This document shows positions 1 through 64,000 of a DNA stretch of 64,000 bases, piece after piece; position 1 is the stretch's first letter; every line of letters begins with the position of its first letter. The translations under genes were made by a program, and so were the position numbers. Source of the stretch: Flavobacteriales bacterium (GTDB lineage: Bacteria; Bacteroidota; Bacteroidia; Flavobacteriales_G; Salibacteraceae); NCBI GenBank assembly GCA_018660685.1, contig JABJJW010000014.1:1-64000 (forward strand), written 5' to 3'. The notes beneath the pieces were generated by a model. It was given only the letters and a program-made list of their open reading frames with translations, ran no database searches and was not told the origin of the DNA.

Positions 1-96
1 CACCACTTTTGGGCAGGATTTGCGTGCTCAAATTTGTTGATAAACTCTGTTGAAAAGCCTTCGAACCCCCACCTGAAAGCCTCGTTTTATAAGGCT

Positions 97-104
97 TACA
101 TTTG
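97..104 (+). promoter_or_regulatory. Bacteroidota -7 box (TACATTTG) upstream of the first gene
   Basis: The sequence matches the Bacteroidota -7 consensus TAnnTTTG and would start transcription near 109, about 27 nt before the ATG at 136. No convincing TTG -33 box lies 19-20 nt upstream. I see no supportable gene in bases 1-135. A short frame is open from base 1 to a stop at 109-111, but its composition is unconvincing. Confidence 0.4.
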
Positions 105-135
105 GATTTAGAATAACGAACACTGCCCGGAGATA

Positions 136-681
136 ATGTTTACCATTTTCAAAAAGAAACGGCTCACTGAAGATCAACTAGCCAATTTCTTCGTGAATTC
201 TCTAATTCAAATGGTTGAGGACGGCTTTACTGACGTTACCGAAATCATCAATTCAGACCCCGAATTCGAGCGCAGTCCAAATATGACTTCCGAGGATTCA
301 GACATGTTCCTTCTCGTTGTTATTGCTGGGAATCTGAAATTTCTCAGTCAGAATATCGAAGCCACAAAAGATGTTCGCATCATCGAAAAGATCTATCGCA
401 AACTCGCCAATGTCCTCGGAGTGGATCCTCTTGTTCTCAAAGAGTCCATTTCAAAGTACCAATCTTGGATGTCTCGAATTAATCACCCCTCTAAAAACAC
501 ACATTACGCAATGTCGAAAGGGGTATTCTTTAAGTATGATTTGAATCGATTTCAAAGCGAGTATTTCCGAAACATGAATACTCCGAACCCGATCTTCCTG
601 AAAAGATTGGATGAGATCGTGGCCCAATTTCTATTTGATTGGGATCAAATCAAGGACAACTACCGGATTGTTGAGGACTAA
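136..681 (+). CDS. Conserved hypothetical protein, 181 aa
   Basis: I cannot assign a function. The protein is soluble, mainly helical in character, with a basic N-terminus (FKKKR) and no signal peptide or membrane segment, so probably cytoplasmic. The second half carries a run of distinctive residues (NHPSKNTHYAMSK, then NTPNPIFLKRLDE and a terminal FDWD) that resembles uncharacterised proteins I recall from Flavobacteriia. That is recollection, not a search. The start at ATG 136 follows a TAnnTTTG box by about 30 nt. The TAA stop (679-681) overlaps the TAG stop of the opposing lhgO gene by 4 nt, so the two mRNAs must have complementary 3' ends. Confidence is high that it is a real gene and nil on its role. 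Confidence 0.75.
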   Translation: MFTIFKKKRLTEDQLANFFVNSLIQMVEDGFTDVTEIINSDPEFERSPNMTSEDSDMFLLVVIAGNLKFLSQNIEATKDVRIIEKIYRKLANVLGVDPLVLKESISKYQSWMSRINHPSKNTHYAMSKGVFFKYDLNRFQSEYFRNMNTPNPIFLKRLDEIVAQFLFDWDQIKDNYRIVED

Positions 682-1895
682 CTCAACTGGAAGTGATCAA
701 CTGCCTTTTTCTTTATCCCTTCTCCAATTGCTAAACAAGCAGTTGCTGCTGGACTTGGTGCATTGAGAACGTGGATGCATCTTCCAGACGACTCGATCTT
801 AAAATCATCGATCATGGTTCCATCATCACTTAAAGCCATAGCTCTCACCCCGGCTCTTTCTTCTGCCAAATCATCCATCTCCAAATCAGGAATTAACTTC
901 TGAAGACTCCGTAGGAAGAGACTCTTAGAAAATGCCCGACGATATTCTTCGATTCCGTATTTCCAGTGCTTGGCAAAAAACTTCCAAGTACCTGAATACA
1001 ATAAGGCATCTGACGTATCCTTTAAGTTGAAGTCGAATTTTCCATAACCTTCACGTTTGAATACAAATACGGCATTCGGTCCGCATTCAACTTCTCCATC
1101 AATCATGCGTGTGAAATGAACGCCGAGAAATGGAAACTCAGGATTTGGAACTGGGTAGATCAGGTTTTTCACCTTGTGACGGCCTTTGTCGCTTAACACG
1201 AAATAGTCTCCCCTGAATCCAAGAACTCGCATATCAAGATCCACTTCATTCTTGATGGCCAGGCGATCGGCCTGAAGGCCGCCACAGAAAATGGTGTACT
1301 TCGTCTGTATTGACCCTCGGTTGGTTTTCAAAACCACATGATCAGAAGATTCATCAATGCCTAAGACTTCATGATCTAAAAATATCTTGCTTTTCTCGTG
1401 CATGGATTCAAGCAAATCACCGAGCTTATTGGTGGCACCTCTGAAATCCATTATTCCCGTGCACCCGACTCGCACTCCAGCGATGCCCTCACAATGAGGT
1501 TCGATCTCCTTGATCTGTTCTGGTGTAATTCGTTCGACGTCCTCAACGCCATTTTCAATTCCCCTTTGGTAAATGAAGTCGAGGTGCTTAAGTTCGGAAC
1601 GATCAGTTGCCACTACTATCTTCCCGCAAATGTCATGAGCGATATTATGCTCTTTAGCAAAGGCAACTATCTCTCTCCGACCTTCCACACAATTCTGTGC
1701 CTTATACGATCCAGGTTTATAATAAATGCCACTATGAATGACACCCGAGTTATTTCCAGTCTGGTGGTTCGCCAATTGCTTCTCCTTTTCGATCAGCGCA
1801 ATGGAACTTTCCGGGAAAGCGAGCTGTAGTTTGTAGGCTGTTGCAACTCCCACAACACCTCCACCCACAACGGCAATGTCAAACTGTGCAATCAT
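678..1895 (-). CDS. lhgO: L-2-hydroxyglutarate oxidase (LhgO, FAD-dependent)
   Basis: Predicted FAD-dependent oxidoreductase of the DAO superfamily that oxidises L-2-hydroxyglutarate to 2-oxoglutarate, a metabolite-repair role. At the N-terminus is the dinucleotide-binding Rossmann signature VVGGGVVG (about residues 9-16), followed by the LhgO-typical NNSGVIHSGIYYKPGS segment near residues 48-63. The 405-aa length is normal for the family. The C-terminus has an AGVRAMA segment and a final APSPAATACLAIGE, both usual in LhgO. The start ATG overlaps the stop of the upstream transporter gene by 4 nt (ATGA), so the two are translationally coupled. Other DAO enzymes such as glycerol-3-phosphate dehydrogenase are possible, but the motif set fits LhgO best. 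Confidence 0.9.
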   Translation of the reverse strand: MIAQFDIAVVGGGVVGVATAYKLQLAFPESSIALIEKEKQLANHQTGNNSGVIHSGIYYKPGSYKAQNCVEGRREIVAFAKEHNIAHDICGKIVVATDRSELKHLDFIYQRGIENGVEDVERITPEQIKEIEPHCEGIAGVRVGCTGIMDFRGATNKLGDLLESMHEKSKIFLDHEVLGIDESSDHVVLKTNRGSIQTKYTIFCGGLQADRLAIKNEVDLDMRVLGFRGDYFVLSDKGRHKVKNLIYPVPNPEFPFLGVHFTRMIDGEVECGPNAVFVFKREGYGKFDFNLKDTSDALLYSGTWKFFAKHWKYGIEEYRRAFSKSLFLRSLQKLIPDLEMDDLAEERAGVRAMALSDDGTMIDDFKIESSGRCIHVLNAPSPAATACLAIGEGIKKKAVDHFQLS

Positions 1896-3223
1896 ATAGA
1901 CTTCCTTTTTAACGGAGCGATGCTTCCTTCCTGTTTCACAAAAAGCAAGAGAAGTAATCCTAAAACAAAGAATATGGTCAGTGCAATGGCCGAGCTTCTC
2001 ATGCTAGAGGTTATTCCTTCAATAAATCCAAACAGGAAGGTTCCGACCACAATTCCAAGCTTCTCTACGACATCATAGAAACTGAAATAGGAAGCGTGGT
2101 CTATAGTTTTAGGAAGCATCTTAGAATAAGTCGACCGGGACAAGGCCTGAATTCCGCCCATGACCAAGCCAACAATTCCAGCAAGGGTATAGAACTCCGT
2201 AGGCGTAGTGATGAAGTATGCGTATAAACAGATTCCTGCCCAAATGACCAGACTGATGGCTATAACCCTAATGTTTCCAATTCTTTTCGAAAGACGCGCA
2301 AAAGCGATCGCTCCAAATACTGCAACGAATTGGATGATCAAAACGCTGATGATCAAGCCTGCATCGCCTTGGTTACCCCAGTCAATTTCTTTCTTTGAAA
2401 ACAACACGGCCATGACGACAACCGTCTGAACACCCATGCTATACACAAAGAAGGATCTTAGATATTTCTTGATGTTGGTTAAGCCTCCAAGTTCTTTCCA
2501 GATCTTTTTCAGTTCGTGATACCCTTTCCATATGTATTGCTCATCCGGCTTTCGATCGTGCACATTACTAGGCAGAACGCGGTAGGTTACTTGTGCGAAC
2601 CCTGCCCACCAAAATGCCACTAAAAGAAACATGTATCGAGTACTCTCCTTGTTATCTGTTGGGTCAAGAACCATGATAACGATGAGTATGATGATCAACA
2701 AGATGCTACTCCCAACGTAGCCATATGCAAAGCCTTTTGCACTGACTTCATCATGCAAATCGGGTTCGGCAATTTCTGGTAGAAAAGCATTGTAAAACAC
2801 CAAGCTTCCCCAAAACCCTACGCTTGCCATTAAGATAAAGAGCATGGATATTTCTAAATGATCGGGATCAAACCAAAAGAGGAGTGCACAGCCTGTAGCA
2901 CCCAAATAACAGAAGAACTGCATGAACTTCTTTTTGCTGCCCGTGTAGTCTGCAATTCCTGAGAGGAATGGGGAAATAATTGCCACTACAAGAAACGACA
3001 GCGACAGAATGTAGCTGTAGAGCTCCGTGTTGATGAACCTGAATCCTAAAAAGGAGACCATTGAAACCTCCACCCCGTCAATCATCTCCGGATTCCCAGA
3101 AGTCTGACTACTGTAATAGATTGGGAAAATTACCGTAGAGATGACCAAGGAATAGACCGAGTTTGCCCAGTCATAAAAAGCCCAGGCGCGGATGGTTTTC
3201 GGATCGTTCTTGGTCAGTATCAA
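1892..3223 (-). CDS. UMF1/Atg22-like MFS transporter
   Basis: An integral membrane protein of 443 aa with about twelve hydrophobic helices. The N-terminal RAWAFYDWANSVYSLVI is the signature of the UMF1 (unknown major facilitator 1, Atg22-like) family, and GGIQALSRSTYSKMLP near residue 350 is its second hallmark. The substrate is unknown in bacteria; relatives in yeast vacuoles export amino acids. It is the first gene of a two-gene unit with lhgO, whose start it overlaps by 4 nt. Export or uptake of an organic acid or amino acid related to hydroxyglutarate metabolism is a guess from that pairing only. An intrinsic terminator for the preceding OmpA gene ends 17 nt upstream of its ATG, so a promoter for this unit must be very close or inside the terminator region. 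Confidence 0.85.
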   Translation of the reverse strand: MILTKNDPKTIRAWAFYDWANSVYSLVISTVIFPIYYSSQTSGNPEMIDGVEVSMVSFLGFRFINTELYSYILSLSFLVVAIISPFLSGIADYTGSKKKFMQFFCYLGATGCALLFWFDPDHLEISMLFILMASVGFWGSLVFYNAFLPEIAEPDLHDEVSAKGFAYGYVGSSILLIIILIVIMVLDPTDNKESTRYMFLLVAFWWAGFAQVTYRVLPSNVHDRKPDEQYIWKGYHELKKIWKELGGLTNIKKYLRSFFVYSMGVQTVVVMAVLFSKKEIDWGNQGDAGLIISVLIIQFVAVFGAIAFARLSKRIGNIRVIAISLVIWAGICLYAYFITTPTEFYTLAGIVGLVMGGIQALSRSTYSKMLPKTIDHASYFSFYDVVEKLGIVVGTFLFGFIEGITSSMRSSAIALTIFFVLGLLLLLFVKQEGSIAPLKRKSI

Positions 3224-3239
3224 GTCAGGCGAAAATAAA

Positions 3240-3265
3240 AAAGCCTTCCCGAGGAGGAAGGCTTT
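3240..3265 (-). terminator. Intrinsic terminator after the OmpA-family gene
   Basis: A perfect 10-bp stem (AAAGCCTTCC / GGAAGGCTTT) with a 6-nt loop lies 21 nt past the stop of the OmpA-family gene. On the minus strand it is followed by a T-rich tract (TTTTATTTT). It separates the acn-hemE-ompA run from the MFS-lhgO pair. Confidence 0.9.
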
Positions 3266-3285
3266 CCAATAAACAATGTTTCTGG

Positions 3286-4425
3286 TTATTCCTTGCTGAT
3301 GACTTTGAACTGAACCCTCCGGTTCTGAGCCTGTCCTGCACTAGAGGCATCTGATGTTGCTGGATCAAAATCTTGAACACCCGTAACCATGATTTTCTTT
3401 TCGTAAGCTCCCAGTTCTATCAACTTGGTCTCCACGAGAGTAGCTCGATTGAGCGAAACGTCGCCCGTTACCTTCACTTCCTCTACTGGATCGGTGTGGC
3501 CAATGATTTGAACTTTGTATGTAGGATGAGACTTCAACAACTCTGCAACCTTAGTTACCGTAGTCATTGCATCGTCGGTGAGCTCTGAGCTCAACTCGGT
3601 AAAGTAAACGCGACTCATTTCGATGTCTTCCGTTGCGTCAACTTCCATCTCGCTGCTTCTTTCAGATGAATAAACCACATTCAGTGATTCTCCGGCTCCG
3701 TCGGTTTCACAATCACAAGACTCAACACCCGCCATATTCATCACTGATACTTCATCAATGTAATAGTATGAGGTTCGAACTTGCTGCCCAGTAATTCCTT
3801 TTGGCTTCTTCACTTTTTCAACCGTTGTTTCAGCGGTCGCTCCGAAGTTTCCTATTGTCAAATATCTCTCTCCACCTTTCGCGATGAACGTCTGGCAAAT
3901 TTCTTCCCAGTCAAACATTTCCTCGAAAATTCGATTCTGCGAGTGAATAATTTGAGGTGTGATCGCATTTGCATTCAAGGCTTCAATATCCACTGGCTTC
4001 GGGCTGAGATGAATTCCAATATTATTGGAAGAATACTTTGAAAGCATGGCTAACATCACGTTCATTTTCACACAGTAGACCTTTTCTTCCTCGAGTGTGC
4101 TGCTGAGTTTGATCTGCAGATATGATCTTGGGTTTTCATCCTTGTAGCTGTAGATGACAATTCCAGCATAGCCACTTCCTTCTTTGGGGTCGGCATCACC
4201 GAACTTATTGACAGGAGTAGACCAATCTTCCCCTTTAGACTTGGTATGAAAGATATCTGGTTTCTGTTCTGTAGCCGCTGTCCATGGATATGCAAGGTCA
4301 ATTGATCCAGCCTCTTTGATCTTCTTACTAACTGATTCAAAACTTCCATTTTGGATCATGTTTCCTTGGGCCATTGTTCCCAATGAAAAGGTTAGCGCGA
4401 TTAACCCTGAAACGATCTTCTTCAT
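3286..4425 (-). CDS. OmpA-family outer-membrane/periplasmic protein with N-terminal carbohydrate-binding-like domain
   Basis: The protein is 379 aa from the ATG at 4425, giving the signal peptide MKKIVSGLIALTFSLGTMAQ. An in-frame ATG at 4464 lies inside hemE and is unlikely. Residues about 22-235 open with NMIQNGSFE, typical of jelly-roll or carbohydrate-binding-like modules, and close with YYIDEVSV. A CDC motif follows, then an OmpA C-terminal peptidoglycan-binding domain over about the last 115 residues, with VQIIGHTD and the closing NRRVQFKV. Such domains tether the outer membrane or a surface complex to peptidoglycan. The gene follows hemE by 10 nt and ends at a strong terminator. The ligand of the N-terminal domain is unknown. 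Confidence 0.85.
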   Translation of the reverse strand: MKKIVSGLIALTFSLGTMAQGNMIQNGSFESVSKKIKEAGSIDLAYPWTAATEQKPDIFHTKSKGEDWSTPVNKFGDADPKEGSGYAGIVIYSYKDENPRSYLQIKLSSTLEEEKVYCVKMNVMLAMLSKYSSNNIGIHLSPKPVDIEALNANAITPQIIHSQNRIFEEMFDWEEICQTFIAKGGERYLTIGNFGATAETTVEKVKKPKGITGQQVRTSYYYIDEVSVMNMAGVESCDCETDGAGESLNVVYSSERSSEMEVDATEDIEMSRVYFTELSSELTDDAMTTVTKVAELLKSHPTYKVQIIGHTDPVEEVKVTGDVSLNRATLVETKLIELGAYEKKIMVTGVQDFDPATSDASSAGQAQNRRVQFKVISKE

Positions 4426-4435
4426 AATTCTATAA

Positions 4436-5461
4436 TTAATTCGAACTGTTTTTAATAGTATCAATAAAGAGTTTCACCTTTTGCCATTCGGTATCTGGAT
4501 ATACTCCATGTCCCAAATTGGCTATATGTGCTCCTCCGCTGAACGAGTTCAGCATTTCATTTGTCTTGTTTACAATTTCATCGTCGTTCGCATAAAGCAA
4601 ACATGGGTCCAAATTTCCCTGCAGTACTTTCTCAGAATCCAATTGGCGCATATCTTCAGGCTTCATCGTCCAGTCGAGTCCTACTGCATTGAACTCCGAC
4701 TTCATCAAATCCTCCATCGCGAAATGCGCTCCTTTTGCAAAAACAATGGAAGGCACCTCATTGATTTCTTGTGCAATTCTATTCAAATAAGGCATGCAAA
4801 ACTCTCTATAAAGAGATTCTGAAAGCACGCCTGCCCAAGAATCAAATACCTGATACAGAGAAACTCCAGCTTCAACTTGAAGCTTCAGATAATTAATTGT
4901 TGACTCGGTTATCATCTCTAAAAGCTGATGAGACTCTGCAGGTCGTGAATGAAGCCAACGCCGCGCATTGGAAAATGTCTTACTTCCTTGACCTTCGATC
5001 ATATAGCACAAGATCGTAAATGGCGCTCCTGCAAATCCAATTACAGGTACTCGTCCATTTAATCGTTTTCGAGTTTCGCTGATCGCATCATAGACATACC
5101 TCAGTTCGCTTCCATCCGCAGTTCGAAGTTGATCGATATCCGCCTTCCCTTTTATAGTGCGAGGAAAGAATGGACCAAAGCCTTCTTTCATCTCATATGT
5201 TAATCCCATGGCTTCTGGGATCACGAGTATGTCAGAAAATATAATGGCCGCGTCCACACCGAGAATATCAACAGGCTGAACCGTTACTTCAGCTGCCAAG
5301 TCCGGCGTTTCTACAAGTTCTTTGAACCCTGATAGACTTTTGCGCACCTCGCGGTATTCGGGCAGAATCCTTCCTGCTTGACGCATCACCCATACAGGGC
5401 TTCGCTCACATTTTTCACCTCGAGCGGTATGAACTAATAAATCGTTTTGAAATTCAGCCAT
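4436..5461 (-). CDS. hemE: Uroporphyrinogen decarboxylase
   Basis: This enzyme decarboxylates the four acetate side chains of uroporphyrinogen III to give coproporphyrinogen III in heme biosynthesis. The 341-aa length is normal. The family signature [16 protein letters not shown] lies at residues 22-37, with substrate-binding arginines 27 and 31. The catalytic aspartate is in FSDIL (Asp77), and the second signature [16 protein letters not shown] follows near residue 147. It starts 12 nt after the aconitase stop and is followed after 10 nt by the OmpA-family gene, so all three are probably one transcript. No other hem gene lies in the window. Confidence 0.97.
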
Positions 5462-5473
5462 GTGTCTTTGACA

Positions 5474-7741
5474 CTAGTTAATCGCTTGCTTCTTGATCAA
5501 GTTCAAGGCACTTCCTGCTCTGAACCAATCAATTTGCTGTTCGTTATAAGTATGATTGAGCGAAACAGTGTCTTTGCTTCCATCGGAATGGACAATTTCC
5601 AGTGTGATGGCCTTTCCTGCCGAGAACTCATTTAGGTCTGTGAAGTTAAAAGTGTCATCCTCTTTGATGAGATCATAGTCACTCTCGTTTACGAAAGTCA
5701 AACCAAGCATGCCTTGTTTCTTCAAGTTAGTTTCATGAATCCTTGCAAAGGACTTTACGATGACTGCACTTACTCCAAGATGTCGCGGCTCCATGGCGGC
5801 GTGCTCTCTGGAAGAACCCTCACCGTAATTATGGTCTCCAACAACAATGGATGGAACGCCTGCGGCTTTGTAAGCTCTGGCAGTCGCAGGAACTTCGTCC
5901 TTAGATCCATCAAGTTGATTTACAACCTCGTTGGTAGCTTGGCCAAAAGCATTAATTGCTCCAATCAAGCAATTGTTAGAGATGTTGTCTAAGTGACCGC
6001 GATATCGCAACCAAGGACCAGCCATTGAAATGTGGTCCGTTGTGCATTTACCAAATGCCTTGATCAATAGTTTAGCTCCAGTGATATTTTGGCCATCCCA
6101 AGGTTCAAACGGAGAAAGTAGTTGAAGTCTTGAAGAGTCAGGGCTGACGTCAACGCTGATGGAAGTTCCGTCGGCCATCGGTGCCTGGTAGCCAGGGTCT
6201 TCTACATCAAATCCATTTGGCGGAAGCTCATGTCCAACCGGTGGATCAAGTTTTACTTCCTCTCCATTCTCATTCGTCAACGTGTCAGTAATCGGATTGA
6301 ATCCTAAGTTACCGCTGATTGCAATCGCCGCCACCATTTCAGGTGAGGTAACGAAGGCATGCGTATTGGGATTCCCGTCTGCTCTTTTAGAGAAGTTTCG
6401 ATTAAATGAATGAACGATTGTGTTCTTCTCCTCTTTGTCTGCCCCAGCACGCGCCCATTGTCCGATGCAAGGACCACAAGCATTGGTAAATATTTTCGCT
6501 CCGATATCTTCAAATATTCTCAAGTAGCCGTCTCGATCAACAGTATAGCGTACTTGCTCTGATCCAGGATTGATTCCGAATTCTGCCTTGGGTCTAAGTC
6601 CTTTCTCGACCGCCTGCTTTGCGATGGACGCCGCACGTGAAATGTCTTCGTAGGATGAATTGGTACAAGAACCGATTAGACCCCATTCGACATCCATTGG
6701 CCACCCATTTTCAATTGCCCGATCCCTCATTTCACCAACTGGCGTTGCCAAGTCAGGAGTAAAAGGTCCATTTACATGAGGCCCAAGTTTTGATAGATTG
6801 ATCTCGATGACTTGATCAAAATACTGTTCCGGATTTGCATATACTTCTGCATCTCCAGTAAGGTGCTCTGCGACCTCGTCTGCCATTCCCACAACATCTT
6901 CTCTTCCTGTCGCATTGAGATATCTTCTCATGCTCTCATCATATCCAAAGGTCGAAGTGGTTGCACCGATTTCAGCGCCCATATTGCAGATGGTTCCTTT
7001 CCCCGTTGCAGAAAGAGATTCAGCACCATCACCAAAATATTCTACAATACAGCCAGTTCCACCTTTCACGGTGAGAATTCCAGCCACTTTTAAGATGACA
7101 TCTTTCGGGGCTGTCCAACCGTTCAATTTACCAGTAAGCTTCACTCCGATCAGTTTTGGAAATTTCAATTCCCACGGCATTCCTGCCATCACGTCAACGG
7201 CGTCGGCACCACCAACTCCAATGGCTACCATTCCAAGTCCACCGGCGTTCACCGTATGGCTATCTGTCCCGATCATCATTCCGCCTGGGAAGGCATAGTT
7301 TTCTAAAACAACTTGATGAATAATCCCAGCTCCAGGCTTCCAAAAACCTATGCCGTATTTGTTTGATACAGATGACAAGAAGTTAAAAACTTCATTGTTC
7401 TTATTGATTGCATCCTGAAGATCACCATCGGCACCTATTCGAGCCTGAATAAGGTGATCACAATGAACCGTAGAAGGAACAGCTACCCTATCCTTTCCAG
7501 CTTGCATGAATTGTAGCAACGCCATTTGTGCAGTTGCATCTTGCATAGCGACTCGGTCCGGCGCAAAATCCACATAGCTTTTACCTCGCTCAAACACTTC
7601 GCTAACTTCTCCATCCCAAAGGTGAGTGTAGAGTATTTTTTCAGTCAAGGTCAAAGGCTTGTCTAGCGCCTTTCGTGCCGCAGCTACTCGCTCAGGGAAC
7701 CTAGCGTAAACAGCCTTTATCATGTCAAGATCAAAAATCAT
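5474..7741 (-). CDS. acn: Aconitate hydratase (mitochondrial-type)
   Basis: A TCA-cycle [4Fe-4S] enzyme that interconverts citrate and isocitrate. The 755-aa length is that of the mitochondrial-type aconitase found in Bacteroidota, shorter than the ~890-aa AcnA/IRP type. Cluster ligands are Cys359 ([10 protein letters not shown]) and Cys422/Cys425 (ACGPCIGQW). The active-site DSH is at 160-162 in [12 protein letters not shown], and the swivel-domain loop [15 protein letters not shown] is present near residue 640. It is the first gene of the acn-hemE-ompA run. The ribosomal-operon terminator lies 43 nt upstream of its start. The isocitrate dehydrogenase for the next TCA step is at 21.9 kb. Confidence 0.97.
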
Positions 7742-7783
7742 CTCTAGCGTTTTAGTTTCTCGTTCTATGTCTTATTAAACAAA

Positions 7784-7807
7784 AAAGGGAAGCATGAGCC
7801 TCCCTTT
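7784..7807 (-). terminator. Intrinsic terminator after rplI
   Basis: A 10-bp stem with one mismatch (AAAGGGA outer arm, GC inner pairs, ATGA loop) is followed on the minus strand by TTTTTTGTT. It lies 26 nt past the rplI stop and ends the rpsF-rpsR-rplI operon before acn. Confidence 0.85.
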
Positions 7808-7832
7808 AATCGTATTTTATGTGAGCATCAAC

Positions 7833-8279
7833 TTATTCACCCACTACTTCGAATGCAACAGTCTCAATTACATCCTTGTGGAATAAAATTTCTGCTTCGT
7901 ATTCGCCAACGGTCTTGATTGGTTCAGCCTTGATCTTAATGTTCTTGCGATCAATTTTGAATCCCATCTTGATCATCTCTTCAGCCAACTGAATGTTGTT
8001 AACTGAACCGAAAATCTTGCCTGACTCACCAACTTTAGCACCAATCTGAATGGTCATTTCCTTCAATCGATCTGCATCAGATTGAGAAGCTGCTCTCTCT
8101 TTCTCAACCTTTTGAGCTCTTTGACGAACTGTTTCCTCGTGCATTTTTCTTGCTGGTCCTGTTGCCAGTACTGCAAAGCCTTGTGGAATCAAGTAATTTC
8201 TTCCGTAACCTTCCTTTACGCTAACTAGGTCATCCTTGTAACCCAAGTTATCGACGTCTTTCTTTAGAATAATCTCCAT
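7833..8279 (-). CDS. rplI: 50S ribosomal protein L9
   Basis: The 148-aa length is standard for L9, which binds domain V of 23S rRNA through its N-terminal domain. The N-terminal signature is intact: MEIILKKDVDNLGYKDD, then VKEGYGRNYLIPQG around residues 22-35. The long connecting helix and the C-terminal domain with GKIFGSV follow. It is third in rpsF-rpsR-rplI, 11 nt after rpsR, and ends at a strong terminator. Confidence 0.98.
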   Translation of the reverse strand: MEIILKKDVDNLGYKDDLVSVKEGYGRNYLIPQGFAVLATGPARKMHEETVRQRAQKVEKERAASQSDADRLKEMTIQIGAKVGESGKIFGSVNNIQLAEEMIKMGFKIDRKNIKIKAEPIKTVGEYEAEILFHKDVIETVAFEVVGE

Positions 8280-8290
8280 GATACCTCGAA

Positions 8291-8551
8291 TTATTTTAGC
8301 ATGTCAGTTACGTATGGCATCAAGGCCAAATGACGTGCTCTTTTAACTGCCTGAGAAACTTTCCGCTGATACTTCAGGGATGTTCCAGTTACGCGACGAG
8401 GAAGAAGTTTTCCTTGTTCATTTACAAAACGCATCAAGAAATCAGCGTCTTTGTAGTCGACATATTTAATACCCGTCTTCTTGAACCAACAGTACTTTTC
8501 TTTCTGCGTTTCAATTTGTATCGGGGTTAAGTATCTAATATCTTCTGCCAT
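8291..8551 (-). CDS. rpsR: 30S ribosomal protein S18
   Basis: The 86-aa protein has the S18 core [17 protein letters not shown] and [15 protein letters not shown], ending [11 protein letters not shown], as in other Bacteroidota. In the 30S platform S18 pairs with S6, whose gene lies 3 nt upstream. A lone cysteine (YCWF) is at residue 20; there is no zinc-binding set. Confidence 0.98.
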
Positions 8552-8554
8552 GAC

Positions 8555-8899
8555 TTATTCTGCTTTAGCGGTTTTCTTATTTCTTCGGCTTTCAGCAAAC
8601 TCAACGTGTGCCTTTTCCATCTTCACAGTTAAAAACCTCATTATTCGCTCATCACGGATGAATTCCGTTTCAAGCGGCTTGATGGCAGTAGCATCTGCTT
8701 CGAATTCGAGCAGGTGATAAAACCCAGTGGACTTCTTCTGGATAGGATAGGCTAATTTTTTTAGCCCCCAGTTTTCTTGATGAAGCACTTTAACGTTCTG
8801 CTTCTTAAGAAAACCAACATACTTCTTAACTGCTTCCTTTGTCTGGTCCTCAGACAAAACGGGAGTTAGAATGAAAACAGTTTCATATCGATTCAACAT
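8555..8899 (-). CDS. rpsF: 30S ribosomal protein S6
   Basis: First gene of the rpsF-rpsR-rplI operon, 114 aa. The sequence opens MLNRYETVFILTPVLSEDQ and contains GLKKLAYPIQKKSTGFYHLLE, both diagnostic of S6. In many bacteria an mRNA element in the 5' leader binds the S6:S18 dimer for autoregulation. The predicted leader here is only about 27 nt, and I saw no obvious folded element of that type. Confidence 0.97.
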   Translation of the reverse strand: MLNRYETVFILTPVLSEDQTKEAVKKYVGFLKKQNVKVLHQENWGLKKLAYPIQKKSTGFYHLLEFEADATAIKPLETEFIRDERIMRFLTVKMEKAHVEFAESRRNKKTAKAE

Positions 8900-8930
8900 A
8901 ATTTTTCTTTTTGCTTTTCAAAATGGGGCG

Positions 8931-8961
8931 CAAAGATACAAACTATCCGAACAGATACAAG
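8931..8961 (-). promoter_or_regulatory. rpsF operon promoter, TTG-19-TATCTTTG
   Basis: On the minus strand a -33 CTTG (8961-8958) is separated by 19 nt from a perfect -7 box TATCTTTG (8938-8931). This is the canonical Bacteroidota sigma-A arrangement. The start of transcription is predicted near 8926, about 27 nt before the rpsF ATG. Confidence 0.7.
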
Positions 8962-9006
8962 CGAGCTGACCAACTGTTTACACGAGGCTCTACTTCGATT
9001 TGAAAT

Positions 9007-11580
9007 TTATCGCTGAATGGTAACTGGTACATCGAGCCATTCGTTTCGAAGTCCAACTCGAATAATGTACTGTCCGTTGCTCAAATTATCCGGAATACTC
9101 AGCTCCTGAATATGACTTCCATTTGGCGTTAAGGTCATGACTCGCTTGCCATTCATATCCATCATATTGATCTTGAGAGGAGTTTCCTTCGACTTATCGA
9201 GCTGAAGAAATATGCTCTCGCTCGCTGGGTTAGGATACACTGCTAGGCCATCCTCTGCAACTATTTCTTCGACGTTGGTAGGCCATATTTTAGCTTTAGC
9301 ATCATCCTCACCATCACAACCACTATTGTCTGTAACAGTGCAGGTATAAGTACCAGAGATATACACGTCAATGGTTTGGGTAGTTGCCCCTGTATTCCAT
9401 AAATATCCTGAGAATCCGGCTGGTGCCTTCATAGTGACTGGAGCTAGACCCGAACCGCCCGTGACATTCGGTTCTGGGTTTGGTACCACAGCTGTAATAG
9501 ACGCTGTGCCAACTCCTTCGCAATCATTGAAATCCGTCACCGTGACGCTTACAGTGGTTACCCCACTCACTTGAAATACCTGTCCTGTGGATCCATCATG
9601 CCAGAGATAGCTTTGATAACCCCCACCGGCGTTGAAGAGAAAAGTGGCCCCATCACAAAGAACTGTATCTCCCATTCCAACTATTGGATTTGGATTTACC
9701 TCTAAGTCCACTTCGTCTGACCCTTCACATCCGTTGCTATTTGTAACTGTTACAGAATAAATACCTGGAGTCGTAACTGTAATCATCTGCCCCGTTGCTC
9801 CTGTGCTCCAATCATAGAGTGCGAAGCCGGAACCTGCGTCCAAAACATAATCGCCACAAACGGTCGAATCTGGACCTAGGTCAACGACTGGCGCTGGATT
9901 GAATACGAATGTCGCAGCACCAGAAACGCTTCCACTGTCTGTAGGGCAACCTGTAGAGTCTTGAAGATAGCTAATCGTATAAGTTCCTGATTGTGTAATT
10001 GGAGCCGTGAATGGACTTGAAACTCCAGATACATATGTTGGTGAAGTGCCATTTGTGTATTGGACATTCCAAGGTCCAAAACCTGTAAAATTGAAAGTCA
10101 ACGTTGCAATATCACCTTCACAGAAATTTCCTCCTCCCGACACAGAGCCTCCCGGAATCCCATACATAGTCATTACTCCTGAGATCGAGTCATTTGCAGA
10201 ATTCACATCCCCAGTATTATCGACGTAGGCATCGAGCGTCCATGTTCCGCCTTGAGAGGTATTAAAAGTGAGCAGATTGATTGTATCGCAACCACACACT
10301 GGAAGTGTATCCGAATAAGTGGTTGTAACACTGGTACCGTTAGTATCTAAAACTATATCGAATCCTGTTTTGGGATCAACACTAATATTGCATATTACCG
10401 CAGTAATATCATCCGCGCTGCTTCCACAAGCACTGTCCTGATAGGTCAAAGTCGTGAGGGCTATGTCATTCGACTCTGCTACCAAGATGTCATCAAATCC
10501 ATACCCTTCTTGAGTCGCAGCGCCATCTGCTGAAAGTACATATCGGAAGAAGAGTGATGTATCTCCTTGATAGGCACTCAGACTATGCTTATAATAGGTC
10601 CAACCCGAGTTCGTCCCAGTCCATCCGTGTGAACTGTTAAGTGCATTAAAGGAACTTATCGATGAGCTATTGAACCAAGGTGAAGGTGAGCTTGACGAAC
10701 CCAAAGTTGACCATGTAGCACCACTATCTGTTGAAACCTGCATGGTCGCCCCATCATCTGTCGTTTCAATATCAAAAATTCCTTGAAATCTAACTACTGG
10801 ATCTTCTAGTGGTGAGAGATCAAACTCTGGGCTATTTACATAACTGAACTCATCATTGTTATAGTCTCCGTCCAAATCAGTAACCCACGCATTGTCCTCT
10901 TCACCTGCCGCGCTAATGAATGTATTGTCTGGCTCTCCAAGCTCCCATGAGTTTAGGATTCCACCATCAGACCAAGATCCGTCGCCATTTTCAAAACCTT
11001 CGCAGTATGGATACTCGCTTACCTCTGCCGGTGTATAATATACTTCGATCCGAGAAATACTTCCACTACCTTGATAGCCAACTCCCCAAATTAAAGGAGC
11101 TTGATTACTGACAATACTACTTTGATAACCAAATCTTTGGATTGAAACTGTGTAGCCTAAGATGCTCGAATTAAATGATCCCGTTCCATAGGCATTCGAA
11201 TTATTTGATCCGTTTACCGTGGCTCCAAATATTCCGATAGTATCACCTGCGTTGATCAGAACATTACAATCGTAAATCTGACCATATGGTGCACTGTTCG
11301 TGTATAAGTATGTATCAAAATTCGACGACTGCGAACCAAAGGCAATTGGCATGGGGTCATTGATCTTCACTATTTGAAAACACTGATTGCCATTATTCGT
11401 ACTTCCTACAGGTACTCGAAGACCAACAATTTTAAACGACACAGGAGCTACGAACCAAAACCCTCGTACTGCTCCAGTGTAGGTTGATCCAATCCCCGGC
11501 ATCGGCATTACTTGTTGAGACCAAAGTTGGGTTGGAACAAGTAAAATTGAAAGAAAGAATAGAACGTAGAGCTTTTTCAT
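9007..11580 (-). CDS. T9SS type A secreted multidomain protein, array member 1
   Basis: 857 aa from the ATG at 11580, which gives the signal peptide MKKLYVLFFLSILLVPTQLWSQ; an ATG 36 nt further out gives an unlikely leader. Domains in order are: an N-terminal module (about 23-190) containing RGFWFVAPVSFKIVGLRVP; a jelly-roll-like module (about 195-370) with an Asp-rich DLDGDYNNDE segment; a CARDB-like region; four Ig-like modules each with a Cys pair (for example TVCGDY and NGCEG); and a T9SS sorting domain starting AVYPNPAS. It should be exported by Sec and then across the outer membrane by T9SS. It has no catalytic motif and is probably an adhesin or surface structural protein. About 70-80 % of the core from residue ~195 to the sorting domain is shared with the two genes upstream. 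Confidence 0.88.
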   Translation of the reverse strand: MKKLYVLFFLSILLVPTQLWSQQVMPMPGIGSTYTGAVRGFWFVAPVSFKIVGLRVPVGSTNNGNQCFQIVKINDPMPIAFGSQSSNFDTYLYTNSAPYGQIYDCNVLINAGDTIGIFGATVNGSNNSNAYGTGSFNSSILGYTVSIQRFGYQSSIVSNQAPLIWGVGYQGSGSISRIEVYYTPAEVSEYPYCEGFENGDGSWSDGGILNSWELGEPDNTFISAAGEEDNAWVTDLDGDYNNDEFSYVNSPEFDLSPLEDPVVRFQGIFDIETTDDGATMQVSTDSGATWSTLGSSSSPSPWFNSSSISSFNALNSSHGWTGTNSGWTYYKHSLSAYQGDTSLFFRYVLSADGAATQEGYGFDDILVAESNDIALTTLTYQDSACGSSADDITAVICNISVDPKTGFDIVLDTNGTSVTTTYSDTLPVCGCDTINLLTFNTSQGGTWTLDAYVDNTGDVNSANDSISGVMTMYGIPGGSVSGGGNFCEGDIATLTFNFTGFGPWNVQYTNGTSPTYVSGVSSPFTAPITQSGTYTISYLQDSTGCPTDSGSVSGAATFVFNPAPVVDLGPDSTVCGDYVLDAGSGFALYDWSTGATGQMITVTTPGIYSVTVTNSNGCEGSDEVDLEVNPNPIVGMGDTVLCDGATFLFNAGGGYQSYLWHDGSTGQVFQVSGVTTVSVTVTDFNDCEGVGTASITAVVPNPEPNVTGGSGLAPVTMKAPAGFSGYLWNTGATTQTIDVYISGTYTCTVTDNSGCDGEDDAKAKIWPTNVEEIVAEDGLAVYPNPASESIFLQLDKSKETPLKINMMDMNGKRVMTLTPNGSHIQELSIPDNLSNGQYIIRVGLRNEWLDVPVTIQR

Positions 11581-11662
11581 AATGAGTGAATTTGTAGACA
11601 AATATTGATAATTCATCTATGAAAGTCAACTGGTCAAAGGCAATACTTCAAATATCACTGGG

Positions 11663-14269
11663 TTATTCGGTAACCACTGTCAATACAGCTTCGAGGATAT
11701 CCGAATCCGTAATTCCCTTAATAATATAGTTCCCTGAAGGTATATGATCGGGAAGAGACAAGACTTGATTTAATTTTGTGTCCACCGGAACATAAGACAT
11801 CACCAGAATTCCGTTAATATCCACCATTTCGATACGCGTAATTGGCCCTACATCGGTCGAGCTCATTACCGTAATCTGAGATGAGGCGGGGTTCGGGTAA
11901 ACTGCAAAACCCTCCTGGGCAACTATGTCTTCGACACCGACAGGCCAAATCTTTGCCTTTGCATCATCGGAGCCTTCACAGCCATTATTGTCGGTGACTG
12001 TACACGTATAAGTTCCTGAAACATATACGTCGATCGTCTGTGTCATTGCGCTGTTGTTCCATAGATAACCGCTGAATCCAGCAGGAGCGCTCATGGTTAC
12101 TGGCGCAAACCCAGATCCTCCTGTTACATTCGGTTCTGGATTAGCGACAACCGCAGTAATCGACGCTGTACCAATTCCTTCACAGTCATTGAAGTCCGTG
12201 ACTGTCACGCTAACAGTTGTTACTCCACTAACTTGGAACACTTGTCCGGTGGAGCCATCATGCCATAAATAGCTCGCATATCCACCTCCTGCATTGAACA
12301 GGAATGTACTTCCGTCGCAGAGGACGGTATCATTCATTCCAACAACTGGATTAGGATTAACTTCTAGATCGACCTCATCTGACCCATCGCAGCCGTTAGT
12401 ATCGGTTACTGTGACAGAATAAATGCCCGGTGATGTAACTGTAATCATTTGAGTCGTTGCTCCCGTGCTCCAATCATAAACTGAGTAGCCTGAACCAGCG
12501 TCTAGTTGATAATCTCCGCAGACTGTAGAGTCTGGCCCTAGATCAATTACCGGTGCAGGATTAAATACAAATGTTGCTTCTCCCGTGACACTTCCACTGT
12601 CCGTTGGACAACCTGTTGAGTCTTGCAAATAACTAATGGTGTAGGTTCCCGATTGGGTGATTGGCGCCGTGAATGGTGAGGTCACTCCAGCGACATACGT
12701 CGGGGTAGACCCATTGGTATATTGCACGTTCCATGGACCAATTCCTGTGAAGTTCATTGTTAAGGTGGCCACATCACCTTCACAGAAGTTACCACCGCCG
12801 GAAACAGAACCACCAGGAATACCATACATGGTCATCATTCCAGTTAAGGTGTCATTTGACGAATTAACGTCTCCAGTGTTATCAATAATCGCTTCTAATT
12901 GCCAAACTCCACCTTGAGAAGTATTAAAACTTAATAATTCCATGGTGTCGCAAGCACACACCCCAAGGGTATCGCTGTATGTATTTGAGACTGTCGTCCC
13001 ATTAGTATCTAGGTCGACATTAAATCCTGAAAGGGGAATAACACTGTTGTTACAGATGACTCCAGAAATTACGTCAACTGTACTTCCACATTGCGAATCA
13101 GGGTAAATCAATTCTACAATCATTAAGTCATTGGATTCTGCGACGATGATATCGTCGAAGGCAAATCCTTCTTCGGTTACTGCCCCATCAGCGCCCATGT
13201 ACCAACGAAACATAATGTTAGTATCCCCAGCATAAGCGGAGACGCTATGCGCCATTTGAACCCAAGAAGACGAACCAGACCATCCATGCAAACTGTTCAG
13301 CAGATTGAACGATTCGACATTGGAAGTGTTAAACCAATTGCCAGGTGAAGACGTGGATCCTAAAGTTGCCCATGTAGTTCCACTATCAGTCGACACTTGA
13401 AAGGTGGCTCCATCATCTGGGGTCTCAATATCATATGTGGCCATAAATCTAATTTCTGGATCGATCAAGTCTGTAAAATCAAATCGAGGACTACCCACGA
13501 AGCTTCCTTCGTCATTGTTATAGTCTCCATCCACATCGGTAACCCAAGCATGCGTGGAACTTGAGGCATTTGCGATGAAGGTGTTGTTGGGCTCGTCATG
13601 CTCCCATGTGCTCAAAACCCCTCCTGTTGCATATTGTCCGTCGCCATCTTCAAAGTCTTGACAGTATGGGAATTGATCCACATAGGGTAGAGAATACACC
13701 ACGCGTCCGTTGTATTGACGAACTGAGAACCCAGGACTAGGAGAGTTTCCTCCATATCCAACATTCGTCCCATTTGTTACTGTGATCACACCATCCGTAA
13801 ATGACGTTGCGTTTCCAGTTGCATATGTCGTATAAGCGACTCCGCTTCCTGAGGCCATCCCAATGTAAAAACCGTATTCCTCGCCACCGGGAATCAACAA
13901 ATTCAAATCAAAAGGAATCGGCTGAATCGCCGCTCCGGCGAATGCAGTTCCGACAGGTGTAGTTGAAGTTGGCCCCAATTCTGTCCACCCATTTGTCGAA
14001 TTAATGGTGGGAGCTCCGTTTATCGGAGAAGTGTTGTACCAAATAGAAATATTTAATGCCGAAGCCGAATAGAAAGTGCACCACAACGTATCAATGATCA
14101 CTGCTTGGTTTGCTTCAACGTTGAACGTTATCCCTCCAGACCCGTTGTTAGTAGTCAAAGGTGGACTCGTTGTTACCGATCCTGCTTGAGAATAGGTTTG
14201 AGAGGAAAAAAGAATCAACAATCCAACCAAAAGTATGGCTGGATAATAAGTAGGTCGAAGTGACTTCAT
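11663..14269 (-). CDS. T9SS type A secreted multidomain protein, array member 2
   Basis: 868 aa with signal peptide MKSLRPTYYPAILLVGLLILFSSQTYSQ. The N-terminal module (about 29-200) is unrelated to that of members 1 and 3. It has FNVEANQAVIIDTLWCTFY and LLIPGGEEYGFYIGMA, resembling the beta-sandwich modules often found at the front of Bacteroidota surface proteins. From YCQDFEDGDG onward it follows the common plan: jelly-roll-like module with DVDGDYNNDE, CARDB-like region, four Ig-like modules, T9SS sorting domain from AVYPNPAS. The gene has its own short upstream region and no terminator on either side, so the array may be co-transcribed. Function is unknown; surface adhesion or matrix is the likeliest class. 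Confidence 0.87.
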   Translation of the reverse strand: MKSLRPTYYPAILLVGLLILFSSQTYSQAGSVTTSPPLTTNNGSGGITFNVEANQAVIIDTLWCTFYSASALNISIWYNTSPINGAPTINSTNGWTELGPTSTTPVGTAFAGAAIQPIPFDLNLLIPGGEEYGFYIGMASGSGVAYTTYATGNATSFTDGVITVTNGTNVGYGGNSPSPGFSVRQYNGRVVYSLPYVDQFPYCQDFEDGDGQYATGGVLSTWEHDEPNNTFIANASSSTHAWVTDVDGDYNNDEGSFVGSPRFDFTDLIDPEIRFMATYDIETPDDGATFQVSTDSGTTWATLGSTSSPGNWFNTSNVESFNLLNSLHGWSGSSSWVQMAHSVSAYAGDTNIMFRWYMGADGAVTEEGFAFDDIIVAESNDLMIVELIYPDSQCGSTVDVISGVICNNSVIPLSGFNVDLDTNGTTVSNTYSDTLGVCACDTMELLSFNTSQGGVWQLEAIIDNTGDVNSSNDTLTGMMTMYGIPGGSVSGGGNFCEGDVATLTMNFTGIGPWNVQYTNGSTPTYVAGVTSPFTAPITQSGTYTISYLQDSTGCPTDSGSVTGEATFVFNPAPVIDLGPDSTVCGDYQLDAGSGYSVYDWSTGATTQMITVTSPGIYSVTVTDTNGCDGSDEVDLEVNPNPVVGMNDTVLCDGSTFLFNAGGGYASYLWHDGSTGQVFQVSGVTTVSVTVTDFNDCEGIGTASITAVVANPEPNVTGGSGFAPVTMSAPAGFSGYLWNNSAMTQTIDVYVSGTYTCTVTDNNGCEGSDDAKAKIWPVGVEDIVAQEGFAVYPNPASSQITVMSSTDVGPITRIEMVDINGILVMSYVPVDTKLNQVLSLPDHIPSGNYIIKGITDSDILEAVLTVVTE

Positions 14270-14349
14270 GCGAAAATATTTTCGAACAAGATATTAATTC
14301 ATCCAGAGAGTTTACAAACTAGTCGATAAAATTAAGCCTCTGTCGAAGC

Positions 14350-16899
14350 TTACTTCACTACGCTAAGCATCTCCTCTTTGATCAGACCATCTTTAGAGAT
14401 TCTAATAATGTACTGACCTGCAGAAACAAGCTCGCCGATCGTAAACAGCTGTTCAGATGAACCATTAGGAACGATACTCTGAACAAGCTTCCCATCCATG
14501 CTTAAAAGCTGGATTGACTCGGGTGCAACAAATGCATCCGAAAACACCAACGTCAACTGATCTGATGCCGGGTTCGGGTACACTGCAAAACCATTTTCAG
14601 AGGCGATCTCATCAACGTTCAGAGGCCAAATTTTAGCCTTCGCATCATCTTCTCCTTCACAACCGCTAGCGTCTGTGACCGTACAGGTATAAGTTCCGGA
14701 CACATATACATCGATGGTTTGAGTTGTCGCACCTGTGTTCCATAAATACGCCGAATACCCTGCCGGCGCCTTCATCGTTACTGGAGCCAATCCTGAGCCA
14801 CCCTTTACATTCGGATCTGGGGTAGGAACCACTGCCGTAATAGACGCTGTCCCAACTCCCTCGCAGTCATTAAAATCCGTGACAGTCACACTCACGGTTG
14901 TTAATCCACTAACCTGGAAAACTTGTCCCGTAGACCCATCATGCCATAGGTAGCTTTGATAACCACCCCCTGCGTTAAATAAGAATGTTCCTCCTTCGCA
15001 TAGAACGGTGTCTACGATTCCTACGATAGGATTTGGATTCACTTCCAGGTCCACTTCGTCTGACCCTTCGCAGCCAAATCCATCAGTAACCGTTACGGAG
15101 TAAATTCCTGGTGTTGTTACAGTCAACGTCTGGGTTGACGCACCCGTACTCCAATCGTAAAGTGCGAAGCCCGATCCTGCGTCGAGAAGATAATCACCGC
15201 AGACTGTTGAATCTGGTCCAAGGTCAACTACAGGGGCCGGATTGAATACGACTGTCGCAGAACCTGAAATGCTTCCACTGTCGGTGGGGCATCCGGTCGA
15301 ATCTTGTAAATATGTAATCGTATAAGTTCCAGACTGAGTCACATTGGCTGTAAACGGAGTCGTAACTCCAGCCACGTACGTTGGTGTTGTCCCATTCGAA
15401 TACTGAAGATTCCATGGAGTAGCACCTGTTAAGTTGAACGTAAGCTGAGCAATGTCTCCTTCGCAGTAATTACCTCCTCCTGTAATCGATCCACCTGGAA
15501 TTGCCCAAGCAGTCTTTGTGGTGATAATTGAATCATTCGCTGAATTTACATCACCTGTGTTGTTTACATAAGCTGTGACATTCCATGTGCCTCCAGCCGC
15601 TGTGTTCATGTCTATGAGTTCAATCGTATCGCAACCACAAATCGCGAGAGTGTCACTATAATTGATTGTGGCCGAAGTGCCATTGGTATCAATGACCATA
15701 CTGAACCCAGTCTTTTCCTCAATACTGACGTTACAAATCGAGGCTAAAATCGTACTCGATGATGTACCGCAAACGCTATCCGCGTAGAACAATGAGGTTA
15801 AAGAAATGTCATTGGATTCTCCGATTATAATATCGTCAAATGCAAAACCTTCTTCAGTTACGGCACCATCAGCAGATATTACATATCGGAAGAAAACCGA
15901 GGTGTCAGCAACATATGAAAGGAGGCTGTGCCGCATGTCTGACCAACCGCTGCTGGAACCTGTCCAGCCATGACTGCTATTAAGCGAATTAAAAGAAGAA
16001 ATGGTCGAACTGTTGTACCAAGGTGACGGTGAACTGGCCGAACCTAGCGTAGTCCACGTGAATCCACTATCCGCAGATAGTTGAAATGTTGCCCCATCGT
16101 CCGTAGTCTCAATATCATGATTTACTTGAAACCGAACCATTGGATCAACCAGTGCGGTTAAATCAAATTCAACGCTTTGTACACTACTAAGCTCGTCGTT
16201 GTTGTAGTCGCCGTTCAAATCCGTGACCCAGCACTTATCACCAGAAGCTGCCGAACTTATGTTAGTATTATTAGGTTCGCCATGTTCCCATGTCGGTAAT
16301 ATCCCAGCAACATTGAAATTTCCATCATCATCTTCAAAACCTTGACACCAAGGAAATTCATCGACAATCAATGTACTGTAATACATTTCAATCCTTGAGA
16401 TTTGGTAGGCATTTTCGCTCCAAATATTTTGAGGGTTTGTAGTCTGCAAATTGTATTGCATTCCCATCCTGGAAAGGGTCAAATTCTCACCCAAAATTTG
16501 CGTCGACCAGTTGGCCTGACCATAAGAGTTCGTTCCTCCACGAGATCCCATGACGGCAATCCAATCTCCTTGATAAATGGGGATACTGACCGGCAACACA
16601 TTATTTCCAGCAATATTTTGAAACAATGCCAGTGTGGTAAAATTATTTGTGGTGGTGGGATAGGCCAGAGGTGCTCCTGAATTAAACCTCAGCACGGCAA
16701 CGCTCTGGTTTGCGGTGCTCGCCGTAGTTGGAACTCGTAATCCAACAATTAGAAAATCAACTGGCGCCTGGAAATAATACCCCCGTGTATTGCAACAATA
16801 AGTTGCCGCTTGAGATGGCAGCTGCATCAATGTTTGACTTTTGAATGCATCGGTGAAAAGAAAAATGGAGAAAGCTGTGAGGAGTAGTGCTTTTCGCAT
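14350..16899 (-). CDS. T9SS type A secreted multidomain protein, array member 3
   Basis: 849 aa from the ATG at 16899 (signal peptide MRKALLLTAFSIFLFTDAFKSQ); an ATG 27 nt upstream would add a charged leader and is less likely. The N-terminal module has TRGYYFQAPVDFLIVGLRVP, clearly homologous to member 1, plus a distinctive adjacent cysteine pair (TYCCN). The rest is the shared plan: jelly-roll-like module with DLNGDYNNDE, CARDB-like region, four Ig-like modules with Cys pairs, and a sorting domain from AVYPNPAS. It is the most upstream of the three and diverges from dnaX across 147 nt. Role unknown; secreted to the cell surface. Confidence 0.87.
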   Translation of the reverse strand: MRKALLLTAFSIFLFTDAFKSQTLMQLPSQAATYCCNTRGYYFQAPVDFLIVGLRVPTTASTANQSVAVLRFNSGAPLAYPTTTNNFTTLALFQNIAGNNVLPVSIPIYQGDWIAVMGSRGGTNSYGQANWSTQILGENLTLSRMGMQYNLQTTNPQNIWSENAYQISRIEMYYSTLIVDEFPWCQGFEDDDGNFNVAGILPTWEHGEPNNTNISSAASGDKCWVTDLNGDYNNDELSSVQSVEFDLTALVDPMVRFQVNHDIETTDDGATFQLSADSGFTWTTLGSASSPSPWYNSSTISSFNSLNSSHGWTGSSSGWSDMRHSLLSYVADTSVFFRYVISADGAVTEEGFAFDDIIIGESNDISLTSLFYADSVCGTSSSTILASICNVSIEEKTGFSMVIDTNGTSATINYSDTLAICGCDTIELIDMNTAAGGTWNVTAYVNNTGDVNSANDSIITTKTAWAIPGGSITGGGNYCEGDIAQLTFNLTGATPWNLQYSNGTTPTYVAGVTTPFTANVTQSGTYTITYLQDSTGCPTDSGSISGSATVVFNPAPVVDLGPDSTVCGDYLLDAGSGFALYDWSTGASTQTLTVTTPGIYSVTVTDGFGCEGSDEVDLEVNPNPIVGIVDTVLCEGGTFLFNAGGGYQSYLWHDGSTGQVFQVSGLTTVSVTVTDFNDCEGVGTASITAVVPTPDPNVKGGSGLAPVTMKAPAGYSAYLWNTGATTQTIDVYVSGTYTCTVTDASGCEGEDDAKAKIWPLNVDEIASENGFAVYPNPASDQLTLVFSDAFVAPESIQLLSMDGKLVQSIVPNGSSEQLFTIGELVSAGQYIIRISKDGLIKEEMLSVVK

Positions 16900-17032
16900 G
16901 GCTAGTTTGATTAGTGATTCAAACAAATATTACCATTAATTCTCATTCTTCCTAATTTAACAACTGAAGCAGAGGAATTTAGATCTTAATAAATATTCGT
17001 GACACAATATCCTTAAAACTCAGATCAGATTT

Positions 17033-17040
17033 TACTTTTG
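17033..17040 (+). promoter_or_regulatory. -7 box (TACTTTTG) immediately upstream of dnaX
   Basis: A perfect TAnnTTTG match ends 6 nt before the dnaX ATG at 17047. If used, transcription would begin within 0-3 nt of the start codon and the mRNA would be leaderless or nearly so. No good -33 TTG is visible at 19-20 nt. Confidence 0.45.
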
Positions 17041-17046
17041 GAATTC

Positions 17047-18855
17047 ATGTCAGCAGAAGAAAGCTTCATCGTTTCCGCTCGGAAATATCGTCCAGCCATT
17101 TGGCACGAAGTAATTGGTCAGGATGCAATTACAGAAACGCTCCAGAAGTCCATTGAACAGGACCATTTGGCGCATGCCTATCTTTTCTGTGGTCCAAGAG
17201 GAGTGGGGAAAACAACCTGCGCCAGAATATTTGCCAAGGAAATTAACCTCAGCGAAGAACACACGGAGGACGAGGACTTTTCGTTCAATATTTTTGAACT
17301 CGATGCTGCTTCGAATAACAGCGTGAATGACATTCGATCTTTAACGGATCAGGTCAGAATCCCACCACAAATTGGCGAATACAAAGTGTACATCATCGAC
17401 GAGGTTCACATGCTGTCAACACAGGCTTTCAATGCTTTTCTGAAAACCTTGGAGGAGCCTCCAAAACATGCGATATTCATTCTCGCAACGACGGAGAAAC
17501 ACAAAATAATTCCCACGATACTCAGTAGATGTCAGATCTATGATTTCAACCGTATCGGTGTCGAAGAAATTGTAAAACACCTCACTGTAATTTGCGAAAA
17601 AGAAAGTGTTGAATTCGAAGAAGAGGCACTACATGTTATTGGTCAGAAAGCTGATGGAGCGCTTCGCGATGCTCTTTCAATATTCGATCAACTGTCCAGT
17701 TTCACAAATGGAAAATTGACGTACCAAGACGTATTGAAAAACCTCCATGTTCTTGACTACGACTACTATTTCAAGACAGTTGATCATCTATTTGCTCAAG
17801 AATATGCTGAGGCCCTCGTAGTACTAGATGACATTCTCAAACAAGGTTTTGACGGCGGTCATTTCCTGAATGGTTTAGGAAGCCACCTAAGAGATTTACT
17901 TGTTTGCAAAGACCCTAAGACTCTCTCTTTGCTTGAAGTTGGAGACTCGGTTAAAAAGCGATACCATGAGCAATCGCAAAAGGTTGATGCCGCGTGGATC
18001 ATTGAAGCTCTGAAAGAAATAAATCAAGGCTCATTTAAATTCAAGGCGAGCACAAATCAACGTCTCCTTCTTGAGGTTTCACTCTTGTCCCTTGCATCAT
18101 TGGGCCTTGAAAAAAAAAAGCTGATTGAGAGACCAATTCTCCAAGCCAGCAAACCGCCACCTTCCAAAAAAGAAGTAATCGAAAAGCCTCAGCTGGATGA
18201 GCGGGTTTCAGAGGTAGAGCTTGAAAAACCGTCGCCTGAAGTAGCGGTTGAATCGAATGAAAAAGCTAAAGATCCTGAACCAGAAGCTATAGCAGCTGAT
18301 CAAAGTACCGACGCACCCTCGGTACAATCTGAGGAACCGGCCGTCGTAGAGGAACCGGCTCCTGAACCCATTCGTCCTTCTGCTTCTACTAACAAGAAGA
18401 AAACACGTCTCGTATCACTCAGAATCGATGCTGGCGACGAAGACTCTTCTACAACCTCGATGTCAGAAGAGGTGAAAAGGGTCATTGATCGTGAAGGCAT
18501 AAGTCTCGAAAGAGCATGGAGTGATGTCTGCGAGCGACTCAAAGAGCAGAGGCGTAGCACGCTTCACAGCATCATGACCAAAAATGCTTCAAACATTGTC
18601 GAAGCAGATAAAGAAATACGCGTTGCCTTGGCTCATGAGGTTGATGAAGAAGAGTTCTCTACTTTTAAAACAGATCTGTTGTTCGAGTTAAGACAATTGA
18701 CCAACAACCCAGAATTAGAACTTCGTACATATCGAGAAGAAATTAAACTCGACACAAAACTTTTTCACTCAAAGGAAAAATTTGAGCACCTAGCAAAAAA
18801 GAACCCTTCACTCAATAAGCTGAAGAAGGATTTTGACCTCGATATCAGCTTCTAA
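17047..18855 (+). CDS. dnaX: DNA polymerase III subunit gamma/tau
   Basis: Clamp-loader ATPase, 602 aa from the ATG at 17047; a TTG 9 nt upstream overlaps the promoter box. Walker A is CGPRGVGKTT (48-57), Walker B YIIDEVH (115-121), the sensor region carries ILATTEKHK, and the arginine finger is in LSRCQ. The four-cysteine zinc module that normally follows Walker A is missing, replaced by an acidic stretch (about 68-78), which I recall as usual for Flavobacteriia. A long acidic, low-complexity Glu/Pro linker (about 370-450) leads to a C-terminal domain that would bind polymerase alpha. No obvious slippery A-run with a programmed frameshift stands out, although an A9 run occurs around 18110-18119. 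The M16 protease gene begins 16 nt downstream. Confidence 0.95.
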   Translation: MSAEESFIVSARKYRPAIWHEVIGQDAITETLQKSIEQDHLAHAYLFCGPRGVGKTTCARIFAKEINLSEEHTEDEDFSFNIFELDAASNNSVNDIRSLTDQVRIPPQIGEYKVYIIDEVHMLSTQAFNAFLKTLEEPPKHAIFILATTEKHKIIPTILSRCQIYDFNRIGVEEIVKHLTVICEKESVEFEEEALHVIGQKADGALRDALSIFDQLSSFTNGKLTYQDVLKNLHVLDYDYYFKTVDHLFAQEYAEALVVLDDILKQGFDGGHFLNGLGSHLRDLLVCKDPKTLSLLEVGDSVKKRYHEQSQKVDAAWIIEALKEINQGSFKFKASTNQRLLLEVSLLSLASLGLEKKKLIERPILQASKPPPSKKEVIEKPQLDERVSEVELEKPSPEVAVESNEKAKDPEPEAIAADQSTDAPSVQSEEPAVVEEPAPEPIRPSASTNKKKTRLVSLRIDAGDEDSSTTSMSEEVKRVIDREGISLERAWSDVCERLKEQRRSTLHSIMTKNASNIVEADKEIRVALAHEVDEEEFSTFKTDLLFELRQLTNNPELELRTYREEIKLDTKLFHSKEKFEHLAKKNPSLNKLKKDFDLDISF

Positions 18856-18871
18856 ACCCAAACATCACATT

Positions 18872-21793
18872 ATGAAAATCATTAAGATAATTCCCTTCTT
18901 TCTTTTTGCCCTCCTACTTGGATGCAGCGGAGGTGGAGAAGTTGCTGAAGAGACTTCAAAATATGCTTATCAAAGTTTAGAGAACGATCCGTTTGGACTT
19001 CGGATTTACACTCTTGACAATGGACTAAAAGTCTACATCTCCGAAAATCACACTGAACCCAGAGTGCAAACAAACATTGCGGTTAGAACCGGAAGTAAGC
19101 ACGACCCTGCAGACGCAACGGGTTTAGCGCACTATCTGGAGCACATGCTCTTCAAAGGCACTTCCCAGATTGGATCTTTGGATTGGGAGAAAGAAAAGCC
19201 CTTGCTTGACCTAATTTCAGATTTATACGAGCAACACCGAGACACCGATGATTTAGAAGCAAGAAAGGCAATCTACATGCAGATTGACAGCGTCTCCAAC
19301 CTCGCCGCCGACTATGTCGCCACCAACGAATACGACAAGATGATCAGCGGACTCGGAGCTCAAGGAACGAACGCTTATACGAGCAACGAAAGAACCGTGT
19401 ACATCAACGATGTGCCGAGTACGGAACTTGAAAAATGGTTGGCAATTGAGGCAGAAAGATTTGGAGAACTAGTGCTCCGTCTCTTTCACACGGAATTAGA
19501 AACTGTGTATGAAGAGTTTAACAGAACGCAAGACAGTGATCGCCGCCAAGCTTATTACAAGCTCATGCAAATGATGTATCCCACCCATCCATACGGACAA
19601 CAATCCACTATTGGAACCGGTGAGCATCTCAAGACGCCGAGTATGAAGAAAATTCATGATTACTTCAATCGTCGATACGCACCAAATAACATGGCAGTCA
19701 TACTTGCAGGAGATCTGAACCCAGATGAGACTATTGAGCTCGTCGATAAGTACTTCGGGAGCTTTGCAAAAAGGGAAGTCGAAGAAATGCAGATGCCAAA
19801 AGAGGAACCAATTACGGAACCAATTGTTGCCGAGGTTACAGGTAGCGAAGCAGAGTTTGTGTCAATAAGTTTTAGGTTAGACGGAGTCGGATCTGAAGAT
19901 GCGTTGTATGTTGAACTATTGAGCAGTGTATTGGCAAATGGAACGGCAGGATTGATTGATTTAAACCTCAACCAGAGCCAAAAAGTCCTTAGTGGCTATG
20001 CCTATGGGTCAGTCATGGAAGATTATAGCTCATTGTCAATGGGTGCCACTGCTCGTGAGGAGCAGACTCTTGACGAAGTACAAGATCTCTTGCTTGCCCA
20101 GCTCGACAGCGTTAAGGAAGGCAGATTTGAAGAATGGATGATCGACGCTGTTGTTCGCAAAGCCAAAAAAAGTCAGATGACTCAAATGGAATACAATTGG
20201 ATTCGCGCATACGTTATATCGGACGCCTTCATATTGGATCAAGATTGGAAAGATGTTGTATCCCAGCATGACAGAATGCAAGCCATTACTAAAGATCAAC
20301 TTGTGGAGTGGACCAAAAAGACATTTACAAACAACTACGTTGCCGTTCATAAAACCATCGGAGAGAAGAACACACATAAAGTCGAAAAACCCGGCATCAC
20401 ACCGATTGAAATCAACAGAGAAGATAATAGCTCATTCTATGCAAAAATTGATTCAATGGAATCGATGCGACTCGACCCTATCTTCTTGAATTACAGTGAG
20501 GATATCGATATGAGTACAGTCGGCTCTGAGATTCCTTTCAATTACGTGCAAAACGAGGAGAATGAACTCTTCTACCTGTACTACGTTTTCGACATGGGAA
20601 AAAACCACAACAAGCAGCTTCCTCTTGCGGTTGACTACTTGCCCTATCTAGGGACAAATGAAATGTCCCCTGCCGACGCACAAAAAGAACTCTTCAAACT
20701 CGGTGTTGATTTTAAGGTTTCAACCGGCACGGAAGGTGCAAACTTGGTCCTCTCTGGGTTGGAAGAGTCGCTTGAAGCTGGAGTTAAGTTTTTTGAAAAT
20801 CTTTTAGCCAACGCCTTGGCAGATGAAGCGAGCTACAACCAAATGGTTAGCGGAATAACTAAAAAACGCGCGGATGCCAAGCTCGACAAGAGAAGAATAT
20901 TGCGAAGCGGCATGAGGAACTATGCGCAGTATGGGGCAGTCAATCCATTTAATGACCTCCTCAGCGAAGAAGAATTACGATCAATTGATCCTAATGCATT
21001 GACCGACATGCTGCACGGGCTTACCAACTACGAGCACAAGATTCTCTTTTATGGACCCAACAGCAAAGAATCAGTTAAAAACATATTAACCCAACATCAC
21101 AAAGTTCCGGAGCAGTTAACTCCAATTCCTGCACCGGCTGAATACCTCGAAATTGCAACAGACGAAAACAAGGTCTATTTCTGTAACTATGACATGGTTC
21201 AAACCGAACTTATGATGATCCATCGTGGAGATGAGTTCAATGTAGAATTAGTCGCTGAAGCGAATCTTTTTGCCCAATATTTTGGAGCTGGTTTGTCTTC
21301 TATTGTATTTCAAGAAATAAGGGAATCAAAAGCCCTCGCTTATTCTGCTTACGCGTACTACTCCAACCCTCAAAGGCACGATGATCATCACTATCTCAGA
21401 GGTTATATTGGTACACAAGCTGATAAATTGGGTGACGCGACTTCAGCATTGCTTGATTTAATGAGCACCATGCCCAAGGCTGAGCAACAATTTGGTCAGG
21501 CAAAAATTAGTGCTCTGAAGCAGATAGAAACCAATCGAACGACCGGACGAAATATCTTATGGAGTCAAATAAGAGCAAAAGATCTTGGGCTGGATTACGA
21601 TCTAAACAGCAAGGTCTACCCTAGGCTCAAAGAATTATCTATTGATGACCTCGAAAGCTTCTTCAACGAAAATGTCAAGGACAGAACATATACCTACTTG
21701 GTCATTGGAAAACGTGAAGACACTGATATGGAAGCGCTAGAAGCGCTAGGACCTGTGAAGGAATTGTCATTGGAAGAATTGTTTGGCTACTGA
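18872..21793 (+). CDS. M16 (pitrilysin-family) zinc peptidase lipoprotein
   Basis: 973 aa from the ATG at 18872. The N-terminus MKIIKIIPFFLFALLLGCSG is a lipoprotein signal with the lipid-modified Cys at 18. The first M16 domain carries the inverted zinc motif HYLEH (87-91), with a downstream glutamate ligand expected in ETVYEEFNR. Two M16 repeats span the chain, and the C-terminal half lacks the motif, as in other fused M16 proteins. It is probably anchored in the outer or inner membrane facing the periplasm and degrades peptides or processes exported proteins. The gene follows dnaX by 16 nt and is closed by a strong terminator. Confidence 0.93.
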   Translation: MKIIKIIPFFLFALLLGCSGGGEVAEETSKYAYQSLENDPFGLRIYTLDNGLKVYISENHTEPRVQTNIAVRTGSKHDPADATGLAHYLEHMLFKGTSQIGSLDWEKEKPLLDLISDLYEQHRDTDDLEARKAIYMQIDSVSNLAADYVATNEYDKMISGLGAQGTNAYTSNERTVYINDVPSTELEKWLAIEAERFGELVLRLFHTELETVYEEFNRTQDSDRRQAYYKLMQMMYPTHPYGQQSTIGTGEHLKTPSMKKIHDYFNRRYAPNNMAVILAGDLNPDETIELVDKYFGSFAKREVEEMQMPKEEPITEPIVAEVTGSEAEFVSISFRLDGVGSEDALYVELLSSVLANGTAGLIDLNLNQSQKVLSGYAYGSVMEDYSSLSMGATAREEQTLDEVQDLLLAQLDSVKEGRFEEWMIDAVVRKAKKSQMTQMEYNWIRAYVISDAFILDQDWKDVVSQHDRMQAITKDQLVEWTKKTFTNNYVAVHKTIGEKNTHKVEKPGITPIEINREDNSSFYAKIDSMESMRLDPIFLNYSEDIDMSTVGSEIPFNYVQNEENELFYLYYVFDMGKNHNKQLPLAVDYLPYLGTNEMSPADAQKELFKLGVDFKVSTGTEGANLVLSGLEESLEAGVKFFENLLANALADEASYNQMVSGITKKRADAKLDKRRILRSGMRNYAQYGAVNPFNDLLSEEELRSIDPNALTDMLHGLTNYEHKILFYGPNSKESVKNILTQHHKVPEQLTPIPAPAEYLEIATDENKVYFCNYDMVQTELMMIHRGDEFNVELVAEANLFAQYFGAGLSSIVFQEIRESKALAYSAYAYYSNPQRHDDHHYLRGYIGTQADKLGDATSALLDLMSTMPKAEQQFGQAKISALKQIETNRTTGRNILWSQIRAKDLGLDYDLNSKVYPRLKELSIDDLESFFNENVKDRTYTYLVIGKREDTDMEALEALGPVKELSLEELFGY

Positions 21794-21814
21794 CAAGAGC
21801 ATCCTATTTCATAA

Positions 21815-24637
<2,823 letters not shown>

Positions 24638-24641
<4 letters not shown>

Positions 24642-26053
24642 TTAAGCGTAATCATTTGACTGGGAAAATTTATCAAATATAAATTGGTCGTTGCTCTCGT
24701 AATCGCTGTGTACAGCCACCTCAAGTAGGATTTATCGATCATATCCTCCCGAAGATAACCAGCACTAAGAAATACATTTTTCCATTGACCTCCTTGGGAC
24801 TTATGACAAGTTACTGCATATGCATATTTCACTTGAACAGCATTGTAGAACGGACTTTGGTAAAAGCGTTCATAAGGGTCATCTGCTTCAACGAGCCCTT
24901 CTGAAACAAATAAGGGATAAAGATTTTCAATTTGCTTTAGTGAAACGGAAGGTCCTTCGGCTCCCAGAGGATCAAGGAAAAGCCACATATCCATTTCTTG
25001 GCCATCAGAGCCATCGAGAATAATTTGAACCTCAGCGAACTTGCTTTCCCCTACTTCAATAACTTGATGTATTCGCTCGACTGTTAGCATGTCGCCGTTG
25101 GCAAGAAAAGCACTCTTCTGCCATTTCAGCTTCCAGAAATAATTGTTTTTGACAATCATCAATCGATCTCCCGCTTCTAGGATGGATTCTCGATAGTGAA
25201 TGGACTGCCTAATCTGTTGGTTAAACATGTTCGCCTCCTTATTGGATCGGCATATAATAATGCTCTCTTGAGCTGCGCTTCCTGAAAGGCATGATTCCAG
25301 CTTATCCTGGAGATCATAAGGATCGAGATGAACCACGTCCTCGGATTTATCTACTTGGAGCTCCACTTGTCCAAACGAATCATTGTTCAGTTGGTCTCGA
25401 AGCGTTGTTGCATTCTCAAGAATTAGTGATCCTTGTTGCTGTCTGGCTACCTCGGTTAAAACCGCTGTGAAGGTCTTTGCTCCGGTTTTGATATCGACTT
25501 CCTCTTTGTTTAAAGAGGGACTCAAATCACTTCCAACGGGAGGAAGCTGAGCGTCATCGCCAATGAAAATAATACGGCATTTTGTACCCGACTGAACGTA
25601 GGCGATCAAGTCATCAAGCAATGATCTTCCCTGCCAATCATCGGCATTATAACCGCCAATCATCGAGGCTTCATCTACAATGAAATAGGTGTTCTCAGAA
25701 GTGTTCCTAGCCATAGACATCTTGAACCTTCCATCATCCCCTTGCTTCACAGAATAGATCCGACGATGAATGGTGGAGGCGGGTAAGTTCGAGTGCGCGC
25801 TTAGGACTTTGGCCGATCTGCCTGTTGGGGCAAGAAGGACGGTCTTGCGTTGGTGGGTTCGCAACCAATTAATCAGTCCCGCCATCAACGTTGTTTTACC
25901 GGTTCCGGCATAACCCAAAAGAATGAATGCCGATTGTTTGTCCCCGAAGAAGAAGAATTCATGCAATACTTCAAGGGCGTGAATCTGGCCTGCTTTTAGG
26001 TCATGTTCGATGTGTTTCGATACCTCTTCTAAAAAGACCTTTAAACTGAGCAT
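24638..26053 (-). CDS. RecD/Pif1-like ATP-dependent DNA helicase
   Basis: A superfamily-1B helicase of 471 aa. Walker A is GYAGTGKT (47-54), Walker B is IVDEASM near residue 125, and the Gln-containing motif GDDAQLPPVGSD follows. The C-terminal UvrD-like half has YAYAVTCHKSQGGQW and LYTAITRAT (motifs V-VI). It lacks the long N-terminal domain of RecD2 and is closer to the stand-alone RecD-like helicases of Bacteroidota. It probably processes DNA ends or forks. The downstream acyltransferase overlaps by 4 nt. It diverges from the DUF4389 gene across 90 nt. Confidence 0.9.
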
Positions 26054-26095
26054 TTCGACCGTAAAATAGACTTAATAATCAGGTGATACGAATAA

Positions 26096-26125
26096 TTTCC
26101 TAGCATTGATAAAATTGTAGATTTG
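26096..26125 (+). promoter_or_regulatory. Promoter of the DUF4389-coaD run, TTTC-18-TAGATTTG
   Basis: A perfect -7 box TAGATTTG (26118-26125) is preceded after 18 nt by TTTC, a degenerate -33 box. Predicted start is near 26130, about 14 nt upstream of the ATG at 26144. Confidence 0.5.
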
Positions 26126-26143
26126 CGGACTTAGACACAGACT

Positions 26144-27508
26144 ATGCAACTGGATGTACATTATCAAGAGTCTTATTCGAGAGGACAATTGTTACTCAGA
26201 AGTATTTTAGGTTTCATCTACCTATTTCTCCCTCACAGCCTTCTTCTTGGCCTCTTTGGAATCTGGTCTGGAATTCTCCAATTCATTTCTTTTTGGATGA
26301 TTGTTTTCACAGGCAAATTCCCCGAAAGCTTTTTTGATTTCCAGGTTAAAATGATGAGATGGAATCTCAGAGTAATGACTAGGTATTATAACCTCTCTGA
26401 TGGTTATCCTGCCTTCGGAATAAATGGAACTGATGATACTCTAAATTTTGAAGTTGAATATCCAGAGAACTTATCTCGCTCTACGGCACTAGCCAAAGCC
26501 CTATTTGGATGGATATACGTAGGCATCCCACATGGGATTTACCTTCTCGGATACTCTATAGCTTGTTCGTTTGCGTCCCTATGGGCGTTTTTCGTCGTGC
26601 TTTTCACGGGTACTTATCCTAAAAACATTCACACATTCATCGTAGGATTCCTTCGGTGGTCTTATCGAGTTAATCTGTATTTGTCCTACATGACGGATGA
26701 CTATCCTCCTTTTACTGGAAAGCAAAACCCAAGCGAAAGCAGTTCATTGCGATTTCATACGGTCAAGGATACGCTCAGGTTAATGCCCGCGATAGCGTTC
26801 ATCTCGATTGGTTGGATTCTCTTGATTTTCTCTGGTCAAACATTCCAAAATGAAAAGTTCGTTTTAGCCTCATTTGCCGTGTTCACTGCTGGGGTGTTCG
26901 TACTCTTTTACTCTACAAGAGAACTCACCAAGATTCAGAAGTATTCGTTTAGTGGCATCTCGCTCTTGTTGGTCGTGTGGTTGGCTTTTTCAAGTTTCAA
27001 TTCAATTCGGAAACCGATTGAATTTCAAAATGAAAAGGAAAAGCGTTATGAGCATGTGGTTCAGCGCCTAAAAGACATCCGTACCGCAGAACTGGCCTAC
27101 AAAGCGACATACCATACGTATCAAGGAAATATTGACTCATTAGTGCACTTTGTTAAAAATGATTCTCTGCTGTTCATCAAAGCATTTGGTGAAGTTCCGG
27201 ACACGATGACTTTGGAAGCCGCAATCAAAGCTGGAATTGCCTCTCGAGATACTGTGTACGTTAACGCACAGGATAGCCTTTTTGGATCTCAAGACCCCAC
27301 GGATAGAGCACATCCATTCAATGTCGATTCTTTATCTACTGTTCCGTTTACAGGAGGTGCCATATTCGCATTAGAAGCAGGAAGCGTCATGCGATCCAGC
27401 GTTCGTGTCCCCGTATTTCAGGCGACGGATACTAAGCCATTCGATACAAGAGACATATTGCAAGTAGGATCAATGAACGATCCGAAGACTAACGGAAACT
27501 GGGAATAA
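26144..27508 (+). CDS. DUF4389-repeat membrane protein with C-terminal extracytoplasmic domain
   Basis: 454 aa, no recognised catalytic function. Residues about 10-95 and 105-195 are two copies of a DUF4389-like unit: paired hydrophobic helices, then FTGKFPESFFDFQVKMMRW in the first and FTGTYPKNIHTFIVGFLRW in the second. Two to three more membrane helices lie at about 215-290. A C-terminal soluble part follows, with KRYEHVVQRLKDIRTAELAY and HTYQGNIDSL, a segment I recall from Bacteroidota proteins of unknown role. It is the first gene of a run with DUF3822, rsmD, coaD and a thioredoxin-like gene. The arrangement looks like a fusion of a membrane DUF4389 protein with a separate exported domain. 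Confidence 0.75.
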   Translation: MQLDVHYQESYSRGQLLLRSILGFIYLFLPHSLLLGLFGIWSGILQFISFWMIVFTGKFPESFFDFQVKMMRWNLRVMTRYYNLSDGYPAFGINGTDDTLNFEVEYPENLSRSTALAKALFGWIYVGIPHGIYLLGYSIACSFASLWAFFVVLFTGTYPKNIHTFIVGFLRWSYRVNLYLSYMTDDYPPFTGKQNPSESSSLRFHTVKDTLRLMPAIAFISIGWILLIFSGQTFQNEKFVLASFAVFTAGVFVLFYSTRELTKIQKYSFSGISLLLVVWLAFSSFNSIRKPIEFQNEKEKRYEHVVQRLKDIRTAELAYKATYHTYQGNIDSLVHFVKNDSLLFIKAFGEVPDTMTLEAAIKAGIASRDTVYVNAQDSLFGSQDPTDRAHPFNVDSLSTVPFTGGAIFALEAGSVMRSSVRVPVFQATDTKPFDTRDILQVGSMNDPKTNGNWE

Positions 27509-27516
27509 CTCCTGAC

Positions 27517-28362
27517 GTGAAATCCGTAGCCGAAAAACTAGAATTTTTTGATCTAAGTTTCACCGACGAACCTGCATCGTACTACTATCTGATAGTTGAG
27601 TTAGATGACTCAAGAGTCAAATTGATGTGGTATCACTTGTCTAAAAACCTCGTCACTGGGTTTGCAACATATCCACTTGAGAACGAAAGCTTCGATCAAT
27701 GGTTGAAATCAAATCCCCAATTAAAGTCTGACTACAAGGAGGTCATCGTCTGCGTGAGGACGGACAATTATCTTTTGAATCCGCGAGGCTTAGTGGATGG
27801 AACGGATCACGAGATATTTACTGTGACGAACACGTTGGATACCGAACGAGATGCCCTCCGGTCGTTTCGATTGGTCAACGTAAAAGCTGATTATGCTTTC
27901 CCTATTTCGAAACGAACGGATGAAGCCATTCACAGCGCCTTCAGTCATTTGAGAATCATTCCTCATACCGCTCCAATGGTCGAGCGAACATTTAACCTTC
28001 TCCAATCCAGACAGACGAAAACCCTGCTCAAGGCACACGTCAATACAGACAGCGTAGACATCCTTGCATTCAAGGAAGGGAAGCTGCTCCTTGTCAATTC
28101 CTACTTCCAAACGACCAAGGAAGACATTGCATATTACGTCCTGTATGCAGCTGAAATATTGGACTATAATCCAGAACAAGACATTTTAGAAGTAAGTGGA
28201 GACGTAGATATGGGTGACGAATCTTGGAATCTGCTTTCTGAATACTGGAAAAGGCTTGAGCTTGTGGCTCCTTTGGATTCGGTAAAAGTTAGCCCGGCCC
28301 TCCAAGGATATGATCCCGCTCGATTTGACTACCTCACTCATGCTCTGCTATGCGTATCGTAG
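27517..28362 (+). CDS. DUF3822 family protein
   Basis: 281 aa, starting at GTG 27517 and so 8 nt after the upstream stop. DUF3822 is a Bacteroidota family commonly found next to rsmD and coaD, and the context here matches exactly. The fold is thought to be actin/ASKHA-like; the chain here shows the expected alternating strands and a VNTDSVDILAFKEGKLLLVNSY-type region, of which only part is quoted. No experimentally known function. Its last 13 nt overlap rsmD, indicating coupled translation. Confidence 0.85.
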   Translation: MKSVAEKLEFFDLSFTDEPASYYYLIVELDDSRVKLMWYHLSKNLVTGFATYPLENESFDQWLKSNPQLKSDYKEVIVCVRTDNYLLNPRGLVDGTDHEIFTVTNTLDTERDALRSFRLVNVKADYAFPISKRTDEAIHSAFSHLRIIPHTAPMVERTFNLLQSRQTKTLLKAHVNTDSVDILAFKEGKLLLVNSYFQTTKEDIAYYVLYAAEILDYNPEQDILEVSGDVDMGDESWNLLSEYWKRLELVAPLDSVKVSPALQGYDPARFDYLTHALLCVS

Positions 28363-28880
28363 GCGGCACATACCGAGGACGTAGATTCAGTGCACCCAAT
28401 AACATTCCTGCCAGGCCTACAACGGACTATGCCAAGGAATCCCTCTTCAACATTTTAAGCAACCGCATTGACTTTGACGAAGTCAAGGTCTTGGATCTAT
28501 GTGCTGGTATTGGTAGTATTTCGTTCGAATTCGTTTCGAGAGGAGTTGAAGATATCACGAGTGTTGACATTGACTATCGTTCTGTGAAATGGCTACAAAA
28601 ACTACGTTCGGAATTTAGCATTGACAACTGGAAGATTGAAAAATCAGATGTACATAAGTGGCTTATTAAGAATCAAGAGAACTTCGATCTAATATTCGCC
28701 GACCCACCCTTTGATTTTGAAAGCTACGTCGAGCTGATCGAAAAAGCGTTTGAAAAACTTAGTAACAAAGGATTGCTGGTAGTTGAGCATAGAAAAAATC
28801 TCAGTTTCAAAGAACATCCGAACTTTGCAGAGAATCGGACTTATGGAGAAGTGAGCTTCTCCTTTTTCCAGACCTCTTAA
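28350..28880 (+). CDS. rsmD: 16S rRNA (guanine(966)-N(2))-methyltransferase
   Basis: A 176-aa SAM-dependent methyltransferase that modifies G966 of 16S rRNA in the assembled 30S subunit. The N-terminus MRIVGGTYRGRRF, the RPTTDYAKESLFNIL segment, the SAM loop LDLCAGIGSISFE and the catalytic ADPPF (in IFADPPFDF) are all present. It overlaps the end of DUF3822 by 13 nt and is followed after 2 nt by coaD, the common rsmD-coaD pair. Confidence 0.96.
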   Translation: MRIVGGTYRGRRFSAPNNIPARPTTDYAKESLFNILSNRIDFDEVKVLDLCAGIGSISFEFVSRGVEDITSVDIDYRSVKWLQKLRSEFSIDNWKIEKSDVHKWLIKNQENFDLIFADPPFDFESYVELIEKAFEKLSNKGLLVVEHRKNLSFKEHPNFAENRTYGEVSFSFFQTS

Positions 28881-28882
28881 AA

Positions 28883-29341
28883 ATGAAGACAGCAGTATTT
28901 CCTGGGACCTTCGATCCTTTTACTTTAGGACATGAGTCCATCGTCAGAAAGGCAATCCCATTATTCGACAAAATCGTCGTGGCCATCGGGATCAATTCAA
29001 CTAAAAGTGCCCACTTTGAACTGAACAAAAGAGTTGAGTGGATAAACCAAACGTTCAGCGATGCTCCACAAGTTGAAGTTGGGACCTACGAAGGGCTGAC
29101 AGTAGACTTTTGTCTAGAAAAGAATGCAGAATACATATTAAGGGGTTTAAGAAACCCAACAGACTATCAGTATGAAAGCTCGATTGCGCAGATGAACCAT
29201 GCAATGCAGCCAGGCATCACCTCTGTCTTTCTTGTGTGTGATCCTGAATACGCTGCAATAAATTCGAGCATTGTGCGTGAAATATTTAAAAGTGGTGGAG
29301 ACATTTCAAGATTCCTTCCCCAAACAATAGTCCTCGATTAA
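28883..29341 (+). CDS. coaD: Phosphopantetheine adenylyltransferase
   Basis: Catalyses the fourth step of coenzyme A synthesis, transferring AMP from ATP to 4'-phosphopantetheine. The 152-aa length is typical. The nucleotidyltransferase signature FPGTFDPFTLGHESI (TxGH) is at the N-terminus, LRGLRNPTDYQYE near residue 88, and the late NSSIVREIFKSGGD motif is intact. Its TAA stop shares its last base with the ATG of the next gene (TAATG). Confidence 0.97.
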   Translation: MKTAVFPGTFDPFTLGHESIVRKAIPLFDKIVVAIGINSTKSAHFELNKRVEWINQTFSDAPQVEVGTYEGLTVDFCLEKNAEYILRGLRNPTDYQYESSIAQMNHAMQPGITSVFLVCDPEYAAINSSIVREIFKSGGDISRFLPQTIVLD

Positions 29342-30801
29342 TGCTAAGATTCATCTTCATTTTCGCTTCCATAATGCTATTGCAGCATTCTCAGGCGAAC
29401 ACGGTGATTCAAGGAAATGCTTTTACATATCGAGGTCAAGTGGTCGAATTTCATGAGTACCTGGATCTCTACACATTTGAATCCGCAGTCCTTTCACGAA
29501 CCGTAGTGGCAGAAGATGGTAGCTTCAAATTCGAACTCAACTTAAGGAAGAAAGGACTTTATCTGCTGACCATAGGTGAGGTCAATGCCCATTTATTCGT
29601 TCTTCCAGATCAGACTTACACACTCGTTGTGCCTGAGCCTTTGGAGGACGATCAGATTTCACCAGCAAAAGACGTTTTCGTTCACCCAGACATATTTGAA
29701 GGGGACTCCAAATTAAACTATCAGATTACGGAACTGGAAAAAACGATTAATCGATTCTTTATTGACAATACCGGTGATTTTCTTGGAAAGGGTATTCGTA
29801 AAAAGTCGGATTCACTTCTCACTTTTTTAGATGAAGAATTTGATGGAATTGACTCTGAGATGTTTCAGGAATACTTTCACTTCAAAAAGGCCGAGTTTGA
29901 ACTCATGACCGCCCATGGCTTTCAAAACGTATTCGACAAGTATTTTAGAGGGCGTGAGATTTTGTACCATCAATTGAGTTATGCCAATTCCTTCAAGTTA
30001 GTTTTTGATGAGTACTTTAATTACACTGCTCCCAAAAGTGAAGAGCGATTTAGTAAGGAAGTAAAAGAAGCGCTCTCAAAAGGTAGTTATAGCCGACTTT
30101 ATGGGGCTTTTGATCGTGACCCACTTCTCCAAAACAAAGCCGTGAGAGAGCTTTTGCTTATTTCACAGTTGTACGAAATTGGCAAGGAACGGAAGTACGA
30201 TCTTGACATGATCATTAGTCTGCTTGACTCAGTTATTATGTCTGCTGAACACAGCATTGCCAAATTAATCGCGGCGAATGCTCAATCGCAACTAATGTTC
30301 ATGTCCACAGGAAGCATCGCAGCAAATTTTGAATTCAGCGACGTCATTGGAAATACCTACCGAATTCATGAGTACAAAGGCAGGTACGTGTACCTCCAAA
30401 TCATTGAAGATTTCACGCCTGAGACATTGAGACAAATGAGCCTCATGAAAGTGCTCAAAGAAGGATATGGTGCAGAAATCGCAATGTTTAGCATCAGCGT
30501 GTCTGAGCCCTTGGGCTCACTTCAGCAGATTTCGAAGCGGTATGATTTTGATTGGATGATCGGCAAGGCAATGAGTCCTGAAAAATTGAAAAAAACGTAT
30601 GGTTTGAGAGCTTTTCCCAGCTACTTTCTGCTGGATGAGGAAATGAGAATTGTGAGTTCACCTGCACCTCCACCTGGAGCTCAAATAGAAAAACAATTTG
30701 CTAAAGTGTGGAACACGAGTCATCCAAATAAGCAACTCAGATTTAGGCTTCAACCATCCAAAGAAAGTGATGAACAGCCTCCTCAGCGTATTCCCAAATA
30801 G
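29341..30801 (+). CDS. Exported thioredoxin-fold protein lacking the CXXC site
   Basis: 486 aa with a signal peptide ending near QANTV (about residue 20). The N-terminal ~110 residues look like a DUF4369-type beta domain. A long helical middle (about 120-330) follows. The C-terminal ~140 residues have the thioredoxin pattern, including the cis-proline strand AFPSYFLLD, but where TlpA/ResA proteins carry CXXC this one has EDFTPET. It is therefore probably not an oxidoreductase and may be a binding or chaperone domain in the periplasm. It starts on the last base of the coaD stop. Its 3' end overlaps the opposing Nudix gene by 19 nt. Confidence 0.75.
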   Translation: MLRFIFIFASIMLLQHSQANTVIQGNAFTYRGQVVEFHEYLDLYTFESAVLSRTVVAEDGSFKFELNLRKKGLYLLTIGEVNAHLFVLPDQTYTLVVPEPLEDDQISPAKDVFVHPDIFEGDSKLNYQITELEKTINRFFIDNTGDFLGKGIRKKSDSLLTFLDEEFDGIDSEMFQEYFHFKKAEFELMTAHGFQNVFDKYFRGREILYHQLSYANSFKLVFDEYFNYTAPKSEERFSKEVKEALSKGSYSRLYGAFDRDPLLQNKAVRELLLISQLYEIGKERKYDLDMIISLLDSVIMSAEHSIAKLIAANAQSQLMFMSTGSIAANFEFSDVIGNTYRIHEYKGRYVYLQIIEDFTPETLRQMSLMKVLKEGYGAEIAMFSISVSEPLGSLQQISKRYDFDWMIGKAMSPEKLKKTYGLRAFPSYFLLDEEMRIVSSPAPPPGAQIEKQFAKVWNTSHPNKQLRFRLQPSKESDEQPPQRIPK

Positions 30802-31379
30802 TGACCAATGACATCTTGGATGGATGCATAAGCTTCACCAAGTTGCTTCTCCTTTACAGGTAGTTTAACCCAGATCGCCTTCTCGATATCCTCCTCAGTT
30901 TGAGCAACTGGTTCATTCTTCGATTTCGTTGTCATCCCATACCAATGAGATTCTTTAACCACAGTTTCTTTGTTTTCTGTGTAAAGATGATAGGTAGTGA
31001 AGGCCTTTGAATTAATTTCTAATTCTCCGACTCCTGTCTCCTCTTCGACCTCTCTCTTTGCGCACTGCTCAATAGTCTCACCAGGATCCAGTTTTCCTTT
31101 TGGCAAATCCCAAAAACCTCGCCGATGAATCATCAGTAATTCATCTTTTTGATTGGTCACAAATCCACCACCTGCCTGAACAAAATCGAATCGCTGTCTG
31201 AGCTTGGACATCCATTCATCAAGATTTGCACAAAATACGGTACTCGATTTTACGACCGATTGCTTTTCAAAAGCCCTGTACCACTCACCCTCAACTAGTT
31301 CCTTGTCTTTTTTCAAAGACAGATCATCAGTGAAAATCACACTCGCATCCTTGATAAAAAACTTATATTTTCGAGACAT
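30783..31379 (-). CDS. Nudix hydrolase
   Basis: 198 aa. A complete Nudix box is at residues 95-117: G95, E101, R109, E110, E113, E114 and G116 in GKLDPGE...REVEEETGV. An N-terminal ~65-residue extension (KYKFFIKDASVIFTDD) is typical of a Bacteroidota subgroup whose gene often neighbours pyrE. The substrate is unknown: a nucleoside diphosphate derivative, perhaps a nucleotide sugar, diadenosine polyphosphate or damaged nucleotide. Its ATG overlaps the ATG of pyrE by 2 bp on the opposite strand, within CATG at 31377-31380. Confidence 0.9.
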   Translation of the reverse strand: MSRKYKFFIKDASVIFTDDLSLKKDKELVEGEWYRAFEKQSVVKSSTVFCANLDEWMSKLRQRFDFVQAGGGFVTNQKDELLMIHRRGFWDLPKGKLDPGETIEQCAKREVEEETGVGELEINSKAFTTYHLYTENKETVVKESHWYGMTTKSKNEPVAQTEEDIEKAIWVKLPVKEKQLGEAYASIQDVIGHYLGIR

Positions 31380-32031
31380 GAATTACAGCTTCAATTCTTC
31401 CCACAAAGTAGCCGAGTTTTTACTTCAGATCAAAGCGGTTTCTCTTCGACCTGAAGATCCGTACAAGTGGGCATCAGGCTGGAATTCTCCGATATACTGC
31501 GACAATCGGAAAACGCTTTCCTATCCTCGCATCAGGACCTTCATCCGACAAGAGATTGTCAAAACCATTGATGAAAACTTCGGAAGACCTGATTTGATTG
31601 CTGGAGTTGCCACAGGTGGAATTGCCCAAGGAGCATTAGTTGCTCAGGAGTTTGGTTTACCGCTTATTTATGTGAGACCGTCTGCGAAAGCCCATGGCAC
31701 TCAAAGTCAAATTGAAGGTGTCTGCGAATCAGGTCAAAGTGTGATTCTTATCGAAGACTTGGTAAGTACAGGAAAATCCAGCCTAGCGGCGGTTGATGCT
31801 TTGAGAGATGCTGGTTGCATTGTAAAAGGAATGGTCGCTGTTTTTAGCTACGGTTTCGACATTGCCAGAAAGAACTTCTTAGATCACAAGTGTCCTCTTG
31901 TGACGATCACCGATTACGAATCAATCCTTTCGAAAGCAATCGAGACCAATTTCATCCAAGAATCAGATCTAGAATCACTCAATGAGTGGCGTACCAACCC
32001 AGCAGAGTGGAACCCACAAATAGCTAAATAG
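31378..32031 (+). CDS. pyrE: Orotate phosphoribosyltransferase
   Basis: Transfers phosphoribose from PRPP to orotate in de novo pyrimidine synthesis. 217 aa from the ATG at 31378, placed by the family N-terminus (AEFLLQIKAVSL, WASGWNSPIYCDNR). The PRPP loop is VILIEDLVSTGKSS (122-135) and the lysine-rich loop is RPSAKAHG (100-107). A longer in-frame reading upstream runs antisense through the Nudix gene and is not real. The start codon faces the Nudix start. The SRPBCC gene follows with zero spacing. Confidence 0.96.
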   Translation: MNYSFNSSHKVAEFLLQIKAVSLRPEDPYKWASGWNSPIYCDNRKTLSYPRIRTFIRQEIVKTIDENFGRPDLIAGVATGGIAQGALVAQEFGLPLIYVRPSAKAHGTQSQIEGVCESGQSVILIEDLVSTGKSSLAAVDALRDAGCIVKGMVAVFSYGFDIARKNFLDHKCPLVTITDYESILSKAIETNFIQESDLESLNEWRTNPAEWNPQIAK

Positions 32032-32433
32032 GTGACATCATTCGAAAGCAGTATCTATTCTGTAACGGCTGATTCTTCAATTATTTCAGAGTATTTATCA
32101 CAGCCTGAAAACCTGATTGACATTCTTCCTTCAGACAGGATTGAAGATTGGAAATGCACCGGGGAAACATGTTCGTTTAGAATCAAAGGTCTTGCAACTA
32201 TCAAACTGAAGCTGACCTCAGCTTCATCTGAAAGAGTTGTTTACGACTCTGAGGATGGGCCATTTGATTTTCAACTAATCGTAAGGATTGAACATTCTGA
32301 TGCCGGCTCAGCAGTTACCGCTTACTTTGATGCAGATGTCTCCAGCATGATGGCGGTGATGTTGAAGTCACCGTTGACAAACTTTCTCAATTCGCTTGGA
32401 GAAGCTCTCGAAGCAAAGTTCAGCGCAGGCTAA
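32032..32433 (+). CDS. SRPBCC (START-like) family protein
   Basis: 133 aa, starting at GTG 32032 immediately after the pyrE TAG. Weakly conserved START/Bet v1-type fold: an N-terminal strand (ESSIYSVTADSSIISEYLS), a Leu/Pro-containing turn, and a final helix (SPLTNFLNSLGEAL). Proteins of this type commonly follow pyrE in Bacteroidota; function unknown, perhaps binding a hydrophobic ligand. The 3' end overlaps birA by 14 nt. Confidence 0.78.
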   Translation: MTSFESSIYSVTADSSIISEYLSQPENLIDILPSDRIEDWKCTGETCSFRIKGLATIKLKLTSASSERVVYDSEDGPFDFQLIVRIEHSDAGSAVTAYFDADVSSMMAVMLKSPLTNFLNSLGEALEAKFSAG

Positions 32434-33148
32434 TTTCTCCGCTCTGAAATTTTCGGATCTCGCCATCGATATTCAAGACTAACTCTCCTAGTTCATTCAC
32501 TTCTCGGACCACACCACTCGAAGTCTGCCCATTCATCGTAATTGAAACTGCCTTTCCGCGAGAATAGAGCTGCTCATTCAAACGAATCATCAAATCTCCT
32601 GAGTCTAGCAGCATTTTTCGATAGCGTTTGAGATGCTTAACAACGTCATTCAATATTTGCATGATCGAATAGTCGACCTGCTTTCCTGTTTCAAGTTTTA
32701 CGGATGTAGGCGGCCAATTGTACTTCCCTTCAAAAAGACTCTGATTGACGTTCATCCCAATACCAATCACCGCAGATTCAATGTCGTTCCCTTTGACGAG
32801 TGTTTCAATTAATATTCCAGCGACTTTCTTTCCGTCAATCAAAATATCATTTGGCCACTTCACATTTGCCTTGAGGTTATACTCTGCAAGGGCATCAACA
32901 AGTGCCAACGATGTGATCGCGGACAGAATAAAGTACTTCGAGGCATGTAGTTGGGGCTTCATAACGACGGAACAAGTAAGATTCATTCCCACTTGACTTT
33001 CCCACATTCTTCCTCTTTGGCCTTTGCCTTCTGTTTGATAATCTGCGACAACAACATCCCAGTCATTCATGCCACTTTGTCCGAGCTCGCGCATGGTATG
33101 CAAATTGGTTGAATCAGTTACCGTTAGATGAAATGTTTTACCGCTCAT
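32420..33148 (-). CDS. birA: Biotin--[acetyl-CoA carboxylase] ligase
   Basis: Activates biotin with ATP and attaches it to biotin carboxyl carrier protein. About 242 aa from the ATG at 33148 (MSGKTFHLTVTDSTN); an ATG at 33172 would add eight residues. It is the short single-domain form without the N-terminal DNA-binding repressor domain of E. coli BirA. Motifs: TDSTN, the biotin loop GKGQRGRMW, KWPNDILIDGKKVAGILIE and GIGMNVNQ. It diverges from rsfS and overlaps the SRPBCC gene at its 3' end. Confidence 0.93.
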   Translation of the reverse strand: MSGKTFHLTVTDSTNLHTMRELGQSGMNDWDVVVADYQTEGKGQRGRMWESQVGMNLTCSVVMKPQLHASKYFILSAITSLALVDALAEYNLKANVKWPNDILIDGKKVAGILIETLVKGNDIESAVIGIGMNVNQSLFEGKYNWPPTSVKLETGKQVDYSIMQILNDVVKHLKRYRKMLLDSGDLMIRLNEQLYSRGKAVSITMNGQTSSGVVREVNELGELVLNIDGEIRKFQSGEISLR

Positions 33149-33201
33149 ATGGAAGGAGATGCAAGGGAACAAAGACTTACAAATGACGGAAAATGAATGA
33201 C

Positions 33202-33209
33202 TAATTTTG
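33202..33209 (+). promoter_or_regulatory. -7 box (TAATTTTG) upstream of rsfS
   Basis: Perfect TAnnTTTG match 20 nt before the rsfS ATG, predicting a leader of about 16 nt. It probably drives rsfS-ftsH-DUF2007-cdsA-psd. No good -33 TTG. Confidence 0.4.
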
Positions 33210-33229
33210 ACTATTGATTTAAGTCGCGA

Positions 33230-33601
33230 ATGACCAACAAAAATTTACGCCCTTCATCGGAAGAACTGGCAGATTGTGTGATTGAGGGAATGAAGGGGAA
33301 AAAAGGCCTGAACATTGTAAAAATGGACTTGCGGGAAACTGGAAGCGCTTTAACCGACTTCTTCATTTTATGTCATGGGACTTCTGATCGTCAAGTTGAC
33401 GCAATAGCTGATTCGATCGTCAATCAAGTGCGAACATCCCTGAATGATAAACCCAGTTTAGTTGAGGGTCGGTCTAATGCTGAATGGATATTACTGGATT
33501 ATGTGGATGTTATTGTCCACGTCTTTCAACAAGAAGTGAGAGATGATTTTGCGCTCGAAGAATTATGGGCGGATGCCACGATCGAGCATATTGGGGAATA
33601 A
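33230..33601 (+). CDS. rsfS: Ribosomal silencing factor RsfS
   Basis: 123 aa of the RsfS/Iojap family, which binds L14 and blocks subunit joining when nutrients are scarce. Core motif: GSALTDFFILCHGTSDRQV, then the NAEWILLDYVDVIVHVF segment near residue 84-100, both well conserved. It is the first gene of a co-directional run with ftsH, cdsA and psd; ftsH begins 28 nt after its stop. Confidence 0.95.
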   Translation: MTNKNLRPSSEELADCVIEGMKGKKGLNIVKMDLRETGSALTDFFILCHGTSDRQVDAIADSIVNQVRTSLNDKPSLVEGRSNAEWILLDYVDVIVHVFQQEVRDDFALEELWADATIEHIGE

Positions 33602-33629
33602 ATGGTTATTTTGATAAGAGGAAAAAGAG

Positions 33630-35750
33630 ATGAGTGATACGAATAAAGATCGAGGATTGAATCCATTTGATTCAAAGGGGAAAAAGCCAAAAAAGAACCC
33701 GATTCAAAAAAGGCCATTCAACCCCTATTGGATTTATGTTGTGATTGCCGTTGTGCTAATCTCGCAGCTTCTATTCAGCTTTAGTGGTGGAACTAAGAAG
33801 GTTCAATGGGTTGAATTTGTGAATGAAATGCTTCTCGAAGGAGAGGTTGAAAAGGTGGTTGTAGTTCGCTACGAGAATGTGGCCGAGATATACATTACTC
33901 CTGAATCACTTGAAAAGGATAAGTACGAAAGCGTCCGCAAGAAAACATTCGGTCAAATAAACAACCCGGGACCACATTACGTCATGACCATCAGCACGGT
34001 CGAACGGTTTAGCCAGGAATTGGAAGAGGCGCAAGAGAGCATTGCTGCGGAGAGTCGAATAATCGAAGAATATGATAACCGTAAAGGTTGGAGCGAAGGT
34101 TGGCTCAGCATCCTTCTACCGATAGCTTTAATGGTCGGACTTTGGATATTCATAATGCGACGAATGAGCGGGCCCGGTGGAGCAGGTGGCGGACAATTGT
34201 TCAACATTGGCAAATCAAAAGCAGTTCTATTCGATAAAAATAGCCAGGTTAATATCACGTTCAAGGACGTAGCAGGACAGGATGAAGCCAAGGAAGAAAT
34301 TGAAGAAATAGTAGACTTCCTCAAGAATCCAGACAAGTACACAGCTCTTGGTGCTCACATTCCAAAAGGTGTCTTGCTCGTAGGACTTCCAGGAACCGGA
34401 AAAACATTACTAGCAAAAGCAGTGGCAGGTGAAGCACAGGTCCCATTCTTCTCTTTGAGTGGTTCTGACTTTGTCGAGATGTTTGTTGGTGTTGGTGCTT
34501 CGAGAGTACGCGACCTCTTCAAACAAGCAAAAGAAAAAGCTCCGGCTATCATCTTCATTGATGAGATTGACGCCATAGGAAGAGCAAGAGGGAAAAGTGC
34601 AGCTCAAGGAGCGAACGATGAGCGGGAGAATACGCTAAATCAGCTGCTGACTGAAATGGATGGCTTCGGCACCAATAGCGGTGTCATCTTGATGGCCGCT
34701 ACCAACAGGTCTGACATCCTCGATAGAGCACTGCTTCGTCCGGGAAGATTTGATCGCCAAATTCATGTCGACATGCCGGACCTGAATGAGCGTAAAGAGA
34801 TTTTCAAAGTTCACTTGAAGCCACTCAAATTAGATGACAAGGTTGATGTCGAGTTTCTCGCCAAACAAACTCCAGGTTTTTCAGGAGCTGACATTGCCAA
34901 TATCTGTAATGAAGCGGCTTTGATTGCTGCCAGAAGAAAAAAGACAAAAATTGAAACTCAAGACTTCATTGATGCGGTGGACCGAGTGATCGCTGGATTG
35001 GAAAAGAAGAGTAGGATAATTACTCCAAAGGAGAGGAAAGCGATTGCCTATCACGAAGCGGGTCACGCAGCAGTAAGTTGGTTAACGGAACATGCTTCAC
35101 CATTGGTCAAAGTGACTATTGTACCTCGCGGGCGTTCTCTAGGTGCAGCTTGGTACTTGCCAGAAGAAAGACAGCTCACTACAGAAAGCCAAATGTTCGA
35201 TGAGATGTGTGCTGCCCTGGGTGGCCGTGCATCTGAGGATATTGTTTTCGGAGAAGTTTCAACTGGTGCTCTGTCTGACCTAGAAAAAGTGACGAAACAG
35301 GCTTATGCCATGGTGAGCATTTATGGGTTGAACGAAAAAATTGGAAACATCAGCTACTATGACAGCAGTGGACAAAGTGACTACGCTTTTCAAAAACCAT
35401 ACAGCGAAAAGACAGCCGAGCTGATTGATGCAGAAGTGAAAGGGATAATTGATAGAGCCTATGTCCGTACCAAGGCAATATTGGTAGCCAATCGTGAAAA
35501 GCTAAATGAACTAGCAGAAGTGCTCCTGGACAAAGAAGTGATCTTCAAAGAGGACATGGAAAATATCTTCGGAAAGCGTCCGTATGAAACCGCTGATTCT
35601 GAGCCACCTAAGTCCAAAAAGGAAGAGGTGAAAGAGGAATCGAAAGAGGTCAACGGAGAGGCAAAGGCGAATGACAATGGAACAACGAAGTCCGAAGATG
35701 TTGAAACCGAGCCATCGCTAACCGATCCTGAAAATGAACCAACCGCCTGA
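33630..35750 (+). CDS. ftsH: ATP-dependent zinc metalloprotease FtsH
   Basis: A membrane-anchored AAA+ protease of 706 aa that degrades misfolded and regulatory membrane proteins. N-terminal transmembrane helix about 33-51, periplasmic domain, second helix about 158-177. Walker A is GLPGTGKT (252-259; a Leu replaces the more usual Pro in GPPGTGKT), Walker B IIFIDEID (306-313), the second region of homology [13 protein letters not shown], and the zinc site HEAGH (474-478). The C-terminal ~60 residues are a Lys/Glu-rich disordered tail. The last 17 nt overlap the DUF2007 gene. Confidence 0.97.
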
Positions 35751-35961
35751 GCATTGGGTACTGATTTACAAATCAGATTCTAAGTACAAAATCGACTTAG
35801 TAAAAGCGCTCCTTTCAGACAATTCCATCACTTCTGAGGAGATTAATTCTCATGATCATATGTTTGACGCCTTAAATGTCATGAGAGAAATCGGCCTGTA
35901 CATTCATCAAAGCGACATGGACCTAGCTCATGTAATCATAAAGTCTGCAAACGTTGAGTAA
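35734..35961 (+). CDS. DUF2007-type small protein
   Basis: 75 aa. It resembles the putative signal-transducing DUF2007 family: WVLIYKSDSKYKIDLVKALLSDNSI at the front is typical, the fold being a small ferredoxin-like domain. It overlaps ftsH by 17 nt and cdsA by 8 nt, so it is translationally coupled to both. It is a recurrent Bacteroidota companion of ftsH and cdsA; the function is not established. Confidence 0.8.
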   Translation: MNQPPEHWVLIYKSDSKYKIDLVKALLSDNSITSEEINSHDHMFDALNVMREIGLYIHQSDMDLAHVIIKSANVE

Positions 35962-36781
35962 CCTGCAACTTCGAGTTCTTTCATCAATCGCCTTTGTCGT
36001 ACTGATTATCGGCCCACTCTTTATTGGTCCCAGATGGGCTTTCACTATTTACGCTATCCTCGGGTGGTTCACGTTGAGAGAGTTCAATAATCTTCTCGTG
36101 AACTCGGAATCGAAGATCAATTCAGTCGGCTCATCAATCATCTATTTCCTTCTAGTCGTAATAGTCTACGAATATTCCTTTCAAGAAGTAAAATACGCAA
36201 GTTCATTAACCCTCCTCCTAGGAGCGACCTCTTTGATCATGGTAATTTGGGAGGTCTTCAGAAAGAACACAAGACCATTGAGCTCAATTGGGATTTCAAT
36301 TTTCACACCGCTTTACACGGCATCCTCATTTCTTGGAATTGCATATTTCCTTGGGTACAGAACCGACTTAATTCAGCCATGGATCATCATTTCATTGTTT
36401 TCCCTGATTTGGATTAACGATTCCGCTGCTTACTTGTTCGGCCGAAAGATTGGCAAGACTAAATTGATTGAACATATTTCTCCCAACAAAACTTGGGAAG
36501 GGAGTATCTCGGGTTTAGTTGTCGCCTTGCTCACGGGATTCGGGTTGTCTCTCATCGAAGGAATGCCTCCTTGGCCAATAATGCTTGGTTTTGCGGTGGT
36601 TACGGTTATTGGAGGGTCGCTTGGTGACCTCTTTGAGTCTCGCATTAAAAGAGCGGCCAATGTTAAAGACTCAGGAAAATTCTTGCCCGGTCACGGTGGT
36701 TTTTTAGATCGATTTGATGCCATGATGTTGGCTATTCCTATAGCAATTCTTTATTTTGAGTTTATCCTTCCAAAATCCTAA
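35954..36781 (+). CDS. cdsA: Phosphatidate cytidylyltransferase
   Basis: Makes CDP-diacylglycerol from phosphatidate and CTP for phospholipid synthesis. 275 aa with about eight membrane helices. The C-terminal signature is intact: GGSLGDLFESRIKRAANVKD, then PGHGGFLDRFDAMM. The start is TTG at 35954, overlapping the end of the DUF2007 gene; no suitable ATG exists before the first helix. psd follows after 2 nt and uses a downstream product of the same pathway. Confidence 0.94.
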   Translation: MSNLQLRVLSSIAFVVLIIGPLFIGPRWAFTIYAILGWFTLREFNNLLVNSESKINSVGSSIIYFLLVVIVYEYSFQEVKYASSLTLLLGATSLIMVIWEVFRKNTRPLSSIGISIFTPLYTASSFLGIAYFLGYRTDLIQPWIIISLFSLIWINDSAAYLFGRKIGKTKLIEHISPNKTWEGSISGLVVALLTGFGLSLIEGMPPWPIMLGFAVVTVIGGSLGDLFESRIKRAANVKDSGKFLPGHGGFLDRFDAMMLAIPIAILYFEFILPKS

Positions 36782-36783
36782 TC

Positions 36784-37446
36784 ATGAAATTTCATAAAGA
36801 AGGAAGAGTATCAATTGTTCTGGCAACGTTGGTGTCGATGATTCTCATTGTCATTGCCTATACCTTATTTGATCGAGGTTCACCGATTCAACCAATCACG
36901 CTGACAATCGCGGCAGTTCTCATGCTCACCATCCTTCAATTCTTCCGGAGTCCGCCGAGGAGAAAGTTGATTATGGATGACGCCATTATTGCTCCGGCAG
37001 ATGGTAAAGTAGTTGTTATCGAAGAGGTTCAAGACAGTGAGTATTTTAATGAACCGGTCCGTCAAATAAGCATATTCATGTCGCCACTTCATGTTCATAT
37101 CAATTGGTTTCCGCTTGCTGGACAGATCATCTATAACAAGTACCATCCAGGAAAATATTTAGTGGCATGGGATCCTAAATCCTCAACGGATAACGAGAGA
37201 CACAGTATCGTTATCGAAAACCCTGCTTTTGGTAAAGTGTTAGTTAAGCAGATCGCTGGTGCAATGGCGCGTCGAATCGTAAACTATTCTTCGGAAGGTC
37301 AAACAGCCGAGCAAGGAGGTGAAATGGGTTTCATCAAATTCGGAAGTCGAGTAGATGTTCTAATTCCCCTTTCAGCAAAAGTTGAAGTCAAACTGGACGA
37401 CACCTCGATAGGAGGACAAACCATCCTCGCGTCAATCGCTGAGTAG
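36784..37446 (+). CDS. psd: Phosphatidylserine decarboxylase (short, PSD-A type)
   Basis: Converts phosphatidylserine to phosphatidylethanolamine. 220 aa, the short class with a pyruvoyl cofactor formed by self-cleavage. Two N-terminal membrane helices are followed by FFRSPPRR, APADGKVVVIEEV and SPLHVHINWFP. The cleavage Gly-Ser lies in IKFGSRVDVLIP (about 190-192), here FGS where many relatives have GS preceded by Leu or Phe. It sits 2 nt after cdsA, and its stop overlaps the YjjG-like gene by 15 nt. Confidence 0.93.
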   Translation: MKFHKEGRVSIVLATLVSMILIVIAYTLFDRGSPIQPITLTIAAVLMLTILQFFRSPPRRKLIMDDAIIAPADGKVVVIEEVQDSEYFNEPVRQISIFMSPLHVHINWFPLAGQIIYNKYHPGKYLVAWDPKSSTDNERHSIVIENPAFGKVLVKQIAGAMARRIVNYSSEGQTAEQGGEMGFIKFGSRVDVLIPLSAKVEVKLDDTSIGGQTILASIAE

Positions 37447-38127
37447 CTGCTCAATTTCCGAGAGCTGTTGAACTCGATATTTATGAGAAGACTCTTTCTC
37501 TGGCGAGTAATGAATTGCCAGCCACCCGGCATCCACAGCTCCTTTCACATCGATGTCTAAGTTATCCCCGATCATCAGTGAATTTTCGAGGGTTGCTCCT
37601 GTCTTCGACATTGCATGCTCGTACATGCGAGGCTTTGGTTTTTTTGACGACGCAGTTTCCGATGTGATGATGTGATCGAAGTATTTAATGATCCCGCTTG
37701 ACTCGAGTTTCATGATTTGAGTTTCATGAAAACCATTGGAGAGGATGTGTTGTTGAAATCGACCATTCAATTTATCCAAGATGGCAACTGCTCCAGGATT
37801 CAGCGCAGATTTCTGGGGACATACATCCATATACCAATCACCAATTCTTTTAGCAAGCGACTTGTCATCAATACCAATGTCAGAAAGGGCAGCTTCAAAA
37901 CGGATCTTTCTTAATCTGGATTTACTAATCCGACTTTCACGATAGAGTGACCAAGCTCGGTCATTATGAAGAAGATAGCGATCCACAAAAAAATTCTGAT
38001 CCTGCTGTTTTGCCAATTTATCCAACTCAAACTCCTGGTATAATTCGGCCAGTGTTTCTTTACTATTCGTCTCAAAATCCCACAATGTGTGATCAAGATC
38101 CCAGAAGATATGTTTGATGCTACCCAA
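37432..38127 (-). CDS. YjjG-like HAD nucleotidase
   Basis: A HAD-superfamily phosphatase of the YjjG type, which dephosphorylates noncanonical pyrimidine nucleotides. The first HAD motif is FWDLDHTLWDF, followed by the YjjG-typical helical cap (YRESRISKSRLRKIRFEAAL), the Ser motif LSNGFHETQ, the Lys motif SSKKPKPRMYEHA and MIGDNLDIDVKGA. I chose TTG 38127, which gives eight residues before the first motif as in relatives and overlaps the upstream stop; an ATG at 38169 would overlap the neighbour by 50 nt. It is last in a six-gene operon that also contains upp, another pyrimidine gene. Confidence 0.88.
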   Translation of the reverse strand: MGSIKHIFWDLDHTLWDFETNSKETLAELYQEFELDKLAKQQDQNFFVDRYLLHNDRAWSLYRESRISKSRLRKIRFEAALSDIGIDDKSLAKRIGDWYMDVCPQKSALNPGAVAILDKLNGRFQQHILSNGFHETQIMKLESSGIIKYFDHIITSETASSKKPKPRMYEHAMSKTGATLENSLMIGDNLDIDVKGAVDAGWLAIHYSPEKESSHKYRVQQLSEIEQLLSD

Positions 38128-38575
38128 CAAAGAATGGTCCCAGTGATGCGGTAATTGAAGTAAGTGCAATCGACCAGAAGACTACTGCAATGAGAAAGGC
38201 TGGCAGTGTTCGCTTATCGTTTCTGTAATATCGAGCTGCTAGGAGAGACCCGATTGGAATTGATATTAAGCATGGACTGAAGAGCGCTAATCCATAGATT
38301 CCATATGAATTCTTGATCCGTATGATGAATCGGTTCTTCTTATTAAAGCTTGATTTGGGCTTACCTCTTTTTCCAAATCGATCATTCCACAATTTGAATA
38401 AAAACGCTCCTCCATAATAGAAAACAACAACTCCAATCACCCCACCCACGGTTGTTATTATGAGGGTTTCCACGTAAGAGTAACCTGAGAGGTACACTGT
38501 GGCAGGAGCGAAGAGGAACTTCACGCTGCTAAATGCAATCAGCCCGAGTATTTTAAGGAATTCAATGATCATCAT
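38120..38575 (-). CDS. Small membrane protein, small-multidrug-export/DedA-like
   Basis: 151 aa from the ATG at 38575, one nt after the upp stop. Four to five hydrophobic segments, with GGVIGVVVFYYGGAF and a basic loop (WNDRFGKRGKPKSSFNKKNRF) between them, then GLALFSPCLISIPIGSLLA. The pattern resembles the 'small multi-drug export' family (Pfam Sm_multidrug_ex), a misleading name with no proven substrate. Inner-membrane location expected. It overlaps the YjjG-like gene. Confidence 0.72.
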   Translation of the reverse strand: MMIIEFLKILGLIAFSSVKFLFAPATVYLSGYSYVETLIITTVGGVIGVVVFYYGGAFLFKLWNDRFGKRGKPKSSFNKKNRFIIRIKNSYGIYGLALFSPCLISIPIGSLLAARYYRNDKRTLPAFLIAVVFWSIALTSITASLGPFFVG

Positions 38576-38576
38576 A

Positions 38577-39233
38577 CTAGCCTTGAAGTTTATTTCCGAA
38601 GGCGAGGTCGCCAGCATCACCTAAGCCCGGGACGATGTATTTCTGCTTATTCAAAATTGGATCTACTCCCCCAACCCAAAGTTTATAGTCAGACAATGCA
38701 TTTTCAGATATGTAGGACACCCCTTCTTCACTTCCGATCACTGCCGCCAGATGGACTGACTTCGGCTTTCCATACTCTTGGAGAGCCTTCCATGCATTTA
38801 TGAAGGACTGGCCTGTTGCTAGCATTGGATCGTTCAAGATCAAAACTTTGTTTTCTAAATTGGGACAGGCGACATAATCGACTTCTATATGAAACTCTTC
38901 CCCTTCATGTTTTCTATACGCGGAAATAAATCCGTTCTCAGCATCGGGGAAAATATCGAGGAGACCTTCATGCAGTGGCAAACCAGCTCTAAGGATGGTG
39001 ATCACAACAATTTGATCCGATATTGTTGGCTGTGAATGATTGTCCAGAGGTGTACGAATCTGCTTCGTCTCATATTCGAGTGATTTGCTCAACTCATAGC
39101 CAATGACCCGTCCAATTCTGCGAATGGCCGTGCGAAATTTCTCTCTATCGTTCTGGAGTTCAACATTTCGTAGCTGATTCATGTAGTTGTCTACCACACT
39201 CCTGCTCGCACTCAATATGTTTACTTCCTTCAC
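38577..39233 (-). CDS. upp: Uracil phosphoribosyltransferase
   Basis: Salvages uracil to UMP with PRPP. 218 aa of the Bacteroidota subtype. The PRPP-binding loop is VLILNDPMLATGQS, the uracil-binding C-terminal part has YIVPGLGDAGDLAFG, and ITILRAGLPLHEGLL is the typical earlier motif. It overlaps the FemAB/GNAT-like gene by 4 nt (ATGA) and is followed by the membrane protein after 1 nt. Confidence 0.96.
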   Translation of the reverse strand: MKEVNILSASRSVVDNYMNQLRNVELQNDREKFRTAIRRIGRVIGYELSKSLEYETKQIRTPLDNHSQPTISDQIVVITILRAGLPLHEGLLDIFPDAENGFISAYRKHEGEEFHIEVDYVACPNLENKVLILNDPMLATGQSFINAWKALQEYGKPKSVHLAAVIGSEEGVSYISENALSDYKLWVGGVDPILNKQKYIVPGLGDAGDLAFGNKLQG

Positions 39234-40135
39234 TTTATCAACTTACTAAACGGCCATGGAATCTTAGAATTCTGGACTTGCAAATATACCTTCTCCTCGC
39301 CCCCGAAACTACTGTAGAAAAAAGCCAACTTTTCGTCATTACTTCCTTCGAAATCAAGGATTTCAAATCTTTCTGCGTGCGTCTTTATCACGTGATTTAA
39401 AAGTGCATGCATTGCGCCAAGATTCCTACCGATTTGGGTTGAATGACTAAAAAACAGCAACAGGCGGTGATTGCATTTAAGTATCATGACGCCAGCTACC
39501 TTGTTTCCATCGTGAAGTGACTCAAATGTCACAGCCTCACCTCTTTCACTGAATGATTTGTAGACTCCTTCTACATGTTCGTAAAATCGAGAATTAAGCT
39601 CAGAAATCGACTTCCCACGCTCCGATTTGAACCGATCAACCAACCAAGGGTCAAATCCCGCATGTTCCTCAATAATAAGTGCATTTCGTTCTGCCTTTTT
39701 CAAGTTGGAAACCACGTTCCGATTGAATCGCTTTCTCAGTTCCTCGTATGGTGCTTGCAGCGAAAGTTCGATGTTTCGGTGACTTTTACTTTCAATATTT
39801 ATCCCTTGAACAGATTCATTGAACTTCATGTTGACCGACCAGTATTCTTTTGATAAAACTGAAACCACGGCCTCAATGTCAATCTCCTGTTTCCACCTAC
39901 CAAACGGGCCCAATTGCTGTGCAAGTAGAGGTTGAAATATTCGCTTGAACATCGCTCGATTAGTAGGAAGAGGCCAAACCCAGCTATAGTCCGATCCAAT
40001 CAAGCCAAACCACTCTTCACACGCCGCATCCAAATAGTATGTCAATCCATAATGACGAAAATGCTCCGAATCCAATACGCATTGATTCCATCTCTCTTCT
40101 TCTATCTCTGAACGCGAGAGCTTATCAAATTTCAT
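39230..40135 (-). CDS. FemAB/GNAT-like acyltransferase
   Basis: 301 aa from the ATG at 40135 (ATG 40144 is an alternative). The overall plan matches the BioF2-like/FemAB GNAT group: LLAQQLGPFGRW near residue 75, RFNRNVVSNLKKAERN (about 135-150), and a C-terminal acyltransferase half with GRNLGAMHALLNHVI and FEILDFEGSND. Such enzymes add amino acids or acyl groups to peptidoglycan, lipids or polysaccharide using tRNA or CoA donors. The adjacent polysaccharide deacetylase-like gene, which it overlaps by 11 nt, suggests an envelope-polysaccharide substrate; this is inference. Confidence 0.78.
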   Translation of the reverse strand: MKFDKLSRSEIEEERWNQCVLDSEHFRHYGLTYYLDAACEEWFGLIGSDYSWVWPLPTNRAMFKRIFQPLLAQQLGPFGRWKQEIDIEAVVSVLSKEYWSVNMKFNESVQGINIESKSHRNIELSLQAPYEELRKRFNRNVVSNLKKAERNALIIEEHAGFDPWLVDRFKSERGKSISELNSRFYEHVEGVYKSFSERGEAVTFESLHDGNKVAGVMILKCNHRLLLFFSHSTQIGRNLGAMHALLNHVIKTHAERFEILDFEGSNDEKLAFFYSSFGGEEKVYLQVQNSKIPWPFSKLIK

Positions 40136-41411
40136 CCTTACCAATTAGTTGATGAAGCAATGGAAGCGTTGAGTATTCAACGTTCATTCCTATTAATGAA
40201 TCTGGATGCCAGGTGGTGATAAAATGTCCTCCGTACGTATGCACAGTTTTGCGGAGTTCGAGTAATTCAGCCATAGCATCCTCAACTCGGATATGATTTC
40301 TCACCGCCGTCATATCCATCCAACAAGTGGGCATCATTTCCATTTCGATTCGGTCGTCAGCCCGCAAATCAAAAAACTCGAATGGCTTGCATGTGCTGGC
40401 CCTGAAACCATTGATTGTGGAATAAGCCATGCTGTACTCTTTCTCTACACCAGCTTCCTTCAACCACTTAAATGTTTCCGGGATCTTAAATTTCAAATAA
40501 TGCTGTCTGCTTTGTGTTACCGGAATTGACGTAATTGCTTTAAGTCTCTCTACTTCCAGTTGGAGCATTTCATGCGATTGCGGTGTGTGGTATGATGGAT
40601 GAAGCCCAATTCTGGCTTTCATAGCAACATCATTGATTCTCTGCTTCACAAGACTCAAATGAGGCGGATTGTTGATGTCATGAGAAGACGCCTCTCCAAC
40701 TTGAAAAAAGAAAATTGAGGAAGTTCCAGTATTTTGGAAGTCCTCAATCAAATCATCGTAAATGTCAAGCGGGTCAGAATCTTGACCAATGAGTACTGAA
40801 AGTCGCTTAGAAAAGGAATTGGTTGATTTCAATAGACTTTTGAGCGTTCCTGCTATCGTACGAGCCAGACCCTTTGCTTTAAAAGCAAACACCTGATCCA
40901 CATCGACGGTAATGAGTTCAGTCTCTATTGAAGGTAAACTCTTCTCCAATCCCAGCTCATGTCGAAGCTCTTCGCAGTAGATTTCCACCAAGGGCAATTG
41001 GTGACATTGATTCTGAACGACAACCGATTCTTCGGCTTTATATCGGCCATGTTCATCCTCACGATGCGGTAAGTACTCTTCATATCGCGAAAGAAAATAG
41101 AAAGCCGCCGCCAACGGGTCATATCCAAGAACACTGCTGGATTTAAATAGTTTCAGAATTCCTCTTTCCATAAAGGTGGACAAGTCGTGATCGTCAATTC
41201 TTCTCTCAAATAAGAGCACCGCTGGCTTTATCTGTAAGCCAGGTAAGTCGAGGTTCGAATAGTTGATTTTCAATCCAGCAACCTCAGAATATTCATTGGC
41301 ATCACGGTACAGCACAGGAGTGAGCTGCAAGCGTCGTTCGAATACCTCACTCAGGATGTAAACTAAACGGTTGCTCTTCTTTTCAGAGAATATGTGGATT
41401 TGGCTATTCAA
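40125..41411 (-). CDS. Polysaccharide deacetylase-like protein (DUF7033 type)
   Basis: 428 aa, no signal peptide. The N-terminal ~150 residues form a Bacteroidota-specific domain (DUF7033-like) with GYDPLAAAFYFLSRYEEY and HREDEHGRY. The C-terminal part has the NodB-like barrel pattern: TELITVDVDQVFAFK at the first catalytic strand, RIGLHPSYHTP, SRQHYLKFK, and ITTWHPDSLIGMN near the end. The metal-binding Asp/His set appears partly altered, so enzymatic activity is uncertain. Its predicted partner is the FemAB/GNAT-like product next door. It begins 2 nt after radC. Confidence 0.8.
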   Translation of the reverse strand: MNSQIHIFSEKKSNRLVYILSEVFERRLQLTPVLYRDANEYSEVAGLKINYSNLDLPGLQIKPAVLLFERRIDDHDLSTFMERGILKLFKSSSVLGYDPLAAAFYFLSRYEEYLPHREDEHGRYKAEESVVVQNQCHQLPLVEIYCEELRHELGLEKSLPSIETELITVDVDQVFAFKAKGLARTIAGTLKSLLKSTNSFSKRLSVLIGQDSDPLDIYDDLIEDFQNTGTSSIFFFQVGEASSHDINNPPHLSLVKQRINDVAMKARIGLHPSYHTPQSHEMLQLEVERLKAITSIPVTQSRQHYLKFKIPETFKWLKEAGVEKEYSMAYSTINGFRASTCKPFEFFDLRADDRIEMEMMPTCWMDMTAVRNHIRVEDAMAELLELRKTVHTYGGHFITTWHPDSLIGMNVEYSTLPLLHQLIGKDEI

Positions 41412-41413
41412 TC

Positions 41414-42121
41414 TTAGATCATTCCCTCGTCGGCAAAGCTGAAGAATTCATTTCCCGCCACAATAATATGATCAAGTACGGCGATCTCCAGCAGTCTTCC
41501 AGCTTCAACCATCGATTTAGTCAGATTTATATCAGACTGGCTTGGCTTTTTATTGCCCGAAGGGTGGTTGTGTCCGAGGATAATCGCGCTGGCCAGATGA
41601 TCAATTGCAGTTTTGAAAATTAATCGAGTGTCCGCAACCGTACCTGCAACACCTCCTTGACTAATCTGAACGGTTTGAACAGGCCTATTTGCTCTATTCA
41701 AGAGCAATACATAGAAACACTCGTGATCAAGATCAGCCAGATGTTCATAGAACATGTTAAAAGCATCCTTGCTGGATTTGATAGATGTCTCCTCTCCCTT
41801 GCTCATTGACATACGTCTCCGGCCTAATTCAATCGCTGCGGAAATTGAAATTGCTTTTGCAATGCCTATCCCCTTGAACTTCATGAGCTCCTTTAACGAA
41901 AGTTTAGCGAGCTTATTTAAGTTATTATCAGAATTGGCAAGAACATCTTGCGCCAATTGGACGGCTGACTGATCATTGCTACCACTCCCCAGAAGAACGG
42001 CTATCAACTCCGCGTTGGACAGAGAACTCCGCCCCTTGTGCATCATCTTTTCTCTTGGTCTGTCATCTTCTGACCAATTTTTAATGGCTCCAGTTGAAGA
42101 TGATTTGTATTCAGATGACAT
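41414..42121 (-). CDS. radC: RadC-family JAB-domain protein
   Basis: 235 aa from the ATG at 42121; an upstream ATG at 42148 lies inside the rpsT terminator. The N-terminal helix-hairpin-helix (LMKFKGIGIAKA) is followed by a JAB/MPN metalloprotease-like domain with HNHPSG and a downstream Asp (SQSDINLTK), as in all RadC proteins. Long thought to be involved in DNA repair, but its biochemical role is unsettled. It is the first gene of the operon continuing to yjjG and begins about 15 nt after the terminator stem. Confidence 0.93.
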   Translation of the reverse strand: MSSEYKSSSTGAIKNWSEDDRPREKMMHKGRSSLSNAELIAVLLGSGSNDQSAVQLAQDVLANSDNNLNKLAKLSLKELMKFKGIGIAKAISISAAIELGRRRMSMSKGEETSIKSSKDAFNMFYEHLADLDHECFYVLLLNRANRPVQTVQISQGGVAGTVADTRLIFKTAIDHLASAIILGHNHPSGNKKPSQSDINLTKSMVEAGRLLEIAVLDHIIVAGNEFFSFADEGMI

Positions 42122-42135
42122 TGGCACAAAATAAA

Positions 42136-42161
42136 AAAGGCCCTTCATTTGAAGAGCCTTT
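42136..42161 (-). terminator. Intrinsic terminator after rpsT
   Basis: An 11-bp stem with one mismatch (AAAGGCcCTTC / GAAGaGCCTTT), loop ATTT, is followed on the minus strand by TTTTTTATTTT. It lies 22 nt past the rpsT stop and only 15 nt before the radC ATG, so the radC promoter must overlap it or lie in rpsT. Confidence 0.88.
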
Positions 42162-42182
42162 GATTAAATTCCTTAACGATTA

Positions 42183-42434
42183 TTACAAGGAAGCCACGTG
42201 CTTCGCTAGACTTGACTTCAAGTTACTCGCCTTGTTTTTATGAATTACGTTGTTCTTTGCAAGCTTATCGAGCATAGTCACTACCAGTGGATACATGGTA
42301 GATGCTTCCTTCTTGTCTGTTAGACCCCGTAATTTACGAACCGCATTTCGGGTTGTCTTGTGAGAATAGCTATTTCGAGCTCTTCGAACAGCGTTTTGTC
42401 TGATTCTCTTTAATGCTGACTTATGATTTGCCAT
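42183..42434 (-). CDS. rpsT: 30S ribosomal protein S20
   Basis: 83 aa, basic and helical, with [21 protein letters not shown] at the start, partly quoted here; the family signature SALKRIRQ is exact. It binds 16S rRNA early in 30S assembly. The ATG lies 13 nt after the 3' end of tRNA-Glu on the same strand. Both genes appear to share the promoter at 42539-42568 and the terminator at 42136-42161. Confidence 0.97.
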
Positions 42435-42447
42435 AATCTTTTATTTG

Positions 42448-42519
42448 TAGCCCGTAGGGGAATCGAACCCCTGTTTCCAGAATGAAAATCTGGCGTCCTA
42501 ACCCCTAGACGAACGGGCC
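42448..42519 (-). tRNA. tRNA-Glu (anticodon TTC)
   Basis: A 72-nt cloverleaf. Acceptor GGCCCGT pairs with ACGGGCT (first pair G-U). The anticodon arm is CCAGA/TCTGG around the loop TTTTCAT with anticodon TTC, and the T arm is AGGGG-TTCGATT-CCCCT. CCA is not encoded; the 3' flank reads CAAATAAAAG. It is the only tRNA gene found in the window and is directly upstream of rpsT. Confidence 0.97.
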
Positions 42520-42538
42520 ATCCTCCTAAAAAGGACTG

Positions 42539-42568
42539 CAAATGTAATGATATTGGAAATGCACACAA
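42539..42568 (-). promoter_or_regulatory. tRNA-Glu/rpsT promoter, TTG-19-TACATTTG
   Basis: On the minus strand TTG (42568-42566) and a perfect -7 TACATTTG (42546-42539) are separated by exactly 19 nt. This is the best canonical promoter in the window together with that of rpsF. Predicted start is near 42534, about 15 nt before the tRNA 5' end. Confidence 0.72.
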
Positions 42569-42585
42569 GAGGGACAAACATTTTT

Positions 42586-43272
42586 TTAAAAGTCGCTCAT
42601 CGGCTTTTGGTCAGCCTCGAACTGAAAGCCCAATCTTTTACCAGTTTGCAATTTGAGATTATGGCTAAGCTCCTGGATTTCGTGCAACTTTACTTGGTTC
42701 ACTTGAGGATAAGGAGGTGTGTACAGATCGAAATTGATGATGTAGTTTAAAGCGGTCAAGACGACCTGTCTTAATTTTTCCTTGTTCAATTCTAGTGTCG
42801 AAAAGTCATTAAACAGGAACCCCAACTGGTTTTGCCCTTCAACGAAGAAGTGTTTGTCCCGATTGACGAAAATTCGTCCGATCAGATATCCGCTATCGTT
42901 CAAGCGATGAAAACGAAATGAATCAGCCAGGAAATTGTAAATATTTATCACGCCGCAGTAGGCATTGAGGTCATCCTTTTGGACGTATGGGCTTTTGAAG
43001 ATTCTGTGAGATGGTGGAAATGAAAACACATTGGTGTGCATGTGGAAAATCACTGCGTCTCCGGTAAGGGTCATTCTAGACTCGTATTCTCCGGATGACT
43101 TGAAATTCAATTCCACTCGAGAGTCACAAGGTGTCACATGAATTTCAAGGTCCTTCGTTATCTCTTCTACGACCTCGTTGAGTTGCCCGAAAACTTCCTT
43201 AGTTATTCCAAAAACATCTTGCTTAACACAAGACTTGGATACCAGTTGTTTCTGAAGATCCTCAATTTTCAT
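42586..43272 (-). CDS. Conserved Bacteroidota protein of unknown function
   Basis: 228 aa from the ATG at 43272 (MKIEDLQKQL); an ATG 12 nt upstream is possible. No signal peptide or membrane span. The middle has a strongly patterned block, VIFHMHTNVFSFPPSHR and CGVINIYNFLADSFRFHR, then GYLIGRIFVNRDKHFFVEG. I recall near-identical patterns in many Bacteroidota proteins of unknown role. It follows proS with 12 nt between them (0 nt if the longer start is used), so the two are co-transcribed. A link to translation is only contextual. Confidence 0.8.
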   Translation of the reverse strand: MKIEDLQKQLVSKSCVKQDVFGITKEVFGQLNEVVEEITKDLEIHVTPCDSRVELNFKSSGEYESRMTLTGDAVIFHMHTNVFSFPPSHRIFKSPYVQKDDLNAYCGVINIYNFLADSFRFHRLNDSGYLIGRIFVNRDKHFFVEGQNQLGFLFNDFSTLELNKEKLRQVVLTALNYIINFDLYTPPYPQVNQVKLHEIQELSHNLKLQTGKRLGFQFEADQKPMSDF

Positions 43273-43284
43273 AATCCCACCCAT

Positions 43285-44754
43285 TTAATATGACTTCGCA
43301 AAGATTACACGCTGCTTTGATGGGCTACCGGTTAGAATACACTTCCCACTATCCGTATTACCTTCCATAGGAATACATCGAATTGTGGCTTTAGTTTCTA
43401 GTTTGATTCGCTCTTCAGTTTCCACCGTACCATCCCAATGAGCATGCACAAATCCACCTTCTTCTACTGCTACTTTAAAAGCATCATAGTCATCAACAGT
43501 TTTGGTTGTGGACTCACGGAAATCGAATGCTTTTTGATAAATATTCTCCTGAATCTCTGTCATCAAACTCATGACTCTTTCAACTACTTGTCCCTGATCA
43601 ATAAACGACTTCTCAAGTGTATCTCTTCGCGCGAGCTCTACAGTGCCCTTTTCCAAATCCTTCGGCCCTATAGCAATTCTAACAGGGACACCTTTCATCT
43701 CGTATTCCGCAAACTTAAATCCTGGTTTATGGGTATCTCGATTATCAAATTTCACGCTCAGACCATTGTCCTGTAGCTCTGTCTTCAGCTTATTGGCATA
43801 TTCTGAAATTTGAGCTAGTTGTTCTTCTCCTTTATAAATCGGGACGATGACTACATGAATCGGGGCGAGTTTTGGAGGTAAGACTAATCCGTAATCATCC
43901 GAGTGAGCCATAATCAAGGCACCCATCAGCCTGGTGGAAACACCCCAGCTGGTTGCCCAGACATATTCTTGCTTTCCCTCTTTAGTTGTATATTTTACAT
44001 CAAAGGCTTTTGCGAAATTTTGACCTAGGAAATGGCTTGTACCGGCTTGTAGGGCTTTGCCATCTTGCATGAGCGCCTCGATGCAATACGTTTCGAGTGC
44101 CCCAGCAAACCTTTCACTTTCGGTTTTGATTCCTTGAATAACGGGCATGGCCATAAATTCTTCGGCGAACTTCGCGTAGACGCCAAGCATGCGCTCCGTT
44201 TCTTCTACCGCTTCATCTTTGGTAGCATGTGCCGTATGCCCCTCTTGCCATAAAAACTCGGCCGTTCTTAGAAACAATCTTGTGCGCATTTCCCAACGAA
44301 CCACATTTGCCCATTGGTTCAACAGAATTGGTAGATCGCGATACGACTGAATCCATTTCTTGTAACTGTTCCAAATGATTGTCTCGGAAGTTGGCCTCAC
44401 GATCAGTTCTTCTTCGAGCTTCGCCTCTGGATCAACAACAACCCCTTTACCATCCTCAGATGCTTTCAGCCGATAATGTGTCACTACCGCACATTCTTTC
44501 GCAAATCCTTCGACATGATTGGCTTCCTTGCTCAAATATGACTTAGGAATAAACAGTGGGAAATATGCGTTGGAATGTCCAGTGTCTTTGAACATTTTGT
44601 CCAATGCTCCTTGCATTTTTTCCCAAATGGAGTAGCCGTATGGCTTGATTACCATACATCCTCTAACATCACTATTCTCGGCTAAATCAGCTTTCGCGAC
44701 CAACTCATTATACCATTGCGAATAGTTCCCTTCCCTACTTGTAAGCTTTGCCAT
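43285..44754 (-). CDS. proS: Prolyl-tRNA synthetase (archaeal/eukaryotic-type)
   Basis: Charges tRNA-Pro. At 489 aa it is the short class II form without the bacterial INS editing insertion and with the C-terminal domain ending in the usual tyrosine (IFAKSY). Motif 2 is around [24 protein letters not shown]; only part is quoted: [12 protein letters not shown]. Motif 3 includes [15 protein letters not shown]. The N-terminus [14 protein letters not shown] is diagnostic of the archaeal type, which Bacteroidota often use. A conserved unknown gene is downstream in the same transcript. Confidence 0.96.
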
Positions 44755-44773
44755 ATTAGATAAAAATTCAGCG

Positions 44774-44781
44774 CAAAAGTA
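44774..44781 (-). promoter_or_regulatory. -7 box (TACTTTTG) upstream of proS
   Basis: Perfect TAnnTTTG match on the minus strand, 19 nt from the proS ATG; start predicted near 44769, leader about 15 nt. The nearest TTG on that strand (44807-44805) is 23 nt away, longer than the 19-nt ideal. Confidence 0.42.
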
Positions 44782-44823
44782 GCATACGCATTTGGGATGA
44801 TTTACAAGATCCTAAACGAAAAA

Positions 44824-44844
44824 AGGGTGGACTGAATCCACCCT
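44824..44844 (-). terminator. Intrinsic terminator after the secreted thioredoxin-like gene
   Basis: A perfect 8-bp stem (AGGGTGGA / TCCACCCT) with a 5-nt loop is followed on the minus strand by TTTTTT. It lies 25 nt past the stop of the gene ending at 44870 and isolates it from proS. Confidence 0.88.
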
Positions 44845-44869
44845 CTTTCAACACTTAATATTTTGCACT

Positions 44870-45973
44870 CTAGTGAGTCACTGAGATGCTCTTCGATGTG
44901 ATTTTGTCGCCTTCGATCAAATTCATGAGGTAAATACCCGCAGGATATTCACTAACATCCAGCACTAATTTGCTGCTTTGCTCATCTAGATTCATTGTGG
45001 AAACAAGCTGACCATCGGTAGAATGAATATTGATGGTGGCGTCTTTTACAACATCTGCGAATTCTATATTCAATAAATCAGACGCCGGGTTAGGATACAC
45101 CACGAATCGATTAAGATTATTGAACTCCGCTATTGTGGTCGGCCAAACTAAGTCGCTACCCCAAGGTCTTTCATAGTTATCGGCAGAATAGACTCGCTCA
45201 CCGATAGCGGATTGATAGACTTCCTTATTAACTAAGCTCTGCATCCACATGATGACGTGTAGGTCATCAAATTCTTCCACAGAATGCTCCGTGCTATTGT
45301 CTATCGGAGAATTCGCATTCGGCGGCAATCTGTAGTCTCCTTGAAATACGTAAGTCGTATCATAGTCAATGACATCGCCTGAATCAAATGTTGCAATGAT
45401 CAATTCCCCCATCGCTTCTGGAAGCATTTTCTTGAAGACATTATGGAATTCGACCTCGCCATTTGTCTTTCTGTTTGCCGTCGTAAGCTTCTCAATAATT
45501 GGGACAAATAGTCTTTGGCCACCGTCATTGTAACTCTGAAGAAATTCGATCCTAGCCTTAATGGCAACAGATTGAGATCCTTCATCGATCATGTATCGCA
45601 GGAACATTTTAACCCCTGAGGCTTCAAGTAAGTCATCATCAACGCTAGAAGTGGTGAAGTTGGAGTAAAACGTTTCGACTGCATTCGGGAAAAATGCAGG
45701 CACGCCATTAACGCCATAGAAATTTCTCCTCGCATTGCCTTCAGCCGAGTAATATGGATCACCGGTCCCAGGCCAACTCATTTGGTATTTAATAACTGCG
45801 ATCTCGCCGTCATATTCTTCAAATATTGGAACGAGCCAATCGTTGGCTGGCTTACAAGGTGGGCATGTAGAGCTTGAGAAGACTTCGTACAGCGGTGTCT
45901 TAGGTACGTGAGATTGGGCCAATGTGATGGCGACAATTCCTAGAAATAAAAGAGTGGTGTAAATATTTTTCAT
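44870..45973 (-). CDS. T9SS-secreted thioredoxin-like protein with CPPC site
   Basis: 367 aa from the ATG at 45973 (signal peptide MKNIYTTLLFLGIVAITLAQ). A thioredoxin-like N-terminal domain has the redox motif CPPC at 37-40, within FSSSTCPPCKP. The later GVNGVPAFFPN provides the cis-proline equivalent. A middle beta-rich region follows, then a T9SS type A sorting domain from VVYPNPAS. It resembles Omp28-related surface proteins of Bacteroidota. A thiol-active protein carried to the cell surface could cross-link or reduce other T9SS cargo, but that is inference. A weak promoter (TATCTTTA, 46006-45999) lies about 26 nt upstream. Confidence 0.85.
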   Translation of the reverse strand: MKNIYTTLLFLGIVAITLAQSHVPKTPLYEVFSSSTCPPCKPANDWLVPIFEEYDGEIAVIKYQMSWPGTGDPYYSAEGNARRNFYGVNGVPAFFPNAVETFYSNFTTSSVDDDLLEASGVKMFLRYMIDEGSQSVAIKARIEFLQSYNDGGQRLFVPIIEKLTTANRKTNGEVEFHNVFKKMLPEAMGELIIATFDSGDVIDYDTTYVFQGDYRLPPNANSPIDNSTEHSVEEFDDLHVIMWMQSLVNKEVYQSAIGERVYSADNYERPWGSDLVWPTTIAEFNNLNRFVVYPNPASDLLNIEFADVVKDATINIHSTDGQLVSTMNLDEQSSKLVLDVSEYPAGIYLMNLIEGDKITSKSISVTH

Positions 45974-46106
45974 GCGATTCTTTGAAATTTCGAGCAAGTA
46001 AAGATAACTTTATGAGATCTAAAAACATCAAGTGTCTATAGATTGAAGTCTTAACGCATGAATAAATCAAGGGCTTAACACACTTTGGTACGATCTTAGT
46101 ATTACA

Positions 46107-47864
46107 ATGGCAAAATCGCGAATCATGAAGACAGCAGCACTACCAATTTTGATCATTTTAATACTAAGCTCTTGCTCTAATCAAAGACTTTCAACCGATG
46201 AACACGATGACATCTACTACTCGTCATCTGACCGATTTAATGATCAACCAAGCGAATTCAACCAAGTAGAGGAAGTAAGTGGCGAGGACTACATCAATAA
46301 GGATGACTATCACCAAGCTTCTAAGAATAATGGTTCCTACTATGTGGTAGGTCAAGAATCGAAAGACGCAAACCCGAATGCACAGGGTGCATACGCGCAG
46401 CAATCAGAAACCGGAGCGTTTTCAGATAGTGTTGCCGATGGAATGACAATCAACAACTTTTACGGTACAACTACCTATTATGAAGACGAAGGTGGCAGCG
46501 ACTATTCCTCTAACGATTCTTATGCATCTAGGATTCGTCGTTTTAACAACGTTGACGTGTATTCAAACTATGGATATTACGATCCTTACTATGTAGATCC
46601 TTATTGGAACTGGGGTTGGTCAGCGTACAATCCTTATCCGAGATCCGGTTGGTCATTCGGCTGGAATAGCTGGAATGGCTGGAATGTTGGTTACAACATG
46701 GGCTGGAATGGCTGGGGCTCGCCTTATTATGGGTACGGTTGGGGCTCGCCTTACTATGGATACGGAAACGGATGGAACTCGTGGAACAACTGTGGTTGGG
46801 GTAACAACCGCAGATGGGGAAACAATTGGGGTTACGGTCCTTATGCTGGAGGATATTGGAACGGATACGACAATGGCTACGCGGACGGCTATTATGATGG
46901 TTACTACGGATTCAACGATGGTTCTTGGAATAGAGGTCAGCAATATGGTTCTACATTAGTAGGCCGTAGACAACTCGCAACAGATCGTGGGTTTGATAAT
47001 CCAAGTCGTATTCCAGTAAGTGAAAGTCAAACTCAAGCGAAACAATCCAAAATCAATCCTTCAGATGGTCGAGCATCACAACCCAATGGATCAGTCGGAA
47101 TAGTAGATCAGGTGATTAAGGATGATAGTAAAGTCAAAGGAAGTTTTGCAACTGGTCAATCAGCCTCTGCCCAAAAGCTAGAAAATATCAACGGCCTCTA
47201 CACACCGAGTAAAGGAAAAACGATTAATTCTACATCCAAGCAGGTTGGCATTAACGAGAAGTCAGTGAAGGCGAGTACTACGTATGCTCAGAACTCTTCT
47301 CCATCTAAGTATCAGTCGGAAGGAGTTAGAAGAACACCTCAAAAGGCAAATCGATATGCTGGAAATGTCATCGGAACTCAGAATGCGACAAAGCAGGTGC
47401 GTCACTATCAGACGCAGCAGCATCAAGCAAGCTCGAGTAAAGGTGAAAAGTATAGTGGTAGAACTTACCAATCTCCAAATCAAACTACTAAGAGTACGCG
47501 CTCTTCTCAACCTTTGAAAAGCACGAGAAATGTGTCGTCTCCCCAGAGGAATAGTTCTTACACTGCTCCTTCAAGAAACACGCAACCAAGCAGGTCATAT
47601 AATCAGCCATCGAAGCAACCGAAGAGTGTATCACCACAGCCGAGTCGCAGATCGTCAACTTCGCCTAGCTCTCGGTCTAAGTCATACTCTTCTCCGAGTC
47701 GGAGCCGATCTAGATCAAGCCACAGTAGTGGAAGCAGCTCTAGAAGCAGCAAGCCAAGCTTGAGTCCTTCAAGCAGGTCATCAAGTTCAGCGGGAAGAGC
47801 TCGACCTTCTTCAAGTGGTCGAAGCGGAGGTGGTAGCAAACCATCACTTGGTCGCAGAAGATGA
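46107..47864 (+). CDS. Ser/Arg- and Tyr/Trp/Gly-rich lipoprotein of unknown function
   Basis: 585 aa (ATG 46107; ATG 46125 also gives a good signal). The lipoprotein signal ends at LILSSC. Four zones follow: an acidic Tyr/Ser/Asp zone (about 24-150); a Tyr-, Trp-, Gly- and Asn-rich low-complexity zone (about 150-270) with GWNSWNGWN and a 9-residue tandem repeat GSPYYGYGW; a polar Ser/Thr/Gln/Asn zone; and a C-terminal ~170-residue Ser/Arg/Pro-rich tail (SRSRSRSS-type runs) ending GRRR. No catalytic motif. Related 'YG-rich' lipoproteins occur upstream of OmpP1 porins in Bacteroidota as I recall. The next gene overlaps by 4 nt. Likely disordered and surface- or periplasm-facing. Confidence 0.8.
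   Translation: MAKSRIMKTAALPILIILILSSCSNQRLSTDEHDDIYYSSSDRFNDQPSEFNQVEEVSGEDYINKDDYHQASKNNGSYYVVGQESKDANPNAQGAYAQQSETGAFSDSVADGMTINNFYGTTTYYEDEGGSDYSSNDSYASRIRRFNNVDVYSNYGYYDPYYVDPYWNWGWSAYNPYPRSGWSFGWNSWNGWNVGYNMGWNGWGSPYYGYGWGSPYYGYGNGWNSWNNCGWGNNRRWGNNWGYGPYAGGYWNGYDNGYADGYYDGYYGFNDGSWNRGQQYGSTLVGRRQLATDRGFDNPSRIPVSESQTQAKQSKINPSDGRASQPNGSVGIVDQVIKDDSKVKGSFATGQSASAQKLENINGLYTPSKGKTINSTSKQVGINEKSVKASTTYAQNSSPSKYQSEGVRRTPQKANRYAGNVIGTQNATKQVRHYQTQQHQASSSKGEKYSGRTYQSPNQTTKSTRSSQPLKSTRNVSSPQRNSSYTAPSRNTQPSRSYNQPSKQPKSVSPQPSRRSSTSPSSRSKSYSSPSRSRSRSSHSSGSSSRSSKPSLSPSSRSSSSAGRARPSSSGRSGGGSKPSLGRRR
46716..46766 (+). repeat. Imperfect 27-nt tandem duplication in the Tyr/Trp/Gly zone
   Basis: Two adjacent copies of a 27-nt unit beginning GGCTCGCCTTA encode two successive GSPYYGYG blocks, in frame, with only third-position differences. 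It marks local expansion of the low-complexity region by slippage or duplication. Confidence 0.85.
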
Positions 47865-49333
47865 TTAAAACTCAATTTATAACTGCGCTCCTACTTTTAG
47901 GAGCGCATTTTTCATTCGCCCAGAATGAAGTGGATGCTTTAAACCTATCAAGAGAAGAGGTCACAGGTTCTGCAAGATTCATAGCACTCGGGGGAGCTTT
48001 TACGTCATTGGGAGGTGACTTTAGCGGTTCTGCGATTAATCCAGCCGGTGTGGCTGTGTTCAGAAATTCAGAGTTCTCCCTAACCCCGGCTTACCACACT
48101 CATATTTCTTCTTCCGATTACTATGGCACGAGTACAATTGGAAGTAAGACAAATTTCAATTTTGGCTCACTTGGTCTAGTAGCAGTTCGAAACCTCACTA
48201 AAACAGGAAAATGGAAGAGTTCAGCCTTTAGTGTCGGTATCAACCGAACATTCAATTATAATCAGTCGACCACAATACAGGGAAGCGGGATTCCTACGTC
48301 CATTCTTGACGATTATGAAAACATTCTTAGAGAGAATAATGTAACCTGGACAGAGTTTAGCTCGGATTATCCGGCATACCCATTCGATCTATTTCTCGCT
48401 TGGAACAACTATCTAATTGACACAACTTCCGGTGGAGTTGAATTCTTCAATGCAAGCGGACAGCTCCCAAATGATCAGACCTATCTTTCAGAAATCACAG
48501 GTTCAAAACGAGAGACCGTTTTCAATTTTGGAAGCAATTACGACGACAAATGGTATTTCGGAATAGGCCTCATATTCTCTAGAAATTCACGGACTTTTCA
48601 ATACGCGTACCGAGAAACTTATGACGACGCCGACACCACCACTTCACTCTCACAATTCACCTATGAATTCGCCGAGAAGATTAATGGAAATGGCACAGCG
48701 ATGAACATCGGGGCCATTTATAGACCGATCGAACCTCTTCGAATTGGCTTTTCATTTAAGTCCCCGACCTTTTATTCTTTGGACATTGAATACTCATCTA
48801 GAAACGATGCAGTTTTCGGTGACACATCACTCTCTACCAACTCACCTCAAACTGGGTTTTATGAATTTAGACTAACCACGCCGATGCAAGCTAATCTTGG
48901 CGTTTCCTATGTGTTCCAGAAACATGGCCTTCTAACGGCAGACATCGAATTTGTTGACTACACCGGAATCCGAATGTTTGGAATAAGTGACGGGTATTCT
49001 TTTTCAAAAGAAGAATCAAATATCAAGACCTATTTAACGCCTCAAATCAATACGAAACTCGGTGGTGAATATAGATTGACTTCGAACTTTAGTTTACGCG
49101 GAGGATTTGCCCACTATGGCGATCCTTTCAACAAGAAATCATTGGGTACTGATGCTTTCAATCTGTACAGCTTTGGTCTGGGATATAGAACCGATCTTTT
49201 TTATCTAGATGGGTCATATCAAATGAAGACAAGTGCTGATTCAGACTTTATCTACGATGCTTCGTTGGTTGATGCCTATGCAGTCGAAAGAACCGATCAT
49301 CGATTTGCAGTCACGTTTGGTTTTAAGTTCTAA
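47861..49333 (+). CDS. OmpP1/FadL-family outer-membrane transport protein
   Basis: 490 aa with signal peptide MIKTQFITALLLLGAHFSFAQ. An outer-membrane beta-barrel of the FadL/TodX group: the N-terminal plug region has RFIALGGAFTSLGGDFSGSAINPAGVAVF, of which SAINPAGVAVF is the family hallmark. The rest alternates aromatic-ended strands and finishes with a terminal aromatic residue (VTFGFKF). It would passively transport hydrophobic molecules such as long-chain fatty acids. ATG overlaps the stop of the Ser/Arg-rich lipoprotein by 4 nt, so co-translated. 3' end overlaps the M1 peptidase by 4 nt. Confidence 0.92.
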   Translation: MIKTQFITALLLLGAHFSFAQNEVDALNLSREEVTGSARFIALGGAFTSLGGDFSGSAINPAGVAVFRNSEFSLTPAYHTHISSSDYYGTSTIGSKTNFNFGSLGLVAVRNLTKTGKWKSSAFSVGINRTFNYNQSTTIQGSGIPTSILDDYENILRENNVTWTEFSSDYPAYPFDLFLAWNNYLIDTTSGGVEFFNASGQLPNDQTYLSEITGSKRETVFNFGSNYDDKWYFGIGLIFSRNSRTFQYAYRETYDDADTTTSLSQFTYEFAEKINGNGTAMNIGAIYRPIEPLRIGFSFKSPTFYSLDIEYSSRNDAVFGDTSLSTNSPQTGFYEFRLTTPMQANLGVSYVFQKHGLLTADIEFVDYTGIRMFGISDGYSFSKEESNIKTYLTPQINTKLGGEYRLTSNFSLRGGFAHYGDPFNKKSLGTDAFNLYSFGLGYRTDLFYLDGSYQMKTSADSDFIYDASLVDAYAVERTDHRFAVTFGFKF

Positions 49334-51732
49334 TCCTTGGAAAGGATGAATTTTCCATGGGCCAACTCGTCTTTGTGCTGTATCACATAGTGATAAACTC
49401 CCTCTGGAAATTCTGAGAAATCTTCTTCGGAATTCATGCCAATCTCCTTTTGAAATTTCAAATTTCTTCCTAAACTATCAAATACAGAAAGTTTAGCTGT
49501 TGGCCACTCCTGCAATTGGAACGTGACTTTTCCGCTACTCGGATTGGGAAAGACCTCGACTAGAGCGGTCCTCTTCTCGTTCATACCCAGCGCGCTCTGG
49601 TCCTGATTTGCCAGAACGTAGTCACCTGGTTTGATTTTACTGAGTTGCATAATTCCTAAGGCGTTGTTGGATAGACCCAGAATGTTCTTTTCGTAGAATT
49701 CGTATTCTTCCCAATCATGAGACGAACTTGATCGATGCAGTAAGATTAGACTGTCCTCTGTCTCGCCGACTAGGTCAATGTCCAAGTATCCAGCAGAACC
49801 ACTGCTCCTCCCATCGTAGAAAAAGGTTGCGCTCATTTCTACATTCTCCAAATCAATTCCGCCTACTGTCCAATAATGGTAACTTGACATCGTAAATGCC
49901 TTAGTAGACCACTGTTTGATAGGATCTGGATACGACCAGACGTGATCAAAATAGACCAAGGCAGAGTCGCTGTTAGAATTAACTTCAACATCCCAAAACA
50001 TATTGTCCAAATTCAAATTCCCAATCTCCTCAATAACGACTCGATCCCGTGTCCTAGCCTGCGCCATTTGATTCTCATCGTAAAGAGCCACATATGCTGG
50101 ATCCAATGATGTGCTGACAGTTGATTCCGCAAATGAGCCGCTCATCTCTACTTTACCGCTTTGAGAATTCCAATCTTCGTCATAAACGGTGTAGTACACT
50201 GGCACTCCTGAGTGGAAATCCTCGCGTCCTTTCAATTTTTGCTGGAAATACATGGTGAGGGAAAAATCGTCCCCATCAGGCACACTTGAAAAAGAGTCAA
50301 GTACGACAACATTATACCCACCCGAGAATACCCAGTCTCCAAAAAAGTGACTTAAATCTTCTCCCGTATGCTCGCTGAAATATTTCTCCATCGAATCGGA
50401 GGAAACAGCCGCCATCTGATAGTGATCCATGAAGCCTTCACAGGCATCGAAAAAATCATCATCACCAAGGTAGCCTCGCAAGTTATGTGCGACCAATGCT
50501 CCCTTTTTATAAACATGATCTCCATACACATATTCGTGGGGTTGTCCTGAAACTGGTCGATAAAACTCTTCGAAATGGTGTCCATACTGTAGCATATATC
50601 TCAAGTCATCAAGCATATGCTCTTCGTAGGTTTCTCTTCCATACACATGCTCATCGAATAGGTATTCTGAAAATGAAGCCCAACCTTCATTAATCCACAT
50701 ATCACCATCAGTCTGACATGTCACATTATCACCCCACCACATGTGAGCTAATTCATGGCTCATCAGGCTCTCATTCCCAAGTCCACCACCGGCTACCGCA
50801 TATATCGGATACGTGATATTGGTCGCATGTTCCATCGCTCCAGAATTGAATGGAACCAAGCTGTATCCTACTTTATCAAATCGATAAACACCGTAGGCAT
50901 TTTCGAATGAATTGATAGCATCGTCTAGGTGGATGAATGAACTCTTAGCTTTCGATGTGTCGGTTGCTTTTGCATGAACTTGAACTGGAGTAGATCCAAA
51001 AGGCCCGGTATAATTCCATTCTAAAATCTCATAATTAGCAACGGCGACATTGGCCAAATAAGACGGGATCGCCTGATCCAGGCTCCAGTTAAATGTTTGG
51101 GTCCCATCGAGATTATCGACCACTCCATCGAGTATGCCGTTGCACGAAGCCCTTTTCAAAGTATCAGTCGTGATGTGAAAGATATATGTGTTCCGTTCGA
51201 TGAAGTTATCAAAGCAGGGAAACCAAATTCTGCCATAGCTATGCGGATCATCAGCAAATCCAACTCCCAAATTCCAAGCATAACCGCTATTGAAGTAAAA
51301 CCCACCCCAACCAGATGCATCTTTCATCGGGCTTCCATGGTAATAAATCGTCAGACTATATTCTTGATTCAAATCGAAATTTTGATCAAAATCAACGAGC
51401 AGTTGACTGTCTCGGGGTTGGAATCCTACAACACCTTCACCTACCACACTGTCTGTCGTCAAGCCTTCGAAGTCAAAAAGAATTCGCTTCGCATCATTCT
51501 TGAGAGCCTCAAACTTGATCTCGGCGTGTCCGCTGATTTCAGAATTACTCATATCAGTGAAATCTAGGCTTAGTTCAATTTCTATGATATCAACACTGTC
51601 GCTTCTAAAATCTTCTATTTGAAGCCTTTTACCCTCTATGTTCCCTTTGTACTTAGAACAATACTGAGCAGATAGTTGGACCCCAACGAAAAGAAATAAC
51701 GTGATCGACAAAAATTTCGCGAATTGACTCAT
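49330..51732 (-). CDS. T9SS-secreted M1-family zinc aminopeptidase
   Basis: 800 aa with signal peptide (FLSITLFLFVGVQLSAQ). The exopeptidase motif is GAMEH (298-302). The zinc motif is HELAH (326-330) with the third ligand Glu349 in NEG, 18 residues between His330 and Glu349, as in gluzincins. A C-terminal helical domain and a beta region follow, then a T9SS type A sorting domain from VEVFPNPSSGK. It is predicted to act outside the cell on peptides, feeding amino acids to the organism. It diverges from the 520-aa unknown gene across 181 nt where I saw no clear signals. Confidence 0.93.
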   Translation of the reverse strand: MSQFAKFLSITLFLFVGVQLSAQYCSKYKGNIEGKRLQIEDFRSDSVDIIEIELSLDFTDMSNSEISGHAEIKFEALKNDAKRILFDFEGLTTDSVVGEGVVGFQPRDSQLLVDFDQNFDLNQEYSLTIYYHGSPMKDASGWGGFYFNSGYAWNLGVGFADDPHSYGRIWFPCFDNFIERNTYIFHITTDTLKRASCNGILDGVVDNLDGTQTFNWSLDQAIPSYLANVAVANYEILEWNYTGPFGSTPVQVHAKATDTSKAKSSFIHLDDAINSFENAYGVYRFDKVGYSLVPFNSGAMEHATNITYPIYAVAGGGLGNESLMSHELAHMWWGDNVTCQTDGDMWINEGWASFSEYLFDEHVYGRETYEEHMLDDLRYMLQYGHHFEEFYRPVSGQPHEYVYGDHVYKKGALVAHNLRGYLGDDDFFDACEGFMDHYQMAAVSSDSMEKYFSEHTGEDLSHFFGDWVFSGGYNVVVLDSFSSVPDGDDFSLTMYFQQKLKGREDFHSGVPVYYTVYDEDWNSQSGKVEMSGSFAESTVSTSLDPAYVALYDENQMAQARTRDRVVIEEIGNLNLDNMFWDVEVNSNSDSALVYFDHVWSYPDPIKQWSTKAFTMSSYHYWTVGGIDLENVEMSATFFYDGRSSGSAGYLDIDLVGETEDSLILLHRSSSSHDWEEYEFYEKNILGLSNNALGIMQLSKIKPGDYVLANQDQSALGMNEKRTALVEVFPNPSSGKVTFQLQEWPTAKLSVFDSLGRNLKFQKEIGMNSEEDFSEFPEGVYHYVIQHKDELAHGKFILSKD

Positions 51733-51913
51733 GCCGTAAATATCTTAAAAGTACACGACGGACAGGGCCTTAGAGCCGTTTTCGACTCCCAACATGGTGG
51801 TGGGCATATCGAATTTTAAGATTTTTCTTGTATTCCTATGTAAACTTTTGTTCACTTCACTCGTCTATCAAATGCACGTCCTTTAGAAATGCAGAACAAA
51901 CACCTCTAAAGCT

Positions 51914-53476
51914 ATGAAACCTTCTCAGGAATTGTTTAAACTAACCAAGTCATTGACGAAATCAGAAAAGCGATTTTTCAAGCTTTTGTCTTCACTCCAA
52001 TCTGGTGAAAAGAACTACATCAAGCTCTTCGACGCAATTGAGAAACAAAGCTCTTATGACGAAGAGGCGATAAAAAAACAGTTCAAGAACGAGACTTTCA
52101 TCAAGCATTTACCATCTGAAAAGAATCACCTCTACAAACTCATACTTAAAAGCCTTCGCTCGTTCTATTCTGAAAACAGCATCTCTGCAATCCTCGCTGA
52201 ACATATTCAGAGCATTGAAATCCTATACAACAAGGCGCTGTACATGGAATGCGCCAAACTTGTAAAAAAGGGTAAGAAATTGGCGGAAGCCCACGAGCGA
52301 TTCTACTATCTATTTGAGTTAATCAAATGGGAAAAAATGCTTCTCGAAGAGGAATATCAATCCGGAGATTTCAGTGCTGATTTAAATAAGGTTATCGAAG
52401 AGGAACAGTGGGTTATTCGAAGGCTGAGGAATTTAGCGGAATATCAAATCTTGTATTCTAAAGTCAATTACGTTTTCAGACAAGGTGGCTTCATTCGAAA
52501 TGAAGGAGAAGAGTCGATGATCAATGAAATTCTATCTCATGATTTAATAAAAGGGAAGAATACAGCGCTATCAAAGAGAGCAGCAGCCACCTGCTACCAT
52601 GTAAAAGGGTTATGTGCAATCACCACGAATGAGGTCGAAGATTCCTTCAACAACTTTAGTAAGGTTGTGAAGATTTTTGAAGAAAATCCAAATCTCATTC
52701 AGGACATTCCGAAGCAATACATCAAGTCACTTGGGAATTTGTTTTTCTATTACATCCGGACCGGAGAGTATGTCCAACTCACAGAGCTCATTGAAAAGAT
52801 GCGCTCTTTAAAGAAGCAGCTCGGCTTTAATCGTATTGACATTGAAATCCGAATATTCATTACTACTCATTACTTCGAAATGTTGGCTTATGAACGGCAA
52901 GGCAATTACGAAGCTGCCTTGGGAATGATAGAACCGGTCAAAAACAAGTTGAAAGAGTTTGGAGATAAAGTCACCAAGGAAGATGAAGTTCTATTTGAGT
53001 TTTTGATTGCCAACGTCTATTTCGGTGCAGAGAAATACAGAGATTCCCTAAGGCAATTAAACAATGTGTTAAATGACAACGAGAGTAATCTCAGACAGGA
53101 TATTTACAATTTTGCGAAGCTCTTCAATTTGGTGATTCACTATGAGTTAGGAAACTTTGATTTACTTGAATACTTGGTCAAGTCTACAGAGCGATTTTTT
53201 CTCAAAAGCAAGAAATCCACGGGGGTTGATCACCATTTCGAACTGAGCTTTATTCGCTCCTTCAAAAAAGTGATAAAGTCAGCGAGAAATGCGGGAAGAA
53301 CCAACGAATTCTTCAATGAAATGAAGTCGGATCTCTCCGAACTTCTCCAGGATCAAAAGGAAGGTGTTGCGCTTGAGTACTTCGATTACGTAGCATGGGT
53401 AGACTCAAAATTAAAGTCAAGATCATACAGCTCTCTGAGAACTTCTTCTGACTTCGGAATAAGCGCCTCGAATTAA
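51914..53476 (+). CDS. Large helical-repeat protein of unknown function
   Basis: 520 aa, cytoplasmic (no signal peptide), highly charged and almost entirely helical. The N-terminus LFKLTKSLTKSEKRFFKL looks like a conserved capping motif of an uncharacterised Bacteroidota family I recall as occurring in several paralogs per genome; only one is visible here. Later segments have TPR-like spacing (AACYHVKGLCAI..., YERQGNYEAALGMIEP), suggesting a superhelical scaffold. Stop overlaps rlmB by 4 nt on the other strand. Function unknown; protein-interaction scaffold is the likeliest class. Confidence 0.8.
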   Translation: MKPSQELFKLTKSLTKSEKRFFKLLSSLQSGEKNYIKLFDAIEKQSSYDEEAIKKQFKNETFIKHLPSEKNHLYKLILKSLRSFYSENSISAILAEHIQSIEILYNKALYMECAKLVKKGKKLAEAHERFYYLFELIKWEKMLLEEEYQSGDFSADLNKVIEEEQWVIRRLRNLAEYQILYSKVNYVFRQGGFIRNEGEESMINEILSHDLIKGKNTALSKRAAATCYHVKGLCAITTNEVEDSFNNFSKVVKIFEENPNLIQDIPKQYIKSLGNLFFYYIRTGEYVQLTELIEKMRSLKKQLGFNRIDIEIRIFITTHYFEMLAYERQGNYEAALGMIEPVKNKLKEFGDKVTKEDEVLFEFLIANVYFGAEKYRDSLRQLNNVLNDNESNLRQDIYNFAKLFNLVIHYELGNFDLLEYLVKSTERFFLKSKKSTGVDHHFELSFIRSFKKVIKSARNAGRTNEFFNEMKSDLSELLQDQKEGVALEYFDYVAWVDSKLKSRSYSSLRTSSDFGISASN

Positions 53477-54210
53477 GATCGCTGGCGGACGGCTTCAAAC
53501 ATCACAACCGAAGCGGCGACGGCCACATTTAGCGAGCTCACCGATCCGTGCATCGGAATTAATGCCTGATCGGTTGACATCCGAATAAGATGTGGATCTA
53601 TTCCATCCCCTTCACTTCCAACAAGAATATTAATCGGTCCGCGAAGCGACGTTTCATAAATCGAACTTTCGGCTTTTTCAGTGCACGCTACGGTTCTAAT
53701 GCCACTGTTTCTCATGAATTTAATCGAGTCACCCAGCGACAATACTTTGCAAACCGGAATGTGGTACAAGCCTCCAGCTGAAGTTTTAATTGACTCTTCA
53801 TTGATGGCAGCAGCTCCCTTGTGGGGAATGATGATTGCATGACATCCAGCTGAAACAGCCGATCGTGCTATTGATCCAAAATTCCGAACGTCACTCACCT
53901 TGTCGAGCATTACGAAGAAGGGTGTAACGCCTTGCTCGAACAGGCCTTGTATTATTTCATCAATATTCCCAAACTCAATTGGAGAAAGGAACGCGACTGC
54001 TCCTTGGTGATTAAACCGACATAGCTTATTCAATTTCTCCTTAGGGGCTTTGATGATGGATACACTAAGATTTCTGGCTAGTTCCTTAAGCTCATTTGCC
54101 TGGTCTCCTTTGAGATCTTGCTGAATGAACAGTTTGTCAAGTGTCTTTCCTGAAAGCATTGCTTCCATGATTGGGTGAAGACCGAATATTTGTTGAGAGT
54201 CTTTTTTCAT
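53473..54210 (-). CDS. rlmB: 23S rRNA (guanosine-2'-O)-methyltransferase RlmB-type
   Basis: 245 aa from the ATG at 54210, which shares one base with the stop of the GWxTD gene (TAATG); longer ATGs read into that gene. The SpoU/TrmH substrate-binding N-domain (FGLHPIMEAML) is followed by the SPOUT knot motifs NFGSIARSA, ILVGSEGDGI and IPMHGSVSSLNVAVAA. The product probably methylates the 2'-O of G2251 in the 23S P loop. Assignment to RlmB over another TrmH enzyme is from length and motif fit. Confidence 0.92.
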   Translation of the reverse strand: MKKDSQQIFGLHPIMEAMLSGKTLDKLFIQQDLKGDQANELKELARNLSVSIIKAPKEKLNKLCRFNHQGAVAFLSPIEFGNIDEIIQGLFEQGVTPFFVMLDKVSDVRNFGSIARSAVSAGCHAIIIPHKGAAAINEESIKTSAGGLYHIPVCKVLSLGDSIKFMRNSGIRTVACTEKAESSIYETSLRGPINILVGSEGDGIDPHLIRMSTDQALIPMHGSVSSLNVAVAASVVMFEAVRQRS

Positions 54211-55478
54211 TACTTGTAGGTGAGTACACGGCCCTGACGCCAAAATTCAACAGCGCGATACCACGGTGTTTTTAAAGTCGCCGATCGATTAAGTCTATAG
54301 TCGTTAGGAGTGAATGGATTAACCACTTTGGTGAAGGTTAAGCTCAATGAATTGTACTTACCTTCTTCGCCATAAAGCCAGGTTTCGGTGGCTGTACTGC
54401 GATTCACCACATTGGGTGGACCAAACACGAGGTAACACATTCCTCTGTCTGTTTTCCATCCTTCTATGTAAGAGGCGAATAATGTATTTGCTATTTCTAC
54501 TCGTTGGTAGTAGGATCGAATTAATTCTCTTGCCCGGTTCGGGTTTCCTCCAACAGAAAGCCAATACTTATCCACGCTTTTCTTCAAACCTTCTTCCTCC
54601 ATCATCTGCGTGTATTCCTCATTCGTCGTGATAAATCGAAGCGGCATTGCCAGATCCATGACCATTTTAGCTTGTGGGTAGAATGTGCCGAAATAATAAA
54701 CAGCTCCACCGGTCTTCTTTTCTTCGTCCGTTGCGATTTGATAGAGGCCTGTTGTCGTAATGGGTAAAATAAATTTGTTTTGAGACTTAACCATTCCGAT
54801 CATCTTATCCGGTGTAAAGTCAAAAGGTTTAGGCGCAACCATGCTGAATGGTGGGGACGCAATCGGGAATTCTCGATTATAGAACTTGGCAAATAGCGCT
54901 TGTCTTGGTTCTGCTGTTCGCAGCAAGTAGGTATCTGGTTCAACCACGAAAGGTTCAAATACTAGATGATTTTCTCTGTCTAAAAGAAGAAATGACTGGC
55001 GCGTGAAAGGGTTTGACTTTGTGATCGTGACAAAAGACTTGTTCTCTCTTCTTGAGTTCAGGTCTTTCAGTGTGATCTCCAGTAGGTAGTTCCTTCCATA
55101 TGTAGTACTGATTTCTAAAGAATCGAGCAAATAGGTCTCTAGTGAGTCTTCCAGCTCTTTAAAAATCACCTTGCCACTGTCCAACGGTTCAGGAGCTGAG
55201 TAACTTGGAAAGAGTCTATACCTGAAAACAAAACTGTACGTAGTATTTCCTTGGTCATCCTCGGCATTTTGCAGGGTTCTTTTATCCGCCCTCCAAAAAA
55301 TGGTCGATCGACTATCATTTTTATTCAATACAATGTAGTCTACATCGACTTTGACCAGAGGCGCTGGATTATAGAGATAGCTGATGTTTCTACCAGCGAT
55401 GCTTCGAGGCCCGGTGCAGCTAGATGATACTAGAACCACTGCCACTAAAAAACTGGAAATGAAAAGAAACCCTCTCAT
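54210..55478 (-). CDS. GWxTD-domain lipoprotein
   Basis: 422 aa, lipoprotein signal ending VLVSSSC. The GWxTD hallmark appears as EGWKTDRGMCYLVFGPPN (about residue 340), in the C-terminal domain of unknown function that is widespread in Bacteroidota and some other phyla. The N-terminal part is beta-rich. It is presumed periplasmic or outer-membrane attached. It lies between rmuC (4-nt overlap) and rlmB (1-nt overlap), an arrangement that suggests a coupled three-gene unit. Confidence 0.87.
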   Translation of the reverse strand: MRGFLFISSFLVAVVLVSSSCTGPRSIAGRNISYLYNPAPLVKVDVDYIVLNKNDSRSTIFWRADKRTLQNAEDDQGNTTYSFVFRYRLFPSYSAPEPLDSGKVIFKELEDSLETYLLDSLEISTTYGRNYLLEITLKDLNSRRENKSFVTITKSNPFTRQSFLLLDRENHLVFEPFVVEPDTYLLRTAEPRQALFAKFYNREFPIASPPFSMVAPKPFDFTPDKMIGMVKSQNKFILPITTTGLYQIATDEEKKTGGAVYYFGTFYPQAKMVMDLAMPLRFITTNEEYTQMMEEEGLKKSVDKYWLSVGGNPNRARELIRSYYQRVEIANTLFASYIEGWKTDRGMCYLVFGPPNVVNRSTATETWLYGEEGKYNSLSLTFTKVVNPFTPNDYRLNRSATLKTPWYRAVEFWRQGRVLTYK

Positions 55479-56827
55479 TCCGATTCTACGCTCTGGTCAA
55501 GCAGCGATTGATCGATGGATTTTGACGCCTTCGCTCCAAGAGCCTTTATATCCTGTGCTCGCTTTATAAGGTTCCCTTTTCCAGAAGTGAGCTTATTGAA
55601 TGCGCCATCATAGGCCTTCACACTTTGATCAAGTGATTTCCTGATCTTCTCAAAATCTTCAAGGAAGTTGACAAACTTGTCATAGAGCCTTCCACTTTCT
55701 TCAGCAATCCTCGCGACATTCTTATTTTGCTTTTCTTGCTTCCAAATTGAAGCAACCGTTCGAAGAGTTGCCAATAACGTAGAAGGAGAAACGATTACGA
55801 TTTTCCGATCCCATGCATAGGTGAATAACTCTGAATCCATTTGAATCGCTGCGCTGAAAGCAGCCTCAATTGGCATGAACATTAAGATAAACTCCGGAGA
55901 ATTATGCTTTACACTAAACTGATAATCCTTGTCTCCCAATTGCTTGATGTGCCTCTTGACAGATTCAAGATGCTGTTTGGAAAAAAGCAATTTCTCTTCT
56001 TCTGTATCAGCACCTACCCACTGCTCATATGCAACCAAGGTTACCTTGGAATCAATGATAATATGCTTGTCCTCTGGAAGATAGACAACCACGTCAGGCC
56101 GAATCGATGAGCCCTCTTGATTCGAAGAAAAATCTTCCTGTTTGTATTCGATTCCTTCCACAAGTCCAGACCGTTCTAGCACCTTGGCTAGGATCAGTTC
56201 GCCCCAAGTCCCTTGCGCCTTCGAATCTCCTTTCAGAGCTCTAGTGAGATTCGACGCTTCTTCGCTCATCTTTTGGTTGAGTTCAAACATTTTCTGAAGC
56301 TCTCCCTTGAGTGTATTTCGTTCCTGACTACTCTTATCAATCTTTTCTTCAAACTCCTTGATTTTCACTTTCAACGGCTTGAGAATCTCACCAACTTGTT
56401 TCTGATTTGCCTCACTAAATTCTTTACTGTTCTGCTTGAGAATCGTGTTCGCAACATTTTGAAACTCCTTTTTGAAACGTTCATCGAGTTTCTCAAGGTC
56501 CTTCAGTTGCTCCTTGAGTCGTTCTTGGAGGTGCTCATTTTCCTTGCTCACTGCAGTGTGCTCTACAGTCATAATTTTCAGTTCTTCGGACTTCGTCTCT
56601 AGCTCATCCCGCTGCTCCTCGAAAACTTCAAGTGATTTTTCTAGCCTCCCCTTCAACGAACCATTTTCTTGGAGTAAATCAGAAACCTTTTCCTTCAAGC
56701 TATTGAACTCCTTTTCGCTAAAAATCCCGCCATCACTCGATTTGTCACTGCTCTTTTTCTTAGCGAATAAATATCCAATCGCAAAGCCTGCGGCCAATCC
56801 GATTAATATGAAGATGATTTCAATCAT
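55475..56827 (-). CDS. rmuC: DNA recombination protein RmuC
   Basis: 450 aa from the ATG at 56827. N-terminal membrane anchor (IEIIFILIGLAAGFAIGYLFAKKKS), then a long coiled coil (about 35-190, heptads of Leu, Lys and Glu), then the RmuC nuclease-like domain with GDSKAQGTWGELILAKVLE, SIRPDVVVYLP and IIDSKVTLVAYEQWV. RmuC proteins limit DNA inversions and degrade certain foreign or aberrant DNA. It is first in the rmuC-GWxTD-rlmB unit and faces the BamA-like gene's end 47 nt upstream. Confidence 0.94.
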   Translation of the reverse strand: MIEIIFILIGLAAGFAIGYLFAKKKSSDKSSDGGIFSEKEFNSLKEKVSDLLQENGSLKGRLEKSLEVFEEQRDELETKSEELKIMTVEHTAVSKENEHLQERLKEQLKDLEKLDERFKKEFQNVANTILKQNSKEFSEANQKQVGEILKPLKVKIKEFEEKIDKSSQERNTLKGELQKMFELNQKMSEEASNLTRALKGDSKAQGTWGELILAKVLERSGLVEGIEYKQEDFSSNQEGSSIRPDVVVYLPEDKHIIIDSKVTLVAYEQWVGADTEEEKLLFSKQHLESVKRHIKQLGDKDYQFSVKHNSPEFILMFMPIEAAFSAAIQMDSELFTYAWDRKIVIVSPSTLLATLRTVASIWKQEKQNKNVARIAEESGRLYDKFVNFLEDFEKIRKSLDQSVKAYDGAFNKLTSGKGNLIKRAQDIKALGAKASKSIDQSLLDQSVESE

Positions 56828-56874
56828 GAGTATTGTCTTTGCCAAAGATGGCACTTAAAGAAACGAACTAAAAA

Positions 56875-58647
56875 TCAAAACACGCTCGTATAGCCAAAGT
56901 GAATTTTGGCCGTTCTAATGAGAAATGGGTTGCCTCGTTGGCTGCCCAAGGCATAAGAAAGATTGAAAATCCCAGCCGTAGTTCCGAATGAGGTTCCGAC
57001 TCCAAAGGATTGAGCAAGGTCCCGTCTCACGCCGATTCGATTGAGAGAACTATTTTCAAACCAGGCGCCATCATAGAATCCAAAAACATAACCGTCTTTG
57101 TCCAACTGAAATCGCAGCTCGCTTCTCAGTATTGCATAGGAAGTGGAGAAAATTGATTCTTCGTCAAAACCCCTCATCGATCTAAAACCGCCGATTCGAT
57201 ACGCTTCATTATTAAAGAGTTGATCATTCATGATGTGCGCTCCTAAAAATCTCTGATGCCAAACCACTCTTGACAACGGGGAAACGTAATAAGCAAGCTG
57301 AGCCGTGGACATCCACTGCAATGTTTTCAAGTTCAACGAATCGTATAAAATTTCAGGAAGTCGATTATTTCGACTGATCTCTTTAGAACCAATTGAACTT
57401 GCAGCTTCAATCTCGAATCCTCGAGCCGGGTTTTGCAGGTAATCTAACCTCCGAATTTTAATTCCTAGTCCATAGGAACTCATTTTCTTATCTAAAAATG
57501 GTGGTAGGGTTTGACCTGATTCATAAGAAGAAGTAGAGAGCAATGAAGAACTAGCTCGTGAAAAGAAGAGCCTCAAATAATCTGCCCCTGCAATCATGTA
57601 GCGAAGTCCCAACTGCCGGTCGACATTTGAAAACAAGGTATCTCTTCGATAGATCTGCAATTTTCCATCCATGCTGACAGGACTATTCAGCACGAATGGC
57701 GCAATGGCTTCAACTTTAAAATCCTGAGTATTTGTCTGGAGCTTTCTCCAAGATACATCCAGCAATTCGCCTTGCTTGAGTGCATTTTCCAGATGAAGTT
57801 GAACATCCCCTGTCACTAGAATTTTTCCGTTTTGGTCTGGTAAAAAGCCCACAATTCCGTCGAAGCGATTTGCGCGTCGTTTATTCAAGTAAAGGTCGAG
57901 ATAGGCACTATTTTCTTCAAAGGTTACCTGAGGAGGCTGAACCTGAGTAGCAAAGCTCAAGTCATTGAGACGTTTTCGACTTTGCTTAATTCTATGTTCA
58001 TGATAAGCTCGACCTTCCTCTAGGTTTAGGAAATTCTCGATATAGTTTTTCCTGATTGGAAGGTTTCCATGTAAACGGATACTATCCAGCCTAATCATAG
58101 GTCCTCTCTTCACCTCAAGAACCGCAGAGACAAATTCATCCTTGATTAAAACGCTATCAAGGAATACTTGAGCAAACGGATAGCCGGTATTCTCCAGCTT
58201 CGTCAACAGCATTTTCGAAAGCTCAAAAAGTTCAATGGGTGAGAATGACTGACCGTTTTTCTTAATCCTCCTACCCAAAGTGGATTCTATGAGTTCTTTT
58301 GATTCGTCAGCCGCCTTAAGATTTGACCATTTGTATTGCAGATCAAGATTAACGCTGCAGACCGATGAATCAACCGATGTGAAGCCTGCTGAAAAAGCAA
58401 TGAAGCCATCCCCGTATGCGTTCAATTTTAGTTCCTCAAGCACTCGATGGAAATTACTCGTCAAAAATGCATTGCTGGTGAAGTCTTTCTCCCATTTAAC
58501 TGGAGACGCCGACTCAATATTGAACTTAAACTCTTTAGCGTCTTGCGCTAATGTTTCGCTAGTTGAGACTCCAATCAACAGCACCAATGCCATGACTCTC
58601 AAGATAATTATTGGCCTTACTAAAAGGTTTAGAGCCAAAGAATCCAT
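56875..58647 (-). CDS. BamA/TamA-like outer-membrane protein
   Basis: About 591 aa if started at ATG 58647. The real start could be TTG 58602 or ATG 58593, because all of these overlap ung by 35-89 nt; a signal peptide ends near SETLAQ. One or two POTRA-like domains (for example VLEVKRGPMIRLDSIRLHG) precede a 16-strand-type barrel of the Omp85 superfamily ending GYTSVF. RIGGFRSMRGFDEESI is the conserved VRGY/F-like L6 motif. It may insert other outer-membrane proteins or act in two-partner-like secretion. It is too short for full BamA, closer to the TamA/ShlB-like group. Confidence 0.85.
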   Translation of the reverse strand: MDSLALNLLVRPIIILRVMALVLLIGVSTSETLAQDAKEFKFNIESASPVKWEKDFTSNAFLTSNFHRVLEELKLNAYGDGFIAFSAGFTSVDSSVCSVNLDLQYKWSNLKAADESKELIESTLGRRIKKNGQSFSPIELFELSKMLLTKLENTGYPFAQVFLDSVLIKDEFVSAVLEVKRGPMIRLDSIRLHGNLPIRKNYIENFLNLEEGRAYHEHRIKQSRKRLNDLSFATQVQPPQVTFEENSAYLDLYLNKRRANRFDGIVGFLPDQNGKILVTGDVQLHLENALKQGELLDVSWRKLQTNTQDFKVEAIAPFVLNSPVSMDGKLQIYRRDTLFSNVDRQLGLRYMIAGADYLRLFFSRASSSLLSTSSYESGQTLPPFLDKKMSSYGLGIKIRRLDYLQNPARGFEIEAASSIGSKEISRNNRLPEILYDSLNLKTLQWMSTAQLAYYVSPLSRVVWHQRFLGAHIMNDQLFNNEAYRIGGFRSMRGFDEESIFSTSYAILRSELRFQLDKDGYVFGFYDGAWFENSSLNRIGVRRDLAQSFGVGTSFGTTAGIFNLSYALGSQRGNPFLIRTAKIHFGYTSVF

Positions 58648-59236
58648 GCCGAGCGGAAAAGGGCGATGGATGAGGCGATTCATGAATGAAGTGTTTTGAA
58701 GAATCAATTAGTTCCTTTTTGGCTCGAGCATAATTGCCCCAAAGTAAGAAAACGACATGTTGTCTTTCATCCGAAATAGACTTAATTGTCGCATCTGTAA
58801 ACGTTTCCCATCCTTTTTTCTGATGAGAACCAGGGGATGATTTTCGCACTGTCAATGTCGCATTCAACAACAAAACGCCCCTTTTTGCCCAAGAACTAAG
58901 ATTTCCAGAATGAGATTGTTCCAATCCTAAGTCGGAATCGAGTTCTTTAAAAATGTTTTTGAGAGACGGCGGGAGCTTGATTCCATCAGGAACAGAGAAT
59001 GAAAGACCATGCGCCTGTCCTGGGCCGTGATACGGGTCTTGACCTAGAATAACCACTTTAACTTGATCAATCGGACAGGCATCAAAAGCAGAGAAAATCT
59101 CTGCAACAGGAGGATAAACTACTTGCGTTTTTTGTTCTTCAATGAGGAAGTCTATCAACTCAGCGAAATAAGGCGAATCAAACTGAGGCATCAGCTTTTC
59201 CCTCCAACTCTCTTCTATTTTCTGATCAATTGTCAT
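58559..59236 (-). CDS. ung: Uracil-DNA glycosylase
   Basis: 225 aa, family 1 UDG that excises uracil from DNA. The water-activating loop is GQDPYHGPGQAHGLSFSV with Asp67 catalytic, and the minor-groove intercalation loop is HESPHPSPFSARHGFFG. The length is normal. Start at ATG 59236 with no clear upstream promoter. Its last 35-89 nt overlap the start region of the BamA-like gene on the same strand. Confidence 0.96.
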   Translation of the reverse strand: MTIDQKIEESWREKLMPQFDSPYFAELIDFLIEEQKTQVVYPPVAEIFSAFDACPIDQVKVVILGQDPYHGPGQAHGLSFSVPDGIKLPPSLKNIFKELDSDLGLEQSHSGNLSSWAKRGVLLLNATLTVRKSSPGSHQKKGWETFTDATIKSISDERQHVVFLLWGNYARAKKELIDSSKHFIHESPHPSPFSARHGFFGSKPFSKANNYLESHGIGAVDWSLN

Positions 59237-59308
59237 TGGACATCATTGTTCGAATCCTAGGCTTGCGATGTTAAGCGATTAGTCGAAAACATACAAAACG
59301 GAATGCGA

Positions 59309-59335
59309 TTTGCAGTTCATTATCGTTTACATTTG
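59309..59335 (+). promoter_or_regulatory. Promoter-like TTTG-15-TACATTTG before the small lipoprotein
   Basis: A perfect -7 box TACATTTG (59328-59335) preceded by TTTG (59309-59312). The 15-nt spacing is shorter than the usual 19, so the -33 call is doubtful. Predicted start near 59340, leader about 34 nt. Confidence 0.45.
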
Positions 59336-59373
59336 GGGAATTCAAGGCGAATTCTCAGCCAAACACAGAAAAG

Positions 59374-59493
59374 ATGAAAAAAGCAATTGTAGTCGTAGGA
59401 GCAGTTCTTGTTCTGTTAGCATCAATGAGTTCTTGTAAGACTCATGAACGTTGTCCGGCTTATGGTCTTGTCGAGCTAGTTCTACCATCTTAG
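59374..59493 (+). CDS. 39-residue small lipoprotein
   Basis: A 39-aa reading frame starting ATGAAAAAAGC. The first 20 residues are a lipoprotein signal (MKKAIVVVGAVLVLLASMSS) with the modified Cys at 21. The mature part, 19 residues, reads CKTHERCPAYGLVELVLPS. The CKTHERCPAYG segment resembles small lipoproteins I recall in other Flavobacteriales (Cys-x-x-His-x-x-Cys-Pro-Ala-Tyr). Its own promoter-like box lies upstream and no neighbour is coupled. Location would be a membrane face exposed to the periplasm. Function unknown. It is easily missed by gene finders because of length. Confidence 0.72.
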   Translation: MKKAIVVVGAVLVLLASMSSCKTHERCPAYGLVELVLPS

Positions 59494-59639
59494 GTTAGAA
59501 ACACGCATTTGATCTCTGAGATTTCGAAACGGTGTTTTCGAATCCAAAACTTTATTACACTTCAAACGTCTAGTCAATAGACAGAATTGAGATTCATACA
59601 GGGTCCTAGGGCTTTCAAACCTTCTCATTTCATATTATT

Positions 59640-59647
59640 TACCTTTG
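59640..59647 (+). promoter_or_regulatory. -7 box (TACCTTTG) abutting a GTG start
   Basis: Perfect TAnnTTTG match ending 5 nt before the GTG at 59653, predicting a leaderless or near-leaderless message for the downstream gene. No -33 TTG at the expected distance. Confidence 0.35.
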
Positions 59648-59652
59648 ATAAG

Positions 59653-60399
59653 GTGCGTAAAATTCTATTCGTCATATCTCTAGTTCTGGGGTGTTTACTT
59701 CTACCTGAGCTTTCTATTGCTCAAAATCCTGGAAACCCGATTGCTAATCGCGGGTTCTATCGAACAATGAATATGTACGGTGGGTATGTTCACACTGCCG
59801 GGCTCGGAATATACTATCGTCGGGGTTGGAGACAAACCGGATTTACGAATCGCATTATGAATTTCGAGTTGCTGACGTTGAATCATCCAAAGCAATTCAA
59901 AGTAGCCCTCACCCAACGGTCCACTCAAAATGGTTACTTCCTCAATAAGATCAACAGTGTAATCATGCTCAGAGGGTCTTTCGGATTCCAAAAAACATGG
60001 TTTGACAAAGAAGTAAAACGAGGAGTACGCGTGAGTACGTTTTTCTTATTCGGGCCATCCATCGCTCTAGCCAAGCCGGTGTTTATGAATGTGAATTTCA
60101 CTGATGCTGGTCTCAGCACTGAAAAATATGCCGACATCGTCAATTTGAGCAATGTGCAAATCCTAGAGAAAGCTCCCTATCTGATAGGAGTTAGTGAAAC
60201 GGTACCGTATCCAGGTGCTCACGTCAAAGTTGCGCTGAATTTTGAATATTCACCAGACGATGAATTCATTCGAGCTCTTGAAACCGGTGCTACCTTCGAT
60301 GTCTTCCCAAAGAAGATTCCAATCATGGCAAATACATACAACGATCAATTCTACATAACACTTTACGTTGCCTTTCATTTTGGACGTCGCTACCTTTAG
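59653..60399 (+). CDS. Outer-membrane beta-barrel-like protein of unknown function
   Basis: 248 aa from the GTG at 59653, which gives a signal peptide (RKILFVISLVLGCLLLPELSIAQ). An in-frame TTG at 59587 would add 22 residues with no signal character. The body is rich in alternating aromatic strands: MNMYGGYVHTAGLGIYYRRGW near the start, FEYSPDDEFIRALETG later, and a terminal LYVAFHFGRRY, as in small outer-membrane barrels. I recall this family as conserved but unnamed in Bacteroidota. It has no coupled neighbours; function unknown. Confidence 0.75.
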   Translation: MRKILFVISLVLGCLLLPELSIAQNPGNPIANRGFYRTMNMYGGYVHTAGLGIYYRRGWRQTGFTNRIMNFELLTLNHPKQFKVALTQRSTQNGYFLNKINSVIMLRGSFGFQKTWFDKEVKRGVRVSTFFLFGPSIALAKPVFMNVNFTDAGLSTEKYADIVNLSNVQILEKAPYLIGVSETVPYPGAHVKVALNFEYSPDDEFIRALETGATFDVFPKKIPIMANTYNDQFYITLYVAFHFGRRYL

Positions 60400-60532
60400 C
60401 CACTCACCATATTTAGCCCGAACCTGCCGTTTTCTAAATGACAACGACTAGTCTTCATTTTATCTATTCTCAGGCTTATTTAATTATTAAATTGCACCTC
60501 CTTTTTAAGGGACCTGATTCAAATAGCAGATT

Positions 60533-63500
60533 ATGAACAAAAAGTTACTCTTTTATGGTGTTGCAACTCTAATGATAGCAGCACTCACTTCAGGACTGTA
60601 TCTCTCTAAAGATCAGCAAGTTTACAAAGCGCGAACATCTTCGGATGACGCTGAACCAGGTAATATGGGCTGGGCACAAATTGATCTCAGAACTGGAGAA
60701 TACGACCCTTCGCTTCGGAACGAAGTTTTCAACCTCATAAAGAATAAAGGAAGCCGAGGCGATCTCGGATTGGAATGGGAAAATCGAGGCCCAGATAACG
60801 TTGGCGGACGCACGCGAGCAATTATTGAGCTCTTCGGAAAGCCCGACACGTTGATCGCTGGTGGAACATCAGGAGGGCTATTTGTTAGCTACAACGGTGG
60901 CGGAAATTGGCAACCCCACACGCAATTCGTGAATCAGGATATGAGCTCAAGCATTATTGCTTCTATCCATCAAGACACGAACTCAGGTAAAATATATGTC
61001 GGTACCGGCTCTAGCTTTGACAAGTTTGCGAATTCCGCAGATATTGCCTGGGCAGGATACGGAATTTTTGTTTCCAACGATGAAGGCGTAACCTTCACGC
61101 ATTTGGAATCAACGACTCCGGATAATCGATATGACGATGCAGGTCAACCGTGGCTTGCAGTAAATCGAATTCAGACTAACAGTCAAGGTCACATTTTTGC
61201 GGCAACGGAAGTTGGATTACACATGTCCACCGATGGAGGCGATACATGGATAAATCCAGTATATATCGATCCAGCCTTTTCAATTAACGTCAACGGCAAA
61301 TGCGCCGATGTTGCGGTTGGAGCTGACGATAAAGTACTTACAACCTATCTAGGAGGAACGACATTTTTGTCATCTGATGGAGGCACTGACAAATCATTTG
61401 TACAAATAAATGACAATGGACTCCCTCTCAGCAGATCAAGATCTGTTGCGGTGATTGCTCCATCGAATCCAGACATTATGTACATCATATATGTTGAAGG
61501 TGATGGATGCATGGATGGCGTTTACAAGACCACGAACGGAGGTAGTAACTGGGAAAAAATACTTGAGCCATTTGATGAGTTTGATCCATTTAATGGAGCT
61601 AACTTCTGTCAAGGCGTTTATGACCTCGCACTTGGAGTGTCGCCTAAAGATCCAAATTGCATATTCATCGGAGGATTGTCCTTATGGCGATTTGACGGTA
61701 GCTTGACGAGAGTTGCAAGTGAATTTGGCTCACCGCCTTTTCAGGATGTGTTGGAAAATTATGTCCATGCCGATAAGCACTTCTTCTACTTCAGTCCTAA
61801 TAAGAAAAGCAGACTATACTGTACGACTGATGGCGGAATCTCTGTGTCTGAAGATAAAGGAGATACTTGGACTGGGCTGAACAAAGGATACGTGACAACT
61901 CAGTTTTATGGTGTTACACATACGGGTGATGCAGGTCTTATCATCGGTGGTACTCAGGATAACGGAACGCTAGCAGTACTCGGTGATAATGATTTTGACC
62001 CACACATTGGATACCAAGTATCCGGCGGAGATGGTATCGATTGTGATATGTCTCAGATTGTGCCGATCCTGTTCTCTACTTCACAAAACGGAGTCGTGTA
62101 TAGAACCGATGTAAGCGCAGCGGAAGATGGAGGGAGCAATTTCCCTCTGGCAATCCTCAGCTTCAATGGAGGGCCTTTCCACACTGTGGTTAAACTATGG
62201 GAAAACATTGATGATTCCACCAGCCAAAATGTTGTTGAATTTTCAGTTGAACCTTTGGATATTGCTATTGCTACTGGAAATGGAATTCTACGAACATTTA
62301 ATGAAACGGTAACTCCAATTCAAGCGGCTGCCGAAATAATTAAGAGTTCGATCATCGTCTATTCTGGTACAGAAGAATTGACCATTGACACTGATGGATC
62401 CACTCTCATCGGAGATGGAACTGGAAGTATCACTTTTAACTCAGATGGATCAATGTCCATCTCAGTAACATTTGACAACGCTCCAGCTGAGAACTCAAAT
62501 GTCTTCGTGAACTTCGAAGAACACTATGATGCTAACAGCGTCTTGGTGCTCGAGAGCAATAACATGAAGTCTCTTAAAGGTGCCTACGAATTTGAGCACA
62601 GACTTGAAAATTCACTTAATCCAGGCGATGTATTAATAGTCAGAGATCCTGTTCAATCAGTATTACTGAGTACGGGGGATGCACAAGGACCAAACTCCGC
62701 TGGAGGATCAATTCGGATGTACCGAAATGTGCTAAACGCTCAAGCTCTCCCACCTAATCCAATAGGAATTAGTGGCATAAGCGGATCGATCACTTGCATC
62801 GAATATTCAATGGATGGAAACGTTGCATTTGTGGGAACTACATCGGGAGTTTATAGAATCACGGGATTAAATGATGTGTACACTCAAGATGACGCCGATG
62901 ACTTCATCACAGTCAAGAATCTTTCGATTGCCGGAATGTCTGGACCATACACTGGTGTTGCAATTGACCCAATGGACAACAATCGATTGGTCGTCACTGC
63001 CGGTGGTTACGGTTTACAAAACCGCGTGGCATTTACGACCACTGCACTCTCAGGAACACCAATCTTTACGAATGTCCACGGAGACTTACCAGCATTTCCA
63101 ATCTACGACGCTGAATTCAACATGAATGAGCCGAACATGGTCATACTTGGAACTGAATTCGGATTATATGCGACTGCTGACATTACCGCAGGCTCAGTTG
63201 TATGGAGTGACGAGAACGATGAAGTTTCTTACGTTCCTACGTATGATGTTCGTCAACAACACTTAGGTTGGGACCAAGCTCGAAACACCGGAATGATGTA
63301 CGTTGGTACTCACGGTCGAGGAATGTGGAGATCAACATCTATGGTGGGAATTCCTGAATTTGGAGACGCACCAAATACGAACGATGCAATTTCTGACTTC
63401 AATGTTTATCCTAATCCTGTCAACTCAGAAGGACGAATTGATTTTGAAGCATCATTCACTGGAAATGTTCAATTCAAAATCTATGACATGAACGGAAGAG

Positions 63501-63643
63501 CCGTTAAAGCATGGGAAGATCGAGTGAGCAGTGGACAGAATGTCGTTAGCTTCAATACGCGAAGCTTACATTCTGGCGCATACTTCATCACCGCTGAAGC
63601 AGGCCAAACGAAACAAGTAAGCAAGTTCTTGGTATTTAAATAA
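60533..63643 (+). CDS. T9SS-secreted beta-propeller (BNR/sortilin-like) protein
   Basis: 1036 aa with an N-terminal membrane or signal segment (LFYGVATLMIAALTSGLYLS). The region from about 80 to 950 contains repeated Asp-box-like units: SYNGGGNW, SNDEGVTF, STDGGDTW, TTNGGSNW, SEDKGDTW. These are typical of sialidase/sortilin-like propellers, interrupted by a ~200-residue insert around 580-780. The C-terminus is a T9SS type A sorting domain from NVYPNPVN. Such proteins occur widely among Bacteroidota secreted cargo; carbohydrate or protein binding is likely, and no sialidase catalytic triad can be confirmed. It is followed by a strong terminator. Confidence 0.86.
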   Translation: MNKKLLFYGVATLMIAALTSGLYLSKDQQVYKARTSSDDAEPGNMGWAQIDLRTGEYDPSLRNEVFNLIKNKGSRGDLGLEWENRGPDNVGGRTRAIIELFGKPDTLIAGGTSGGLFVSYNGGGNWQPHTQFVNQDMSSSIIASIHQDTNSGKIYVGTGSSFDKFANSADIAWAGYGIFVSNDEGVTFTHLESTTPDNRYDDAGQPWLAVNRIQTNSQGHIFAATEVGLHMSTDGGDTWINPVYIDPAFSINVNGKCADVAVGADDKVLTTYLGGTTFLSSDGGTDKSFVQINDNGLPLSRSRSVAVIAPSNPDIMYIIYVEGDGCMDGVYKTTNGGSNWEKILEPFDEFDPFNGANFCQGVYDLALGVSPKDPNCIFIGGLSLWRFDGSLTRVASEFGSPPFQDVLENYVHADKHFFYFSPNKKSRLYCTTDGGISVSEDKGDTWTGLNKGYVTTQFYGVTHTGDAGLIIGGTQDNGTLAVLGDNDFDPHIGYQVSGGDGIDCDMSQIVPILFSTSQNGVVYRTDVSAAEDGGSNFPLAILSFNGGPFHTVVKLWENIDDSTSQNVVEFSVEPLDIAIATGNGILRTFNETVTPIQAAAEIIKSSIIVYSGTEELTIDTDGSTLIGDGTGSITFNSDGSMSISVTFDNAPAENSNVFVNFEEHYDANSVLVLESNNMKSLKGAYEFEHRLENSLNPGDVLIVRDPVQSVLLSTGDAQGPNSAGGSIRMYRNVLNAQALPPNPIGISGISGSITCIEYSMDGNVAFVGTTSGVYRITGLNDVYTQDDADDFITVKNLSIAGMSGPYTGVAIDPMDNNRLVVTAGGYGLQNRVAFTTTALSGTPIFTNVHGDLPAFPIYDAEFNMNEPNMVILGTEFGLYATADITAGSVVWSDENDEVSYVPTYDVRQQHLGWDQARNTGMMYVGTHGRGMWRSTSMVGIPEFGDAPNTNDAISDFNVYPNPVNSEGRIDFEASFTGNVQFKIYDMNGRAVKAWEDRVSSGQNVVSFNTRSLHSGAYFITAEAGQTKQVSKFLVFK

Positions 63644-63662
63644 GATTAAGAACTCAGACATT

Positions 63663-63691
63663 AAAAGGCATCCCATTTGGATGCCTTTTTT
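63663..63691 (+). terminator. Intrinsic terminator after the beta-propeller gene
   Basis: A perfect 11-bp stem (AAAAGGCATCC / GGATGCCTTTT) with loop CATTT is followed by two further T's. It is the strongest hairpin in the window and isolates gapA from the upstream gene. Confidence 0.93.
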
Positions 63692-63704
63692 CGTTTATGG
63701 CGCC

Positions 63705-63712
63705 TACATTTG
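63705..63712 (+). promoter_or_regulatory. -7 box (TACATTTG) of gapA
   Basis: Perfect TAnnTTTG match 17 nt before the gapA ATG; start predicted near 63717, leader about 12 nt. The upstream position for a -33 box falls in the T-run of the terminator and has no TTG. Confidence 0.5.
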
Positions 63713-63728
63713 AAAGAGAAATTCTCAC

Positions 63729-64000
63729 ATGATCAAGATTGCAATAAACGGTTTCGGAAGAATCGGAAGAACATTGACCAGAGTTCTTATTGATCACCCA
63801 GATATTGAACTTGTCGCCATTAATGATCTGGCAGATGCAAACACCCTTGCCCACTTATTGAAGTATGACAGCATTCATGGTCAGTATAAAGGTGAAATCG
63901 AAGCGAGAGACAAATGCATCTTTATCAACGATAAAGTGGTTCAGGTATACAATGAAAAATTCCCAGAGACACTGCCTTGGGCTGAGTTCGAGATTGATGT
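63729..64000 (+). CDS. gapA: Glyceraldehyde-3-phosphate dehydrogenase, N-terminal part
   Basis: Reads from the ATG at 63729 to the end of the window (about 90 residues) with no stop, so it is cut by the window boundary and not broken. The NAD-binding signature INGFGRIGR is at residues 6-14, followed by the usual VAINDL and LLKYDSIHGQYKGEIEA. This is the glycolytic enzyme that oxidises glyceraldehyde-3-phosphate. The catalytic Cys lies beyond the window. Its own promoter-like box and an upstream terminator indicate independent transcription. Confidence 0.93.
   Translation, partial: MIKIAINGFGRIGRTLTRVLIDHPDIELVAINDLADANTLAHLLKYDSIHGQYKGEIEARDKCIFINDKVVQVYNEKFPETLPWAEFEID

Follow-up and report, generated by a model that had tools for sequence, protein, structure and literature searches.

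A tandem array of candidate type IX secretion surface proteins with distinct heads on a shared stalk in Flavobacteriales bacteria

RESULTS AND DISCUSSION

The three-gene array and its domains

The window is a 64,000-nucleotide stretch of a Flavobacteriales bacterium genome (GenBank assembly GCA_018660685.1, contig JABJJW010000014.1). It contains three neighbouring open reading frames with a common core, m1, m2 and m3, as the first-pass annotation had described (Table 1). Internal ATG codons at 11580 and 16899 are the likely starts of m1 and m3, respectively. The array is flanked by housekeeping genes. Judging from the translations, rpsF, rplI and an aconitase gene lie to one side of it and dnaX to the other.

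Table 1. Features of the array in the window
Feature	Coordinates	Strand	Description
m1, T9SS type A surface protein	9007..11616	minus	869-aa ORF; head A1-MAM-linker-4 Ig-sorting domain
m1 head A (A1 subtype) and short linker	11011..11514	minus	
m1 InhA-like MAM domain	10474..11022	minus	
m1 linker domain of about 100 aa	10165..10473	minus	called CARDB-like in the first-pass annotation
m1 stalk, four Ig-like domains	9277..10164	minus	
m1 type A sorting domain	9052..9240	minus	
m2, T9SS type A surface protein	11663..14269	minus	868-aa ORF; head B-MAM-linker-4 Ig-sorting domain
m2 head B	13670..14185	minus	AlphaFold model m71f69bb2e3a6, PHR/Cwp84-lectin-like beta-sandwich
m2 InhA-like MAM domain	13136..13681	minus	
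m2 stalk, four Ig-like domains	11939..12826	minus	
m2 type A sorting domain	11705..11902	minus	
m3, T9SS type A surface protein	14350..16926	minus	858-aa ORF; head A3-MAM-linker-4 Ig-sorting domain
m3 head A (A3 subtype)	16354..16833	minus	AlphaFold model md67dbbb46314, PHR-like beta-sandwich
m3 InhA-like MAM domain	15817..16365	minus	
m3 stalk, four Ig-like domains	14620..15507	minus	
m3 type A sorting domain	14383..14583	minus	

The domain earlier described as jelly-roll-like corresponds to the Pfam family InhA-like_MAM (PF20773). It scored above the gathering cut-off of 26.9 bits in all three proteins (28.2, 31.8, and 27.4 bits in m1, m2 and m3), with partial coverage of the profile. Ig1 matched Ig-like_POM152 in Pfam. 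However, the CARDB-like name of the linker domain was not borne out, and we dropped it: Pfam gave no CARDB match in m1 to m3 at E values up to 10. The proposal that these are type IX secretion system (T9SS) surface proteins fared better. The type A sorting domain TIGR04183 of NCBIfam scored 39.2, 33.2, and 38.1 bits in m1 to m3 against a cut-off of 23, and Por_Secre_tail of Pfam was above its cut-off in each. The window genome also encodes a full-length PorU (C28:63320-66631; 1277 bits against a cut-off of 420), and the type A sorting domain model matches at 106 places in it. Because of this PorU and these matches, m1 to m3 look like ordinary T9SS cargo as regards sorting domain and PorU. Searches of the three proteins against Pfam and NCBIfam found no catalytic family. 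The window encodes three more T9SS type A cargo proteins, at 44870-45997, 49330-51732, and 60533-63643, with sorting domains at 44885-45100, 49345-49554, and 63404-63634.

We then compared m1 to m3 domain by domain. The N-terminal parts were 32% identical between m1 and m3, 25% between m1 and m2, and 18% between m2 and m3. Identity was 61 to 67% in the MAM domain, 46 to 63% in the linker domain, 74 to 90% in Ig1, 79 to 93% in Ig2 to Ig4, and 37 to 38% in the C-terminal sorting domain. Strong identity is thus confined to the four-Ig stalk (74 to 93%). The core had been said to match almost residue for residue; this holds for the stalk but not for the rest of the core, at only 46 to 67%. The sorting domains do diverge after the stalk, as noted before. 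Synonymous codons also differ freely in the core. The mismatch at fourfold-degenerate sites was 0.68 in Ig1 to Ig4 (about 0.67 to 0.71) and 0.71 in the MAM domain, against 0.717 expected at saturation from codon use. The only exact run of at least 20 nt shared by window copies was 21 nt long. Recent gene conversion in the window genome is therefore excluded, because the fourfold sites are near saturation.

Head families and their stalks

In sequence searches, the m1 head found the m3 head at an E value of 3e-24, so the two N-terminal modules are homologous, as had been reported. It did not find the m2 head, and the m2 head gave no match to either of the others at E values up to 1. We call the m1 and m3 type head A and the m2 type head B. 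With hhalign, heads A and B aligned in register over 111 to 137 columns at E values of 8e-4 to 2e-3, but with a probability of just 12 to 24%. A third type, head C, occurs in the arrays of relatives (see below) and also on stalks that by eye resemble beta-helices; profile comparison gave no signal between it and head A or B. The three window heads had no significant Pfam match (best E value, 0.07), and nothing significant was found in the head parts of heads A and B and of a head C protein in Pfam and NCBIfam.

The heads recur on other stalks, something that the first-pass annotation had suggested looking for in related genomes, and they do so within the window genome itself. The m1 head also found a 578-aa protein with an SprB-repeat stalk and a type A sorting domain. 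The m2 head found two proteins of 1050 and 1154 aa encoded in tandem (E values of 3e-17 and 2e-12); both carry PKD repeats and have a sorting domain of type B. Heads are therefore carried on three stalk kinds and in both sorting classes, as the SprB/type A and PKD/type B proteins show. In one relative (G025), the SprB-stalk head A gene is apparently broken by stops in the head (L133:7903-8400). Another (G014) has a 5315-aa frame with an internal head A at aa 1288 to 1439 (L128:1282-17229), and this frame also weakly matches the laminin G (LamG) head of G037 described below.

AlphaFold models of the m3 and m2 heads, for which the input alignments combined window and collection sequences, had pLDDT values of 75.6 and 78.8 and pTM values of 0.76 and 0.81. 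Both modules are predicted to be beta-sandwiches like those of PHR domains and the Cwp84 lectin-like domain. The head A model matched PHR domains with Z scores of 8.8 to 9.7 over 117 to 126 residues, and the head B model with 10.4 to 11.0 over 132 to 139 residues. For each model, PHR domains came first or near first, followed by a phi812 baseplate protein and the Cwp84 lectin-like domain. Overall, the matches had Z scores of 7 to 11 and Foldseek E values above 1e-3. We took matches with Z scores below 8 (viral capsids, a clostridial enterotoxin C-terminal domain, and CBMs) as common beta-sandwich resemblance.

The first-pass annotation had called the m2 head unrelated. This stands by ordinary sequence search; however, the predicted structures of the m2 and m3 heads match the same PDB folds. 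On these models, a single beta-sandwich fold that has diverged deeply probably underlies both head A and head B, and common ancestry is possible. The predicted shared fold would weaken "unrelated" for the m2 head, but not "swapped."

The array in related genomes

Within the order, 42 genomes were searched for the MAM/linker core and for the heads, and gene order was taken from fetched regions. In a Salibacteraceae-like genus of Flavobacteriales, the array has a single syntenic position, constantly between dnaX and the aconitase side in congeners, and comprises one to at least four copies. Read from the dnaX side, the head order is A3, B, A1 in the window genome; A3, B in G027; and C, A3, A1 in G017. 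It is also C, A3, A1 in G026 up to the contig end; another contig of G026 carries one more C, at the aconitase end. Four genomes have a single gene, with head A3 in G020, G028, and G025 and head C in G022. In G037, from another genus, the syntenic single gene has a Laminin_G_3 head. The composite order across genomes is C-A3-B-A1-C.

Head families A1, A3, B, and C are slot-specific and common to several species. In the head tree, the m1 head forms one group with the heads from the third slot in G026 and G017 (support 100/99), and the m3 head lies in the A3 clade (94/89). The m2 head joins that of the second G027 gene, together with two G012 heads of the PKD type (100/100).

Stalk homogenisation

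Heads cluster by slot, but Ig domains cluster by genome. Ig1 to Ig4 are 78 to 100% identical within genomes, versus 52 to 69% between same-head orthologues of different genomes, and the within-genome value is the higher one in all four multi-copy genomes. For the MAM domain, identity is 61 to 70% within genomes versus 58 to 76% between same-head orthologues. In G017 and G026, the MAM domain groups by slot and the Ig domains by genome; the MAM domains of the window genome group by genome (97/95) despite their older heads.

In G027, a 7-contig assembly, genes 1 and 2 share 941 nt with 2 mismatches, at aa 470 to 782 only. This tract is the Ig stalk and ends just before the sorting domain. Fourfold mismatch in the stalk is 0.01. 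Outside the tract, DNA identity is about 37% in the heads, 60% in the MAM domains, and 50% in the tails. At the level of sequence, the tract is direct evidence for recent gene conversion of the stalk.

Within each of three genomes (the window genome, G017 and G026), the Ig proteins are alike, and their genes are saturated at fourfold sites (0.68 to 0.71). Since silent sites are saturated in three of the four multi-copy genomes, either conversion there is old and constraint strong, or co-selection of the stalks contributes. For the window genome, with its saturated stalk copies, we infer conversion from the relatives. The first-pass annotation had attributed the stalk identity to protein selection and not to recent conversion. 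It was right that the window genome shows no recent conversion. However, selection as the sole cause is contradicted by the within-genome excess of Ig identity in all four genomes and by the G027 tract. In the set of papers searched, none dealt with tandem T9SS arrays with conversion.

The single array gene of G020 (L109:8098-10707) resembles slot 1 of G027 in its front and slot 2 in its tail, where DNA identity is 0.78 versus 0.47 in the comparison with the G027 slots. This is suggestive of a fusion by deletion through the stalk, but it is possibly a repeat collapse in the assembly. We set the fusion aside because such a collapse could yield the same gene.

Head exchange at the PKD locus

The tandem PKD-repeat genes with type B sorting domains lie at L024:8130-14748 (C22) in the window genome and at L114 to L124 in relatives. 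The two genes hold fixed places, and their stalks fall into slot groups (slot 2 clade, 99/99). However, each slot group contains both head types. The heads are A,B in G017, G020, G024, G027, and G028; B,A in G018 and G019; B,B in the window genome; and A,A in G037. The paired heads of the window genome and G037 are mostly 70 to 97% identical as proteins, but identity falls to 24 to 47% past the head. Because slot-wise stalk clades mix heads and identity drops past the head, the sequences indicate that heads move between stalks here, and that A and B have been exchanged between orthologous slots among congeners. The PKD locus thus appears as the mirror image of the MAM array: heads move or homogenise, and stalks stay distinct.

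Interpretation

What can be read from the DNA (the domain architecture, the tie of heads to slots, the homogenised stalks, the exchanged heads, the sorting signals, and the PorU gene) points to surface-anchored binding proteins with exchangeable heads, diversified by tandem recombination. We regard this reading as a whole as probable. Each gene would encode a filament-like surface protein. A signal peptide would take it to the periplasm, and the C-terminal type A domain would route it through the type IX system. PorU would cleave off that domain and anchor the chain on the outside of the cell, for display. The Ig/linker/MAM part would hold the N-terminal head, as an exposed tip, at a distance from the cell, where the predicted beta-sandwich would bind a ligand, with a glycan or surface polymer as the likeliest kind. 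Diversity, with a presumed selective benefit, would arise by recombination between tandem paralogues and with other surface genes. Stalk DNA would be copied between neighbours by gene conversion. Heads would keep their slots over species time, yet exchange or copying could take place where head and stalk meet, and moved heads would recur on PKD stalks with type B sorting, on SprB stalks with type A sorting, and on beta-helix stalks.

A glycan or polymer ligand is our first guess, because of the predicted lectin-like fold and the LamG head in the same slot. However, the PHR/lectin-like fold also occurs in protein-binding domains, and the usual carbohydrate site is absent from the Cwp84 lectin-like domain according to its authors (PMC4089489). 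The heads probably set what the cell sticks to. The observation of the first-pass annotation is confirmed and its interpretation partly supported: a modular head family on a common stalk is what we found, while binding and adhesion are presumed functions.

How much recombination must be assumed can be asked of each part. Plain old tandem duplication, with point mutation only, weakly constrained heads and tails, and strong purifying selection on the Ig domains, would suit the saturated synonymous sites throughout the window copies and the quick divergence that is commonplace for surface-exposed N termini. However, it does not account for Ig domains, unlike MAM domains, being closer between same-genome paralogues than between same-head orthologues, nor for the fresh G027 tract, the same heads on unrelated stalks, and the head-stalk discordance at the PKD locus. 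It is already disfavoured, and we hold it to be very improbable. Shared selection, on stalks that pack together or with a common partner, might instead be the main force keeping same-genome stalks alike. It would explain proteins that are alike yet saturated at fourfold sites in three genomes, but it cannot produce the near-identical DNA of G027. As the main cause it seems unlikely, and it may add to conversion. A stronger contender is that head differences in the array reflect differential loss from ancestral slots C, A3, B, A1, and C, so that only stalks move there. The head order fits loss from one such order, and heads group by slot; against this, heads A and B are mobile at the PKD locus and have reached other stalks, and the syntenic G037 gene has a LamG head. 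We give this account a real, though lesser, chance of being correct. It is compatible with most of the exchangeable-head reading and departs from it for the array alone.

The function could also differ. Instead of adhesins, these may be accessory proteins of the surface, such as components of protease complexes or of complexes that degrade polymers, in which the heads would target the enzymes. The MAM-type domain takes its name from InhA metalloproteases, and CBM-like folds are among the weaker fold matches. However, m1 to m3 lack a match to any catalytic family, and their neighbours are housekeeping genes. We consider this role rather doubtful. A working system of diversification within populations, in which ongoing conversion through the uniform stalk switches head/sorting-domain or export-class joins, strikes us as a long shot. 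If it did operate, cells would hold a limited stock of heads in the tandem array and at the PKD locus, and switching would give ligand or antigen variation directed against hosts, particles, or phages.

For surface proteins of Bacteroidota built from exchangeable heads and stalks, the two loci offer a clean, phylogenetically readable case. One appears to homogenise the stalk while heads stay distinct, and the other to homogenise or swap heads while stalks stay distinct. Head families A, B, and C are uncatalogued, two of them share a predicted lectin-like fold, and heads cross between type A and type B sorting classes. The proteins are specific material for asking to what these uncultured Flavobacteriales attach, and they offer a natural pointer to the joints of head and stalk that are viable.

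Comparison with known systems and further relatives of head B

Like other T9SS type A surface proteins (TIGR04183/Por_Secre_tail), m1 to m3 have a C-terminal type A sorting domain in a genome with PorU. They differ in forming a tandem array with exchangeable heads and a homogenised stalk, and in that neither head A nor head B has a match among Pfam and NCBIfam families. CshA/CshB NR2 and the PAD family combine a beta-sandwich adhesive tip, diverse stalk domains, a C-terminal anchor, and domain shuffling (PMC10952558). Our proteins resemble them in tip, stalk, anchor, and shuffling, with binding at the tip predicted here. However, the evidence for exchange here comes from tandem arrays and from orthologous slots, and CshA_NR2 and other PAD structures were absent among the fold matches listed for both head models. 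The best structural matches of both were PHR/Cwp84 folds (PDB 3gbw, 3no8, 3hwj, 4ci7, and 4d59), at 7 to 17% sequence identity and without sequence-level membership. The authors of the Cwp84 study likewise found MYCBP2 as a fold neighbour (PMC4089489).

Vomp and BadA are trimeric autotransporters, secreted by the type V route. These Bartonella proteins include tandem paralogues with head, repetitive stalk, and anchor, and recombination of stalk repeats has been proposed to reshuffle the surface proteins (PMC10936683). The likeness lies in the tandem head-stalk-anchor paralogues; the domains are unrelated.

A collection scan with head B of the PKD locus as the query gave further head B relatives (L144, L148, L149, L152, and L154). 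The members tested had no Pfam or NCBIfam match in the head part. Two copies lie in one 2602-aa frame and another inside a 4158-aa frame, and these heads also adjoin HYR repeats and an autotransporter domain. The MAGs that encode them are labelled Bacteroidales, Acidobacteria, and Alphaproteobacteria.
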